Assembly: GCA_000495735.1 (NCBI GenBank)
Contig: AYMD01000008.1
Location: 192,954 to 243,932, forward strand
Direction: 5' to 3'
DNA from: an uncultured Acidilobus sp. JCHS
GTDB lineage: Archaea > Thermoproteota > Thermoprotei_A > Sulfolobales > Acidilobaceae
Length of the DNA stretch: 50,979 bases
Of the stretch, positions 1 to 50,979 are shown in pieces (position 1 is the first letter of the stretch; every line of letters begins with the position of its first letter). The translations under genes and the position numbers were made by a program. Under the pieces are notes generated by a model. It was not told where the DNA came from. It saw only the letters and a list, made by a program, of their open reading frames with translations, and searched no databases.

Positions 1-175
1 CCTGAGGGCCGTCTGAACGGGCGTCTCGCCTGGCGCTATTCTGCCTCCGGGGTAGCTATGTCGCAGGAAAACCTGTCAACTACTTACATGACTTCCTTTC
101 CAGTAGCACATGTAGTGGCTTGCCCCAGACCAGCACAAGGACTGCTGCCTCAGGCCCCCTTTCCATCGGCTGCCT
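1..175 (-). ncRNA. Candidate structured minus-strand RNA, runs off left edge
   Basis: No convincing protein is encoded here. A TATA-like element (193-203) sits about 25 nt before position 170 on the minus strand, which would start a transcript near 170. The transcript can fold extensively. Bases 148-154 pair perfectly with bases 1-7 (cctgagg/cctcagg), a short hairpin closes around 62-76 (cagg-tttt-cctg), and another forms at about 20-32 (ggcg/cgcc). A 28-codon ORF (166 down to 80) begins near the expected start and is an alternative explanation. I looked for diagnostic motifs of RNase P RNA and SRP RNA and could not match them, so the family is unassigned. The 3' end lies outside the window. 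Confidence 0.25.
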
Positions 176-192
176 AGCGTGATCCGTACGCG

Positions 193-203
193 ATAATTAT
201 AAG
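193..203. promoter_or_regulatory. Shared divergent TATA element
   Basis: The AT-rich block ataattataag reads as a TATA box on both strands. On the plus strand it lies about 40 nt before the ATG at 238. On the minus strand it lies about 25 nt before the presumed start of the left-edge transcript. The rest of the intergenic sequence is GC-rich, so this is the only obvious box. Confidence 0.5.
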
Positions 204-237
204 TGCTCCTAGTGCTGAGGATCATAGCAAAGACTCT

Positions 238-1251
238 ATGCGCCGCGCCTGCGACATATGTGGCGTCAGAGAGGCCGTAGTGTACCAGCCACATACCAAG
301 AGGGCGTTATGCCTTGAGTGCTTCGTCGAAGACGTCGTTAAGAGGGTGAAGAGGGAAGTAGAGAGGTGGTCCCTGATAGAGCCCGGGGACACCGTTTTAT
401 TGGCTCTAAGCGGGGGGAAGGACGGCTATGTGCTCCTTGAGACCATGGTCAGGATACACAAGGCCAGCAAGCTCATAGGCCTTAACATCATTGAGGGGAT
501 AAGAGGCTATAACAAGGAGGAAGACGCTAAATTTCTCTGGGAGACAGCCAGGCAGATGGGCGTTGACGTAATAGTCACCAGCGTTAAGGACTATACAGGG
601 TTAAGCGTAGATGAGATGGTTAGAGAGGCCAGGGCCAGGAGGACCAACATATCCGCCTGCACCTATTGCGGCATATCGAGGCGCAGGATAATGAACTATT
701 ACGCCAGGGAGCTTAAGGTTGACAGGCTTGCGACTGCCCATAACCTAGATGACGAGGCGCAGACCGCAGTGATAAATATCCTGAGAGGTGATTTCATCAG
801 CCTAGTAAGGCAGCACCCCCTCGCTAACATAGTTGAGGACCCTCTTTTAGTCAAGAGAATCAAGCCGCTTAGGAAGATCTACGAGTGGGAGACGGCGACC
901 TTTGCTAAGCTGCGTGGATATCACCTCCAGGAGACCGAGTGCCCGTACATCTACGAGCAGCCTACCCTAAGGGCGAAGGTTAGAAGGGCCCTCTACGCCT
1001 TTGAGGCCGAGAACCCAGGCTCCGTCCTTAACTTCCTTGAGCTGCTAGACGAGCTACTGTTACCTTATGCCAAGACCACGAAGCCCTTGACGGGGCTGGG
1101 GAGGTGTAAGGTCTGCGGCGAGCCTGTGCCGCCTGGCAGGGACTTGTGTAAGCTCTGTGAGCTCCTCACGGGCATAGGGCTTTCAAGGCCTGCCTATGCG
1201 TCCTCGCTGAAGGTCATTAGGCTAGGGGCTAAGTCATGGAGCAGTGCCTGA
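238..1251 (+). CDS. ttuA: TtuA-type tRNA 2-thiouridine synthetase (PP-loop, Fe-S)
   Basis: Adenylates a tRNA uridine and replaces O2 with sulfur. Thermophilic TtuA makes s2U54, taking sulfur from a ubiquitin-like carrier with a Gly-Gly tail. The 337-residue protein has an N-terminal zinc site (C5, C8, C25, C28), the PP-loop SGGKDG at 58-63, cysteines C141, C144 and C235 at the positions that bind the TtuA Fe-S cluster, and a C-terminal zinc site (C290, C293, C304, C307). This architecture separates it from Ncs6 and TilS. The ATG lies about 40 nt from a TATA box with gagga between them. The end overlaps the radical SAM gene by 16 nt. A candidate sulfur-carrier domain occurs in this window at 42754. 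TtuA versus a close paralogue with another target uridine is not settled by sequence alone. Confidence 0.88.
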   Translation: MRRACDICGVREAVVYQPHTKRALCLECFVEDVVKRVKREVERWSLIEPGDTVLLALSGGKDGYVLLETMVRIHKASKLIGLNIIEGIRGYNKEEDAKFLWETARQMGVDVIVTSVKDYTGLSVDEMVREARARRTNISACTYCGISRRRIMNYYARELKVDRLATAHNLDDEAQTAVINILRGDFISLVRQHPLANIVEDPLLVKRIKPLRKIYEWETATFAKLRGYHLQETECPYIYEQPTLRAKVRRALYAFEAENPGSVLNFLELLDELLLPYAKTTKPLTGLGRCKVCGEPVPPGRDLCKLCELLTGIGLSRPAYASSLKVIRLGAKSWSSA

Positions 1252-2306
1252 GGGGAGTTAAAAAGGGCCCCGTCGTCATGGGCAGGAGGCTCCTGAGGCT
1301 CAGAAGGCCCTTCCCTATGATAGGTCATATAGCATTTGGCGTCATAGAGAGGGGGACCAATGTAATACAGGTCAGGCCCTCTACGCTATGCTTCCATGAC
1401 TGCGTGTTCTGCAGCGTTGATGCAGGTCCCTCCTCCACTACCAGGAGAGCCGAGTACATAGTTGACGACGTTGAATGGCTTGCGGAATGGGTCTCGGAGG
1501 TCGCAAAGGTCAAGAGGGGAGGGTCCGAGGCCCTAATAGATGGTGTTGGGGAGCCCCTAACTAACCCGAGGATAATAGACCTGGTCAAGGCGCTGAAGTC
1601 AGCACCAGGGGTTGAGAGAGTAGCAGTGGAGACTCACGGCGGCAGCCTGTCCCTTCCTCTGCTTAAGGCGCTTGACAGGGCTGGACTTGACAGGGTGAAC
1701 CTCAGCATAGACGCTATGGACCCTGACCTAGCCAGGAAGCTCGTCAACGCGGGATGGTATGACGTGAACAAGATACTCTCGGTGGTTGAGAGGGCTCTGG
1801 CGGAGACGGACCTTGATTTCGTCTTAACGCCGGTGGTCGTGCCTGGCTACAACGAGGGTGAGCTCAAGAAGCTGATAGAGTGGGCCAAGGCTCACAGGCT
1901 GGGGGAGAGGTCAGGCTGGCCCACAGGGGTTCTCATTCAGAAGTTCGAGGCGCACAAGTTCGGAAGGAAGCCCAAGGGAGTTAGGCCCTGGTCTTGGAAG
2001 AGGTTCTATGACTTCCTTAGGTCGCTAGAGAGGGAGACAGGGTACAGGCTCCTCGTCAGGCCTGAGGAGATAGGCATTAGGAGGGCTCCTAGGCTTCAGA
2101 GGCCCTACAGGAAGGGTGACGTGTTAGAGCTTATTGTAGTTGGGGAGGGGTGGCTCCGCGGCGAGCTGCTGGCCGTTGACAGCGGCTGCTCCAGAGCGTT
2201 CTCGCTTGTTGGCGTAAGGAGGCCTATCAGCTCTGGAGCCCTTGTGAAAGGCGTAGTCAAGGAGGACGAGAATAACATATACCTCGCAAGCCCTCTCAAC
2301 GGCTAA
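1236..2306 (+). CDS. Radical SAM protein, archaeal COG2100-like
   Basis: A 356-residue radical SAM enzyme. The cluster motif is CFHDCVFC (C-x3-C-x2-C) near residues 52-59, followed by a glycine-rich strand (DGVGEPL) and a (beta/alpha)-like body. The last 65 residues form a small beta-rich tail containing GDVLELIVVGEGWLRGE, possibly a TRAM/OB-like RNA-binding module. Its gene overlaps ttuA, which suggests co-translation and possibly a role in RNA or thio-modification, but the substrate is not deducible. An alternative start is Met15 (ATG at 1278), which would remove the overlap; no good Shine-Dalgarno sequence distinguishes the two. The family assignment is from general resemblance to archaeal COG2100 proteins. 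Confidence 0.72.
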   Translation: MEQCLRGVKKGPVVMGRRLLRLRRPFPMIGHIAFGVIERGTNVIQVRPSTLCFHDCVFCSVDAGPSSTTRRAEYIVDDVEWLAEWVSEVAKVKRGGSEALIDGVGEPLTNPRIIDLVKALKSAPGVERVAVETHGGSLSLPLLKALDRAGLDRVNLSIDAMDPDLARKLVNAGWYDVNKILSVVERALAETDLDFVLTPVVVPGYNEGELKKLIEWAKAHRLGERSGWPTGVLIQKFEAHKFGRKPKGVRPWSWKRFYDFLRSLERETGYRLLVRPEEIGIRRAPRLQRPYRKGDVLELIVVGEGWLRGELLAVDSGCSRAFSLVGVRRPISSGALVKGVVKEDENNIYLASPLNG

Positions 2307-2352
2307 CCTAAAAACTAAAAGGGAGCCTAAGTCTAGGTCGTTAGGGGTCTAA

Positions 2353-2628
2353 ATGAGCTCAGGCGCTGAGCAAGGGAAGCTTCACAAGAGGCTCTACAGG
2401 ATCTACTACACGACCTATGATGAGAACCTTCATAGAAAGGTCTTAGAGGCCCTTACGTCAAGGTTTAACGTTACGCCTCGTGAGATAAAGTCGACGGTGC
2501 TTCCTGAGTTCAGGTTCTTAGAGCTCCCGCTGGAGAAGGAAGGGCTTGAGGCAGAGCTGAGGCAACTGGTGGCCGAAATCGTGAAGTCCCAGTACGTTAA
2601 GGTTGACTGGATAGACACCTCTAGCTGA
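2353..2628 (+). CDS. Small conserved-looking protein of unknown function
   Basis: A 91-residue charged protein with no recognised domain. It has a basic N-terminus (KLHKRLYRIYYTTYDENLHRK), an alpha/beta pattern in the middle and a helix rich in Glu and Leu near residues 53-75. There are no cysteines or membrane segments. It follows the radical SAM gene by 46 nt, with an A-rich run at 2308-2320 that could be a weak promoter. The stop codon coincides with the left inverted repeat of the adjacent IS200/IS605-type relic, so the C-terminus may have been set by that insertion. Codon usage matches the neighbours, which supports it being real. Confidence 0.6.
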   Translation: MSSGAEQGKLHKRLYRIYYTTYDENLHRKVLEALTSRFNVTPREIKSTVLPEFRFLELPLEKEGLEAELRQLVAEIVKSQYVKVDWIDTSS

Positions 2629-2850
2629 CGGCTCCCCGCCCTAAAGGACGGGGGCTCTGCGCCCACTGGGGCTTTTCCCCTCACCTTTCAGGTGCCCCCA
2701 CGGGCGCGGCATCACGGCTTCAGGCCCCGCCGTCAGCCTCGGGGAGGCGCAGGCTCATAGCCTGCCAAGCTCGCCCGCGCCCAACTCCACACCAAAGTTT
2801 GGGCAAAGAGCCTATAAACGTTCATATCCTCCCCGCCCTAAAGGGCGAGG
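2625..2850 (-). mobile_element. IS200/IS605-type relic: TnpB 3' end with hairpin ends
   Basis: The segment carries two copies of the hairpin ccccgccctaaagg(g/a)cg, at 2634-2651 and 2831-2850, which resembles the ends of archaeal IS200/IS605 elements. An 8-bp perfect inverted repeat (ctgacggc, 2625-2632, with gccgtcag, 2729-2736) encloses further stem-loops at 2668-2680 and 2692-2704. On the minus strand, reading toward the first hairpin, a short open frame ends AGYEPAPPRG-stop at 2733-2735, in the style of a TnpB C-terminus. The arrangement matches the TnpB tail plus the overlapping omega-RNA region of an intact element. No tnpA or full tnpB remains, so this is a solo end or a miniature derivative. 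The exact boundaries are uncertain. Confidence 0.55.
2812..2819 (+). promoter_or_regulatory. Probable ileS TATA box
   Basis: The sequence ctataaac lies about 55 nt before the ileS ATG at 2871. Transcription would start near 2840, inside the second IS605-type hairpin, giving a leader of about 30 nt that keeps the ggtga ribosome site at 2861-2865. Confidence 0.5.
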
Positions 2851-2870
2851 TCTCCAACAAGGTGAGCGCT

Positions 2871-5800
2871 ATGAAGATCGTGGGCAATGTAGCGGCCGAG
2901 GCCAATAAGGACCTTCACGAGCTAGAAGGAGAAATCCTGGAGTTCTGGGATAAGAACTCGATATATGAGAAAGTTAAGGCCAAGGCTATGAAAAGCAGCC
3001 GCAAGCTTTACTTCCTGGACGGACCGCCCTACGCTAGCGCTCCTACAATACATGTGGGAACTGCCTGGAACAAGATACTGAAAGACTCATTGCTTAGGTA
3101 TTACAGGATGGTAGGCTTTGATGTATGGGATAAGCCAGGCTTTGATACCCATGGCCTACCGATCGAGATCCTCGTCGAGAGGACCCTAGGTGTTAAGAGC
3201 AAAAAGGACATAGAGGACGTGATTGGAATCGACCGATTTGTTGAAACCTGTCGCAAGGTGGCCGAGGACAACATCAAGGGCATGACTGAGAGCTTCAGAC
3301 AACTCGGGGTCTTCATGGACTGGAAGGACCCTTACATAACCTACACCGATGACTACATAGAGGCCGGATGGCATCTAATAAAGAGGGTCCATGAGCTTGG
3401 CCTTCTCTACAGGAGCGGAAGGGTTTTACACTGGTGTCCTCGCTGCGAGACCACGCTGGCAGACTATGAAGTCTCTGAGTATGTAGACCTGGAGGACCCC
3501 TCCATTTACGTTAAGTTCAGAGTTAAGGGCCAGGAAAACACCTACCTCGTGATCTGGACCACCACGCCGTGGACGCTGCCGGCGAACGCTTTCGTTATGG
3601 CTCACCCTGACCTCAGCTATGCCATAGTGGAGGCTAACGGTGAGAGGTACATCATGGTCGAGGCCAGGGTCCCTAATGTCATGAGTGAGGCAGGGATCAG
3701 CAACTACAGGATAGTCTCCGTCGTAAGGGGCAAGGACCTAGAAGGCCTTGAGTACGAGCACCCGCTTGAAGACGTGGTCCAAGCCCAGGCTGTACTCAAA
3801 GCCTACCACCGCGTCGTCATGGCGCCCGAGGCCGTCAGCGCCGCTGAGGGAACGGGCCTCGTTCACGCAGCTCCTGGACATGGTGACGTAGACTTTGAGG
3901 TCGGCTCAAGGATAGGCGCGCCTGCCATAAGCCTTGTTGATAATCAGGGCAGGATGACAGAGCAGGCCGGTAAGTACAGGGGACTTTACTTCAGGACTGA
4001 GGCTAACGAGGCAATACTCAGGGACCTTAGGGAGCGCAACGCGTTGCTTCACGAGGGCAAAGTAGTACACAAGTACCCTGTCTGCTGGAGATGCAAGACG
4101 CCCCTCGTCCTAAGGTTGACCGACCAGTGGTTCATAGCCGTCAGTAAGGTAAAGGACAAACTGATGAGGGGGGCAGACGCTGTAGAGTGGGTGCCCTCAT
4201 GGGCCAAGAGCAGGTTGCTCTCAATACTGGCCGACGTCAAGGACTGGGTCATAAGCAGGCAAAGGTATTGGGGAATACCACTACCTATTTGGGTCTGTGA
4301 GAGCTGTGGCCACGTAGAGGTCGTGGGCAGCGTTGAGGACTTAGAAAGGCTTGGGGGCAAGAGGCCCCCGTCACTACACAGGCCGTGGGTTGACAGCGTG
4401 ACCTTAAGATGCCCTAAGTGCGGCGGAATTATGAAGAGAGTTCCAGACGTAGCCGACGTGTGGTTTGACAGCGGCATAGCGTTCTACGCTAGCCTGGGCT
4501 ATCCAAGGAGAAAGGACCTCTTCGAGAGGCTCATGCCCGTTGACCTAATACTTGAGGGCCATGACCAGCTAAGGGGCTGGTTCTTCAGCCTCCTCAGGGT
4601 TGGCGTGCTAGGGTTTGACAAGGTTCCTTACCGCAGAGTCCTCGTCCACGGCTTTGTCCTAGATGAGCAGGGCAGGGAGATGCATAAGTCCCTTGGTAAT
4701 TACGTTGCGTTTGAGGACTTGGTAGCCAAGTACCCAAGGGACGTAGTGAGGCTCTATGTGCTGAGGAACACGACGTGGGAGGACCTCAGGTTCTCCTGGC
4801 GCAACATTGAGCTTACGGCAAGGGACTTCACGATCATAAGGAACGTCTTCGCTTTCGCAAGCCTTTACATGAGCCTTGACGGCTTTGACCCCGAGGCCAT
4901 GACGCTTGAGTCCGTGGCCAGTTACCTGGAGCCTGAGGACAAATGGCTCCTCTCCAGGGTCAACAGCGCCCTAAGGGGTTATCATAGGGCCTTTGAGAGG
5001 CTGGAGGTTCACGAGGCTGCTAGGATAGTCCGGGACCTGATAGTCGAGGACATAAGTAGATGGTACATCAGGCTCATAAGGAGGAGAGTCTGGCAGGAGG
5101 AGGACACCCCCTCAAAGAGGGCTGCCTACGCTACCTTGTACTACGCGCTGAGAACGTGGCTATTAATGGCAGCTCCGCTCATGCCATTCCTAACAGAGTA
5201 CATGTACCAAGGCCTTGTCAGGCCCGCGGAAAGCGGGGCGCCTGAGAGTGTACATCTAATGAACGTGCCGTCCCCTGACGAGAAGTTCATAGACGCTGAG
5301 CTTGAAGACCGCATGAACGTTGTCAGGGAGCTCAGCGAGGCCGCTGTGGCTGCCAGGTCCAAGGCCGGCATTAAGCTGAGGAGGCCGCTGAGGACCATCT
5401 ACATAATGCCTTCAGATGAGAGTGTGCTCTCGGCCGTCAAGACGTTCGCAGAGGTCCTCAAGATTGCGACCAACGTAAAGGAGGTTAAGGTAGTAGGGCC
5501 TGAGTTCCTTGAGAACCTAAAGGTCTACAGGCTGGAGCCCAACTACAGCGTCCTCGGGCCCGACTTCAAGAAGCTCACTAAGAAGGTCGTAGAGGCCATC
5601 GGCATGAGGCAGGACGAAGTGGCGAGGGAGCTGCTAGCTAGAGGCTACTACGAGCTTGATGTTGAAGGCCAGAAGGTCAGGCTTGAGCCTAGGCACGTGA
5701 AGGTCTTGGCCGAGTACCCTGAGTGGCTTGAGGTTGAGGAGACAAGGTATGGCATCGTGGCCTTGGACAAAAGGCTAAGCGAGGAGGAGCAGGTAGAGGG

Positions 5801-6071
5801 CATAGTAAGAGAGGTGATAAGGAGGGTCCAGTTCATGAGGAAGAAGCTTTCATTACCCGTTGAAGCCTATATTGACCTCTGGGTCTCAGGTGATGATGAC
5901 ATACTTCAGGCAGTAAAGTCTAAAGAGTATTACCTGAAGAATGAGGTAAGGGCAGCAAGCGTAACCTACAGCGAGCCCCCTGCAGAGGCCTATGGTGAAG
6001 AGTGGGAGGTTGACGAGAAACGGCTGAAACTAGCGCTGAGACAAAGGGAGGGGCCGAGAGGCCTCAGCTGA
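2871..6071 (+). CDS. ileS: Isoleucyl-tRNA synthetase
   Basis: Charges tRNA-Ile and edits valine. The 1066-residue class I synthetase has the HIGH-type motif as HVGT at 61-64, the editing-domain signature TTTPWTLPAN, zinc-type cysteine pairs (CPRC, CWRC, CESC and CPKC), the catalytic stretch WFDSG, and a KMSKS-type motif written EMHKSLGN. The open frame extends upstream to 2799, but those 24 codons read through the IS605-type hairpin. I therefore start at ATG 2871, where the family-like sequence DLHELEGEILEFW begins shortly after and ggtga lies 6 nt upstream. The last codons overlap the probable start of the Cas4-like gene. Confidence 0.95.
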   Translation: MKIVGNVAAEANKDLHELEGEILEFWDKNSIYEKVKAKAMKSSRKLYFLDGPPYASAPTIHVGTAWNKILKDSLLRYYRMVGFDVWDKPGFDTHGLPIEILVERTLGVKSKKDIEDVIGIDRFVETCRKVAEDNIKGMTESFRQLGVFMDWKDPYITYTDDYIEAGWHLIKRVHELGLLYRSGRVLHWCPRCETTLADYEVSEYVDLEDPSIYVKFRVKGQENTYLVIWTTTPWTLPANAFVMAHPDLSYAIVEANGERYIMVEARVPNVMSEAGISNYRIVSVVRGKDLEGLEYEHPLEDVVQAQAVLKAYHRVVMAPEAVSAAEGTGLVHAAPGHGDVDFEVGSRIGAPAISLVDNQGRMTEQAGKYRGLYFRTEANEAILRDLRERNALLHEGKVVHKYPVCWRCKTPLVLRLTDQWFIAVSKVKDKLMRGADAVEWVPSWAKSRLLSILADVKDWVISRQRYWGIPLPIWVCESCGHVEVVGSVEDLERLGGKRPPSLHRPWVDSVTLRCPKCGGIMKRVPDVADVWFDSGIAFYASLGYPRRKDLFERLMPVDLILEGHDQLRGWFFSLLRVGVLGFDKVPYRRVLVHGFVLDEQGREMHKSLGNYVAFEDLVAKYPRDVVRLYVLRNTTWEDLRFSWRNIELTARDFTIIRNVFAFASLYMSLDGFDPEAMTLESVASYLEPEDKWLLSRVNSALRGYHRAFERLEVHEAARIVRDLIVEDISRWYIRLIRRRVWQEEDTPSKRAAYATLYYALRTWLLMAAPLMPFLTEYMYQGLVRPAESGAPESVHLMNVPSPDEKFIDAELEDRMNVVRELSEAAVAARSKAGIKLRRPLRTIYIMPSDESVLSAVKTFAEVLKIATNVKEVKVVGPEFLENLKVYRLEPNYSVLGPDFKKLTKKVVEAIGMRQDEVARELLARGYYELDVEGQKVRLEPRHVKVLAEYPEWLEVEETRYGIVALDKRLSEEEQVEGIVREVIRRVQFMRKKLSLPVEAYIDLWVSGDDDILQAVKSKEYYLKNEVRAASVTYSEPPAEAYGEEWEVDEKRLKLALRQREGPRGLS

Positions 6072-6712
6072 GGATACACCCTAGCGAAATCCACACTTAC
6101 GTGTACTGCCCAAGGATGAGCTTCTTTGAGCTTTACTTAGGAAGGCCCAGAGGTCTAAGCGAGAGGCTTAGGCTTGCGCTGGGCAGGCTCTTTCACGTCC
6201 TCTTTATCATCCCTGACCTAATCAGGGGAGCCAGCAGGGAGAGCCCTATGTTAGTCGAGGTGGCCGACGGCGTAGTCCTCAGCGGCAGAGCAGACGCCAT
6301 GATTGTCAGAGGTGACGAGGTACAGATCGTAGAGAGGAAAAGCAGCAAGGCACCCAGGAGGGGCGCCTGGGTAAGCGACATACTGCAGGCCTCTGCCTAC
6401 GGCTTTATGTTGATTAGAAGGGGGAGAGCGAACAGGGTCTTAATTGAGATAAGGTACCCAACAGCTTCAAGGCTCTTTGAGCTTGACGAGGGCCTCTCCT
6501 CCATGCTGTTAAGGGCCATAGATGACCTGATTCTCGTCAAGAGGCATGGAATTGTTCCAATGGCTAAAAGGGGGTCAAGATGCCTCAAGTGCCCCTTTAA
6601 GGACATCTGCTACGAGCTTGATAAAGAGCTGGCAGTAGAAGAGGGCGAGGTTGTAGAGCCAGGCCAATGGCTTGCAGACGTCAACGTGCTTGAGCAAGGA
6701 GCTCAGGATTAA
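6068..6712 (+). CDS. Cas4-like PD-(D/E)XK nuclease with Fe-S cysteines
   Basis: A stand-alone RecB/Cas4-family exonuclease. It shows an N-terminal cysteine in YVYCPR, nuclease motifs GRADAMI, EIVERK-like (VERKSSK) and QASAYG, and a C-terminal CLKCPFKDIC triad, together the four cysteines of a Cas4 Fe-S cluster. No cas genes or repeats lie nearby, so a DNA repair role is at least as likely as CRISPR adaptation. The first ordinary start is GTG 6101, but that would remove LRIHPSEIHTYVY, which matches the usual Cas4 N-terminus. The frame is open to 6014 without ATG, GTG or TTG. CTG at 6068, overlapping the ileS stop and preceded by gagagg at 6056-6061, is my preferred start. Confidence 0.8.
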   Translation: MRIHPSEIHTYVYCPRMSFFELYLGRPRGLSERLRLALGRLFHVLFIIPDLIRGASRESPMLVEVADGVVLSGRADAMIVRGDEVQIVERKSSKAPRRGAWVSDILQASAYGFMLIRRGRANRVLIEIRYPTASRLFELDEGLSSMLLRAIDDLILVKRHGIVPMAKRGSRCLKCPFKDICYELDKELAVEEGEVVEPGQWLADVNVLEQGAQD

Positions 6713-6718
6713 TTTTAA
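6709..6718 (+). promoter_or_regulatory. Probable argS TATA box
   Basis: The sequence ttaattttaa overlaps the end of the Cas4-like gene and lies about 40 nt before the TTG start of argS. It gives argS its own promoter in addition to any read-through from ileS. Confidence 0.45.
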
Positions 6719-6753
6719 GGTCCGGAACCTCAGCTACTTGGAGGCTAAAGGCC

Positions 6754-8664
6754 TTGGACCCGCTGACGAGAGCCATAGAAGCTTCCTCAAGGACCCTAGC
6801 CGATCTCCTGAAAATAGATGAAAGCCTAGCGTTCTGGAGCTTAATGGAGCCTACGAAGGAGGAGTACGGAGACGCCGCCTTTCCTGCCATAAGGTATACG
6901 AAGGACGTGAGCTCCTTGATGATCAAGCTGCGGGAGACGCTTCGAGAGAAATATGGCATAAATTACGTTTCGCTAAGAGAGCTCAATGGCTTCCTGAACA
7001 TTTACTTCGAGGGACCTGATCTCGCAAGGGCTGTTATTAGATGGCTCAGGGAGAAGGGGTCGATGGAAGTGCCCACCGTTGCAAAGCCGCTGACGATAGT
7101 TGTCGAGCACACCAGTGCTAACCCCATACATCCGCTTCACATAGGTCACACCAGGAATGCCTGCATAGGCGACTCTTTGGCCAGACTCCTCTCCACGCGA
7201 GGGCATAAGGTCGTTAGAAGGTTCTACATAGATGACATGGGGCGGCAGGTAGCTATAGCCGCCTTAGGGTTCAAGCTCCTTAACGTTAGGCCAAACGATT
7301 TAGTTAAAGGGCTGAAGGTAAAGCCCGATAAGTTAGTTGGATGGGTCTACGCGGTTACGAGCACAACCATTGACGCCATTAAGGCGAGGACCTCTGGCGA
7401 CCTTGAGGAGGCCGAGAAGTTGGCCTCAGCGCTTGCCAGACTTAAGTCTCAGGACCCTGGCAACCTCTTTGACAGGCTCTACAACTCTGTCTTGGCGCTT
7501 AAGGACCCGGAGGCCGAGGTCTCGTCAATAAACATAAGGTATGAGCAGGGCCTTGAGCCCGAGAGGAGCCTGATCAGGGAGCTAGTCGGACTTGTCCTAG
7601 AGGGGTTCAGGCAGTCACTGAGCAGGATTGGGGTAAGCTTTGATGAATGGGACTGGGAGAGCGACTTAGTCTGGAACGGCATGGTGAGGGGACTGGTGGA
7701 GCAGGCTAAAAGAAGCGCGTTTTACATTAAGTACAAGGACGCTGACGCTGTAGACGTGCCTTCCATAATATCTAAGGTCCTTGCATCAGACCCTGAGGCC
7801 TCCTCTGCGATAAAGGTCCCCAAGGGGCTAGAGATACCGCCTCTGATATTGCTCAGGAGTGATGGCTCAACCCTCTACACAACGCGGGACCTCGCTTATA
7901 CGCTGCTCAAGTATAGGTCCTCTAGCGCTGATAAGGTCATAAACGTAATAGGCGCTGACCAGAGGCTACCCCAGCTTCAGCTCAGGATAGCGCTCCTAGG
8001 TCTTGGCTATAGGAAAGAGGCCATTAATACCATTCACTACGACTATGAGATGGTCAGGCTGCCTACGGGCGCCATGCATGGAAGGAGAGGAGAGTACGTG
8101 ACGCTGGACGAAGTCCTAGACTACGCTAAGTCAAGAGCCCTTGAAGAGGTCAGGTCGAGGAACCCCGACGCAGAGGGCGAATGGGCTGAGAAGACCGCTG
8201 AGGCCATAGCGGTTGGCGCCCTAAGGTACTCCATGGTTCAGGCCAGGGCCTCTAAGCCGCTCACGTTTAACGTTGAAAAGGCGTTGAACCTCAAGGAGAG
8301 CAGTGGCCCATACCTTCAGTACACCTATGTCAGAGCTAATAACATACTTGAGAAGCACGGCCCCATAGACCTTGAGGGGGCAGGCCCTGAGGCGTTAACG
8401 GGGCAGAGGAGGAAGCTGATGGTCAAGGCCCTGAGGACCCCCCTAGTCATAGCCAAGGCGGCCGACGATCTAGCTCCTGAGGACCTAGTAGGGCACCTGG
8501 TAGGCCTCGCGGATGACTTCAATGCGTGGTACGAGGTGGACACGGTTATACATGAGCCCGATAGGCCCGTCAGGGAGCTCAAGGCGGTCATAACATACAT
8601 CGTTAAGGAGGCCCTAGGCCTCGGTATGAGCGTCCTGGGGATACCCCTGTTGAGGAGGATGTGA
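6754..8664 (+). CDS. argS: Arginyl-tRNA synthetase
   Basis: Charges tRNA-Arg. The 636-residue class I enzyme has an N-terminal tRNA D-loop recognition domain (about 1-105), the motif SANPIHPLHIGH with HIGH at 129-132, the Rossmann continuation RRFYIDDMGRQV, and the C-terminal anticodon-binding helical domain beginning SSGPYLQYTYVRANNIL. A canonical KMSKS is absent; MHGRRGEYVTLDE occupies the place, as in most ArgRS. The TTG start is preceded by ggagg at 6740-6744, and no ATG fits the family N-terminus better. The stop is followed 3 nt later by the nucleoside phosphorylase gene, so the two are probably co-transcribed. Confidence 0.95.
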   Translation: MDPLTRAIEASSRTLADLLKIDESLAFWSLMEPTKEEYGDAAFPAIRYTKDVSSLMIKLRETLREKYGINYVSLRELNGFLNIYFEGPDLARAVIRWLREKGSMEVPTVAKPLTIVVEHTSANPIHPLHIGHTRNACIGDSLARLLSTRGHKVVRRFYIDDMGRQVAIAALGFKLLNVRPNDLVKGLKVKPDKLVGWVYAVTSTTIDAIKARTSGDLEEAEKLASALARLKSQDPGNLFDRLYNSVLALKDPEAEVSSINIRYEQGLEPERSLIRELVGLVLEGFRQSLSRIGVSFDEWDWESDLVWNGMVRGLVEQAKRSAFYIKYKDADAVDVPSIISKVLASDPEASSAIKVPKGLEIPPLILLRSDGSTLYTTRDLAYTLLKYRSSSADKVINVIGADQRLPQLQLRIALLGLGYRKEAINTIHYDYEMVRLPTGAMHGRRGEYVTLDEVLDYAKSRALEEVRSRNPDAEGEWAEKTAEAIAVGALRYSMVQARASKPLTFNVEKALNLKESSGPYLQYTYVRANNILEKHGPIDLEGAGPEALTGQRRKLMVKALRTPLVIAKAADDLAPEDLVGHLVGLADDFNAWYEVDTVIHEPDRPVRELKAVITYIVKEALGLGMSVLGIPLLRRM

Positions 8665-8667
8665 GAA

Positions 8668-9384
8668 GTGCCGTATCACATAACAGCATTGTCTATACCT
8701 GAGCGCGTACTTCTCACTGGTGACCCTGACAGGGCCGCGCTCTTCGCTGAGTCGCTCCTCAGGCAGCCTGAGCTCCTCTCTAGGTCAAGGGGTTTCATGG
8801 TTTACAGAGGGCTCTTTGAGGACGTTCCTGTAGGTATAGTGTCACACGGAATCGGAGGGCCCAGCGCGCTGATAGTGGTGGAAGAGCTCAACATGATAGG
8901 GGCTAGGAAATTGGTCAGAGTTGGCACCGCAGGCTCCTTGACGCCGGACCTGAGGGTAGGTGACATCATTGTCGCAAAGGGCGCTGGCCTCTCGTGCGGG
9001 GGCGGAGGCCTCAGCCTCTACTACCCGCCTGGCGTATGCCCGGTGCCGTCGCCAGACCCTGAGCTCACGCTTGCCCTGCTTAGTAAAGCCGTCTCTGAAG
9101 GCCTCTCCCCTAGGCTCGCACTGGTGTTCTCAAGTGATTCCTTCTATGCTGAGGATGAGAGCTTTTCAGGCAGGCTTAGGTCACTTGGCTTCAGCGCGGT
9201 CGAGATGGAATGCGGACCCCTGCTTTCCTTGGCCAACCTCAGGGGGCTTAGGGCCTCCTGCATATTAGTCATCAGTAATGTGGTCGGACACGCCAAGTCG
9301 CCGCCTAACCAAGGGGTCTTAAGGGAGGCCCTGCTTACGGCCGCCAAGGTGGCGCTGAAAGCCCTGGTCTCACTTAAGCCCTAG
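8668..9384 (+). CDS. Purine nucleoside/uridine phosphorylase family protein
   Basis: Phosphorolysis of nucleosides to base and ribose-1-phosphate in purine or uridine salvage. The 238-residue protein has the family signatures TGDPDRA (phosphate and ribose contacts), SHGIGGPSA, VRVGTAGSL and the base- and ribose-binding VEMECGPL near residue 172. It starts with GTG preceded by aggagga inside the argS end. The length is normal for the hexameric NP-I class. The cysteine-rich segment LSCGGGG is unusual, and C-terminal loops that would separate uridine phosphorylase from PNP or methylthioadenosine phosphorylase are not diagnostic by eye. The 3' end overlaps the convergent DUF2797-like gene by 15 nt. 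Confidence 0.85.
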   Translation: MPYHITALSIPERVLLTGDPDRAALFAESLLRQPELLSRSRGFMVYRGLFEDVPVGIVSHGIGGPSALIVVEELNMIGARKLVRVGTAGSLTPDLRVGDIIVAKGAGLSCGGGGLSLYYPPGVCPVPSPDPELTLALLSKAVSEGLSPRLALVFSSDSFYAEDESFSGRLRSLGFSAVEMECGPLLSLANLRGLRASCILVISNVVGHAKSPPNQGVLREALLTAAKVALKALVSLKP

Positions 9385-10284
9385 CTCATCGCCCTCCACT
9401 AGTAACGAGTCCCTGTGCATCAGCTGGGAGTACTTTAATGCCAACGGGCCTCTGTCCCCTTCAAGTACAAAATAGCCTCCCCAGGCCCCAATGACCCTGA
9501 AGCTTTTCCCGACAAGCGGCTCTGCCTCCGCCAATATGGGCCTGTGAGGTACGTCAGCAGTTACGGTAAGGATCTCGCCTGACCACTGCTCCCCAAGCAC
9601 CTTTGAAGCCCTCTCAGCGAACTCCGCAAGCCTCGTAGCGGAGAAGTAAAGGTCAAGGCCAAGGACCCATTTATGTCTCCAGCTTTCGACCCCCACACCC
9701 TCCTTGGACAGCGTCATCTCGGCCCTGCGGGCCTTGTAGAGGCTGTCGGTGACCATTAGCACAGTGGCAGTGACGTGGGGCTGCTCAGCTATTCTCTCAA
9801 GGAGCCTGAACCTGCGCGTTGTCCCGACCTTAGGTCTGTCACCCCCGAAGTCTACCATGTAGACTACATACTCCCCCTGCACCTTCTTATCAACAGCCTT
9901 ACAGGCCTCCAGGGCCTCAGGGGACCTGCTGTCAAGGCAAAGGGTGTAAATGGCTCTATCGGTTCGCCTGTGCTTAGAGCAGAACCCTTCAGCCGGCACA
10001 GGGCAGTAGAGCCTCTTGGTAGGGTCGTCAGCCTCCTCGAGGGGGCCGTTATGCCACTGACAATAGGAGGTCCAGGGCTTCTGAGATATCCTCAGGGGGC
10101 CTCTGAACGGAAAGACATCCGAGTAGCCCTCAGGCTGCACTAGCAAGTAGTCGAGGTGGGCCTCATAAACGGAGACCTTGAAGCTCCCAACCTTCACGGG
10201 GAGAAGGAAGCCCTTCGGAGGCTCCACATCCTTGGTGCCTCTCTGTGACACTGTAACTTTGACAAGCCTAAGTATAGCCCTCAA
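9370..10284 (-). CDS. DUF2797-like protein with zinc site and GIY-YIG-like fold
   Basis: Function unknown. The 304-residue protein has an N-terminal beta-rich region, then a metal-type cluster (C75, H78, C94, C102, H105, C116). A segment follows (YVVYMVDFGGDRPKVGTTRR, then LLERIAEQ and ARRAEMTLSK) that has the spacing of a GIY-YIG-type core. This layout resembles DUF2797. The C-terminus (GAWGGYFVLEGDRGPLALKYSQL) is a separate beta unit. It is divergent from pheS and has its own TATA box. If the GIY-YIG reading is right, it may act on DNA or RNA, but I see no complete catalytic set. Confidence 0.6.
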   Translation of the reverse strand: MRAILRLVKVTVSQRGTKDVEPPKGFLLPVKVGSFKVSVYEAHLDYLLVQPEGYSDVFPFRGPLRISQKPWTSYCQWHNGPLEEADDPTKRLYCPVPAEGFCSKHRRTDRAIYTLCLDSRSPEALEACKAVDKKVQGEYVVYMVDFGGDRPKVGTTRRFRLLERIAEQPHVTATVLMVTDSLYKARRAEMTLSKEGVGVESWRHKWVLGLDLYFSATRLAEFAERASKVLGEQWSGEILTVTADVPHRPILAEAEPLVGKSFRVIGAWGGYFVLEGDRGPLALKYSQLMHRDSLLVEGDELGLK

Positions 10285-10321
10285 CAGCCTTCATCGGTAA
10301 TAACTCTGCCAGACCAGTAGC

Positions 10322-10358
10322 TATTTAAGCTAGCTTGCCAATGATATCGCTTTTAAAC
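10322..10358. promoter_or_regulatory. Back-to-back promoters for DUF2797-like gene and pheS
   Basis: The minus-strand box cttaaata (10322-10329) lies about 40 nt before the ATG at 10284. The plus-strand box ttttaaac (10351-10358) lies about 33 nt before the pheS ATG at 10389. The predicted pheS transcript starts about 5 nt before the ATG, so pheS is probably nearly leaderless. Confidence 0.5.
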
Positions 10359-10388
10359 TTAGCTGGTGACGCAGACTTATGAGCCCTC

Positions 10389-11846
10389 ATGAACGATAGC
10401 ACGAGCCAGCTGAGCCCTACAGAGCTAAAGGTGCTTAGAGCGCTGGCCTCTATTAAGAGCGCAGAGCTTTCTCTTGAGGACTCCGAGAGGCTCCTAGGGC
10501 TCCCAAGGAGCACCCTGTCAAGTGTCGCCAAGCTCTTGGAGTCCAAGGGCCTCCTGAAGGTGATTGAGGAGGAGAAGGAGGAGGTTTTGCTTACCGAGAG
10601 AGGTCAGGAGGTGTTAGCTGAGGGCCTTCCTGAGGAGAGGCTGGCCAAGGCCCTACTCTCCGTGGGTGGCGTGGCGCCAGTCGAAAGGCTTAAGGATGAG
10701 GTTGGGAACGTCTACTCGGCAGCTATAGGTTCCGCTCTTCGACTTAATGCCGTCAAGGTAGAAGGTAACTTAGTTAAGCTTCTGAACTATGACGCGTTAG
10801 CTAGGTTTGCATCAAAGCTAAGCGACGCCCTAAAGCTGATATCCCAGGGCGGGAGACCAAGCGAAGACATTCTTCAAACGCTTAGGTCAAGGGGTTTAGT
10901 TAAGGTCGTTAAGAGGAAGACCATTAGGATAGCAATAACTGATGAAGGCCTTAGGGCGCTCGAGGCCTCTGTACCAGTTATATCAAAGCTGACCCATGAA
11001 ATACTGGCAAAGGGTGAATGGAAGGGCTCCATAATAAAGCCTTATGACGTCACCGCTGAGCCTCCAAGGCTTCTGCCTGCTCGTAAGCATCCCTTAGCGG
11101 TGTTCATAGAGGAACTTAAGGATATAATGGTTGAGCTCGGGTTCGTAGAAGTTGAGGGTCCACTGATAGAGGTTGAGCTGTTCAACTTCGACGCCCTCTT
11201 CCAGCCCCAAGACCATCCGGCCAGGGAGATCCAGGACACCCTCTGGCCTGACCTGCCCCCCAGTGATATCAGTGTTTACGGCGAGCTTGTTGAACGCGTA
11301 AAGGAAACTCATGAGAAAGGCTGGGGGTACCCCTGGAACAACGAAATAGCCTCAAGGCGCATACTCAGGAGCCAGACCACAGCTGTCTCGATAAGGGTCC
11401 TTTCAGGAAGACCTAAACCTCCTATAAGGTTCTTCACCATAGACAAGGTCTTCAGGGCCGATCCCGTCGACGCCACGCACCTCTCTGACTTTCATCAGCT
11501 TGACGGAATAATGGGGTGGCCAGGCTACAGCTTCAGAGATCTCCTTGGGTTCCTAACGCAGTTCGCACGAAAGCTAGGCCTTAACATCAAGTTTAAGCCT
11601 GCCTACTTCCCGTTCACAGAGCCAAGCGTTGAGGGCTATGCAAGGATCGGAGACTCCCTGGTAGAGGTCTTCGGGGCTGGCCTCTTCAGGCCTGAGGTCC
11701 TAAGGATAGCTGGCGTGGACTACCCGGTAGGCGCATGGGGCATGGGGGTTGAGAGGCTGGCGTTAGCTAAGTATGGGCTTAAGGACGTCAGGGACCTCTA
11801 CTCTAAGGACGCCGAGTTCCTGGCCTCGTTCAGGTTTGAGGTGTGA
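10389..11846 (+). CDS. pheS: Phenylalanyl-tRNA synthetase alpha subunit
   Basis: Catalytic subunit of the (alpha-beta)2 PheRS. The 485-residue archaeal form starts with winged-helix DNA-binding-like repeats (LSPTELKVLRALASIKSAE, then LEDSERLLGLPRSTLSSVAKL). These lead to the class II core: motif 1 near HPLAVFIEELKDIMVELGF, motif 2 around FRADPVDATHLSDFHQLDG, and motif 3 in GAWGMGVERLALAKYG. The active-site PAYFPFTEPSVE is intact. pheT starts 3 nt after the stop codon, so the two are co-transcribed. Confidence 0.95.
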   Translation: MNDSTSQLSPTELKVLRALASIKSAELSLEDSERLLGLPRSTLSSVAKLLESKGLLKVIEEEKEEVLLTERGQEVLAEGLPEERLAKALLSVGGVAPVERLKDEVGNVYSAAIGSALRLNAVKVEGNLVKLLNYDALARFASKLSDALKLISQGGRPSEDILQTLRSRGLVKVVKRKTIRIAITDEGLRALEASVPVISKLTHEILAKGEWKGSIIKPYDVTAEPPRLLPARKHPLAVFIEELKDIMVELGFVEVEGPLIEVELFNFDALFQPQDHPAREIQDTLWPDLPPSDISVYGELVERVKETHEKGWGYPWNNEIASRRILRSQTTAVSIRVLSGRPKPPIRFFTIDKVFRADPVDATHLSDFHQLDGIMGWPGYSFRDLLGFLTQFARKLGLNIKFKPAYFPFTEPSVEGYARIGDSLVEVFGAGLFRPEVLRIAGVDYPVGAWGMGVERLALAKYGLKDVRDLYSKDAEFLASFRFEV

Positions 11847-11849
11847 GCC

Positions 11850-13520
11850 TTGGTGAAGCTCAGGTTCTCGCCTGAAAGGCTTGTCGAGGCCTCTGGCCTA
11901 GACCTTGACGTCCTGAAGGAAGCCCTCTTCCGGCTGAAGTGCGAGACGGAGGAGCTGGAAGACGCCATCGAGGTAGAGGTGAACCCCGACAGGCCCGACA
12001 TGTTCTCGGTAGAAGGTATAGCCAGAGCTGTGAGGGGCCTTATGGGCCTCGAGATGGGCTGGTCACTCCCTTCAGGTGAAAAAACGGACTTTACCATCGT
12101 CAATGAGGTGCCGCCCTCGCGCCCAATAATCATGGGGGCTGTAGTCTATGGTGTAAACGTTGACGAAGAGTTCCTGCGTGAACTTATGCAATTCCAGGAG
12201 AAACTTCACGACACAATAGGTAGAAAGCGTAGGAAGGTCGCAATAGGCATTCACGACCTGTCTAAGGTGAAGGGTCGCAGGCTAACGTATGGCCTTGTTA
12301 GCGTAGAGGCCCGTATGAGGCCTCTTGGCAGCGAAAGAACCATGACGATCAGGGAGGTCCTGGCCCACACTGAGCAGGGCGTCAAGTATGGTAACCTTTC
12401 ATCGACTAGCTTCAAAGGGCGTGCAGCCCATCCAGCCATACTTGACGAGGAGGGCAACATCATATCGCTCCCTCCTGTTATAAACTCCGACATAACCAGA
12501 GTTGAGGCTGGAACACGTGACCTCTTCATAGACGTGACAGGCACGGACCCCTATATGGTGAGCAAGGTCCTTGACGTACTTGCGTCTAACCTCTTAGAGA
12601 GGCGCCACAGCAAACTCGGCATCGTCACGATAAGCCAGGACGGCTCGTTAAGGGAGTCACCAAACATGTCAACGAAGACTCTTGACTTGAGCTCAACAGA
12701 CGTAAATAAGGTCCTTGGCACCGACCTGTCAATTGACGAGATAGCGCTTTCGCTTCTTAAAATGAGATTTGCAATAGGTCAGCCTGTTGACGAGAAGCTA
12801 TCAGTGACAGTGCCGCCGTTCAGGACTGACGTCTTGTCAACCATAGACCTAGTCGAGGATATAGCTATAGCGTTAGGATACGATTCCCCAGAGCTCAGCC
12901 CCGTAGAGCCCCCCGTGGTGCCTACTGGTTCGCTCATGCCATCAAGTAGACTGGTCAGGGTCAGCCGTGATATAATGATAGGCCTTGGTTTCACAGAGCT
13001 CATGAGCTACCTGCTGACGAGCTCTAAGCTCCTTGAAAGCTTAGGCCTAGCCACTATGTCAATAAGGGTTAAGAACCCTGTTCAGGCGGACCTGGACGTT
13101 CTTAGGCCTTCCCTAGCGCCTTCTCTCCTCTCCGCTATGCTACATAACATTGATAAAAGGAAGCCCGTCAAGCTCTTTGAGATAGGAAAGGTAGTCTACA
13201 GGGTGAGCGATAAGGTCGTTGAGGAGAGGCATCTAGGAGCTGCCATAATGGATTACTCGACCGGATATGAGGATATACAGGGCGTGGCCTACTCTTACAT
13301 AAGGGCATTAGGCCTAAGGCCTGGTGCCAGAGAGGCCGTGGCGGAGCCCTTCATCAGAGGCAGGACGGCCATGCTCTTGGCCGACGAGAGGCCGATAGGC
13401 GTTCTTGGCGAGGTCAATCCTGAAGTGCTTGAGAGGCTGGGCCTTGACTACCCTGTGGCCGCGTTTGAAGTCTCGCTTGACAGGCTCCTGGAGGTGTTGC
13501 AGGGTGGAAATACAGGATAG
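11850..13520 (+). CDS. pheT: Phenylalanyl-tRNA synthetase beta subunit
   Basis: Non-catalytic, editing and tRNA-binding subunit of PheRS. The 556-residue archaeal type lacks the bacterial EMAP and anticodon extensions. It contains the B3/B4 editing region (IVNEVPPSRPIIMGAVVYG onward), the B5 domain with VTVPPFRTDV and DLVEDIAIALGYD, and a degenerate class II domain ending in GVLGEVNPEVLERLGL. The start is TTG 11850, or GTG one codon later. Its last 17 nt overlap the preferred mptA start, which implies translational coupling. Confidence 0.95.
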   Translation: MVKLRFSPERLVEASGLDLDVLKEALFRLKCETEELEDAIEVEVNPDRPDMFSVEGIARAVRGLMGLEMGWSLPSGEKTDFTIVNEVPPSRPIIMGAVVYGVNVDEEFLRELMQFQEKLHDTIGRKRRKVAIGIHDLSKVKGRRLTYGLVSVEARMRPLGSERTMTIREVLAHTEQGVKYGNLSSTSFKGRAAHPAILDEEGNIISLPPVINSDITRVEAGTRDLFIDVTGTDPYMVSKVLDVLASNLLERRHSKLGIVTISQDGSLRESPNMSTKTLDLSSTDVNKVLGTDLSIDEIALSLLKMRFAIGQPVDEKLSVTVPPFRTDVLSTIDLVEDIAIALGYDSPELSPVEPPVVPTGSLMPSSRLVRVSRDIMIGLGFTELMSYLLTSSKLLESLGLATMSIRVKNPVQADLDVLRPSLAPSLLSAMLHNIDKRKPVKLFEIGKVVYRVSDKVVEERHLGAAIMDYSTGYEDIQGVAYSYIRALGLRPGAREAVAEPFIRGRTAMLLADERPIGVLGEVNPEVLERLGLDYPVAAFEVSLDRLLEVLQGGNTG

Positions 13521-14394
13521 ACCGTCGGATTATCCAATACCTGTCAGGAGAGTCGGCTTTAGTGGCGTCCTAAGGAGGATCACCATAAAGTCCCCTGAAG
13601 GTCGTGTTCAGCTGACCGCTAGGATTGACCTCTATGTGGAGGTCTCCCCTGACAGAAAGGGAGCCCATCTGTCAAGGAACATCGACGCAATAAACCTTCT
13701 TGAGCGTATACCAGAAGAGTCGTGGAGCCTCGAAGGCTTTGCCGAGGCCCTTCACAAGGAGCTCCTGGAGCTCCACCCCTACAGCAGCTCAGCCGTGGTC
13801 AAGCTGAAGACCACTTACTGGGTTCCAGCAGACTTCCTTGACATCAAGGGGCTTGAACCCGTTAGCGTCAGGATTTCTGTGTCAGGAGGCAAGGAGAGGA
13901 AGACTTACTCGACCTCCGTTACTGTGAAAGGCTTAACGGTATGTCCCAGCGCGCAGACCACGACCTCTCAGCTACTTGGGCAAGGGGGTCTGACCCCGAG
14001 CCATGTCCAGAAGGTCCTGCTCAAGGGTAACGTCAGGAGTGAGAGGCTCTCGGTGCTCAGGATTGAGGAGATGGCCACGTGCCTATGGGCCTCCCTGTCA
14101 GCTCCCTCCTTTACTTTGCTGAAGAGGCTTCAAGAAGGTGAGCTTATACTCACGGCCTTCCGGAACCCTAAGTTTGCAGAGGACGTGGTCAGGGAGGCCG
14201 TAGTGAGGCTCTGGTGCAGGTTTAAGGACGTACTGCCTCCTTCGTCCATCATAACGGCTGAGGTCTTAAGCCTTGAGAGCATTCACCCTCAGGACGTCTA
14301 TGCTATGGCGGCTGGAACTCCTCAGGACTTAGCAGGCATAGACTGTGCGCCTCTAGCATGTAAACGCGGTGTCAATGATGTGAAGGCCTACTAG
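13504..14394 (+). CDS. mptA: GTP cyclohydrolase MptA (FolE2/IB family)
   Basis: Converts GTP to a dihydroneopterin phosphate, the first step of archaeal pterin and possibly 7-deazaguanine synthesis. Family marks are EIQDRPSDYPIPVRRVGFSG at the N-terminus, KGAHLSRN, and CPSAQ in place of the more common CPCAQ or CPCS. The longest open frame begins at 13405 inside pheT, but the first 33 codons have no family resemblance. GTG 13504 has ggaggtg at 13490-13496 and gives a 296-residue protein of normal length. Placement behind pheT with overlap suggests one transcript. Its product could feed archaeosine synthesis used by TgtA in this window; that link is inference. Confidence 0.85.
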   Translation: MEIQDRPSDYPIPVRRVGFSGVLRRITIKSPEGRVQLTARIDLYVEVSPDRKGAHLSRNIDAINLLERIPEESWSLEGFAEALHKELLELHPYSSSAVVKLKTTYWVPADFLDIKGLEPVSVRISVSGGKERKTYSTSVTVKGLTVCPSAQTTTSQLLGQGGLTPSHVQKVLLKGNVRSERLSVLRIEEMATCLWASLSAPSFTLLKRLQEGELILTAFRNPKFAEDVVREAVVRLWCRFKDVLPPSSIITAEVLSLESIHPQDVYAMAAGTPQDLAGIDCAPLACKRGVNDVKAY

Positions 14395-14774
14395 AGAAGA
14401 GGTGCCCGCCTAGGTCTTCGTTAAGGTAGTCCTGAGGACGAAGAGCCTTTACACACTCTATCGCTTAAGGGCAAGGAGCCAGGCCTTGATGTGAATAAAG
14501 ACCACGCGAGGCGAGATTAGTCTTTGGCGCCCCACAGAAATCCAAGGCTTACTTGAGACGCCGTTAGGGAAGCCGTGAGAGACTTGGATGCTTAAATGAA
14601 AAGGACCCCAAGGATACTACACTCAAAAGCGGAGATCCATAATCTCTTAGAGGGGCATACGCGCGTAACGTTCTTGCCGCCGCCGAAGAAAGGCAGAAGG
14701 GCGGCCTAAGATGGACCGCAGCGATTGAAGAGTTTTAGGCACGGGGCATAGTTCTAGGTTTATGGTGGGCAAAG
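14395..14774. other. 380-nt stretch without a convincing gene
   Basis: This is the longest gene-poor gap in the window. It holds a 7-bp inverted repeat (tcttcgt 14415-14421 with acgaaga 14438-14444) just after mptA, which might help end transcription. A second GC-rich stem (gccgcc 14676-14681 with ggcggc 14700-14705) lies inside a 37-codon ORF at 14596-14709, which encodes a basic peptide ending LPPPKKGRRAA. That ORF lacks a ribosome site and resembles nothing I know. A TATA-like agttttagg (14731-14739) and ggtggg (14764-14769) precede the glucoamylase. A decayed gene or a small RNA is possible. Confidence 0.4.
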
Positions 14775-16628
14775 ATGGCAAGGCTCGCGATGGTTAGCAA
14801 CGGAACCATAGCAGCGCTCTATGATGGCAACTTTTACATAAAGGGCATTTACTATCCTATGCTTGACCAACACCACAACCACTCAGTGAACGGCGCCTTT
14901 AAGATAGGCCTTTGGAAGGACGGCCAAATGATATGGCTTGAGAGTGTAGACAAGTCCATTGAAATGGATAACCTGATAGCCAGGGCCATTTTCAGGTTAG
15001 GCGATGTAACTGTAGAGCTTACTTCGTTGGCTTCCCAAACGAGGCCGGCGATAATAACCAAGGTAAGCATAAGGGGCGAGGGGCTCTTTAGATTCATACA
15101 ATACAATGACTTTAGGCTTAACAACAGCGAGCTCGGCGACACGGCGCTCTATGACCCCCGTCTTGACGCCGTCATCCATTACAAGGGAAGTACCTGGTTC
15201 GCGGTCACCTCATCACATAAGCTTTACGAGTATACTACTGGAAGGAGAGACCAAGGTGTCGTACTTAATGACTGCCAGGACGGCACGCTGGGTAAAAACC
15301 CTATAGCCCAGGGCTCCGTTGACAGCGCGGTCTCCATAGCTGCCAAGGAATTCTACCTCTACATAGTTGCCGGGAGAAGCTACAAAGACCTTGTGGAGTC
15401 CGTGAAGGACCTAAGAGACAAGCCTAGCGAGCACTTTGAGCGCGACAGTAAGTACTGGAACGTTCTCACCGAGCCTTTCAAGGACGCAAAGATCTTGAAG
15501 CAAAGTATAGCCGTGCTTCTCGGACACATGGGTAATAGCGGCGAGGTGCCTGCCTCGCTGGATACAAGCATACTCAAGTTTAACCTTGACACATACGCCT
15601 ATACGTGGCCAAGGGACGCCGTTCACATAGCCATGGCCCTTGACTCCATGGGTTACTGGTCCTTCACCAGGAGGTTCTACGAGAAACTGTTTACCGAGCT
15701 GATGACCCCTGAAGGCTACCTTTACCAGAAGTATAACGCTGATGGCACGTTCGGAAGCACGTGGCACCCGTGGACCTCCGAAACGGAGGTCAGCAAGAAC
15801 ATACAGGAAGACGAGACCGCTCTAGCGGTCTACGGTTTTTGGTATCATATAGTGAGATCTAATGACTATTTCCTGTTACGTGAAGTTTATGAGAATTTAG
15901 AGAGAGCAGTGGATTTCATGGCGAGTTTCATTAACGAGAAGCTGTCCCTGCCCTTGATGAGCTACGATCTCTGGGAGGAGAGGCTAGGGGTTCACACTTA
16001 CACCATCGCTGCCCTCTACGCTGCCATGAAGAGCGCTGCGGACATAGCTAGGAGGCTTGGCGTGTGGAGTAAGGAAGATAAATGGGGACGCTTAGCCAAG
16101 GTCTTTCAGAACGGCTTCAGAGAGCACATGTTTAACAAGGATGGAGGCTACTTCTACAGGATGATAATAGTAGACAAGGAGAAGGTCGTCGACGTTGATA
16201 AGACCGTGGACTCCTCTACCCTGGCGGCCGGCCTCTTTGGCCTCGTGGAACCCTCAGATCCCATGTTTGATAGCACAGTGAAAGTGGTTAAGGATAAACT
16301 GTGGGTCAACAGGGTAGGAGGCCTTGCAAGATATGAGAACGACTATTATCAGAGAATCAGCGCTGACTACTCCGGCATACCTGGCAACCCATGGATCATC
16401 ACTACCCTTTGGCTTGCGCAAGCCTACATATTGCAGGGCAACCCTGACGCTGCAAAGCAGCTAGTGTCATGGGTTAACGGCGTGGCGTCGCCAACCGGCA
16501 TGCTACCTGAGCAGGTGAGCCCCTTTGACTCTGCGCCGCTCTCGGTCATGCCGCTCGCCTGGAGCCACGCCGAGTACGTGAAGACCCATGTTATGCTTAA
16601 CGGGGGAAGCTTCATGCCGCCTAAGTAG
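14775..16628 (+). CDS. Glucoamylase-type glycoside hydrolase, family GH15
   Basis: Releases glucose from alpha-1,4 (and possibly alpha-1,6 or trehalose-type) glucans from the non-reducing end. The 617-residue protein has an N-terminal beta-sandwich (about 1-225) followed by the (alpha/alpha)6 barrel. The barrel carries TYAYTWPRDAVH (WPRD at 278-281), the general acid region QEDETAL (Glu347 probable) and the general base region MLPEQVSPFD (Glu579 probable). There is no signal peptide, so it should be cytoplasmic, as for several archaeal enzymes that act on glycogen or imported maltodextrin. ATG 14775 has ggtggg 6 nt upstream. The neighbouring maltokinase-like gene supports alpha-glucan metabolism. 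Confidence 0.88.
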   Translation: MARLAMVSNGTIAALYDGNFYIKGIYYPMLDQHHNHSVNGAFKIGLWKDGQMIWLESVDKSIEMDNLIARAIFRLGDVTVELTSLASQTRPAIITKVSIRGEGLFRFIQYNDFRLNNSELGDTALYDPRLDAVIHYKGSTWFAVTSSHKLYEYTTGRRDQGVVLNDCQDGTLGKNPIAQGSVDSAVSIAAKEFYLYIVAGRSYKDLVESVKDLRDKPSEHFERDSKYWNVLTEPFKDAKILKQSIAVLLGHMGNSGEVPASLDTSILKFNLDTYAYTWPRDAVHIAMALDSMGYWSFTRRFYEKLFTELMTPEGYLYQKYNADGTFGSTWHPWTSETEVSKNIQEDETALAVYGFWYHIVRSNDYFLLREVYENLERAVDFMASFINEKLSLPLMSYDLWEERLGVHTYTIAALYAAMKSAADIARRLGVWSKEDKWGRLAKVFQNGFREHMFNKDGGYFYRMIIVDKEKVVDVDKTVDSSTLAAGLFGLVEPSDPMFDSTVKVVKDKLWVNRVGGLARYENDYYQRISADYSGIPGNPWIITTLWLAQAYILQGNPDAAKQLVSWVNGVASPTGMLPEQVSPFDSAPLSVMPLAWSHAEYVKTHVMLNGGSFMPPK

Positions 16629-16653
16629 TAAAACTTAGAGCCGAATATGGGCA

Positions 16654-16730
16654 CTTTAAACCTCGCAGCCCTTAATATCAAGAAGGTGCACGGCCTTAGC
16701 TAGCATCTGCAGCCAGGAGGCCCTCAAATG
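16654..16730 (+). promoter_or_regulatory. TATA box and ribosome site before the maltokinase-like gene
   Basis: The TATA-like ctttaaac is at 16654-16661, and a perfect ggagg at 16716-16720 lies 7 nt before an ATG at 16728. That ATG is out of frame with the kinase and meets a stop after four codons, although the kinase frame is open across the whole region from 16660. Confidence 0.5.
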
Positions 16731-16803
16731 GTATGCCACTAGGCCATGGGCGCTTCACTGCGATGAGAGCAGGTACTATTGTGAGCCTATAAGCGGCGGG
16801 TTC

Positions 16804-18030
16804 ATGTTTATAGTTGAAGGCTGTAACGAGAAGGCCTTTGCACCCCTGTCACTGACAGCTGACGGTAAGGCTCTAAGCGAGCTTGACTCTAACGAGGAGT
16901 GGCTGAACGCAGCCCTTAGAGGTGACGCAGGCCTTCCAGGAAGGCTTAAGGTTGATTGTCGTGCCGCCATAAGGATAAGGGGGATTAAGGTTGTGAGCTC
17001 AGGGCAGAGGTCCGTAGAGTATGAGGCTTACGCCAACAATGACGAAAAGGTTCTCATAAAGGCCTTAAGACGTCACGAGCCCGACAACGTAGAGCACTTA
17101 GTGCTCGATTACCTTACAGAGAAGAACTTTAGGTGGTCCCCGCGGCTCCTCTGCTCCGTGCTCTTTGACGGCGCGCCGTATCTGTTAATAACTAAATTCA
17201 TAGAAGGCCTTCCAGCAGCAACTGAATACGTCAGTAGCTCGTTTGTAAGGTCTGTCGAGAACACAAGGGCGTTAGGCTCAAACATAGGCAAGACGTTAGC
17301 GGACCTTCACGCAACGCTTTTGGGGTGCGACGCCGCGTGGTGCAGGCCTGAACCCATAAGTGAGAATGACGTAAGGTCGTGGTTAAGGAGATTAAGCTGG
17401 AGGGCAACATGGCTGAGAGAAAAGGCCCCTCACATGCTTCCCTCCCACGACAGAACGCTTCTCTTAGAGGCTGCGGACTCCCTTGAAGAGCTAGCAGGTG
17501 ACTTAGAGCCCTTAGCCGAGAGGCTCGTGGGAACCCTTAAGATGAGGACTCATGGGGACCTCCACCTCTATCAGGTGATAAAGGGCCCCAATGACAACGT
17601 CTACTTCATAGACTTTGGCGGTGAGCCGTACAAGATGCCCGCAAGCAGACTTGAGAAGGAGCCCGCGGTAAGGGACCTGGCAGCCCTAGCCAGGAGCTTG
17701 GACTATGCTGGCATGATGGGCGAGCAGCTTAGGACTGGGGAGTCCCTGCTTCGGGTAACCTCCTGGCCTCCTAGGGACCTGCTCGCATGGGAGAGCGAGA
17801 CGTTTAAAGTAATCCTAGACTCATACATCTCTGAGGCCAAGTCAAGGGGGCTTAGCAACCTTTACGACGGGATCGGGGCCCTCTTCTTCTGGCTAGTGGA
17901 GAGGACTAGCTACGAGGCTGTTTATGAAATAGTTGCACGCACCGGGTACCACTACGTGCCGCTCAACGCGCTGCTCAGGTACAGGGATGGAAATGATCAT
18001 TTGGCCAGTTTCATTAGAGGTCTAGCCTAG
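16804..18030 (+). CDS. Maltokinase-like sugar kinase (aminoglycoside kinase fold)
   Basis: Likely phosphorylates maltose or another glucose-containing sugar with ATP. The 408-residue frame carries the Brenner-type motif THGDLHLYQV, the metal-binding YFIDFGGEP, and the maltokinase signature EKEPAVRDLAALARSLDYAG. The position beside GH15 fits alpha-glucan use; trehalose or glucosamine kinase relatives are alternatives. The first in-frame ATG is 16804, but the frame is open back to 16660 and encodes a plausible N-terminal piece (ALKWYATRPWALHCDE). A strong ribosome site and ATG sit at 16716-16730 in another frame. A frameshift near 16731 or a non-standard start is therefore suspected. It overlaps gltX tail-to-tail by 4 nt. 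Confidence 0.75.
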   Translation: MFIVEGCNEKAFAPLSLTADGKALSELDSNEEWLNAALRGDAGLPGRLKVDCRAAIRIRGIKVVSSGQRSVEYEAYANNDEKVLIKALRRHEPDNVEHLVLDYLTEKNFRWSPRLLCSVLFDGAPYLLITKFIEGLPAATEYVSSSFVRSVENTRALGSNIGKTLADLHATLLGCDAAWCRPEPISENDVRSWLRRLSWRATWLREKAPHMLPSHDRTLLLEAADSLEELAGDLEPLAERLVGTLKMRTHGDLHLYQVIKGPNDNVYFIDFGGEPYKMPASRLEKEPAVRDLAALARSLDYAGMMGEQLRTGESLLRVTSWPPRDLLAWESETFKVILDSYISEAKSRGLSNLYDGIGALFFWLVERTSYEAVYEIVARTGYHYVPLNALLRYRDGNDHLASFIRGLA

Positions 18031-19760
18031 CGGTGCGTTAGTATGGCCGTTAGGGGCTTGGTGGAGTCTATTATTACAAAGCCGAAGCGTATGAACTGCA
18101 GCCTCGAGCCCTTAGTGTAGTTGTCTATGTAGCCCTCGACAAGGCCTTCGTGGACCACCAGCTTTAAGCCGTCAGGTTCCAGGACCCTTATGCTTACGGC
18201 ACCCCGCTCGGGGACCCACTGGATAACTGGATAACCTTCTCTCCTCGCCTCGTCAAGGTTGTCGTTCTTAAACTCCAGCACGTTATCACCTAGTCTTACT
18301 GTGTAGTTCCCAAGGCCTGCTAACCTCACGACCGAAGACTTGAGATCGTCAGCGGGCACGTATACATAGTCGCCGTCGCATACCTTTATCTCGCGCACTG
18401 CCTGGGGCCTGTTAGGATGAAGCGGTATCCTTGCTGTAATGCAGCCCTGCTGGCTCAGCCTGACCCTCACGCCTTTGCCCTGAGAGGTCTCGACGAACAT
18501 AAGCCTGTCAGCCATAGAGTCTAGCTTCTTTCTGTTAATGGCAGCCAGGTTGGCCCAGCTGAGCTTGGCGTCCCCGGGCCTCACGCCAACCTCAAGTATC
18601 ACGTCCCTTATAGACTCAGGCAGTATGCCGCGCCTCCTGAGTCCTGCAATAGTCCCGAACCTTGGATCATCAAGCCCCATGAACTCGTCTGGGCGCTCGC
18701 TCATAATCTTCTTAATGTAGCTCTTGCTCATTATGAAGCCCTCGAGCTTAAGCCTGCCGAAGTGTATGAACGCCGGCTCCTGCCAGCCGAAACAGGTGTA
18801 GACGTACTTCTGCTTCTCCGTGTTGACCTGATGCTCCTTCCCCCTCAGGACGTGAGTTATGCCCATCAAGTGGTCGTCTACGCTGACGGCGAAGTTATAG
18901 GTCGGCCAGACTATGTACTTGCTCCCGGTCAGCGGATGAGGATGTGATTCGGTGTCTACGATCCTTAGCGCCACCCAGTCCCTAACGCTTGGGTTTGGAT
19001 GTGAGAGGTCGGTCTTGAACCTAACTACGGCCTCTCCCTCTTCGTATTCTCCGGCTAACATCCTGTCGAACTGCTCTAGCTGCCACTCAGGAGGCATTGA
19101 GCGATATTTAGGCTCAGCCCCTGACGCTATAGCCTTCTTGGTCTCGTCCCCGCCTAAGTCTACGTAGGCGCAGCCCCTCTCGAGGGCCTCTCTGGCTATC
19201 TCATAGAACTTCTCCATCCTCAGGCTCTGTATATACTCCTCATCCCACTTGATCCCAAGCCACCTGAGGTCCTCCTTTATTAGGTCATAGGCCTCCTTCA
19301 TGGGGGTCTTTGTCCTGGGGTCTGTGTCCTCAAACCTGAGGACCATCTTCCCCTTATAAATCCTAGCGTATTCATAGCTTAGTATGGCTGGCCTCGCGTT
19401 GCCTATGTGGATAACGAAGTCAGGGTTAGGCGCGAAGCGCGTGACCACGTGGCCCTCGACGGCGTTCGGCAACTGTGGTAGCGACTTAGGCGCCTCGGAG
19501 GGGCGCTTCTGCTCAAGCGCTTCGCCTATGAGCTCGAGCTCCTTCCTCTGCTGCTCAGGGCTTAACTTGTTGACCTCATCGACGACCTGTCTCGCGAGCT
19601 CGGCCAGCTCCCTTGCCCTTGGCCTGAGGTCAGGCCTCTCGCCCAGGACGGCCGCTAGTACGCTGTTTACCTGCGCTCGGCCTCCATGAAGGTATGCATT
19701 CTTCAGCGCGATCCTCCTCAACAGGGCCTTTAAGTCCTCGCTCAAGGCCTCGCTGCCCAC
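18027..19760 (-). CDS. gltX: Glutamyl-tRNA synthetase, archaeal type
   Basis: Charges tRNA-Glu, and tRNA-Gln if the host uses the amidotransferase route. The 577-residue protein has a helical N-terminal extension (1-100), then TRFAPNPDFVIHIGNARPA (HIGN at 118-121), RFEDTDPR, the catalytic segment LRGKEHQVNT, and the KMSKS-type motif IMSKSYIKK. The C-terminal half is the beta-barrel anticodon domain of the archaeal/eukaryal GlnRS-like class. A TATA-like box about 30 nt before the start predicts a nearly leaderless mRNA. Confidence 0.95.
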   Translation of the reverse strand: MGSEALSEDLKALLRRIALKNAYLHGGRAQVNSVLAAVLGERPDLRPRARELAELARQVVDEVNKLSPEQQRKELELIGEALEQKRPSEAPKSLPQLPNAVEGHVVTRFAPNPDFVIHIGNARPAILSYEYARIYKGKMVLRFEDTDPRTKTPMKEAYDLIKEDLRWLGIKWDEEYIQSLRMEKFYEIAREALERGCAYVDLGGDETKKAIASGAEPKYRSMPPEWQLEQFDRMLAGEYEEGEAVVRFKTDLSHPNPSVRDWVALRIVDTESHPHPLTGSKYIVWPTYNFAVSVDDHLMGITHVLRGKEHQVNTEKQKYVYTCFGWQEPAFIHFGRLKLEGFIMSKSYIKKIMSERPDEFMGLDDPRFGTIAGLRRRGILPESIRDVILEVGVRPGDAKLSWANLAAINRKKLDSMADRLMFVETSQGKGVRVRLSQQGCITARIPLHPNRPQAVREIKVCDGDYVYVPADDLKSSVVRLAGLGNYTVRLGDNVLEFKNDNLDEARREGYPVIQWVPERGAVSIRVLEPDGLKLVVHEGLVEGYIDNYTKGSRLQFIRFGFVIIDSTKPLTAILTHR

Positions 19761-19785
19761 TGTCCCTGAGGAGCACCTCTGGGCA

Positions 19786-19793
19786 CTTTAAGG
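19786..19793 (-). promoter_or_regulatory. Probable gltX TATA box
   Basis: On the minus strand ccttaaag is centred about 30 nt before the gltX start at 19760, giving transcription from about 19765. The remaining sequence to 19926 holds only a 38-codon minus-strand ORF (19858-19742) that I do not believe. Confidence 0.5.
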
Positions 19794-19926
19794 TTGCCCG
19801 AGACGCCCTCGGCGACCTTCCTGGTGTGCCGCCGTAACTCAGCGCAGCCCTTCTTCATGGTCCCAGGAAGCCCTTAACATTACTAGGTCTTCCCAGCCCA
19901 GGACATGCAGCGTCTACCGAAGTCAC

Positions 19927-20970
19927 TCACTTGTCGCGCTGAGCGCTGAACAGTGCTAAGTCCTTCAGCACCTCGTAAGCCTCTTCGTCAACTATGTAAC
20001 CTCTTTCCCTCAGCGTTACCAATTTGTCTATCGCTAGCTGGGAGTAGCTGTTGGCTAGCTCCTCGGCGTAACTGAGAGCCCCTGTCTGCCTTATCAGGTC
20101 CGCGGCCGCCTTCAGCTTCTCCTCACTGTAGTTGCCCGAGAAGACCTCCTCCAGGAGCTTGCGGGCCTCCTGACTTCTTGAGGCAGCGTATATCACCAGG
20201 AGCGTCTTCTTGCCCCTCCTTAGGTCGCTATACACTGGTTTCCCTGTCTTGCTGGGGTCGCCGAAGAGACCTAGTATATCGTCCCTTATCTGGAAGGCGA
20301 GCCCTACAAGCCTACCGTACTCACCTATGGCCTCGACTACTTCGTCCTTGGCCATGGCCGCCAGGGCGCCCATCTTTGCTGACGCCTCTATGAGCGCTGA
20401 CGTCTTCAAGTATATCATAAGAAGGTAGTCATTAGGGCCCACCTCCCAGCTCTTCTCGAACAACATGTCATATGCCTGACCCTCAGCCACCTTCCTGGCG
20501 GCCTCCGCTAGCGTCCTCACGGCCTTATTTACATAGGTCTCTGGCAGGCCTGCCTTCATGGCATCAAATATCGAGAGGAATGAAAGCGAGAACATGAGAT
20601 CCCCTGCAGTTATAGCCATTGGCACGCCAAAGACCTTGTGGACCGTGGGTATACCCCTCCTGAAGTCATCGTTGTCCATAATGTCGTCATGCACCAGCGT
20701 GAAGTTATGAAAGACCTCAACGGCGACAGCAAGGGGCAGGGCCCTTGGCTCAGCCTCAGCGCCACCCAGCGCCCTGGCAGCCATGAGCAGGACCAATGGC
20801 CTGAGCCTCTTGCCGCCACCCTTAAGGAGGTGGGCGCTGGCCCTGTAGAGCTCCTCAGGCGATCCCCTGAGGACCTCAAATATGGCCGAGTCTATCAGGG
20901 GAACGTACTTCTTTGAGGCTTCCTCAAGCGCTTCAAACGGCAAGCTTATTCCGCCAGAGTAGGGGCTCAA
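19927..20970 (-). CDS. idsA: Geranylgeranyl/farnesyl diphosphate synthase
   Basis: Condenses IPP with allylic diphosphates to make the C20 (or C15) precursor of ether lipids. The 347-residue all-helical enzyme has GGGKRLRP, the first aspartate-rich motif LVHDDIMDND (D95, D96, D99), and the second motif FQIRDDILGLFGD. A phenylalanine (F90) lies five residues before the first aspartate, a position that limits chain length in archaeal GGPP synthases. TTG 20970 overlaps fni by 38 nt; a second TTG at 20943 reduces the overlap to 11 nt and is equally possible. Co-transcription with fni places consecutive isoprenoid steps together. Confidence 0.92.
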   Translation of the reverse strand: MSPYSGGISLPFEALEEASKKYVPLIDSAIFEVLRGSPEELYRASAHLLKGGGKRLRPLVLLMAARALGGAEAEPRALPLAVAVEVFHNFTLVHDDIMDNDDFRRGIPTVHKVFGVPMAITAGDLMFSLSFLSIFDAMKAGLPETYVNKAVRTLAEAARKVAEGQAYDMLFEKSWEVGPNDYLLMIYLKTSALIEASAKMGALAAMAKDEVVEAIGEYGRLVGLAFQIRDDILGLFGDPSKTGKPVYSDLRRGKKTLLVIYAASRSQEARKLLEEVFSGNYSEEKLKAAADLIRQTGALSYAEELANSYSQLAIDKLVTLRERGYIVDEEAYEVLKDLALFSAQRDK

Positions 20971-22069
20971 GCCGAGAAGTTAATATGTATCTCTCAACGT
21001 CTACGCCTCTAACCTTTAGCTCCTCGTTTAGCCTCCCCCATATAGTAAGGCCTGACCTCCACAGGTCCTCAACCTTTGTCCCTCCTACCATAAATATTGC
21101 CGTCTTAAGCTGGTAGATCAGCCCCTCTATAAATGAAGTGAGGCCCTGGGGACCTTTTGAGAGGGCCCTGAGCGCAGGCGCCGCAAAGCCTGCTACGTCG
21201 GCCCCAAGGGCTATCACCTTAGCCACGTCAAGGCCGTTCCTCACCCCTCCGCTACCAACTATGTAAGCCCAAGGCGCAGCAGCCCTAGCCTCAACGACCG
21301 CGACGGCGGTTGGGTTCCCCCAGCGGTCAGCTAAAGGTCCAGGGTCCCTTAACGGCAAGCCCCCATGACGAGCTGCGGACCTCAGGGCCTCGACCTTTAT
21401 CCAGTTAGTTCCGCCAAGCCCTGCCACGTCAAAACACTTAACGCCTATTGAGCTCAGTAAGGCTACGTCCTCCCTGCTGAGGCCTGTGCCCACCTCCTTC
21501 ACTATAACTGGTACCGACAGCTCCTCTACCAGCTCCTCTAACTTAGCCAGGACGCCGCTGAAGTCGGTGTCTCCTTCGTCCTGGTATGCCTCCTGGCCAG
21601 GATTAAAGTGAACAGCTATAGCGTCAGCCTTTATCATATCAATTGCAGCCACCGCCTCCCTTAGGCCGTAGCCCTTGCCCAGCTGAGGCGCCCCCAGGTT
21701 AGCCACTATGAAGGCCGACGGCGCCTTCTCCCTCACAACCGAGTACGTGCGGGCGAGGGACGGGCTCTCTATGCCAGCCCTCTGGCTGCCCACGCCTAAC
21801 GCTATCCCAGACCTCTCTGCCACCTCGGCAAGCTGCGCGTTCACCCTCTCGGCCTCGGGGTGCCCGCCCGTCATGCCTGTTATCATGAGCGGCGCCCGAA
21901 GCTCCTTACCACAGAAGTCCTTAGTTAGGTCTACGTGGCTCAGGTCGGTGAGCGGGGAGGCCCTGTGGACCAGCCTGACGTACTCAAGCAGCGTGCTCTC
22001 GCTGGCTTCGGTCGATCCCTTAGAGACTAGCTCTAGGTGCTCGAGCTTTCTCCTTGACGTCTCGCTCAA
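20933..22069 (-). CDS. fni: Isopentenyl-diphosphate isomerase, type 2 (FMN)
   Basis: Interconverts IPP and DMAPP using reduced FMN and NADPH in the archaeal mevalonate pathway. The 378-residue TIM-barrel protein carries RRKLEHLELV near the N-terminus, the flavin-binding PLMITGMTGG, ALGVGSQRAG, VHFNPGQEAYQDEGD (with the conserved NxxQE region), VIVKEVGTG and a C-terminal phosphate site near GSGGVRNG. It lies between the permease (33 nt upstream) and idsA (overlapping), on one strand. I see no promoter between permease and fni. Confidence 0.95.
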   Translation of the reverse strand: MSETSRRKLEHLELVSKGSTEASESTLLEYVRLVHRASPLTDLSHVDLTKDFCGKELRAPLMITGMTGGHPEAERVNAQLAEVAERSGIALGVGSQRAGIESPSLARTYSVVREKAPSAFIVANLGAPQLGKGYGLREAVAAIDMIKADAIAVHFNPGQEAYQDEGDTDFSGVLAKLEELVEELSVPVIVKEVGTGLSREDVALLSSIGVKCFDVAGLGGTNWIKVEALRSAARHGGLPLRDPGPLADRWGNPTAVAVVEARAAAPWAYIVGSGGVRNGLDVAKVIALGADVAGFAAPALRALSKGPQGLTSFIEGLIYQLKTAIFMVGGTKVEDLWRSGLTIWGRLNEELKVRGVDVERYILTSRLEPLLWRNKLAV

Positions 22070-22102
22070 GTCCTAGCCCTTACCCTGACCAAAGGAGCTG
22101 GC

Positions 22103-23509
22103 TTAAGAGCTCTGCGACTGAGAGGCCCTTCCCATTAGCTCGTCTATAACCTCGGCGTATACGAAGCCTACGATGATCCAGAGCAGGAATAAGTTCGTCT
22201 CGCCGCTGAGAGCTCCCATGCTGATTGTTAACGTCCAGACGCTGTAAATAATGGCAACTAGGCCAAGTATAATAAGCAGCAACCTCCTGCTAATCCAGCC
22301 CATGAACCTTAGGGAGCTATAAGTCAGCGCCCTCTTCATAGTCCTGAACTCCTGAATAACGAACGAGACGCCGGCCGATATGTGAACAAATAGGTTAGCC
22401 ATGCCCGCTAGGCCTCCGTAGACCAGGAACAGCTCGAAGGGCCTCCCGGCCAAGGCGAGCGGAGGCACCACCACCAACGAGTAAGCAAGTATTGTGGCCA
22501 GGACGGCGTTGAAGGGATGGCCGTCTTTCGTGTTGGAAAGCGAGTAAGGCAACATGTTGTTCTTCGCCATGGCATAGATAGTTCTTGAGGTCGCTGCCAT
22601 GAATGACAGCGACGCGAGCACGCCGTCGTTGAACGCAGCGAATAACAAGATTATCAGGGCGAACTCCCTGTAGTAAAGCCTCAGGAAGTCCATGATAGGG
22701 ACCTTAGCTGAAAGTATATAATTTAACTTGCCTGAGTACATCCCTGCATCTATGATTGAGTATACCACCAAGGCGCTCAGCAGGCCCCCAAGCACGACGA
22801 CCAAAAGGGCTGCCCTGCCTATGTCCTCACGCTTTAAGGCCTCGCCTCCGAGCGGCGTTATCGAGCCGTAGCCCGTTGGAATGCCAACGGCGAACAGTAT
22901 CGCTGTAGCGAGCAATGACGGGCTTAGCCTTCTAGCTGTGGAGAACGGGTTGTAAAACTTAAACCCGACAATCGCAAGGTTTGCAACGGCTATGAATATC
23001 AACGCTATAAGCTCTGCTATCGCAGCTATCTCAGCATACCTGGCAGAGGGCCTTATGCCTAAGGCCAGGAATGCAGAGGCTGCAACGAAGATGGTGATCG
23101 CCCAGAACATTGGGTGAAGGCCTATAACGTATTGAAGTACATAGGCTGCCCCCATTATGTAGGCTGCCCCATAGATCACCGAGTAAAATATGTAAACCCA
23201 TCCCGTCTCAAGCCCTAGCCTTCGCGTCATAGTGTAAAGCGCATATATGTAATAGCCGCCGGCCTCCGCGTACCTCCTCGATAGGCCATAGACAGGGACA
23301 GCGTTCAGAAGCACGACAGTGGTTCCAAGGACGATAGCTATGGGCGAGAACCTGCTCGCGTAAACCAAGACCCCCGTCGCATAGGTCAGGAGGCTGAGCA
23401 GGGCGGCCTGGCCGCCGAAGGAGAGGAACACTAGTTCACGAAAGTTAAGGGTCCTCGTAAGACCCGTGCTCCTGGGCTCGGCGCTGTTGACCCTCTCATT
23501 ACCACTCAT
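22103..23509 (-). CDS. APC-family amino acid permease
   Basis: A cytoplasmic-membrane secondary transporter, probably for an amino acid or amine. The 468-residue protein has about 12 hydrophobic segments and the APC-type first helix region LVFLSFGGQAALLSLLTYATG, with a later conserved GYGSITPLGGEALKRED in the helix-6 area. The substrate cannot be read. It starts 9 nt from the longest reading of the divergent gene at 23519, but its promoter seems to lie inside that frame (23543-23560). It may be the first gene of an fni-idsA transcript. Confidence 0.85.
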   Translation of the reverse strand: MSGNERVNSAEPRSTGLTRTLNFRELVFLSFGGQAALLSLLTYATGVLVYASRFSPIAIVLGTTVVLLNAVPVYGLSRRYAEAGGYYIYALYTMTRRLGLETGWVYIFYSVIYGAAYIMGAAYVLQYVIGLHPMFWAITIFVAASAFLALGIRPSARYAEIAAIAELIALIFIAVANLAIVGFKFYNPFSTARRLSPSLLATAILFAVGIPTGYGSITPLGGEALKREDIGRAALLVVVLGGLLSALVVYSIIDAGMYSGKLNYILSAKVPIMDFLRLYYREFALIILLFAAFNDGVLASLSFMAATSRTIYAMAKNNMLPYSLSNTKDGHPFNAVLATILAYSLVVVPPLALAGRPFELFLVYGGLAGMANLFVHISAGVSFVIQEFRTMKRALTYSSLRFMGWISRRLLLIILGLVAIIYSVWTLTISMGALSGETNLFLLWIIVGFVYAEVIDELMGRASQSQSS

Positions 23510-23542
23510 GTCGCTTTTATGGCTATGAGTTCTGCTCCCTTA

Positions 23543-23560
23543 AAAAGTTTTAAAGGGTTC
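23543..23560. promoter_or_regulatory. Shared divergent TATA element, permease and helical protein
   Basis: The block aaaaagttttaaaggg reads as a TATA box both ways. It is about 40 nt from the permease ATG (23509) on the minus strand. It is about 33 nt from ATG 23585 on the plus strand, where it would give a leaderless mRNA. Confidence 0.55.
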
Positions 23561-23584
23561 TTTAACAGGGCCTACGCGAGCGTC

Positions 23585-24031
23585 ATGGCTGGTGAGCCCT
23601 GCAGGTACTTAGAGGAGCTGAAGGAGGCCACTAAGAGGTTCGAGTCCCTTAGGCTTCAGTACGAGTCAACTGTTGCTGACCTGAAGACCATAATATCGGC
23701 TGAGGACGAACTGATATCGTGCCTAAGGCTTCACGCGCCCGGCTACTTCGACAACCTGGACGTCCCGACTTTAACGGCTTCCATTAACCTAGAGATGCCA
23801 GGCCTAAGCGACATAAAGGGCTGCGATGAAGCCCTCAGGGCCCTGCTTTCCCTCAGGTCGCGGGAGTCCTCACTGTCATTTATGATATCAGAGCTGCACA
23901 GGTTCTTGGTCAATGAGGTCATAAGGCTCTCAGGCCTCGTGGCTTTATGTAGACATTATGAGCCTCAGCTCGCTGAAAGGGTTTACTCAGAGGTCCTAGA
24001 CAAACTAGTGGCCAAGTACCTAGGACTCTGA
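23585..24031 (+). CDS. Helical protein of unknown function
   Basis: No recognised family. From ATG 23585 the product is 148 residues, nearly all helical, with heptad-like stretches (YLEELKEATKRFESLRLQYE and a second near the C-terminus), five cysteines and no membrane segment. The frame is open from ATG 23519, but the extra 22 residues are encoded by the AT-rich promoter block, and a TATA box at 23548-23555 is ideally placed for a leaderless start at 23585. It overlaps the convergent membrane protein gene by 12 nt. Confidence 0.6.
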   Translation: MAGEPCRYLEELKEATKRFESLRLQYESTVADLKTIISAEDELISCLRLHAPGYFDNLDVPTLTASINLEMPGLSDIKGCDEALRALLSLRSRESSLSFMISELHRFLVNEVIRLSGLVALCRHYEPQLAERVYSEVLDKLVAKYLGL

Positions 24032-24451
24032 GGCCTGGCCTCTCCCTGGCCTCACGCTTACTATACGGTATACCAGATACAAGACTTCAGCCAGCAGGAG
24101 TACCTGGACCGGGTCAACGTTAAGGCTGACGTGACCCGTTAAGCTGACTAAGACCCACACAGGCGGATATACGAGGACCTTTGCGGCAAGGGCCCTCGCC
24201 ACGTAAATTAGGTGACCTACGTCAGACCCGACCACGAACCCCAGCGGCAGAAGCCTCAGCCTAGGGTATAGCAAGAGGATCACCAGGTATACCAGGATCC
24301 CAAGGTCTACAGCGAGGCCTGAGGCGAGAGGGCCCCCGTCGCCAATCATTACGCCTAGGGCCAGGAGGAGAAACGTGAAGAGGCCTATGACTGCCCACTC
24401 AACCCACTTGAGGCGCCTCTCCAAGCCCTCAGGCGTTAACTGGGTCGTCAA
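24020..24451 (-). CDS. Small integral membrane protein, unknown
   Basis: A 143-residue protein with about four hydrophobic segments: VIGLFTFLLLALGVMIG, LAVDLGILVYLVILLLY, a segment around VYPPVWVLVSLTG, and VQVLLLAEVLYLVYRI. The short basic loops (RRLK, RPGRG) fit a cytoplasmic-in orientation. No motif suggests a function. It shares a palindromic TATA region with the methyltransferase gene and ends against the helical protein gene, so it is probably transcribed alone. Confidence 0.6.
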   Translation of the reverse strand: MTTQLTPEGLERRLKWVEWAVIGLFTFLLLALGVMIGDGGPLASGLAVDLGILVYLVILLLYPRLRLLPLGFVVGSDVGHLIYVARALAAKVLVYPPVWVLVSLTGHVSLNVDPVQVLLLAEVLYLVYRIVSVRPGRGQASES

Positions 24452-24480
24452 GCCTTCCTGGGTCTAGGGCTAATATGAGG

Positions 24481-24490
24481 GCTTTTAAAG
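24481..24490. promoter_or_regulatory. Shared palindromic TATA element
   Basis: The block gcttttaaag is the core of a near-perfect palindrome, gggcttttaaagccc (24479-24493). It is about 35 nt from both the minus-strand ATG 24451 and the plus-strand ATG 24521, so one box could drive both genes, with a leaderless methyltransferase mRNA. Confidence 0.55.
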
Positions 24491-24520
24491 CCCTTTATTT
24501 AACGGTTAACCGAAAGAACT

Positions 24521-25108
24521 ATGCACGCCTTTAGACATGGTCGTCACGGACCATTAGGCGGCGGAGAGGCGATCATACGTAACGTGCTCAGCGCCCTTGA
24601 CCTAAAGGAGGGCATGATAGTAGCTGACTTAGGCTCAGGGCCAGGCAGGTTCACAATACCTATAGCAAAGGCCGTGGGGGCCAAGGGTAAGGTCTATGCC
24701 ATAGACATCGACGAAGGCTCCCTGAAGGAGCTATCGGAAGCCACGAGGTCGAAGGGCCTCAGCAACGTCGAGACCATAAGGGCTGACCTGACCAAGGGTA
24801 TTCCTTTGCCCGAATCTCACTTGGACCTCGTCTTCATGGCTAACGTCCTTCACGATCTTGTCCACTCGGGGACGGGTGACTTCATAATCAAGGAGGTCGA
24901 GAGAGTCCTGAAGCCCGGGGGGACCTTTGCCGTGCTTGAGTTCAAGAAGTCCTTTACCCTATTTGGGCCGCCGCTATGGCTAAGGCTCAGCCCTGAGGAA
25001 GTGCTGGAGCTGGTGGGCAAGGCCTCTATGTCGCTTAGGCCCGAGCCGGCAATTAATGATATAGGCGAGCACCACTACTTACTGAAGTTCAGGAAGCTCG
25101 GGGAGTGA
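24521..25108 (+). CDS. Class I SAM-dependent methyltransferase (UbiE-like)
   Basis: The 195-residue Rossmann methyltransferase has motif I VADLGSGPGRFTIPIA near 35-50, the acidic end of strand beta-2 VYAIDID, the DLT region, and motif IV/post IV LDLVFMANVLHDL. It resembles UbiE/MenG-type small-molecule methyltransferases, but the substrate is unknown. The N-terminal MHAFRHGRHGPLGGGEA is His- and Gly-rich. The gene is followed 7 nt later by the M24B gene, so they probably share a transcript. Confidence 0.78.
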   Translation: MHAFRHGRHGPLGGGEAIIRNVLSALDLKEGMIVADLGSGPGRFTIPIAKAVGAKGKVYAIDIDEGSLKELSEATRSKGLSNVETIRADLTKGIPLPESHLDLVFMANVLHDLVHSGTGDFIIKEVERVLKPGGTFAVLEFKKSFTLFGPPLWLRLSPEEVLELVGKASMSLRPEPAINDIGEHHYLLKFRKLGE

Positions 25109-25115
25109 AGCCCCT

Positions 25116-26324
25116 TTGACCCCTCACGTGAGCAGGGACGAGCTGCTTAGGAGGCTTAAGGCGTTAAGGGACGAGGCCTCTAAGTCGGGCTGCGACCTTG
25201 TGTACATAGCGAACGCCACCTCGATATTCTACTTCACTAACCTTTACTTCATACAAACTGAAAGGCCCTTGGCGCTCCTGGTGCCTCTGGACTCGGACCC
25301 CATGATCATAGCGCCGTCCGTGGAGAAGGGGCATATCGAGTACAGGAACAAGGCGTTCGGTGGCGTAGTCAACGAGGTAGTGTACTACTTCGACTACCCT
25401 GGCGAGACGAGCTTCGTGGAGCTAGCCGCTAACGTCATAGCTTCCCAGCTAGGGGCCAAGTGCGTCATGGGGGACCTTCAGTCGGGCGCCCAGCCCCTAT
25501 ACGGCTACAGGGGCGTCAGCCTAGCTGACGTGCTTAAGTCTAGGGGGCTCAGGTGGCTGGACCTGGGTGATTTCGTTTACGGCCTGAGGCTTCGCAAGAG
25601 CGATGAGGAGCTCAAGCTCATAGAGGAGAGCGGCAGGTGGGCCGCGAGAGCCCTTGAGGTAGCCCTTCAGGTAACCCGCCCAGGCATGTGGGACTGGGAG
25701 GTCATGCTGGACGCCAGCAGGCAGGTCCTAATGGAGATGAATAACTTCTATAAGCCCTACACCCCCCTCAAGGAGCCCGTAGGCCCTGTCGTGGGCTTCA
25801 GGGGCCAGGTCGGCGAGTTCTCAGCGTTCCCTCACGCTCTGTTCTCAGAAAGGCCGATCAGGGAAGGTGATGTGCTGGGCGTAGGATCAGGGCCTGAGAT
25901 AGGCGGCTACTACGCGGAGCTTGAGAGGACCTTCGTCGTCGGGGCGCCCAATAATGATATCAGGAGGCTCTTTGAGTACATGTTGAGACTAAGGAAGGCT
26001 GCCATAGAGGCCGCGGCGCCGGGCGTTGAGGTCTCTAAGATAGACGCGGCGGTAAGGGAGGAGGCCAAAAGGCTCGGCGTCACCGATCTGCTAAGACATC
26101 ACGTAGGTCACGGCATAGGCGTTGAAATTCATGAGCCGCCGTACCTTGACATAGGCTACAGGGCCAGGCTTGAGCCAGGCATGGTCTTCACTATCGAGCC
26201 GGGCATTTACGTACCTGGGGTCGGGGGTTTCAGGCACAGCGACACGTTCGTCGTCACAAGGGAAGGCGTAAGGCAGCTCACTAGGTTCCCTGAGGACCTT
26301 GACGAGCTAGTCGTGAGGCCCTAG
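25116..26324 (+). CDS. M24B (Xaa-Pro peptidase/creatinase fold) homologue, altered metal site
   Basis: A 402-residue pita-bread-fold protein with the creatinase N-terminal domain (about 1-160) and the M24 domain. In active dimetal aminopeptidases five ligands (D, D, H, E, E) are conserved. Here the first Asp aligns to Gly (VLGVGSGPEI), the second to Glu (YAELERT), His is kept (VGHGIG), the first Glu is kept (IEPGIY), and the last Glu region reads GGFRHSDTF. It therefore probably binds metal differently, or not at all, as creatinase does. Peptidase, creatinase-like hydrolase and non-catalytic roles are all open. TTG start; it overlaps the convergent molybdopterin gene by 4 nt. Confidence 0.8.
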   Translation: MTPHVSRDELLRRLKALRDEASKSGCDLVYIANATSIFYFTNLYFIQTERPLALLVPLDSDPMIIAPSVEKGHIEYRNKAFGGVVNEVVYYFDYPGETSFVELAANVIASQLGAKCVMGDLQSGAQPLYGYRGVSLADVLKSRGLRWLDLGDFVYGLRLRKSDEELKLIEESGRWAARALEVALQVTRPGMWDWEVMLDASRQVLMEMNNFYKPYTPLKEPVGPVVGFRGQVGEFSAFPHALFSERPIREGDVLGVGSGPEIGGYYAELERTFVVGAPNNDIRRLFEYMLRLRKAAIEAAAPGVEVSKIDAAVREEAKRLGVTDLLRHHVGHGIGVEIHEPPYLDIGYRARLEPGMVFTIEPGIYVPGVGGFRHSDTFVVTREGVRQLTRFPEDLDELVVRP

Positions 26325-27337
26325 CAGAGGTCAACTACGTCAGGGTTCCTGATCTTGAACCTCTCGTTCCTCTGGACAAGCCCCCTCTCGTGATAGCTTA
26401 GCGCCTCCCAGAAGCCGTCTATGTAGTCCTTCTCAAGGCTTATCTTAACGAGCCACTTAGCGCCCTTCCAGCCATACAGCGAGGGGTTGAAGAGCCTCGC
26501 GGGCCCCCCGTTCTCGGGCGACAGGCGCTGGCCATCGATGCCAAACACTATTAGGGTCCTATGGGCCTCCTCGATCGGGATTACCGTAGAGTACCCGGTA
26601 GCGCTCTCCGCGAAGACCCACTTGGCCTCCGACAGGTCTCCCATCCCCCTAAGGAGCTCGTCCAGGGTGACGCCCGTGTACCGCTTCCCTTTGACGCTCC
26701 ACCCCGTGACGCAGTGAAAGTCCATAGCTCCCAGGTCCTTTGAGCGCTCGAGAAGCTCCTGATAGGTTAAGGTCCTCCTGGAGCCCTTCCACTCTAAGGC
26801 TAAAGACCACGACTCAGGGGGTATCCTTGGTATCTCGCCCTCCGCTGAGTAGATAACGAACTTCGGTATGGCTACCTGGCCTACGGGGGTCTCGCCCTGC
26901 TCACATTCCCTCGCGGCCTCCCTATAGCCCAGGTTAGTGCCGACGGTCACAGCCTCACCTTTAGCAAGCCTCTCCAGGGCCTCCCTTCCAAGCACGGGCA
27001 ACGACGTCGCTGACAGGACCCCGCTCACGTTCAGAGGGACGTTCTTCCTGACGACGAGCCTCAGCTCCCCGATCTCGCTAACACCGAAGGTCAGGCGGAA
27101 CTTGTAGAGGTCGAAGGACCTGCCTATCAGCTCCCTCTCCGAGAGGAGCGGGGCCAGCTTGGTCCCCAGGGCGTCTCCGAGCGTCCTGCTGGCTTCCTCA
27201 GCCATGGCCCTGACTTCCGTAACACTGCTCAGGCTCCCAGACACCGTGCACTCAAAGACCACAGCTATGCCTAAGCGTGCCAGCCTCCTGTTGAGGTAAG
27301 CCCTGCACCCTGTGACAGTGCCGCTCAGGCCTGTCAC
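26321..27337 (-). CDS. Molybdopterin-dependent oxidoreductase (sulfite oxidase/MsrP-like)
   Basis: The C-terminal half (about residues 165-338) is a sulfite-oxidase-fold molybdopterin domain: DFHCVTGWSVKGKRYTGV has the molybdenum-ligating Cys (C209), followed by GYSTVIPIEEA, LSPENGGPARL and YGWKGAKWL. The N-terminal 160 residues are not recognised. There is no Tat signal, so a cytoplasmic location is likely. The frame is open to 27424, but GTG 27337 is chosen because a TATA element at 27363-27374 would give a leaderless mRNA there. The substrate is unknown. Confidence 0.8.
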   Translation of the reverse strand: MTGLSGTVTGCRAYLNRRLARLGIAVVFECTVSGSLSSVTEVRAMAEEASRTLGDALGTKLAPLLSERELIGRSFDLYKFRLTFGVSEIGELRLVVRKNVPLNVSGVLSATSLPVLGREALERLAKGEAVTVGTNLGYREAARECEQGETPVGQVAIPKFVIYSAEGEIPRIPPESWSLALEWKGSRRTLTYQELLERSKDLGAMDFHCVTGWSVKGKRYTGVTLDELLRGMGDLSEAKWVFAESATGYSTVIPIEEAHRTLIVFGIDGQRLSPENGGPARLFNPSLYGWKGAKWLVKISLEKDYIDGFWEALSYHERGLVQRNERFKIRNPDVVDLC

Positions 27338-27362
27338 CTTCCGACAGGGGGCCCCAGCCCTC

Positions 27363-27374
27363 CTTAATTTTAAG
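27363..27374. promoter_or_regulatory. Shared palindromic TATA element
   Basis: The block cttaattttaag is nearly symmetrical. Its centre is 31 nt from the minus-strand GTG 27337 and 26 nt from the plus-strand TTG 27394, which predicts leaderless transcription in both directions. Confidence 0.55.
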
Positions 27375-27393
27375 CCAGGGTACCGGGGGCCGC

Positions 27394-29079
27394 TTGATAT
27401 CGGAAAAGCTCGACAAGGTCCCAAGAAGGTACAGGCCCCTTGGGGCCGCCCTGGCGGCGCCGCTAGTGGCCAGGCTACTTCACCTGAGCCCTCCAGCCGC
27501 CGTCGTGGACTCAGCGGCGATAGCGGCTGGCCTTGGGGCCGGCCTAGTAATAGCCTTCAAGTTCCTTCGCAGGCCAAGGCGTGAAGACTCCAAGTTTGAG
27601 GTGAAGGCGCTCGAGATTGAGGTAGGGGGCTCGGCCGAGGAGAGGGCCCAGGGGGCGAGGCAGATCGAGGAGGTCCTCAAGCAGAGGGCAAAGGCAGGCA
27701 AGGTCAGGTACTTGGTCCTCTCGGCGCTTCAAGGGGGCTTCAGCAGGACCATAGTGGGCGTGGGGGGCGACCCGAAGGAGGTTGGGGTGGAGTTTGAGGT
27801 TGTTAAGACCCTCATGGCTATGAACCTTAAGAACCTCAGGCTAAGGGACGTAGACGCCGGGACCCTTGAGGTCGTTTCAAGGGTCCTCTCAGCGGTGGCC
27901 CCCTCTTCGAGGGCCGAGCCCCTCTTCATAACGCCAGAGACGGGACTCGTCACGGTAGAGCGCCCAGGTGGCATATACCTCGGCACGGCCTACGAGGGCG
28001 CCTACCCAAAGCCCACTTACCTGACAGAAGACGACATAAAGGGACACGTAGCAATATTCGGGTCAACGGGCACTGGGAAGACTACCACCTTGACTCTGCT
28101 GACCCTGAGGGCTTCCTCGGCAGGGTTCAGAGTTATAGCGCTTGACTGGGCTGGTGAGATGCAGAAGGTCCTCAACAGGCTAGGCGTTGACCGCGAGCTA
28201 TCGGTCATAGACCCAACGAGAGACGGCGGCGTGAACCCCTTCGCCGAGGAAGGCCTCGCCAACAGGCCTGAGCTCTTAGTCGACATGCTGTCCGACGCCC
28301 TCGACCTGACCCAGCCCCAGGCCTACCTCCTCCTCAGGGTCATAGAGGACAGGGGCCTGCCCTCTGACTTCAATGAGCTTGAGAGGGCTGTGGAGGCCTA
28401 CCCTGAGGAGGCCCGGTGGGACAGGGACGTTAAGAGGGGCCTGCTGAGGAAGATAGCGGTCCTTACGAGCGGTGAGTCTAGGAGGCTGTTCAGCGGGTCA
28501 GTAAGCCTTGATGAGGTAGAGAGTCGTGACAAGGTGGTGGCCATAGATCGCATAGAGAGCCCCTCGGTCCGCAGGGCCTACTCCCTGGTCCTCCTCTCAG
28601 CGCTCTTCACTAAGAGGGACAGGGCAGAGCCACTGCTAGTGGCTATAGATGAGGCCCATAACCTGATGGGCAACGAGAACGATATAGTTGGAAGGATAAT
28701 GGCGGAGGCCAGGAAGTACAGGCTTCATGTGGCCCTGGCCACGCAGTCCCCCTCTTCAATCCCTAACAGCGTGCTGCTTAACGCCAACACTAAGATAGTT
28801 CACGCCCTTAGGAGCTCGCGCGACAAGGAGATAATATCACAGTCCATGAACCTGCACTACGCCCTGCTTGAGGAGCTCGACAAGCTCGGGCCAGGGGAGG
28901 CGATAGTTCAGTCCCCCTCGCTGTCAAGACCCGTTCTCGTGAAGGTCGAGCTCGGCTCCCCAGCTCGCCACGGCAACGGCTATCTCGTCAAGGGAAAGCC
29001 AGTCCAGCTTAACGCCGCTGTCCCACCTCACAAGCTTTTCAAAGAAGACGTCCAGGGCCTCGTTAACTTCAATCCCTGA
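27394..29079 (+). CDS. HerA/DUF87-type ATPase with N-terminal membrane segment
   Basis: A 561-residue P-loop ATPase of the HerA-FtsK class. The N-terminus has hydrophobic stretches at about 16-30 and 35-56 followed by RRPRRED, suggesting a membrane anchor. Walker A is GSTGTGKTT (223-231), followed by VIALDWAGEM; Walker B is VAIDEAH (about 414-420). An ATQSPSS motif and a C-terminal arginine-finger region follow. Most HerA helicases are soluble and lie beside nurA; here nurA is absent, so DNA translocation at a membrane, conjugation or secretion roles are possible. TTG start, probably leaderless. The last 156 nt overlap the AK6-like gene on the other strand. Confidence 0.82.
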   Translation: MISEKLDKVPRRYRPLGAALAAPLVARLLHLSPPAAVVDSAAIAAGLGAGLVIAFKFLRRPRREDSKFEVKALEIEVGGSAEERAQGARQIEEVLKQRAKAGKVRYLVLSALQGGFSRTIVGVGGDPKEVGVEFEVVKTLMAMNLKNLRLRDVDAGTLEVVSRVLSAVAPSSRAEPLFITPETGLVTVERPGGIYLGTAYEGAYPKPTYLTEDDIKGHVAIFGSTGTGKTTTLTLLTLRASSAGFRVIALDWAGEMQKVLNRLGVDRELSVIDPTRDGGVNPFAEEGLANRPELLVDMLSDALDLTQPQAYLLLRVIEDRGLPSDFNELERAVEAYPEEARWDRDVKRGLLRKIAVLTSGESRRLFSGSVSLDEVESRDKVVAIDRIESPSVRRAYSLVLLSALFTKRDRAEPLLVAIDEAHNLMGNENDIVGRIMAEARKYRLHVALATQSPSSIPNSVLLNANTKIVHALRSSRDKEIISQSMNLHYALLEELDKLGPGEAIVQSPSLSRPVLVKVELGSPARHGNGYLVKGKPVQLNAAVPPHKLFKEDVQGLVNFNP

Positions 29080-29544
29080 GACATCTATTTCGAAGACCAT
29101 GTCGTCATAGTCAAGCACCTCATGTGCCACGGAGCCAAGGGCCTCAGCCATGACGTTCTCGAGGACCTTCCTTCTCTCCCAGCCCCTCCCCTCCAGCCTC
29201 CTCATCAGTATGAGCGGGTTAAGGCGGAGGAGCGCTACGGCCGCCGTGACGTCGTAAAGGGAGGGGTCGTCAAGGAATAACGAGGGGTAATGCGTCGATA
29301 TTATAGTGCACGGCCTCGAGAGCTCGTCCCTGACGGCCCTCAATAACGCCTCTTCATCTATTATGAGGGTTCCAGGCCTCTCTGGGTCAGGCCTGCCGAG
29401 TAACCTCTCCACGGCTATCAGAGAAGGCTCTACCACCTTGCACTGAAGCTCCTCTGCGAGGGCGCGGGAGAAGGTGCTTTTCCCAACGCCTGGGGTCCCA
29501 GCAACTATTATCACGAAGGGCTCCACGCGCTTCTCCCCTTCCAC
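28924..29544 (-). CDS. AK6/Fap7-like adenylate kinase
   Basis: A small P-loop kinase (206 residues) with Walker A GTPGVGKST at 16-24. It also has STHYP in the position of the family's NMP-binding HxH-like motif, and LRLNPLILMRRLEGRGW followed by KVLENVMAEAL, typical of Fap7 proteins. Fap7 assists small ribosomal subunit maturation. The family usually ends near DWL; here VKLDWLS is followed by about 20 extra residues. Those fall in the 156-nt convergent overlap with the HerA-type gene. Its start overlaps the AIR-synthase-like gene by 34 nt. Confidence 0.82.
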   Translation of the reverse strand: MEGEKRVEPFVIIVAGTPGVGKSTFSRALAEELQCKVVEPSLIAVERLLGRPDPERPGTLIIDEEALLRAVRDELSRPCTIISTHYPSLFLDDPSLYDVTAAVALLRLNPLILMRRLEGRGWERRKVLENVMAEALGSVAHEVLDYDDMVFEIDVSGIEVNEALDVFFEKLVRWDSGVKLDWLSLDEIAVAVASWGAELDLHENGS

Positions 29545-30569
29545 AGCCTCGCTATCTCATCCTCAGGCGCGGAGTAGTAGGCCTCTTCGCCGGCTAAGCT
29601 GATCACCCTCACCATAGGCCTCTCGGAGGCCTCGCCTACACGACCTATGACCGAGTACTCAACGCCGAGCTTTCTGAGCAGCGCCTCAAGCTCCTCAAGC
29701 CTCTGAGGGGGCACGGTGGCAATCAGAGACCCGCTACCCATCGACTTGAGGAGGTCGAGGGAGAGAGCCCCTAGGACCCTCCTAGTGATATCGAGCGCCT
29801 TAACTCTTGACCTCTCCACCGTGACCTCCTTGCCTGAGGCCGCCGACAGCTCGTACAGGGCGCCTATGAGGCCGCCTTCAGTGACATCATGCATGCCCGT
29901 AACTAGGCCGCGCTCTGCCAGCGCTAAGGCGTAGTTGACGACACTTAGCCTGCTAAAGAGTGACACCGCGGCATCTAGGTCCTCGGGCGAGACGCCCTTG
30001 GCGAGGGCCTGCTCCCTGAAGTCTGTGGCCACTATTACAGTGGCCTCAAGGGCTGCCGGGCCTACCTGAACTACCATGTCGCCTGTCTTAGCTCCACCAG
30101 TCCTTAGGGCGCAGCCGCGGCAGGCGCAGCCCATAACTGTGGCAACAACAATAGGTGTCCTAAGGTTGGGCGCGGCCTCCGTATGGCCCCCAACTATCTC
30201 GATGCCCAGCCTTCTGGCCTCGTTACTTGCGTCCTCCATTATCGCAGCTAACGATGAAAGCCTTGAGCCGGCTGGCATCAGGACGTCAAGGAGGGCCCAC
30301 GCAGGCCTCGCGCCCCTGGTCGCAACGTCGTTTGACGCCACGTCTATGGCCAGCGCCCCAGCCCTGTATGAGGCCTCCGTTATGGGGTCGCTGTGAACAG
30401 CTAGGATGCAGCTACCAAGGTCTATAAGGGCTGCGTCCTCGCCCACGGCAGGCCCAAGGACCGTGGAGAGCCTGACAAAGCCCTTCGCTCTACTAAGGAC
30501 GAGGCGCTCAAGTTCATCAGTGGGCAGCTTCCCTACCCACCCTCCCTCATAGAGCTCAGGCTTCACCAC
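29511..30569 (-). CDS. AIR synthase-related (HypE/PurM-like) protein
   Basis: A 352-residue ATP-binding protein of the PurM superfamily. It shows the N-terminal [33 protein letters not shown], and the C-terminal [12 protein letters not shown] and GSGSLIATV. There is no C-terminal cysteine of HypE type (it ends SAWSPS), and no hydrogenase genes are near, so HypE itself is unlikely. The sequence CACRGC near residue 150 is distinctive. The reaction is unknown. It overlaps the AK6-like gene downstream and the metE gene upstream by 7 nt. Confidence 0.72.
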
Positions 30570-31555
30570 TCCTCCCTTGCTAGCCTGGCCGCCTTGACCA
30601 TGTTAATGAGCTTGGTCTTAGCGACCTCCCTTGGGAGCCTCTTCAGGCCGCAGTCGGGGTTTATGTACACCTTCTCGGGCGCCAGGATCCCGAGCTTCAT
30701 AAGGCGGTCTATATCCCTCTTCACCTCCTCAACGGTCTCTACCTGAAGGGAGTGGACGTCTATAACTCCATAGCCTAGCTCCTTGTTGTACCCGTACTCC
30801 TTAAGGTATGGTAGTAGCCTGAAGTCGCTGTTCTTGAACTCCAACGCGAACTGGTCCACTGGGTAGTCAAGTATGTAGGGCAGCAGCCTCTCGAGGCGCC
30901 CATAGCATATGTGGACCACGCGCTTCGCCTCAACCCCTGCGAACACGTACTTTAGGGCCTCGCCCGCTAGCTGCGCCTCCTCCGGCCACGGCCTCGTTGA
31001 CAGCGCGGGTTCGTCGACCTGAACGTACTTGGCCCCCGCCTTAACGGCGTCCATTACCTCCTCCCTTATGATCTTGGCCAGCGCCATTATCAGCTCGGCC
31101 CTGTCCCTGTAGAAGACGTTGAAGCTCCACTCCATCATGGTGTACGGGCCTGTTATTATGAACTTGACGGGCCTGCCCTGGCTAATTGATGAGGTATAGG
31201 CCCAGTCCTCGATGGCCAGGGACTTCTCCCTTCTCAGCTCGCCAACTATGATGGGCTTCCTGAAGTACATGTTGTCAAATATCCTGACCCACTCGCCCTC
31301 CGCGTACCCCTTAACCCTCTGAGCGAAGTAGACAACCATGTCCTCGCGAGACTGCTCGCCGTCGCTTATTATGTCGACCCCTGCCTCAAGGTAGTCCTTG
31401 ACGACCTCTGATATTGGGGCCCTGATGAGCCTGTGGAACTCCTCCTCACTTATCTCGCCACGGTCCCTCCTCTTTATGATCTCAGAGGCGCCCGCTATCT
31501 TAGGGTAGCTCCCTATGACTGTCGTTGGGAACTTGGATGGAACCTGATAGCTCAA
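30563..31555 (-). CDS. Methionine synthase, MetE catalytic domain type
   Basis: Transfers a methyl group to homocysteine. The 330-residue protein is only the C-terminal catalytic (beta/alpha)8 domain of MetE, the usual archaeal size. Homocysteine and zinc features are [32 protein letters not shown] (His and Cys ligands) and NPDCGLKRL (Cys ligand). Stand-alone domains of this kind do not need triglutamyl-folate in several lineages, and the methyl donor here is unknown. It overlaps its homologue upstream by 4 nt (ATGA), which indicates translational coupling and perhaps a hetero-oligomer. Confidence 0.88.
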
Positions 31556-32532
31556 GCCCTTTCACCCCTCAGCCTCTCAGTATAATATCCCAGCAGGAAC
31601 GTCTTTCTTAAGCTGTAGGTATACGGTATTACGTCAAACCACGTGGTTGTCGTGAGCCCGGCCTCGCCGTCATAGCCCTTTAAGGCCTGCTTCACCCACT
31701 CCCTCACCCTCTCAAAGTTGTCGTCCTCTATCCTCCTGGCGTCTATAACTCCAAGGACAGGCCTGTGGTCGCCGAAGCCCTGGCCTCCTATGAGGTCAAG
31801 GGCCCTCTTGGGGGCGTCAGCCACGTCCAAAGATAAGTAATTGACCTTCGCCTCAAGGAGCTCCCTGTACACCTCGGCGCGCGGAACGTCGAAGTATATA
31901 GCTAACACTGTAGGGACCTTCAGCTGAGACGTTATTACGTTTATGAGCTCGACTGCCAGCCTCGCGTCGTCCTCTGTGACCTCTTGGTCAGAGAGGGCTG
32001 GCTCGTCTATCTGTATGGCCCCCGCGCCTGCCGCCTCAGCACGCTGGGCCTCAACGGCCAGTGCTGAGGCTATGCCTTCAGCTAGATCCTCCCTGCTCAG
32101 CCCAGAGGAGTTCTTTGAGAGCGTGACGAACGTGAAAGGGCCAGGGATGATCGCCTTAAGGGGTGAAGGCTCCGCCAGGTGCAGGAACGACCTGAGCCTG
32201 GGCGGCCAGACGAAGTCAGAGGGGTCAGGCCTGTCATTAAATACGGGCACCCTATAGAAGAAGTTGTTGTCAAAGTACCTCAGGAGGCCGTCAACGCTCA
32301 CGTTTCTCCAGGCGGTCACGAAGGGTCTAAATATGTCGTGCCAGTCAACCATGCCGTCCACGACGAATTTCATGCCTGCGGCCTCCTGCGCTCCTATGAT
32401 TCCAGCGCCCGCTGAGAGCACCCTCCAAGCGCTCTCGTGATAAGATATGTCGCCTCTCTCCACATCACGAAGCGCGTGCCTGACCTCCCTAGCCCTTGGG
32501 TAACCCCCTAAAACCATCGCCCACAGCTCCAA
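31552..32532 (-). CDS. MetE-like paralogue lacking the zinc site
   Basis: A 326-residue (beta/alpha)8 protein homologous to MetE barrels, like the MetE N-terminal half. It retains [16 protein letters not shown] and [11 protein letters not shown], but the zinc-binding HxC is replaced (AIYFDVP) and no PDCG motif is present. It probably acts as partner of the catalytic subunit, corresponding to the inactive N-terminal domain of long MetE. TTG 32532 is the longest start; ATG 32517 is equally plausible, with ggag 9 nt before it. A TATA box at 32594-32603 would start the metE pair. Confidence 0.8.
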
Positions 32533-32593
32533 GTTAGACGCCGTAGAGCCTGCCTACAGGAAAGTAAAAAAGAACTCTCTGCACGATCGGGAC

Positions 32594-32636
32594 GCTTTAT
32601 AGCGCTTAGTTATGTGCTTACTCCTCGCTTTTTAAC
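32594..32636. promoter_or_regulatory. Divergent promoters: metE pair and thiolase
   Basis: On the minus strand ctataaagc (32594-32603) would start the metE transcript near 32570, with a leader of about 40 nt. On the plus strand gctttttaac (32627-32636) is about 24 nt before the thiolase GTG 32655, giving a leaderless mRNA. Confidence 0.5.
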
Positions 32637-32654
32637 TTCTCAACCTTAAGAAAC

Positions 32655-33860
32655 GTGGGCTACGGCTTGCCTAGGCTTTCGAGGAACGTCTATATAGTTG
32701 ACGGCGTCAGGGTGCCTGTAGGCAAGTTCGGAGGGGCCTACAAGGAAGTCCCAGCCGTGGAGTTAGCCGCGTTCACGCTGAAGGAGCTCCTCTCGAGGGT
32801 AGACCTTAAGCCATCGGATGTTAATATGGTCATCTACGGCCACGTCATAAGGGCTGGCACAGGCATGGACACGGCCCGTCAGGTCGCGCTGAAGAGCGGC
32901 ATACCTAGTGAGGTGGACTCTATGACTGTTGACATGGTGTGCGCCAGCGGCATGGCGGCGATAATCACGGCCGCCAATTACATAGCGGCGGGAAGCTATG
33001 ACCTGATAGTCGCTGGGGGCATGGAGTCCATGAGCATGGCGCCCTTCCTGCTGAGCCCCACCGCCAGGTGGGGCGTGAAGCACCTCATAGGGAGGGAGTG
33101 GAAGATCCTGGACTCCATGGTTTACGATGGGCTATGGGACGTCATGCTTAACAAGGTTATGGGCGAGGAGGCTGACATGACCGCAAGGGAGTACAACGCG
33201 TCAAGGGACGAGCTTGACAGGATATCATTTGAGAGCCACGTAAGGGCCGCTAAGGCCTGGGACTCGGGCGCCATGAAGGACTTCGTGATCCCCTTCGAGA
33301 GGAACGGTAAGGTCCTCCTCGACCAAGACGAGGGCATAAGGAGGGATACCAGCATAGAGAAGCTGAAGGCGCTGCCTTACGCCTTCACTTCAGAGGGACC
33401 TCACACTGCGGGGTCCAGCTCACAGCTCAGCGATGGGGCTGCATCGCTGCTCATAGCGAGCGAGGATGCCGTCAAGGGCATGGGGCTGAGGCCCCTGGCC
33501 CGTATAGTAGGCTTCTCGTATTATGGCCTAGAGACGTGGAGGTTCCCTGCGGCGCCCGTGGGCGCCATAAAGAGGCTGCTAAGCGACGTCGGTTGGACAA
33601 AGGATATGGTCGACTACTGGGAGAACAATGAGGCCTTTGCTGTAAACAGCTACATCCTTCACACCGAGCTAGGAGTGCCTTATGACAGGCTTAACGTCCA
33701 TGGTGGCGCAATAGCGATAGGACACCCCCTTGGGATGAGCGGGGCCAGGGTGACCCTTGAGCTGATAAACGTCCTTAAGAGGCATGGAGGGAGAAGGGGG
33801 GTGGCCTCTATCTGCCATGGGCTTGGAGGCGCCGCTTCCATAGCGCTTGAGCTCGTTTAA
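32655..33860 (+). CDS. Thiolase (acetyl-CoA acetyltransferase)
   Basis: Condenses or cleaves acyl-CoA units. The 401-residue protein has the nucleophile in VDMVCASGMAA, NNEAFAVN, the histidine motif NVHGGAIAIGHPLGMSG and the C-terminal CxG as SICHGLGGAAS, so the catalytic set looks complete. It could supply acetoacetyl-CoA for the mevalonate pathway served by fni and idsA, or act in fatty-acid degradation. The HMG-CoA synthase and DUF35 partners common in archaea are not adjacent. The GTG start gives an N-terminal extension of about ten residues before NVYIVDGVRVPVGKFGG. Confidence 0.9.
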   Translation: MGYGLPRLSRNVYIVDGVRVPVGKFGGAYKEVPAVELAAFTLKELLSRVDLKPSDVNMVIYGHVIRAGTGMDTARQVALKSGIPSEVDSMTVDMVCASGMAAIITAANYIAAGSYDLIVAGGMESMSMAPFLLSPTARWGVKHLIGREWKILDSMVYDGLWDVMLNKVMGEEADMTAREYNASRDELDRISFESHVRAAKAWDSGAMKDFVIPFERNGKVLLDQDEGIRRDTSIEKLKALPYAFTSEGPHTAGSSSQLSDGAASLLIASEDAVKGMGLRPLARIVGFSYYGLETWRFPAAPVGAIKRLLSDVGWTKDMVDYWENNEAFAVNSYILHTELGVPYDRLNVHGGAIAIGHPLGMSGARVTLELINVLKRHGGRRGVASICHGLGGAASIALELV

Positions 33861-33979
33861 TGAACCATTTTATTAATCGGACATTAGAAGAAGTCGCAAG
33901 CCCAAATCAACTCCTTTGTGAACACCGCGTAAGAATGCTAAAACTCCTGCCTAGCGAAGCCCAGAGCCATTCATTATCT
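33861..33979. terminator. AT-rich intergenic end region between convergent genes
   Basis: After the thiolase stop the sequence attttattaatcgg (about 33867-33880) supplies a T-rich tract of the kind that ends archaeal transcription. No ORF or RNA is apparent in the 119 nt. No matching tract for the minus-strand thioesterase gene is clear. Confidence 0.3.
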
Positions 33980-35029
33980 TCAGGAGGAATATGCGAAGGG
34001 CCAGGCCCTCTGAGCTAACATAGCCCTTACCCTTTCAGCGTTCTCCTTGAAGGCCTGCAGCTCCCCTAGCCTGGCCTGTCTCCTCCTCTCGGCCTCTGCT
34101 AGCAAGTCCTTCTGCCAGTCCTCCTTGGCCTCGAAGGGCGGCACCGGCTCACTCCTACCAGTTGGACCTATGTGAACTAGCGTAAAGTAGCTGGTGGTAG
34201 CGTGCCTCTCCTCGCCAGTTATTTCGTCCCTCTTCACGACCTTGGCAGTGACCTCCATGCTTGACCTGCCTACATATGTCAGTGCGCTGTATACTATTAC
34301 CGTCTCGCCGAGCAGTATTGGCGTGTAGAAGTCGGTATTATCGACGGAGGCCGTAACTACAGGCCCCCTCGCATATCTAGTAGCCACTATGGCCGTTGCC
34401 TCGTCAAGTATTCTCATGAGTTTCCCGGCGAAGAGGGCGTTTATCTGCATGACGTCCTCAGGCATCACAACCTTGTTAGTAACTATCATGTACTCCTTTG
34501 CAAGTGGTCTCGGGGGACTAACATCAAAGGTCCTCTGCCTACGGTCCCTTATTCTCTCCTCGCGGGCCCTCCTCCTCTTAAGGGCGTCCTCATAGAGCGC
34601 CTCCTCCTCGTGCGTCCTAGGCTCTATGCATATGCCAACAGGTGCCGGTCTCAGGTCCTTTCCAACGGCGACGTAAGTCATGTGGGCCAGCGTTGTTAGC
34701 CTCCTCTCACCCATGATGGGGTTTTCAGCCTCTACTAGAAGGTCCAGCTCAATGCTGCTCCTGCCAACGTAATCAACCCACGTGGTTATCACAGCGTTCT
34801 CACCTATGAGCACAGGTGATACGAAGAATAGGTCCTCAAGGCTTGCTAGAAGGGTTGGCCTCCTGGCGACCCTTGTGGCCTCAAGGCTAGATACCTGGAC
34901 CATCCAGTCCTCAATCACGCCACCGAACAACATGCCTAACGGGTTAGCGTGCATAGGGAGAACCTGAAATATGGCAGCGGAAAGGGTCTGGAACGGCGAT
35001 AAGGTTCTCTCACACATTGTTTCCTCCAA
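33980..35029 (-). CDS. Double-hotdog acyl-CoA thioesterase
   Basis: Hydrolyses acyl-CoA thioesters. The 349-residue protein has two tandem hotdog domains. The first has HANPLGMLFGGVIEDWM and WVDYVGRSSIELD; the second has MQINALFAGKLMRILDEATA and ALTYVGRSSMEVT, so the repeat is easily seen. The second N-D-type helix keeps the Asp/Glu (LDEATA) typical of the catalytic residue. A charged linker (EEEALYEDALKRRRAREERI) joins the domains. ggagg precedes the start, and a TATA-like box is at 35061-35070, so it has its own promoter. It lies downstream of the Fur-like regulator on the same strand. Confidence 0.87.
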   Translation of the reverse strand: MEETMCERTLSPFQTLSAAIFQVLPMHANPLGMLFGGVIEDWMVQVSSLEATRVARRPTLLASLEDLFFVSPVLIGENAVITTWVDYVGRSSIELDLLVEAENPIMGERRLTTLAHMTYVAVGKDLRPAPVGICIEPRTHEEEALYEDALKRRRAREERIRDRRQRTFDVSPPRPLAKEYMIVTNKVVMPEDVMQINALFAGKLMRILDEATAIVATRYARGPVVTASVDNTDFYTPILLGETVIVYSALTYVGRSSMEVTAKVVKRDEITGEERHATTSYFTLVHIGPTGRSEPVPPFEAKEDWQKDLLAEAERRRQARLGELQAFKENAERVRAMLAQRAWPFAYSS

Positions 35030-35060
35030 GCAAGGCCCTAGACAACTATTAGCAAGGTCC

Positions 35061-35070
35061 TTTATTTAAG
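35061..35070 (-). promoter_or_regulatory. Probable thioesterase TATA box
   Basis: The minus-strand sequence cttaaataaa lies about 35 nt before the ATG at 35029, with ggagg in the short leader. Confidence 0.5.
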
Positions 35071-35079
35071 CCTGCCATG

Positions 35080-35502
35080 TTAGGGACAGTTGGCCTCAAC
35101 TATGACTTTCCTTACTTGTATACCCCTCTCCCTCAGCATCGTCGAGAAGTCCTCCATTACTTGGCCGTCAACGTCAAACACCTTGCCCGTATTTTTGCAG
35201 TAGACGTTTACGTGCGGCATTGGCTGATCAATCCGCAACTTGTCATCAACTGTGAAGGTGTCTATGACACCCATGGACTCCAGCATCTTTATCGTGTTAT
35301 AGACCGTCGAGATCCCTACCCTTGGAAGCTGTTCCTGAGCTTCCTGGAAGAGGTCCTTGAGGGAGGCATGATCTTTAACTCTCGCTAATATTAACTTAGT
35401 CAAAAGCACCCTCTGCGGTGTTACCCTCTTCTCCTCTTCGCTTATCTTCCTGATTACCTCCTGCAGCTTAACCTGTAGCTCCTCGCCCTCTTCAGCCTTC
35501 AT
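35080..35502 (-). CDS. Fur/PerR-like metal-dependent regulator
   Basis: A 140-residue transcription regulator with the Fur winged helix (RVTPQRVLLTKLIL, then LPRVGISTVYNTIKMLESMGVI) and a shortened dimerisation domain. The metal region reads MPHVNVYCKNTGKVFDVD. The usual HHHH and CxxC pattern is reduced to one His and one Cys in this segment, with a last Cys in EANCP, so the structural zinc site seems lost. It may sense metal or peroxide differently. TATA at 35534-35543 gives a leader of about 12 nt. The targets are unknown. Confidence 0.85.
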   Translation of the reverse strand: MKAEEGEELQVKLQEVIRKISEEEKRVTPQRVLLTKLILARVKDHASLKDLFQEAQEQLPRVGISTVYNTIKMLESMGVIDTFTVDDKLRIDQPMPHVNVYCKNTGKVFDVDGQVMEDFSTMLRERGIQVRKVIVEANCP

Positions 35503-35533
35503 TTTTGGTCATTATCGCATTCTTAGAAGAGGG

Positions 35534-35543
35534 CTTTTATACC
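35534..35543 (-). promoter_or_regulatory. Probable promoter of the Fur-like gene
   Basis: The minus-strand sequence ggtataaaag is centred 36 nt before the ATG at 35502. The stretch between the box and the start contains ttctaagaa, a short palindrome that could be an autoregulatory operator; this is speculative. Confidence 0.5.
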
Positions 35544-35548
35544 TAAAT

Positions 35549-36799
35549 TTATGTTAGATCCTGGCCTCTCATGTACTCTGTTAACTTTCTCTGCCTCTTT
35601 ATAAGGCTTAAGAGATAACTTGACTGAAAAACGTAGGAAGGATCGGCCTTAAGCCACCTTGATATGAAGCTGGCCAGCTCCTCCTTACTGTTGACGGTCT
35701 CGGGCCTCTTAGATAGAGCCAGCCTGACGCTCTCCCTGATGTGCCAGTTGCCGACAGGGGCGTAATACGTGGGCAGGATCTCCCTTATGATAAGCGCGTC
35801 GGCCCTCCTCCTTATTGAGGCCAAGTGCTCAAGGACCGCCAGCCTGGCCGCCGAGAAGCCGCCGTCCATCGCCGTAGCCCTGCCCAATGGGTCCTCCCTG
35901 ACCACCCACAGGATAGGCTTCGACGCAGCGTTGGCCCAGACGCTCATGGGGTGCCAGATCTCAATCCACTCAAACGATCCCTCGCCTGGCAGCAGGGCTA
36001 TTAGGAACCTGTTCCCGAGGTACTCGTGGGTGTAGACCCTGATCTCGCTGATCTCCTCCAAGTCCCTTATCTGCTCCCTTAACATCCTCGACAGCGAGTC
36101 GTCAACTGCTGTTATGGCCCAGCGCGTTGGGACCATCTTACGCCCTCTGAGCCTCCCAAGGAAGCCAAGGCTCAATAGGTCCTGGATCTTGTACACGTCA
36201 ACGCCTGACCTGTAGAGCTCCCAGATGGCCTCCTCCGCCTTAGCGTCATCCCATATAATTCTCTCAACAGGCGCCCTCAGCTTTGGCGACCCAGTTATCA
36301 CCATTCTCTCAACAGGCGCCCTTGGTCCTACTGGCTTAGTTACCCCGTCAAACCTGAGCGTTGGCACTGGGGGAGCCTTCAGTATCAGCTCTGAGTCCAC
36401 GGGCCTCTCGGAGACCATGGCTAGCCCGATCTCAGCCTCGTACAGCCTCCAGGGCTCGTGGACGCTCGCTCTCTGAAATGCTGACACCAGGCTCCCCCTG
36501 AGCCTGACTATCCTAGCCAGCGACTCTGACCTCAGGGCCCACTCGACAGGCGCGTCATGATATGCCGCCTCCTCCCCCTTCTCGCCCGGGGGTACCATGA
36601 AGTAGATCAGTACCTTAGGATAGCCGTACTCTCCCACGAGGGCGCTTGGAGGCGTCGCCCCATCAACGTCCCTTCCTGACGTCAGCTGGACCGCCCTGAG
36701 CTGGGCTCTGAACTTCTCAAGGATCGGGCAGTAGGGCAGACCGCACAGCAGCCTATAGCCCTTACATCTGGCGCAGAGCTCAGGCGGTATCCTCGGCAA
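35549..36799 (-). CDS. Nre-family DNA repair protein
   Basis: Archaeal Nre proteins protect against DNA damage and, in euryarchaea, bind PCNA. The 416-residue protein has an N-terminal zinc site CARCKGYRLLCGLPYC, the conserved region with GEYGYPKV and GPRAPVERM, and a C-terminal domain with WIEIWHPMSVWANAAS and REILPTYYAPVGNWHIRESV. Near the end, QRKLTEYM resembles a PCNA-binding QxxLxx(F/Y) box. A 15-residue step is duplicated (RAPVERM and RAPVERI), matching a 20-nt DNA repeat. TTG start with ggagag upstream, 13 nt after the aCPSF1 stop, so they probably share a transcript. Confidence 0.85.
   Translation of the reverse strand: MPRIPPELCARCKGYRLLCGLPYCPILEKFRAQLRAVQLTSGRDVDGATPPSALVGEYGYPKVLIYFMVPPGEKGEEAAYHDAPVEWALRSESLARIVRLRGSLVSAFQRASVHEPWRLYEAEIGLAMVSERPVDSELILKAPPVPTLRFDGVTKPVGPRAPVERMVITGSPKLRAPVERIIWDDAKAEEAIWELYRSGVDVYKIQDLLSLGFLGRLRGRKMVPTRWAITAVDDSLSRMLREQIRDLEEISEIRVYTHEYLGNRFLIALLPGEGSFEWIEIWHPMSVWANAASKPILWVVREDPLGRATAMDGGFSAARLAVLEHLASIRRRADALIIREILPTYYAPVGNWHIRESVRLALSKRPETVNSKEELASFISRWLKADPSYVFQSSYLLSLIKRQRKLTEYMRGQDLT
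36258..36322. repeat. 45-nt-period tandem duplication inside the Nre gene
   Basis: Twenty identical bases beginning attctctcaacagg occur at 36258-36277 and 36303-36322. The 45-nt period keeps the frame, and both copies encode RAPVER. The bases between them have diverged. Confidence 0.7.
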
Positions 36800-36812
36800 G
36801 CCTCTCTCCTTC

Positions 36813-38846
36813 TCAGGAGTAAAGTAGGGCCGCGTGCAGTTTTGAGGATCTAGGGTATAGCCTCACGGCCTCAAGGTTCTCGGGCACTATGACCTCTGGC
36901 GACGTCTCAAAGCCCAGCTTGTCCCAGCGGGTCTTGATAGTTGAGGCCAGGGACGCCAGCTGAGCGGTCTCGCCGTGGTTAAGCACCACTATCCTTGGCT
37001 TCGGCGTGAGCCTCCTCAGGAAGGCCAGTAGCTCACTCCTGTTAGCGTGCCCTGAGAAGCCCTCTATCCTCTGGACCTCCAGGTTCACCTTAAAGGTCCT
37101 CAGCTTGCCCTCGTCCTCGAGCTGCACCTCCTTCTCGCCATCAGCTATCCTCCTGCCCAGGGTGCCTGAGGCCTGGTAGCTCACGAAGACCAAGGCATTC
37201 CTAGCGTCCTCCGCCAGCCTCTTGAAGTACTCCAGTATGGGGCCGCCTACCATCATGCCGCTCGTAGATATTATTATGGCGGGTCCCTGGGTGTAAATGG
37301 CCTCATCCCTCTTGCTCTGATCGTTAACGAACACCATCTGTGGCGTTATGAAGGGGTTGCTGCCTTGGTTCAGCATCTCATCCCTTATCTCCTTAGACAG
37401 GAGCTCAGGGTAGGCAGTATAAATGGCCGTGACCTCATATATGAGCCCGTCTATGTAGATGGGCATCTCGGGTATCTTCTTCTCGGCCATGGCCTTACCT
37501 AGGAGGACCATCATGTCCTGGGCACGGCCTACGGCCATAACCGGTATGAGAACCTTGCCCCCTCTCTGGTGAACAGCGTTTATGAGCTGGAACAGCCGCT
37601 GCTCCGCCTCCTCGCGTGGAGGTGTGTCGGTGCCCCCGTACGTGCTCTCCATGATCAACGCCTCAACCCTATGATATTCTGTGTTCGCGGGCGGCTGAAG
37701 ACGAAGGGCCTTGTTCTCCTTTATGCTGTAGTACTTTATGTCGCCCGTGTAGAGTATGTTGAAGAGGCCCTGACCTATGTGGATGTGAACTAGGGCGGAG
37801 CCCAAGACGTGGCCGGCGTCGCTGAACGTGAGCTTGGCGTCCGGGGACAGGTCAGTAACTACATCATAGTTCACGGTTATAGTATGGTTAAGCATTGTGG
37901 TCAGGTCCTTGAGCGTGAAGGGGGGCTCCTTGCCCTCCTTGACAAAGACGTCTATGAAGTCCTTCAGGAGCAGGGTTGCTATATCCCTTGTTGGCGGGGT
38001 CATGTAGATGGGCCCCCTGTAGCCGTACTTGTAAAGCAGCGGCGCCAAGCCTACGTGATCCATGTGGGCGTGGGAGATCACCACCGCGTCAAGCTCGTCT
38101 ATCCTCAGCTCGGACGCGTCAAACCTAGGGTAGGAGTCAGGCCCGAAGCCGCTCTGTGAGAACCCCACGTCAAGAAGTATCTTGCTCTCGGCCGTGTCCA
38201 CTAGAACGCATGACCTTCCGACCTCGCCAAAGCCCCCAAGGCCTACGACCCTTACATGCCTTGGTCCTACTATCATGTCCCTGTAGATCCTCTCCCCTAT
38301 GTCCCTTAGGGCCTTCCTGCGCTCTGCTGACGCCATAAGGTAGAGCTCATTAATTGAGTACAGGGTCTTGCTCAGCAGCGGCGGCTTCCTCTGAACCTCA
38401 AGCCTCCAGCCCGTCTGCGCAAGGACCTGGTTCCTGAAGGCCTTGCCCTTGCCTATTAGCTTCCCTGGCTTATCCGTCAGTACCCTTACCTCGCCCAGGA
38501 CCTCGTCAAACTGTATATCGCTAGGGTCTATCGTGACGTCCTCGGGGGCGTTCTCAATTATGTACCTTAACGTGAACTCCTTTGTAGCCCTGGCCTTCGG
38601 GTCGCTCCTTACAACTATCCTCTTCCTCAGCTGCTTCGCTAACTCCTTTACCTTCTCCTCGCCCTCTAGCATCCACCTCGGGTTCTTGACGTAGATCGCT
38701 ATCTCAGGGCCCTCGAACTCTATCTTCGTGATCTCGGCGTCGCCCAGGTTCTTATAAATCTCAGTAACTATGAGCCTACGTAGCTGCGTGCCTGATACCA
38801 GGCGGCGCTCCTCTCCTGTCTGGGGCTGACTCTCCAACGCGATCAC
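36813..38846 (-). CDS. aCPSF1 / FttA, archaeal transcription termination ribonuclease
   Basis: A KH-domain beta-CASP metallo-beta-lactamase ribonuclease that ends archaeal transcription at U-rich sites. The 677-residue protein has N-terminal KH domains (about 1-175, with GKLIGKGK), then GLGGFGEVGRSC, the zinc motif HAHMDH (about 256-261), DAGHVLGSA, MESTYGG, the beta-CASP segment with IPVMAVGRAQDMM, and the C-terminal GFSGHANRSEL and VVLNHGE. All catalytic motifs are present. A GTG start is used. A TATA-like box inside the end of psmB (38898-38913) can drive it. Confidence 0.95.
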   Translation of the reverse strand: MIALESQPQTGEERRLVSGTQLRRLIVTEIYKNLGDAEITKIEFEGPEIAIYVKNPRWMLEGEEKVKELAKQLRKRIVVRSDPKARATKEFTLRYIIENAPEDVTIDPSDIQFDEVLGEVRVLTDKPGKLIGKGKAFRNQVLAQTGWRLEVQRKPPLLSKTLYSINELYLMASAERRKALRDIGERIYRDMIVGPRHVRVVGLGGFGEVGRSCVLVDTAESKILLDVGFSQSGFGPDSYPRFDASELRIDELDAVVISHAHMDHVGLAPLLYKYGYRGPIYMTPPTRDIATLLLKDFIDVFVKEGKEPPFTLKDLTTMLNHTITVNYDVVTDLSPDAKLTFSDAGHVLGSALVHIHIGQGLFNILYTGDIKYYSIKENKALRLQPPANTEYHRVEALIMESTYGGTDTPPREEAEQRLFQLINAVHQRGGKVLIPVMAVGRAQDMMVLLGKAMAEKKIPEMPIYIDGLIYEVTAIYTAYPELLSKEIRDEMLNQGSNPFITPQMVFVNDQSKRDEAIYTQGPAIIISTSGMMVGGPILEYFKRLAEDARNALVFVSYQASGTLGRRIADGEKEVQLEDEGKLRTFKVNLEVQRIEGFSGHANRSELLAFLRRLTPKPRIVVLNHGETAQLASLASTIKTRWDKLGFETSPEVIVPENLEAVRLYPRSSKLHAALLYS

Positions 38847-38884
38847 CTGGTGATAGGTCTCCAGGAAGCAGGCTCTGCGGGTCT

Positions 38885-39529
38885 CTAACTTGCTCTGAAA
38901 GGTATAAACCTTTCCTGATACGTTTTATGACCTATTATAGTGACGTCTATTCCGTCGCCAGTCGCGGCGTCCCTTAATATCGCGGACCTAACGGCTTCAG
39001 AGGCCAGCTTGACAGCGCCTTCAAGGTCAAGGTCCTCAGAGTAGCCCCTCTCAAGGACTCCCAGCGCCACTGGCGAGCCTGAACCGCTTGCCGTCATCTT
39101 CTCTTCCGTAACTCCTCCATAAGGGTCTATAGCGTAAAGCCGAGGGGCCGTGTCGTAACCCCCTATGATCAGCTGAACTATGTAAGGGAAGTATTTGCTC
39201 GAGGAAAGCACGTTAGCGAGGAGGGTAGCCATGCCGTAAATGCTGAGCCTCCTACCCGTGTTCATCTCGTAATATCTTGCCTCCTCTCTGACTACATCTG
39301 CGAGGGCCTGGGCGTCCGCGACGAGGCCTGAGATCGTCATGGCGGCGTAGTCAGTGACCTTCACTATCTTCTTGACGGACCTGCTCGCTATCAGGAAGCC
39401 AGCCGTGGCCCGCTTGTCGGCGGCAAGCACTACGTAGTCCTTAATGACGAGACCCACGGTAGTGGTTCCATGCCAAGCCTTAACGCTGTAACCCCAGTAG
39501 TTTTCGCTCATGTTCTTTGCCCCATCCAT
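38885..39529 (-). CDS. psmB: Proteasome beta subunit (active Thr type)
   Basis: Ntn-hydrolase subunit of the 20S core. The 214-residue precursor has a short propeptide ending WHG before TTTVGL, so autocleavage exposes Thr22 (Thr16 if translation begins at Met7, ATG 39511). Catalytic partners are present: LAADKRAT with the lysine, GLVADAQ, and ASGSGSPVALGVLE with the SGS and Asp/Ser set. It is therefore a catalytically competent beta subunit rather than the inactive paralogue found in some crenarchaea. A TATA-like element at 39546-39552 fits the Met7 start better. A PAC2-family chaperone-like gene occurs at 46947. Confidence 0.93.
   Translation of the reverse strand: MDGAKNMSENYWGYSVKAWHGTTTVGLVIKDYVVLAADKRATAGFLIASRSVKKIVKVTDYAAMTISGLVADAQALADVVREEARYYEMNTGRRLSIYGMATLLANVLSSSKYFPYIVQLIIGGYDTAPRLYAIDPYGGVTEEKMTASGSGSPVALGVLERGYSEDLDLEGAVKLASEAVRSAILRDAATGDGIDVTIIGHKTYQERFIPFRAS
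38898..38913 (-). promoter_or_regulatory. Candidate internal promoter for aCPSF1
   Basis: The near-palindrome aaaggtataaaccttt lies within the last codons of the proteasome gene. On the minus strand it would start RNA near 38880, with a 34-nt leader containing ggag before the GTG at 38846. Confidence 0.45.
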
Positions 39530-39545
39530 ATACAGGCGTCTCCCC

Positions 39546-39552
39546 TTAAAAT
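39546..39552 (-). promoter_or_regulatory. Probable psmB TATA box
   Basis: The minus-strand sequence attttaa is about 20 nt from ATG 39529 and 38 nt from ATG 39511. Archaeal spacing favours the second start. Confidence 0.4.
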
Positions 39553-39567
39553 GTGATTTATCAAAAG

Positions 39568-40629
39568 CTACCCTATGACCTTGGTCCTTATAGCCAGCTC
39601 CTCGGCCGCCTCCCTCGTCAGGCCCTTCTCACCAAGTATTGTGTACCTCTCCGGCCTTATTGAGGCCGCCTTAACGAGGGCCTCTATGACCTCTTCCTCC
39701 TTAACGCCAAGCTCCTTAGCAGTCGTCGGCGCCCCGGCCTCCTTGAGGAGCCTCCTAACGCGTGACCACCTGAGGCCGTGAAGATACGACATCATTATTG
39801 TGCCAACGCCCACGGCCTCGCCGTGGAGCGGGGGGCTCTGGCTAATCATCTCTAGCGCGTGGGCGAAGAGGTGCTCAGAGCCGCTCGCCGGCCTGCTACT
39901 TCCAGCTATGCACATGGCGACGCCGCTGCTCACTAGGGCCTCGACCAGCGCTCTAAGGCCTTCCCTGTTGCCTGCGCCTATCTGCCTAGCGTAAGCGCTC
40001 ACGTGCTTGGCGCTCATCAGCGCTAGGCTTGCAGCGTAGGCGCCGTAGTACTCACCCCTGAGCCTATGGGCCAGCCTCCAGTCAAGGACGGCCGTGAACT
40101 TGCCTATCAGGTCGCCAAAGCCCGCCGCCGCAAGCCTCCTAGGCGCGGAGGCCAGAACGTCTATGTCAAGCAGCAACAGCTTAGGTGGCCTGGCGAGCTT
40201 GGAGTAAGGCCTCTCGAACCCCCTGAGAGTGGCAAAGGGGCTGGTTATACCGTCATGGCTTGGTGAAGTTGGGACGCTCACGAAATCCTTCCCCAGCTCG
40301 GCTGCCGCGTACTTAGCCAGGTCTATGCTTCTGCCCCCTCCAAGTCCCATGAGGATGTCAGCACGGTCCTTCTCGGCCTCGGACGCGACCCTCCTGGCCT
40401 CATCAACGGTGGCTGGCCCTGTCACTAGGTAGGTCACGCTAAAGCCCGCGTCCTCAAGCATTTCCTTAACCTTTTTATAATATAACTGTAGTATATTTTG
40501 GCCCGTGACCACGTAGACAAGGCCTCCCTTGTTGAAGAGCTCCTTAAAGTGGGTACCTAGCTGGGAGAGGACGCCCTCCCCCACAACAATCCTCTTGGGC
40601 AGATCAATTATGTGTTGACCCTGATACAC
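39568..40629 (-). CDS. egsA: sn-Glycerol-1-phosphate dehydrogenase
   Basis: Makes the archaeal lipid backbone sn-glycerol-1-phosphate from DHAP with NAD(P)H. The 353-residue zinc enzyme shows LPKRIVVGEGVL, the nucleotide motif MGLGGGRSIDLAKYAA, PTSPSHDGITSP, GDLIGKFTAVLDWRLAHR and the zinc-ligand region GSEHLFAHALE together with PLHGEAVGVG. Its product is alkylated with chains made by the idsA gene in this window. GTG start. It lies 75 nt downstream of the thermosome stop, after a T-run, so it is probably a separate unit. Confidence 0.93.
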   Translation of the reverse strand: MYQGQHIIDLPKRIVVGEGVLSQLGTHFKELFNKGGLVYVVTGQNILQLYYKKVKEMLEDAGFSVTYLVTGPATVDEARRVASEAEKDRADILMGLGGGRSIDLAKYAAAELGKDFVSVPTSPSHDGITSPFATLRGFERPYSKLARPPKLLLLDIDVLASAPRRLAAAGFGDLIGKFTAVLDWRLAHRLRGEYYGAYAASLALMSAKHVSAYARQIGAGNREGLRALVEALVSSGVAMCIAGSSRPASGSEHLFAHALEMISQSPPLHGEAVGVGTIMMSYLHGLRWSRVRRLLKEAGAPTTAKELGVKEEEVIEALVKAASIRPERYTILGEKGLTREAAEELAIRTKVIG

Positions 40630-40689
40630 CTAGCTGGCCTCCCTAGCTCCGAGAAGTTCCTAGCCATTATGAAAGTAACTCGCACCTCG

Positions 40690-40703
40690 TCAAGAAAAAA
40701 GAC
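40690..40703 (-). terminator. T-rich terminator after the thermosome gene
   Basis: On the minus strand gtcttttttcttg follows the thermosome stop codon directly. It contains six T in a row, suitable for archaeal U-tract termination. Confidence 0.5.
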
Positions 40704-40704
40704 T

Positions 40705-42381
40705 TCAGTCTGAGGATGAAGAAGTTGACGACTTACCGCTCTCCTCCTCTTCCTTCTTCTCCTCGGGCTTCTTGCCGGCGCCTGTCTCGGTCCTCTTGGC
40801 CGCGACCATGTCGTCTATCCTGAGTATCAGCGTTGCGGCCTCGGTGCCCGCCTTGTAAGCGTTGAGCTTGACCCTCAGAGGCTCTATGACCCCCGAGGCC
40901 CACATGTCTATGGGGTTCCCGGTATTGAGGTCAACGCCATACCACTTCTTGGAGGCGTCCGAGTGAGAGCTCCTGAGCTTCATCAACACGTCGATAGGGT
41001 CATGACCGGCGTTCGTGGCCAATGTCTGGGGTAGCGACTCAAGGGCCCTCGCGAAGGCCTCAACGGCCAGCTGTATCTTGCCCGGCACTGTCTTAGCCCA
41101 CTCCCTCAGGTGCTTTGCCAGCTCCACCTCTACAGAGCCGCCCCCGGCGACCACCTTGCCGTCCATTATGGCGTCAGCTACGGCGCTCAGAGCGTCATGT
41201 ATGGACCTCTCAGCCTCATCAACTATCCTTTCGAAGCCGCCCCTTATCAGTATGGTCACGCTCCTCGGGTTCTTGGCGCCCTCTATGAAGACCATCTTGT
41301 CCTCCCCTACCTTCCTCTCCTCCACGAGGTCAGCGTAGCCCAGGTCCTCAGGCTTGAGGTCATCTATGTTGGTCACTATCTTTGCGCCGGTGGCCCTGGC
41401 GAGCTTCTCTACGTCGCTCCTCTTGACCCTCCTCACGGCGAGTATGCCCTTCTTGGCCAGGAAGTGCTGGGCGACGTCGTCAATTCCCTTCTGGGTTATT
41501 ACAACGTTGGCGCCCGTCGCGGCTATCTTCTCAACCTTCTCCTGGAGGATCTTCTCCTGCTTATCAAGGAGCCTCTTTATGGCGTCGGGGGAGGATATGC
41601 TTATTTCCATGTCTATCTCAGGCTTCTGTATCTCGAGGGGCGCGTCGAGGACCGCTATCTTGGCGTTGGTCACCCTCTTCGGCATGTCTGGGTGCACGAC
41701 CTCCTTATCTATAACGATCCCGTTGACGAGCTGGGTGTCGAGGAGGCTGCCTCCGTGCTTCTTAACTATCTGAACGTTATTTATGTCAACGTACCACTTG
41801 TCGCCCCTCTTCTCAGCCACGGCCTTAACCGCCTGGACCACCAGCTTAGCGAAGTAATCGCGGGCCTCGCTGACGGCCTTGCTGCTCAGGCTCGTCTTAG
41901 CTACCTTCACCAGGATGTCGTCGTCCTCGTACCTAACGGTCTCTGCCAGCTTGTCTATGAGCTCGCTCGTCTTATCAAGGGCCATCTTGTAGCCCTGAAT
42001 TATGATCGTTGGGTGTATGTTCCTGTCCAGCAAGTCCTCTGCCTGCCTGAGAAGGTCACCCGCGAAGATCACCGACGTCTTAGTGCCATCCCCTGCCTCC
42101 TCGTCCTGGCCCTTGGCGGCCTGAACTAGCATCTTGCCAGCTGGGTGCTGGATGTCCATCTTGTCAAGTATGGTGGCCCCGTCGTTAGTTATCGTCACGT
42201 CGCCAAGGCTGTCGACAAGCATCTTGTCCATGCCCTTAGGTCCGTAAGTCGTCTTAAGTATCTCCGCGACCGCCATGGCTGCCATCATGTTGTTCCTAAG
42301 GGCCTCACGGCCTGCAGCCCTCTGAGTGCCCTCCTTGAGTATAATCACTGGAACCCCCATGGTCTCAAGAGGGACTGACAT
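40705..42381 (-). CDS. Thermosome subunit (group II chaperonin)
   Basis: ATP-dependent protein folding in the double-ring chaperonin. The 558-residue subunit has the equatorial signature [26 protein letters not shown], the ATPase GDGTKTS, the apical region containing [15 protein letters not shown], and [12 protein letters not shown] before the second equatorial half. The C-terminus is a charged Lys/Glu tail ending in a serine run rather than the GGM repeats of some homologues. The crenarchaeal subunit type (alpha, beta or gamma) cannot be told by eye. The promoter is at 42430-42438, with aaggtg as ribosome site. Confidence 0.95.
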
Positions 42382-42429
42382 CTCTTTTCACCTTCTTCCC
42401 TAATCCTATGGTCTATGCTAGACCGCCTC

Positions 42430-42438
42430 TATAAAAGA
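42430..42438 (-). promoter_or_regulatory. Thermosome promoter
   Basis: The minus-strand sequence cttttata, preceded by the A/C-rich gcgaaaat (a possible BRE), is about 52 nt before the ATG at 42381. The resulting leader contains gaaggtg. Confidence 0.5.
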
Positions 42439-42468
42439 TTTTCGCTCAAATGCCCAAGTCGTCTTAAC

Positions 42469-42478
42469 GCTTTTTAGT
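42469..42478 (+). promoter_or_regulatory. S17e promoter
   Basis: The plus-strand sequence gctttttagt lies about 38 nt before the TTG at 42511. It would start RNA near 42500, leaving ggtg (42501-42504) as the ribosome site. Confidence 0.45.
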
Positions 42479-42510
42479 CCTAGGCAAGGGAAGGCTAGTC
42501 GGTGCATTGC

Positions 42511-42744
42511 TTGGGGAAGGTCAGGACGTCGCTAGTGAAGAGGACCGCTAGGGAGCTCCTCGCGAAGTACCCAGACCTGTTCACCGAGGACTTTCAGCAC
42601 AATAAGAAGGCTGTGTCCCAGCTGACGGCCTGGGGTTCTAAGAAGCTCAGGAACCAGGTGGCCGGCTACGTGACGAGCCTGGTCAAGCTACAGAAGAAGA
42701 GACAGCAGCTCAGGGCAGCCGAGGAGGGCCAGGCTGCTCAGTGA
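42511..42744 (+). CDS. rps17e: Ribosomal protein S17e
   Basis: Small-subunit ribosomal protein found in archaea and eukaryotes. The product begins MGKVRTSLVKRTARELLAKY, as family members do, and contains DFQHNKKAVSQL and SKKLRNQVAGYVTSLVK. The frame is open from GTG 42502, but TTG 42511 gives the family N-terminus and has ggtg 6 nt upstream, so I use it (77 residues). It is followed 9 nt later by the ubiquitin-like/PRTase fusion gene, with which it is probably co-transcribed. Confidence 0.9.
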   Translation: MGKVRTSLVKRTARELLAKYPDLFTEDFQHNKKAVSQLTAWGSKKLRNQVAGYVTSLVKLQKKRQQLRAAEEGQAAQ

Positions 42745-42753
42745 GGGTTCGGC

Positions 42754-43494
42754 TTGGCCCAGGTCAGGGTAAGGCTTCTGGGGGCCCTCAAGGAGAGAAC
42801 TGATGGCAAGCAGGAGGTCTGGGTAGAGGCCAGGAGCTGGAGCGAGGCCCTAAGGGCTCTGTTAGCGTCCTACCCTCAGCTCTCAGTCGCCGTTGATGAC
42901 CGCGGGAGGCCAAGGCCAGGCTTCCTAGTGTTCGTGGACGGCGTTGACTGCAGGCTCCTTGATGAGGGAGCGCCGGCAAACGAGGTAGACCTGCTCCCCG
43001 TCAACCACGGCGGCGTGGAGTTCAGGTTCGTAACGTGGAATGATGTAGAGGAGGCGATCAGGAGGATCGCAGATAAGATCCAGGCGTCCTCATTTAAGCC
43101 CGAGGTCATAGTCGGCGTTATGAGAGGGGGCGTCGTACCTGGGAGACTTCTGGCTGACAGGCTCGGCATAGAGGACATAGGGGTCATTGAGGTGAAGCTT
43201 TACATTTCGGCCGGCCAGAGAGGCGAGAGGCCTTACCTCAGGCAGCCGTTGACGCTTTCGATCAAGGATAGGAGGGTCCTGCTAGTTGATGACGTAAGCG
43301 ACTCAGGCCTCACCCTTCAGTTCTCGGTCCAGGCGCTGTCGCTATACATGCCAGCTGAAATAAAGACGGCGACCCTTTACATAAAGCCCTGGACCAAATA
43401 CGTCCCCGATTACTACGCTGAGCAGGTAAACGAGTGGGTAATATTTCCGTGGGAGACGGAAGAGTTTGAAAGGGAATATAGGACACATAGGTAA
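42754..43494 (+). CDS. Ubiquitin-like (MoaD/TtuB/SAMP) - purine phosphoribosyltransferase fusion
   Basis: One 246-residue frame holds two domains. Residues 1-87 read as a beta-grasp MoaD-like carrier (VRVRLLGALKERTDGKQ at the start) and end VDLLPVNHGG, the di-glycine (G86-G87) at which SAMP/Urm1/TtuB proteins normally terminate. Residues 88-246 form a 6-oxopurine-type phosphoribosyltransferase: EVIVGVMRGGVVPGRLLAD, then the PRPP loop VLLVDDVSDSGLT. The first PRTase residue, V88, is encoded by GTG (43015-43017), so separate initiation is conceivable. A carrier function would need cleavage after Gly87. Salvage of guanine or xanthine is the likely PRTase role. TTG start; fusion seen directly, processing inferred. 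Confidence 0.8.
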   Translation: MAQVRVRLLGALKERTDGKQEVWVEARSWSEALRALLASYPQLSVAVDDRGRPRPGFLVFVDGVDCRLLDEGAPANEVDLLPVNHGGVEFRFVTWNDVEEAIRRIADKIQASSFKPEVIVGVMRGGVVPGRLLADRLGIEDIGVIEVKLYISAGQRGERPYLRQPLTLSIKDRRVLLVDDVSDSGLTLQFSVQALSLYMPAEIKTATLYIKPWTKYVPDYYAEQVNEWVIFPWETEEFEREYRTHR

Positions 43495-43517
43495 TCCTGT
43501 ATCCCCTGCGGTGCCCT

Positions 43518-44441
43518 ATGAGGATAGTCATAGCCCTGGGAGGTAACGCCCTTCAGAAGCCTAACGAGAAGGGGACCCCCTCTCAGCTCTGGGACAACGT
43601 ACGGAGGACCGCTAGGCTCCTCGCAGCCTCTATAGGCGATAACGAGGTGGTGATAACCCACGGCAACGGTCCTCAGGTAGGTCAGCTGCTCGAGTCCATG
43701 ATTATGGCAGCTGACATTTATCCTGTTCAAACCATCGACATAGCTGACGCTATGACCCAGGGGTGGCTTGGCTACCTGATTCAGACGGCCCTTGAGGAGG
43801 CCCTGGGCTTCAGGCGACGCGTCCTTGCGCTGATCACAAGGGTTTTGGTAGACGCTAAGGATCCCTCCTTCCTAAACCCCTCCAAGCCTGTGGGCAGGAT
43901 AGTAAGCCAAAGGGAGGCCGAGGAGCTCTCCAAGAGGTATGGGTGGAAGTTCGAGCGGGACCCCAGAGGGGGCTACAGGAGGGTTGTGCCCAGTCCTGAG
44001 CCCCTGGAAGTTCTTGAGCTGCCAATCATAGAGCGCCTTATCAAGGATGGAACGGTAGTCATTGCGGCAGGAGGAGGAGGAATACCGCTCGTAAGGCAGG
44101 GCGATAGGCTGATGCCCGTTGAAGCTGTGATAGACAAGGACCTGGTCAGCGCTCTCCTGGCAATTGGGCTGAGAGCTGACAAGTTCGTAATACTGACGGA
44201 CGTCGAGGGCGTGGCAATCAATTACGGGAGACAGGACCAGAGGTGGCTCAAGGAGGTCACAACTGAAGAGCTAAAGGTCCTTTACGCTAAGGGCGAGTTC
44301 CCGCCCGGCTCCATGGGCCCAAAGGTCCTGGCGGCTGTTAGGTTCGCTGAGGCCACAGGCAACCCGGCAATCATAGGAAGCCTTGACGAGGCGCCTGACG
44401 TAATAGCTGGCCGCCGCGGGACTATCGTAAGGCGGCCCTAG
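43518..44441 (+). CDS. arcC: Carbamate kinase
   Basis: Converts carbamoyl phosphate plus ADP to ATP, carbamate and, after breakdown, ammonia and CO2; in archaea it may also run in reverse. The 307-residue amino-acid-kinase-fold protein has IALGGNALQKP, THGNGPQVGQLLE, DAMTQGWLGYLIQ, VIAAGGGGIPLV, VIDKDLVSALLA, ILTDVEGVAINYG and GSMGPKVLAAVRF, all complete. An ornithine carbamoyltransferase gene occurs 3.8 kb downstream, so arginine/citrulline fermentation or carbamoyl-phosphate supply is possible. No arginine deiminase is in the window. Confidence 0.95.
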   Translation: MRIVIALGGNALQKPNEKGTPSQLWDNVRRTARLLAASIGDNEVVITHGNGPQVGQLLESMIMAADIYPVQTIDIADAMTQGWLGYLIQTALEEALGFRRRVLALITRVLVDAKDPSFLNPSKPVGRIVSQREAEELSKRYGWKFERDPRGGYRRVVPSPEPLEVLELPIIERLIKDGTVVIAAGGGGIPLVRQGDRLMPVEAVIDKDLVSALLAIGLRADKFVILTDVEGVAINYGRQDQRWLKEVTTEELKVLYAKGEFPPGSMGPKVLAAVRFAEATGNPAIIGSLDEAPDVIAGRRGTIVRRP

Positions 44442-44453
44442 CCTAAGAGGCCG

Positions 44454-44894
44454 TTAGGTAGACGCCAAGTCTTCCCTTAACCTCGCCCCGGCGGCCAAAA
44501 GCTTCTCCCTGAGCTCCATAGGTATCTCTTTCGCCTTCCCCTCAGCCTCATCATAGAATACGGCAACTATCTTGCACCTAGCCGAAAGTTTGCCGCTGCT
44601 TTCATCGTAGAACTCATAAAGATACTGTAGGCTGCTCCTGCCTATAATCACGTCAGTTATATCAACCCTGTAAACGGCGCCAGGCCTAAGCGGGCTCTCG
44701 TAGTCGCACTCGGCGTGGACGCGCGGCATGAGGATCCTTGAGCCGGGTGGGCCCCTCTGCGTTACGCCAAGGGAGGCCAGGAACTCCTCCTCTGTCCGCT
44801 CGCAGACCCTGAAGAAGTTGGAGAAGTGCATCATGAGCGCTGCGTCGGTCTCGCTCCAGTAAACCCTGTACCTCTTCGAGTAGAGGGGGGACAT
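44454..44894 (-). CDS. Single-hotdog acyl-CoA thioesterase (4HBT-like)
   Basis: A 146-residue hotdog-fold protein resembling the YbgC/4-hydroxybenzoyl-CoA thioesterase group. YWSETDAALMMHFSNFFRVCERTEEEFL holds the catalytic-type Asp (ETDAALMMHFSN), and GRSSLQYLYEFYDESSGKL is the central strand pair. The substrate is unknown. It shares a palindromic TATA element with the divergent Lsm gene and converges on arcC with a 12-nt gap. Confidence 0.82.
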   Translation of the reverse strand: MSPLYSKRYRVYWSETDAALMMHFSNFFRVCERTEEEFLASLGVTQRGPPGSRILMPRVHAECDYESPLRPGAVYRVDITDVIIGRSSLQYLYEFYDESSGKLSARCKIVAVFYDEAEGKAKEIPMELREKLLAAGARLREDLAST

Positions 44895-44921
44895 ACGCGT
44901 CGTCCTGCCACGAGCACTGCC

Positions 44922-44932
44922 AAATTTAAATT
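44922..44932. promoter_or_regulatory. Shared palindromic TATA element
   Basis: The core aatttaaatt (44923-44932) is a perfect palindrome. It lies 34 nt from the minus-strand ATG 44894 and 40 nt from the plus-strand TTG 44967, and is the only AT-rich block between the genes. Confidence 0.55.
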
Positions 44933-44966
44933 AGTTTCACCAGACAACGCCAACGAGGTGTGAGGC

Positions 44967-45419
44967 TTGGCCGTAGCCACAGAGCCCGCTAGGAGGTTCA
45001 CTGCGAGGCTTAACTCCCTGATGGACAGGGTGGTCACGGTCGTCACGAGAGAAGGGCGGCAGTACACAGGTAAGCTCGTGGGCTTTGACCCTGCGAGCCT
45101 TTCAGTGGCGCTTGAAGAGGTCAGGGACCAGCAGGGCTCGAGCTGGCCTGTGGTCATCGTGATGGGCAACAACCTCGCCGAGATAAGGGTAGCCGAGTCC
45201 GAGGTCTTTAACGCGAAGGAGTTCGCAGAGTTCATAGCCAGGTTCGGCAACATAGACAGGTCTCAGATAAAGGTCTTCGAGGACGCTAACGTAGTGGAGG
45301 TCAGCAGGAACATAAGGGTCTCAAAGAACGGCGTTGAGGGCGCTGGGCCGCTCGCCCAAAAGGTCAACACACTCTATCGGGAGTACCTCAGGACGAAGGG
45401 GGTAACAGTAAGCAGATGA
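44967..45419 (+). CDS. Archaeal Lsm/Sm-like protein with C-terminal domain (SmAP3-like)
   Basis: An RNA-binding ring protein. Residues about 8-75 form the Sm fold: RFTARLNSLMDRVVTVVTRE (Sm1 start), GKLVGFDPASLSVALEEV and MGNNLAEIRV (Sm2). Residues 76-150 form an extra alpha/beta domain (FNAKEFAEFIARFGNIDRS onward), as in the longer crenarchaeal SmAP3 proteins. The start is TTG with gaggtgtgag before it. The stop overlaps tgtA by 4 nt (ATGA), so both are translated from one mRNA, again an RNA-related pair. Confidence 0.82.
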   Translation: MAVATEPARRFTARLNSLMDRVVTVVTREGRQYTGKLVGFDPASLSVALEEVRDQQGSSWPVVIVMGNNLAEIRVAESEVFNAKEFAEFIARFGNIDRSQIKVFEDANVVEVSRNIRVSKNGVEGAGPLAQKVNTLYREYLRTKGVTVSR

Positions 45420-46954
45420 CCGTTTTCAAGATAAGGGACTTCGAGCTGGCTGGAAGGATCGGCACCCTGATAACTAAGGGGGGACAGGTGGAGACCCCTG
45501 CCTTCTTTCCTGTCATAGATCCCATAAGACAGGAGGTCAGTATCAGCGACATAGAGGAGGTGGGCTTCAGGCAGGTAATAACTAACGCCTACCTGCTTTA
45601 CAAGAGGTTTAGGGACAGGGCGCGGGGCGAAGGGGTTCACAGAATCCTAGGCTTCAACGGCACCGTCATGACCGACTCAGGCGCCTATCAGCTGCTTGAA
45701 TATGGAGAGATCGATATTGATCAGGACACAATAATAGGTTACGAGAGGGACATAGGCAGTGACGTAGCTGTCATACTCGACCACCCCACAGGCGACGTCA
45801 GCAGGGCTGAGGCAGAGGAGAGCGTTAAGAAGACCCTTGAGAACGCTGTCAGTGCCCTTAAGCTCATAGGGTCTCCAGAGGAGTCTAAGACCGTATGGGT
45901 CCTCCCAATACAGGGAGGCAGGTACCTTGACCTTGTCGCCAGGAGCGCGGAGGAGTCCTCCAGGTTGCCCTACCCCATGTACGCCTTAGGCAGCCCCACC
46001 GTCTTCATGGAGAAGTACAAGTACAGCGCAGTTCTTGACATGCTTGGGACGGCCAAGCTGAGGCTGCCGCCTGAGAGGCCTCTTCACCTCTTCGGCGCAG
46101 GCCACCCGCTGATGTTCCCCTTTGCGGTGGCCCTGGGCGCGGACACCTTCGACTCAGCTTCATACGTGCTTTACGCAAGGGACGACAGGTACATGACGGA
46201 CTACGGCACGGTCAGGCTTCAGGAGCTTGAGTACTTCCCGTGCTCCTGCCCCGTGTGCAGCAGGTACACTCCCAAGGACCTGCTTGAGATGCCGCCCGCT
46301 GAGAGGCGGAGGCTCCTAGCGCTTCACAACCTTTACGTTATAAAGAGGTCCATTGAGAGGGTCAAGCAAGCCATGAGGGAGGGAAGGCTGTGGGAGCTCC
46401 TCGTGGAGATCTCAAGGTATAGGCCTGAGGCCCGGGAGGCCCTGAGGACACTCTCTAAGTACTATAAGCTCCTTGAGGAGTACACGTCCAGGTCAAAGGG
46501 CTCCTTAAGGGGCCTCAGGCTTATCTCCATAGAAAGCGTCTGGAACCCTCGCGTCATGCGGTACCGCTCATGGGCCGCCTCCCGGTACGCGCCCTACGCC
46601 AAGAGGGTTTTGCTCAGGCCGCTCCTGTCCTCAGCGGGCAGGTGCACTTCTGAGAAACCAGGAAGCAAGGACCTTGAGGTTATCTACTACATGCCTTACC
46701 TTGGGCTCGTGCCAGCCAGCGCCTGCGGGGCCTACCCAACGGCCCAGCACAGGTACTCAGGCGTCGTAGATGATGACGTGATAAGGGACTTAGTAAATTT
46801 CGTAAGGGCCTTCATAGCAAGAGTTAGAAGGATGGGCTATGAGGTCTCAGCTGAGGCTACCTATAGGAGGGCTTGGAGTGTAGAGGTTGGAAGGGAGCTA
46901 GAGAGGATGGGTGTAAGCGTTACGTGGCTTGGCCCGAAGAAGAGGCTTACATGA
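45416..46954 (+). CDS. tgtA: Archaeosine tRNA-guanine transglycosylase (TgtA), lacking PUA domain
   Basis: Exchanges G15 of archaeal tRNA for preQ0, the archaeosine precursor. The 512-residue protein has ETPAFFPVIDP, TDSGAYQLLEYG (nucleophile region), DHPTGDVSRAEA, WVLPIQGG, HLFGAGHPLMFPFAVALGADTFDSASY and the zinc site CSCPVC with a following LHNLY. After about residue 350 it has the C1-type domain ending WLGPKKRLT, but no C2-PUA tail, which full-length archaeal enzymes carry. A separate C2-PUA protein lies at 47641-48135. Convergent with the PAC2 gene, overlapping 8 nt. Confidence 0.92.
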   Translation: MTVFKIRDFELAGRIGTLITKGGQVETPAFFPVIDPIRQEVSISDIEEVGFRQVITNAYLLYKRFRDRARGEGVHRILGFNGTVMTDSGAYQLLEYGEIDIDQDTIIGYERDIGSDVAVILDHPTGDVSRAEAEESVKKTLENAVSALKLIGSPEESKTVWVLPIQGGRYLDLVARSAEESSRLPYPMYALGSPTVFMEKYKYSAVLDMLGTAKLRLPPERPLHLFGAGHPLMFPFAVALGADTFDSASYVLYARDDRYMTDYGTVRLQELEYFPCSCPVCSRYTPKDLLEMPPAERRRLLALHNLYVIKRSIERVKQAMREGRLWELLVEISRYRPEAREALRTLSKYYKLLEEYTSRSKGSLRGLRLISIESVWNPRVMRYRSWAASRYAPYAKRVLLRPLLSSAGRCTSEKPGSKDLEVIYYMPYLGLVPASACGAYPTAQHRYSGVVDDDVIRDLVNFVRAFIARVRRMGYEVSAEATYRRAWSVEVGRELERMGVSVTWLGPKKRLT

Positions 46955-47675
46955 ATATTGTGCCGCCGCGTCCCTCCCTGCTTTCCTGCGAGAGCATCTC
47001 AACGATCTTCTCCATCTCCTCCTTCTGCTTGGCCGCGAGCTCCTCCAGCTCCGCCAGCGATGCGGACATGCCGAGTAGCTCCTCAAGTATCACCCTAGCG
47101 CCCACGAGGGCAGCGTCATAATCAACTCCTGTAACTGATGAGTAGGGCAGAACCATCACTGACGGTATCCCGAAGTGCTCCATGTACACGTGTAAGAGTG
47201 CTAAGGGACCTACGACGCCAAGGCCCTCCTCCATTGTTGGCGCCTTAAGCTCAGGGCCTCTGTAAAAAGAGTTGCGTAGCCACCTGTAGCCGTACTTCTC
47301 GCCAGGCGGCTCATAGTCCCTGCTGAGCCCGCCGACCAGGATCGCCGTTGAAATGCCGACCCTGGAGGCCCACGAGGCCAGCTCGCGGCAGTACATAGCC
47401 TGGTCACGGGTCTCCGGCACGGCCCTGTTGATGACTGTAACTATATTGTTGCCGTGGTAGATCTCGAACGGGAAGCTGACGCCGTCGTCCTCCATGATTA
47501 TAACCGATGGAAGCCTGGGCGTCAGAACGTAGCCGGCCTTGCGAAGCTTGAGGGCTGACGACAGGTACCTGGGCACCACGTAACCTATCCTTCCGAAGCC
47601 TGGGAAGCCCGTTATCAGCACTGAGCCCTTAAGGGACTCCTCAGGCTCCCTCAGAACTATTTCGACCTTGGCCAA
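46947..47675 (-). CDS. PAC2-family proteasome assembly chaperone-like protein
   Basis: Archaeal PAC2/PbaB-type proteins assist or activate the 20S proteasome. The 242-residue protein has LITGFPGFGRIGYV at the N-terminus, the conserved ILVGGLSRDY region, and VVGPLALLHVYMEHFGIPSVMVLPYSS, followed by a coiled C-terminal helix rich in Glu and Lys. It ends GGTIFM, whose last three residues (Ile-Phe-Met) resemble the HbYX tail that docks on the proteasome alpha ring, with Phe for Tyr. TTG start. It overlaps the PUA-protein gene by 35 nt. Confidence 0.82.
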   Translation of the reverse strand: MAKVEIVLREPEESLKGSVLITGFPGFGRIGYVVPRYLSSALKLRKAGYVLTPRLPSVIIMEDDGVSFPFEIYHGNNIVTVINRAVPETRDQAMYCRELASWASRVGISTAILVGGLSRDYEPPGEKYGYRWLRNSFYRGPELKAPTMEEGLGVVGPLALLHVYMEHFGIPSVMVLPYSSVTGVDYDAALVGARVILEELLGMSASLAELEELAAKQKEEMEKIVEMLSQESREGRGGTIFM

Positions 47676-48135
47676 CCCTCCTTACCTCCCTTACGCGGAC
47701 TACGTCCTGGCCTTTAAGCCTGGCCATCAGCGACCCTGGGGCCCTAGCCTTTCCCACGGCTAAAAGCTCGTCGTTCTCGTTGACCACTAGCACCTCGTCA
47801 CCAGGCCTTATCCCGGTGTCGGCGAGCAGCACCATCTCGCCCCTGACGTCGCCGTCCTCGTAGCCCCTTACTACAACCCTCATGAAGGGCGGCCTTGTGG
47901 AGGCCCTTATGATCTCCCCAGCCCTGAGGCTTATCGTGAACATGAAGTCCGTGGGCCTTAGCGTCATCAGCCTCTCGCCGTCCGCAGCGTAGACGTACCT
48001 TATCTTGCCCCTCCTCCTCTCGACCAGCAGGGGAAGTGACGTCAAGGCCTTGGCAACATCATCGCCGAACTGAAGGCTCAACAGCGCCCTGAGCACCCCC
48101 AGCTCCTCCTCGGTCGCTGGCCTCCTCGTTGGCAC
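47641..48135 (-). CDS. C2-PUA protein, detached archaeosine-transglycosylase tail
   Basis: A 164-residue RNA-binding protein. Residues about 1-80 ([43 protein letters not shown]) match the C2 domain that precedes PUA in archaeal TGT and ArcS. Residues about 80-158 are PUA ([34 protein letters not shown]). Because TgtA in this window stops before C2-PUA, this protein may supply it in trans. It is on the opposite strand with PAC2 between. GTG start, probably leaderless, using the TATA at 48165-48172. An independent RNA role, or the tail of an ArcS-like system, is also possible. Confidence 0.78.
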
Positions 48136-48164
48136 GGAGACCCCCAGGCGACAATCACGCTTAG

Positions 48165-48172
48165 GCTTTTTA
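48165..48172. promoter_or_regulatory. Shared TATA element, PUA protein and carbamoyltransferase
   Basis: The block gcttttta (ctaaaaagc region on the minus strand) is centred 33 nt from the minus-strand GTG 48135 and 29 nt from the plus-strand GTG 48197, so both genes would be leaderless. Confidence 0.5.
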
Positions 48173-48196
48173 GCTGATAATCTACGGCCAGGCCTG

Positions 48197-49153
48197 GTGA
48201 GAGCCTTGACGTCCCCTCATGAGCTCAAGGGGAGGGACCTCCTGTGCCTAACTGATTACAGCGCTGAGCAGATAACCTTCCTCCTTGACCTGGCAGCCCA
48301 GCTCAAGGCCAGGTACTACGCGGGCGAGAGGGTCCTTGACGTCCTGAGGGGCAGGTCAATAGCCATGATATTTGAGAAGCCCTCCACAAGGACCCGCGTG
48401 AGCCTTCAGGCCGCCGCCTACCAGCTGGGCGCGCAGCCCATAGTACTGAGCGCCTCAGAGCTCCAGCTCGGCCGCGGCGAGACAATACCTGACACCGCGA
48501 GGACCCTCTCGAGGTTCGTTGACGCGATCACAGCGAGGGTCTACAGGCACTCAGACCTTGAGGTCCTGGCCAAGTACGCCACCGTGCCCGTCATAAACGC
48601 CCTCAGCGACCTCTCCCACCCCCTTCAGGCCCTGGCGGACTTCTTGACGATAAGGGAGAAGCTTGGGAGGCTCAAAGGGGTCAAGCTGGCCTTCGTGGGC
48701 GACGGAAGCGATAACATGCTCCACAGCCTTCTAGTGGCGGGCTCCAAGCTGGGCGTCAGCGTGTACGTGGCGTCGCCGAGCTCCCTTCAGCCTGACAAGC
48801 GCATCCTCGAGGCGGCCAGAAGGGAGGCTGAGGCCAGCGGCGCCGAGATAAGGTTCACGGAGGACCCCTTCGAGGCCGTGGACGGCGCTGACGTGGTCTA
48901 CACTGACGTCTGGGTCAGCATGGGCCAGGAGAGCATAGCTGAGCAGAAGAGGCGCCTCCTAAGCACTTACCAGGTCAACGCCAAGCTCATGGAGAGGGCC
49001 TCGAGCAGGGTCATCTTCATGCACTGCCTCCCGGCCCACCGCGGCGAGGAGGTGACAGACGAAGTCATAGAAGGCCCCTGGTCCGTCGTGTGGGACGAGG
49101 CGGAGAACAGGCTGCACACAGCTAAGGCTGTCCTGGCCTCCCTCGTGCCCTGA
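48197..49153 (+). CDS. argF: Ornithine carbamoyltransferase
   Basis: Makes citrulline from ornithine and carbamoyl phosphate, or runs in reverse in arginine catabolism. The 318-residue protein has the carbamoyl-phosphate motif [10 protein letters not shown] (STRTR 63-67), [13 protein letters not shown], the ornithine-binding DVWVSMGQE and [13 protein letters not shown] (about 275-285). The SMG loop and HCLP motif identify OTC rather than aspartate carbamoyltransferase. With arcC upstream, a catabolic (arcB-type) role is possible; sequence alone does not separate the two directions. Confidence 0.95.
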
Positions 49154-49183
49154 GGCTCCTCGCCCTATAAGCTGTCCCCTTCT

Positions 49184-49576
49184 ATGGTTTCGCCAGGGCC
49201 TGGCTTGGCCTACGAGGAGCTGGGCGCGCTCGTTGATATACTGCTCAGGCACGTTGAGAACCTGGACAGGAGCGAGAGGAGGATCTCAAACGTCAGCTCG
49301 CCAGCGGCGGCCGCCAGCGTGGCGCTCTACAAGTCGTGGAAGGCCTCCCTCCTGAGGCTGGCCCGCAAGGCCAGGGAGGTCTACGAGGAGGCCTCAGGCG
49401 GCAACAGGCTGGCCGCCTCCATCGACGCCTGTGAGCTCTTCGACATGGTCAATAAGGTCATACTGGGCTCCTCGCCTGAGGACCCCGTCTTCCTTGAGCT
49501 GAGGCCAACGCTGAGCTACCTGCGGAGCACAGCTATGGCGATCTGCTCACTGCCTCAGCCCACTATCCAGCCCTGA
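49184..49576 (+). CDS. Small helical protein, unknown
   Basis: A 130-residue protein predicted mostly helical, with a Lys/Arg/Glu-rich coil (YKSWKASLLRLARKAREVYEEA) and two cysteines. No domain is recognised. ATG 49184 gives the longest product; a TATA-like cctataag (49165-49172) is only 15-18 nt upstream of it and would suit the TTG at 49205 (LAYEELGALVDIL) better. The 3' end overlaps the surface-protein gene on the other strand by 22 nt. Confidence 0.55.
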   Translation: MVSPGPGLAYEELGALVDILLRHVENLDRSERRISNVSSPAAAASVALYKSWKASLLRLARKAREVYEEASGGNRLAASIDACELFDMVNKVILGSSPEDPVFLELRPTLSYLRSTAMAICSLPQPTIQP

Positions 49577-50979
49577 ACGGGCGCCGGGGGTCCTAGCAGC
49601 AGCCCTGGGGCAAGGGGAGCAAACGCGTAAGGGTATGAGCCTCCTGGCGGGAACACCGGGGCGTACCAGATTAGGTAAGGCGCCATAGAGGAGCTTGGCA
49701 CGAAGACAGCAAAGTAGGTGTCTGTGCCTATGTCCTGGTAATAAAGTACCTCTACCCTGTAATCACCTATTCTCGTCAGTATGGAGTTAAGCGGAGCCTC
49801 AAAAGTTACAGGGCTATTCCAATAATCGTAGTAGTCTGTTGCCCACACGGGCAGAAGCTCATATTTCCTCCAAGAACTGCCAAGCCAGCTCGTAAAGGAG
49901 CCTCCGCCGGGGCTGTTCTTCAGCAAGATTAATGTGCCGTCATCTGTTGTAGTAGCTATTGTTACATTAGGATTAATTACTTGGGCCCAACCCACGCCCT
50001 TAACAAGCCATGATATCTCATGCTGAGCCTCGTAGAGGCCATATGGCCATGGCTGACCCCCTATGAATTCGTTCTGATAGTTAAAGATAACATCATAGCC
50101 TTCTATAAGATAATTCTGCCAGTCGTATACAGGTTCGTCGCTAGGAACTGCCACTGACGGCTCACCATAGGATATGAATGTCCCGTTAGCTAAAACGGGT
50201 AGCACGGGTCGCACAATCACATCGTTAGCTGCCGAAAAACCGTTATAGACCTCTTCAGCTGAATTATTGTAATACATTATGGAGGGGTTTTGTGGCGAGT
50301 AATAAAGCATGGGCTTCTGCGAAGGCCCATTGTAAACAACGCAGTAGCCATAGCTTGCGCTGAAGTTTGATGTAACGCCATATAATGGAAGCGAGTAGAG
50401 GAACTCGGCTAGACCTCCATAAGAAAATCCTACCATGGTGCCTTTGTAATTATCAGAGCAGTAGTATGCCAACACATACCCGCCTGAGGTAGTTCCCCGC
50501 CAAGTTCCCCACCAAGTGTATTTGTATTCGTTGACAACGACAGAGTCAAACAGCGTCCCATTCTCATCAACGTATACCTGGTAGAGGACGCCGCGCTGCA
50601 TGACGTAGCCTATGTTGTCCAGGCTCAGGTCCTGCGTGTAGTAACTGTTAACCCCCCAGCTGGTGGTGCCTAACGTGGTGTCGTTAACGAACAGCATGTA
50701 TATGGTTAAGTTGTTGTAGGGTAGTATCTGCCTGTCAAGCCTCACCCAGACAGTCGCAGCCGAGGAGTTGAACGACTCTATCCAGCCGTTGAGCGGGTCC
50801 CACTGAGTGCCCGTCCAGTAGGCGAAGAGGACGTTGGCCAGCGGCACGTTGACGCCGTTAACGCTGTATGTTGTGGAGTACTTCTTGACCATTGCGTTAT
50901 TTAGGTTAACTGTAAGGTTAACGGTCAAGCCGGCAGGCGTTGGCAGGTTAGTAGGGTTATAGAGAATTATGGGCGTCAG
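49555..50979 (-). CDS. C-terminal part of a surface/secreted protein (DUF2341-like, PA14-like)
   Basis: The frame is open to the right edge, so the N-terminus, including any signal peptide, lies outside. The visible 474 residues start with a DUF2341-like domain (VNLNNAMVKKYSTTYSVNGV, then a beta segment with WIESF, ATVWVRLDRQI and LTIYMLFVNDTT). The middle is rich in Tyr, Asn, Ser and Gly with many N-x-S/T sites. A later section (ATTTDDGTLILLKNSPGGGS, SSWRKYELL, RVEVLYYQD) resembles a PA14-type carbohydrate-binding fold. The protein ends GPPAPVQGWIVG without a membrane anchor. The DNA is visibly more AT-rich than the adjacent genes. The role in cell surface or polysaccharide binding is inferred. 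Confidence 0.72.
   Translation of the reverse strand: MTPIILYNPTNLPTPAGLTVNLTVNLNNAMVKKYSTTYSVNGVNVPLANVLFAYWTGTQWDPLNGWIESFNSSAATVWVRLDRQILPYNNLTIYMLFVNDTTLGTTSWGVNSYYTQDLSLDNIGYVMQRGVLYQVYVDENGTLFDSVVVNEYKYTWWGTWRGTTSGGYVLAYYCSDNYKGTMVGFSYGGLAEFLYSLPLYGVTSNFSASYGYCVVYNGPSQKPMLYYSPQNPSIMYYNNSAEEVYNGFSAANDVIVRPVLPVLANGTFISYGEPSVAVPSDEPVYDWQNYLIEGYDVIFNYQNEFIGGQPWPYGLYEAQHEISWLVKGVGWAQVINPNVTIATTTDDGTLILLKNSPGGGSFTSWLGSSWRKYELLPVWATDYYDYWNSPVTFEAPLNSILTRIGDYRVEVLYYQDIGTDTYFAVFVPSSSMAPYLIWYAPVFPPGGSYPYAFAPLAPGLLLGPPAPVQGWIVG

Follow-up and report, generated by a model that had tools for sequence, protein, structure and literature searches.

In the thermophilic archaeal family to which an uncultured Acidilobus sp. 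JCHS belongs, the ubiquitin-related modifier Urm1 is encoded as one protein with a purine-salvage phosphoribosyltransferase (PRTase). Its Gly-Gly tail is buried at the joint between the two domains and never lost, and Urm1 very probably must be released by cleavage in this family. The fusion gene lies in a 50,979-nucleotide stretch of contig AYMD01000008.1 (hereafter called the window), from the genome denoted G000 below. Its parts and the neighbouring genes that matter here are as follows.

42754..43494, + strand: gene for the Urm1-PRTase fusion (246 aa), from its TTG start codon to the last base of its stop codon
42754..43014, + strand: Urm1-type beta-grasp domain, residues 1-87 (NF053661, profile, AlphaFold2, Foldseek)
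43006..43014, + strand: His85-Gly86-Gly87, predicted cleavage after Gly87 (invariance in 32 fused proteins, column entropy)
43015..43035, + strand: joint, residues 88-94, variable in sequence and, at 5-15 residues in the family, in length (entropy, AlphaFold2)
43036..43491, + strand: PRTase domain, residues 95-246 (PF00156; S. solfataricus HGXPRT 4zfn/4z1o)
residues 175-187 of the protein, within the PRTase domain, + strand: PRPP-binding motif VLLVDDVSDSGLT
42511..42744, + strand: rps17e (ribosomal protein S17e), directly upstream of the fusion, start taken as TTG 42511 (PF00833)
40705..42381, - strand: thermosome subunit, divergent (PF00118)
178..1248, + strand: TtuA/Ncs6-like PP-loop ATPase, candidate sulfur-transfer partner (PF22082, PF01171)

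The sequence-only reading had described a ubiquitin-like carrier joined in frame to a PRTase, with a Gly-Gly internal to the protein, and both features were borne out. The survey covered 214 genomes of the order; in the window's own family, 45 genomes gave a urm1 match. The same open fusion as in ORF 42754-43494 is present in 43 of these 45, in independent assemblies, which rules out a sequencing error or a missed stop codon. Named carriers include Aeropyrum, Candidatus Hestiella and Candidatus Tiamatella, along with Acidilobaceae MAGs. Scanning GTDB genomes left 80 loci, of which 24 satisfied a strict fusion test; six candidates from farther afield were inspected, and all of them lack the fusion. 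We found no Urm1-PRTase fusion in the main texts of open-licence papers, and it goes unmentioned in the text of Makarova and Koonin (PMC2948915).

AlphaFold2 modelling of the whole fusion (mean pLDDT 87) gave a beta-grasp fold at residues 1-82, as expected for a carrier domain at 1-87, followed by an unstructured joint at approximately 83-89 and the PRTase from approximately 90. Joint residues 88-94 are of low confidence, their sole structure being a short strand at 90-92. Modelled alone, the carrier domain reached a pLDDT of 93, and Foldseek matched it to SAMP1 (3po0) and Urm1 (4wwm) with E < 1e-4 and TM scores of ~0.7-0.8. Among the Pfam signatures, only PF00156, in the PRTase, scores above threshold on the fusion, the ThiS match of the N-terminal 87 residues being below it. 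The NF053661 Urm1_like model matches residues 6-87 with E 1.2e-7, at 31.8 bits, which is below its cut-off of 70, and the PF09138 cut-off is passed only by relatives. A profile built from 35 relatives (A2) matched S. solfataricus Urm1 (4wwm, E 6e-15) and also yeast Urm1 (2pko).

Residues 82-90 of the fusion read PVNHGG^VEF, the caret marking the predicted cleavage site. The carrier thus ends in PVNHGG and lacks a MoaD-type end (PPxSGG); the HGG at 85-87 is that of mature Urm1, yet it is internal in the gene product. The sequence-only reading had likened the carrier to MoaD and TtuB; it is instead of the Urm1 type (PxxHGG), and the HGG end, together with the profile search and the gene neighbourhood, rules out a MoaD or TtuB identity. 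Upstream of urm1, 43 of the 45 family genomes carry rps17e, and urm1-linked rps17e genes occur in most genomes of most families in the order. Because the rps17e/thermosome arrangement is that described for Sulfolobales urm1 by Makarova and Koonin (PMC2948915), we judged the window's carrier, on sequence and context, to be an orthologue of archaeal urm1. Sulfolobales Urm1 (arCOG00540; Saci/SiRe Urm1) likewise has the PxNHGG motif, with rps17e directly upstream and a thermosome gene nearby. It ends at HGG, however, and is described as made mature, whereas the window's Urm1 is joined to the PRTase.

A search of G000 for other MoaD/TtuB genes yielded three further ThiS/MoaD-like proteins, namely a MoaD-family protein adjoining a ferredoxin-type gene (L001), a 76-aa carrier (L002) and a MoaD-MoaE fusion encoded by a separate gene (L003). 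None of the three is of the Urm1 type, and the fusion is the only Urm1-type gene detected in this genome. The TtuA-like gene that the sequence-only reading had pointed out in the window is confirmed by its two Pfam domains and lies ~41 kb from the fusion. The earlier suggestion that the fusion may tie purine salvage to tRNA thiolation stays hypothetical, the ancestral arrangement probably being a simple operon of two genes. Around the fusion, between positions 36813 and 47675, genes for a proteasome subunit, the thermosome, a PAC2 family protein, FttA (beta-CASP/KH) and TGT are clustered.

In the second half of the protein, PF00156 covers residues 97-236 (E 1.5e-23), and structure alignment gave ~37% identity to S. 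solfataricus HGXPRT (4zfn, 4z1o), which resembles the window's PRTase half and is unfused. Judged by its PRPP motif and fold, this half is a PRTase of the hypoxanthine/guanine/xanthine type.

In families f4, f8 and f10 and in part of f7, the urm1 and PRTase genes are separate and adjacent or overlapping, and urm1 ends in HGG-stop; in f4, f8 and f10 it lies directly upstream of the PRTase gene. Since these sister families keep both genes side by side with Urm1 ending in HGG-stop, the fusion would have been born a single time, in the ancestor of the window's family, when the stop codon separating two genes of an operon was lost. A single stop loss is the simplest history that the gene arrangements suggest, and they would place the separate state first. 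The operon also suggests co-expression, rather than a shared pathway, as the ground for the PRTase partner. Two genomes of genus g6 (L051 in G027, L156 in G069) have the genes separate again. Their Urm1 ends in HGGVFGG or HGGMLGG, with a four-residue tail after HGG that again terminates in GG; the PRTase reading frame overlaps urm1, its TTG start codon lying inside this tail.

In an alignment of 32 fused proteins, P82, H85, G86 and G87 are invariant, a conservation beyond chance. Mean column entropy is 0.68 bits at positions 80-87, 2.26 bits at 88-94 and 1.19 bits in the PRTase. The residue directly after Gly87 is one of 11 different ones, and the joint varies from 5 to 15 residues. Selection for a free Gly-Gly, or for one that is set free, would leave just such an invariant HGG followed by a variable joint.

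G000 encodes one ThiF-family E1 and one JAMM protein (132 aa, G000:C11:21695-22072). The latter harbours the complete E...HSH...SxxD set (E27, H81, H83, S91 and D94), and its orthologues across the order keep these five residues. Its best NCBIfam match is the desampylase entry NF041370, at 49.4 bits and thus below the cut-off of 130. JAMM co-occurrence was examined in the 66 genomes of the order that are at least 85% complete and allowed scoring of the Urm1 end as well as of MoaE. Tailed or fused Urm1 and joined MoaD-MoaE were counted as carriers with a buried Gly-Gly, joined MoaE being scored by frame length and the Gly-Gly being read in a sample of 20 loci. A JAMM gene is present in 48 of the 49 genomes with a buried-GG carrier versus 3 of the 17 with none. 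The exceptions are G155, G156 and G163, with a JAMM and no detected precursor, and G033 (92% complete; congeners positive), with a precursor and no JAMM.

A correlation between Urm1 tails and JAMM based on the Pfam Prok-JAB signature had looked too clean: with a profile of greater sensitivity, Sulfolobaceae too turned out to have JAMMs, of a diverged kind. These proteins are catalytically complete, and Urm1 is untailed in that family. Because Sulfolobaceae have both a JAMM and a joined MoaD-MoaE with Gly-Gly, we restated the rule for any buried-GG carrier. The Sulfolobaceae JAMMs (L290-L299) are short, with HxH...SxxD intact, and are mostly missed by Prok-JAB; they are candidates for the Urm1 deconjugase or the MoaD-MoaE protease of Sulfolobus. 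As a joined MoaD-MoaE would also call for a JAMM and G000 has such a fusion (L003), finding a JAMM cannot by itself be taken as a pointer to Urm1. All four genomes, from two genera, with a tailed Urm1 and a separate MoaE harbour a JAMM, which links the Urm1 tail to JAMM apart from MoaE. At the genus level, JAMM is found in 20 of 20 tailed versus 14 of 28 untailed genera (Fisher p 9e-5; like the counts above, uncorrected for descent); the Urm1 and S17e tree was too weak for a descent-corrected test of this association. Family f6 has a joined MoaD-MoaE with Gly-Gly and gave no JAMM match; its Urm1-like protein ends in HRG, not HGG (L276, L277; L046, L049). In family f7, where JAMM is mostly absent, the MoaD-like N-terminal domain of MoaE has lost its Gly-Gly in the two sequences read (L278, L279). 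In G051, the JAMM and long-MoaE genes adjoin.

Enzymes of this type are known to process comparable substrates. HvJAMM1 cuts SAMP1-MoaE after its Gly-Gly in vivo (PMC4443979), DRJAMM cuts MoaD-MoaE (PMC8832034), and M. tuberculosis MoaX is cut between Gly82 and Ser83 (PMC4326299); the JAMM protein and Rpn11 of C. subterraneum mature SAMP and ubiquitin precursors (PMC6043591). As in the window's protein, a buried Gly-Gly precedes an enzyme in MoaX and in the D. radiodurans and SAMP1-MoaE fusions. These are cut after the Gly-Gly, by a JAMM in two cases, whereas cleavage in the window's protein is predicted. Moreover, MoaE is MoaD's own partner enzyme, whereas a PRTase is not known to act together with Urm1.

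Elsewhere in the order, the same HGG links Urm1 to proteins other than the PRTase. In two other families, the partner is the KEOPS subunit Cgi121 (PF08617; L040 in G039 at 691-1503, and L155 in G140). Further f2 genomes (L150-L154) encode Urm1 fusions of 158-185 residues whose partner bears no Pfam name, and short Urm1 tails occur in f3 and f5. A Ubl-Cgi121 fusion of Thaumarchaeota (PMC2948915) similarly combines a ubiquitin-like domain with a co-operonic protein beside rps17e; its partner differs from that in the window.

We consider it likely that the fusion is a Urm1 precursor. Urm1 would be translated as one chain with a PRTase of the hypoxanthine/guanine/xanthine type, and the chain would be cut after Gly87, most likely by the genome's single JAMM/desampylase-like metalloprotease, yielding mature Urm1 with a free HGG end and free PRTase. 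The sole ThiF/UbaA-like E1 (G000:C9) would adenylate the free end, and the freed Urm1 would then work as in Sulfolobus; in S. islandicus, Urm1 is conjugated to 330 proteins (PMC12625751). As candidate partners for sulfur transfer to tRNA or for conjugation to lysine, the E1 and TtuA-like genes are present. We infer cleavage from the Gly-Gly conservation, the sole-copy status of the gene and the JAMM co-occurrence: with no second Urm1-type gene found in G000, a function needing a free Gly-Gly would need the cut. Of the earlier proposal that a JAMM-type desampylase releases the carrier, the protease gene is there, catalytically complete, and the cut itself stays a prediction.

It is unlikely that the protein stays uncut, with Urm1 serving as a fixed regulatory or degradation tag, or as a structural extension, of the PRTase. 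Many domain fusions are permanent, and AlphaFold2 predicts both domains to be well folded within one chain. However, an HGG held invariant beside a freely varying joint argues against this reading, as do the apparent lack of another Urm1-type gene in G000, the retention of HGG in the two g6 genomes with re-separated genes, and the joining of Urm1 to the unrelated Cgi121 at the same point in other families. Slightly less probable still is cleavage by another protease, such as the proteasome nibbling off Urm1 while sparing the PRTase. The 20S proteasome of S. acidocaldarius digests the Urm1 of Urm1-GFP and Urm1-FBP but spares the folded partner, to which a short stretch of Urm1 stays attached (PMC4569737), and genes for a proteasome subunit and a PAC2 protein lie within the window. 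Nevertheless, that route would destroy Urm1, so that no selection would maintain an invariant HGG, and the JAMM co-occurrence points away from other proteases. Very improbable is the suggestion that initiation at GTG 43015, immediately 3' of the Gly87 codon in the window's genome, gives free PRTase besides the full-length fusion, since a start codon is kept at that site in only 2 of 42 fused genes, the lack of any start codon in the joint of 23 of the 42 rules it out as a general mechanism, and it would leave the Urm1 end unfreed.

The precursor arrangement also resembles the eukaryotic ubiquitin-ribosomal protein fusions and the Caldiarchaeum ubiquitin precursor, in which the modifier is synthesised in precursor form and freed by a cut after Gly-Gly, as our model predicts here. 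Those precursors belong to another modifier family, whereas in the window Urm1 is joined to a metabolic enzyme, with the ribosomal gene as an unfused neighbour. Urm1, an archaeal ubiquitin-related modifier and sulfur carrier, is regarded as a link between bacterial sulfur carriers and ubiquitin. It has been described as a modifier made mature and needing no protease (PMC12625751); in the window's family, with 43 of 45 genomes fused, it is not made directly in mature form. More broadly, the chances seem evenly balanced that Urm1 is a general N-terminal precursor domain in this order, joined on several independent occasions to unrelated partners from operons (the PRTase, Cgi121, short tails) and matured by one JAMM. 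If so, Urm1 maturation and equimolar co-production would be subject to regulation, and the system would be an archaeal equivalent of the ubiquitin-ribosomal protein fusions. The archaeal JAMM also gains a concrete predicted substrate, with a cleavage site exact to one bond. With almost all Urm1 found in one family made as a precursor, and sister families with unfused genes for comparison, ideas on how modifier precursors and their proteases originated become directly testable.
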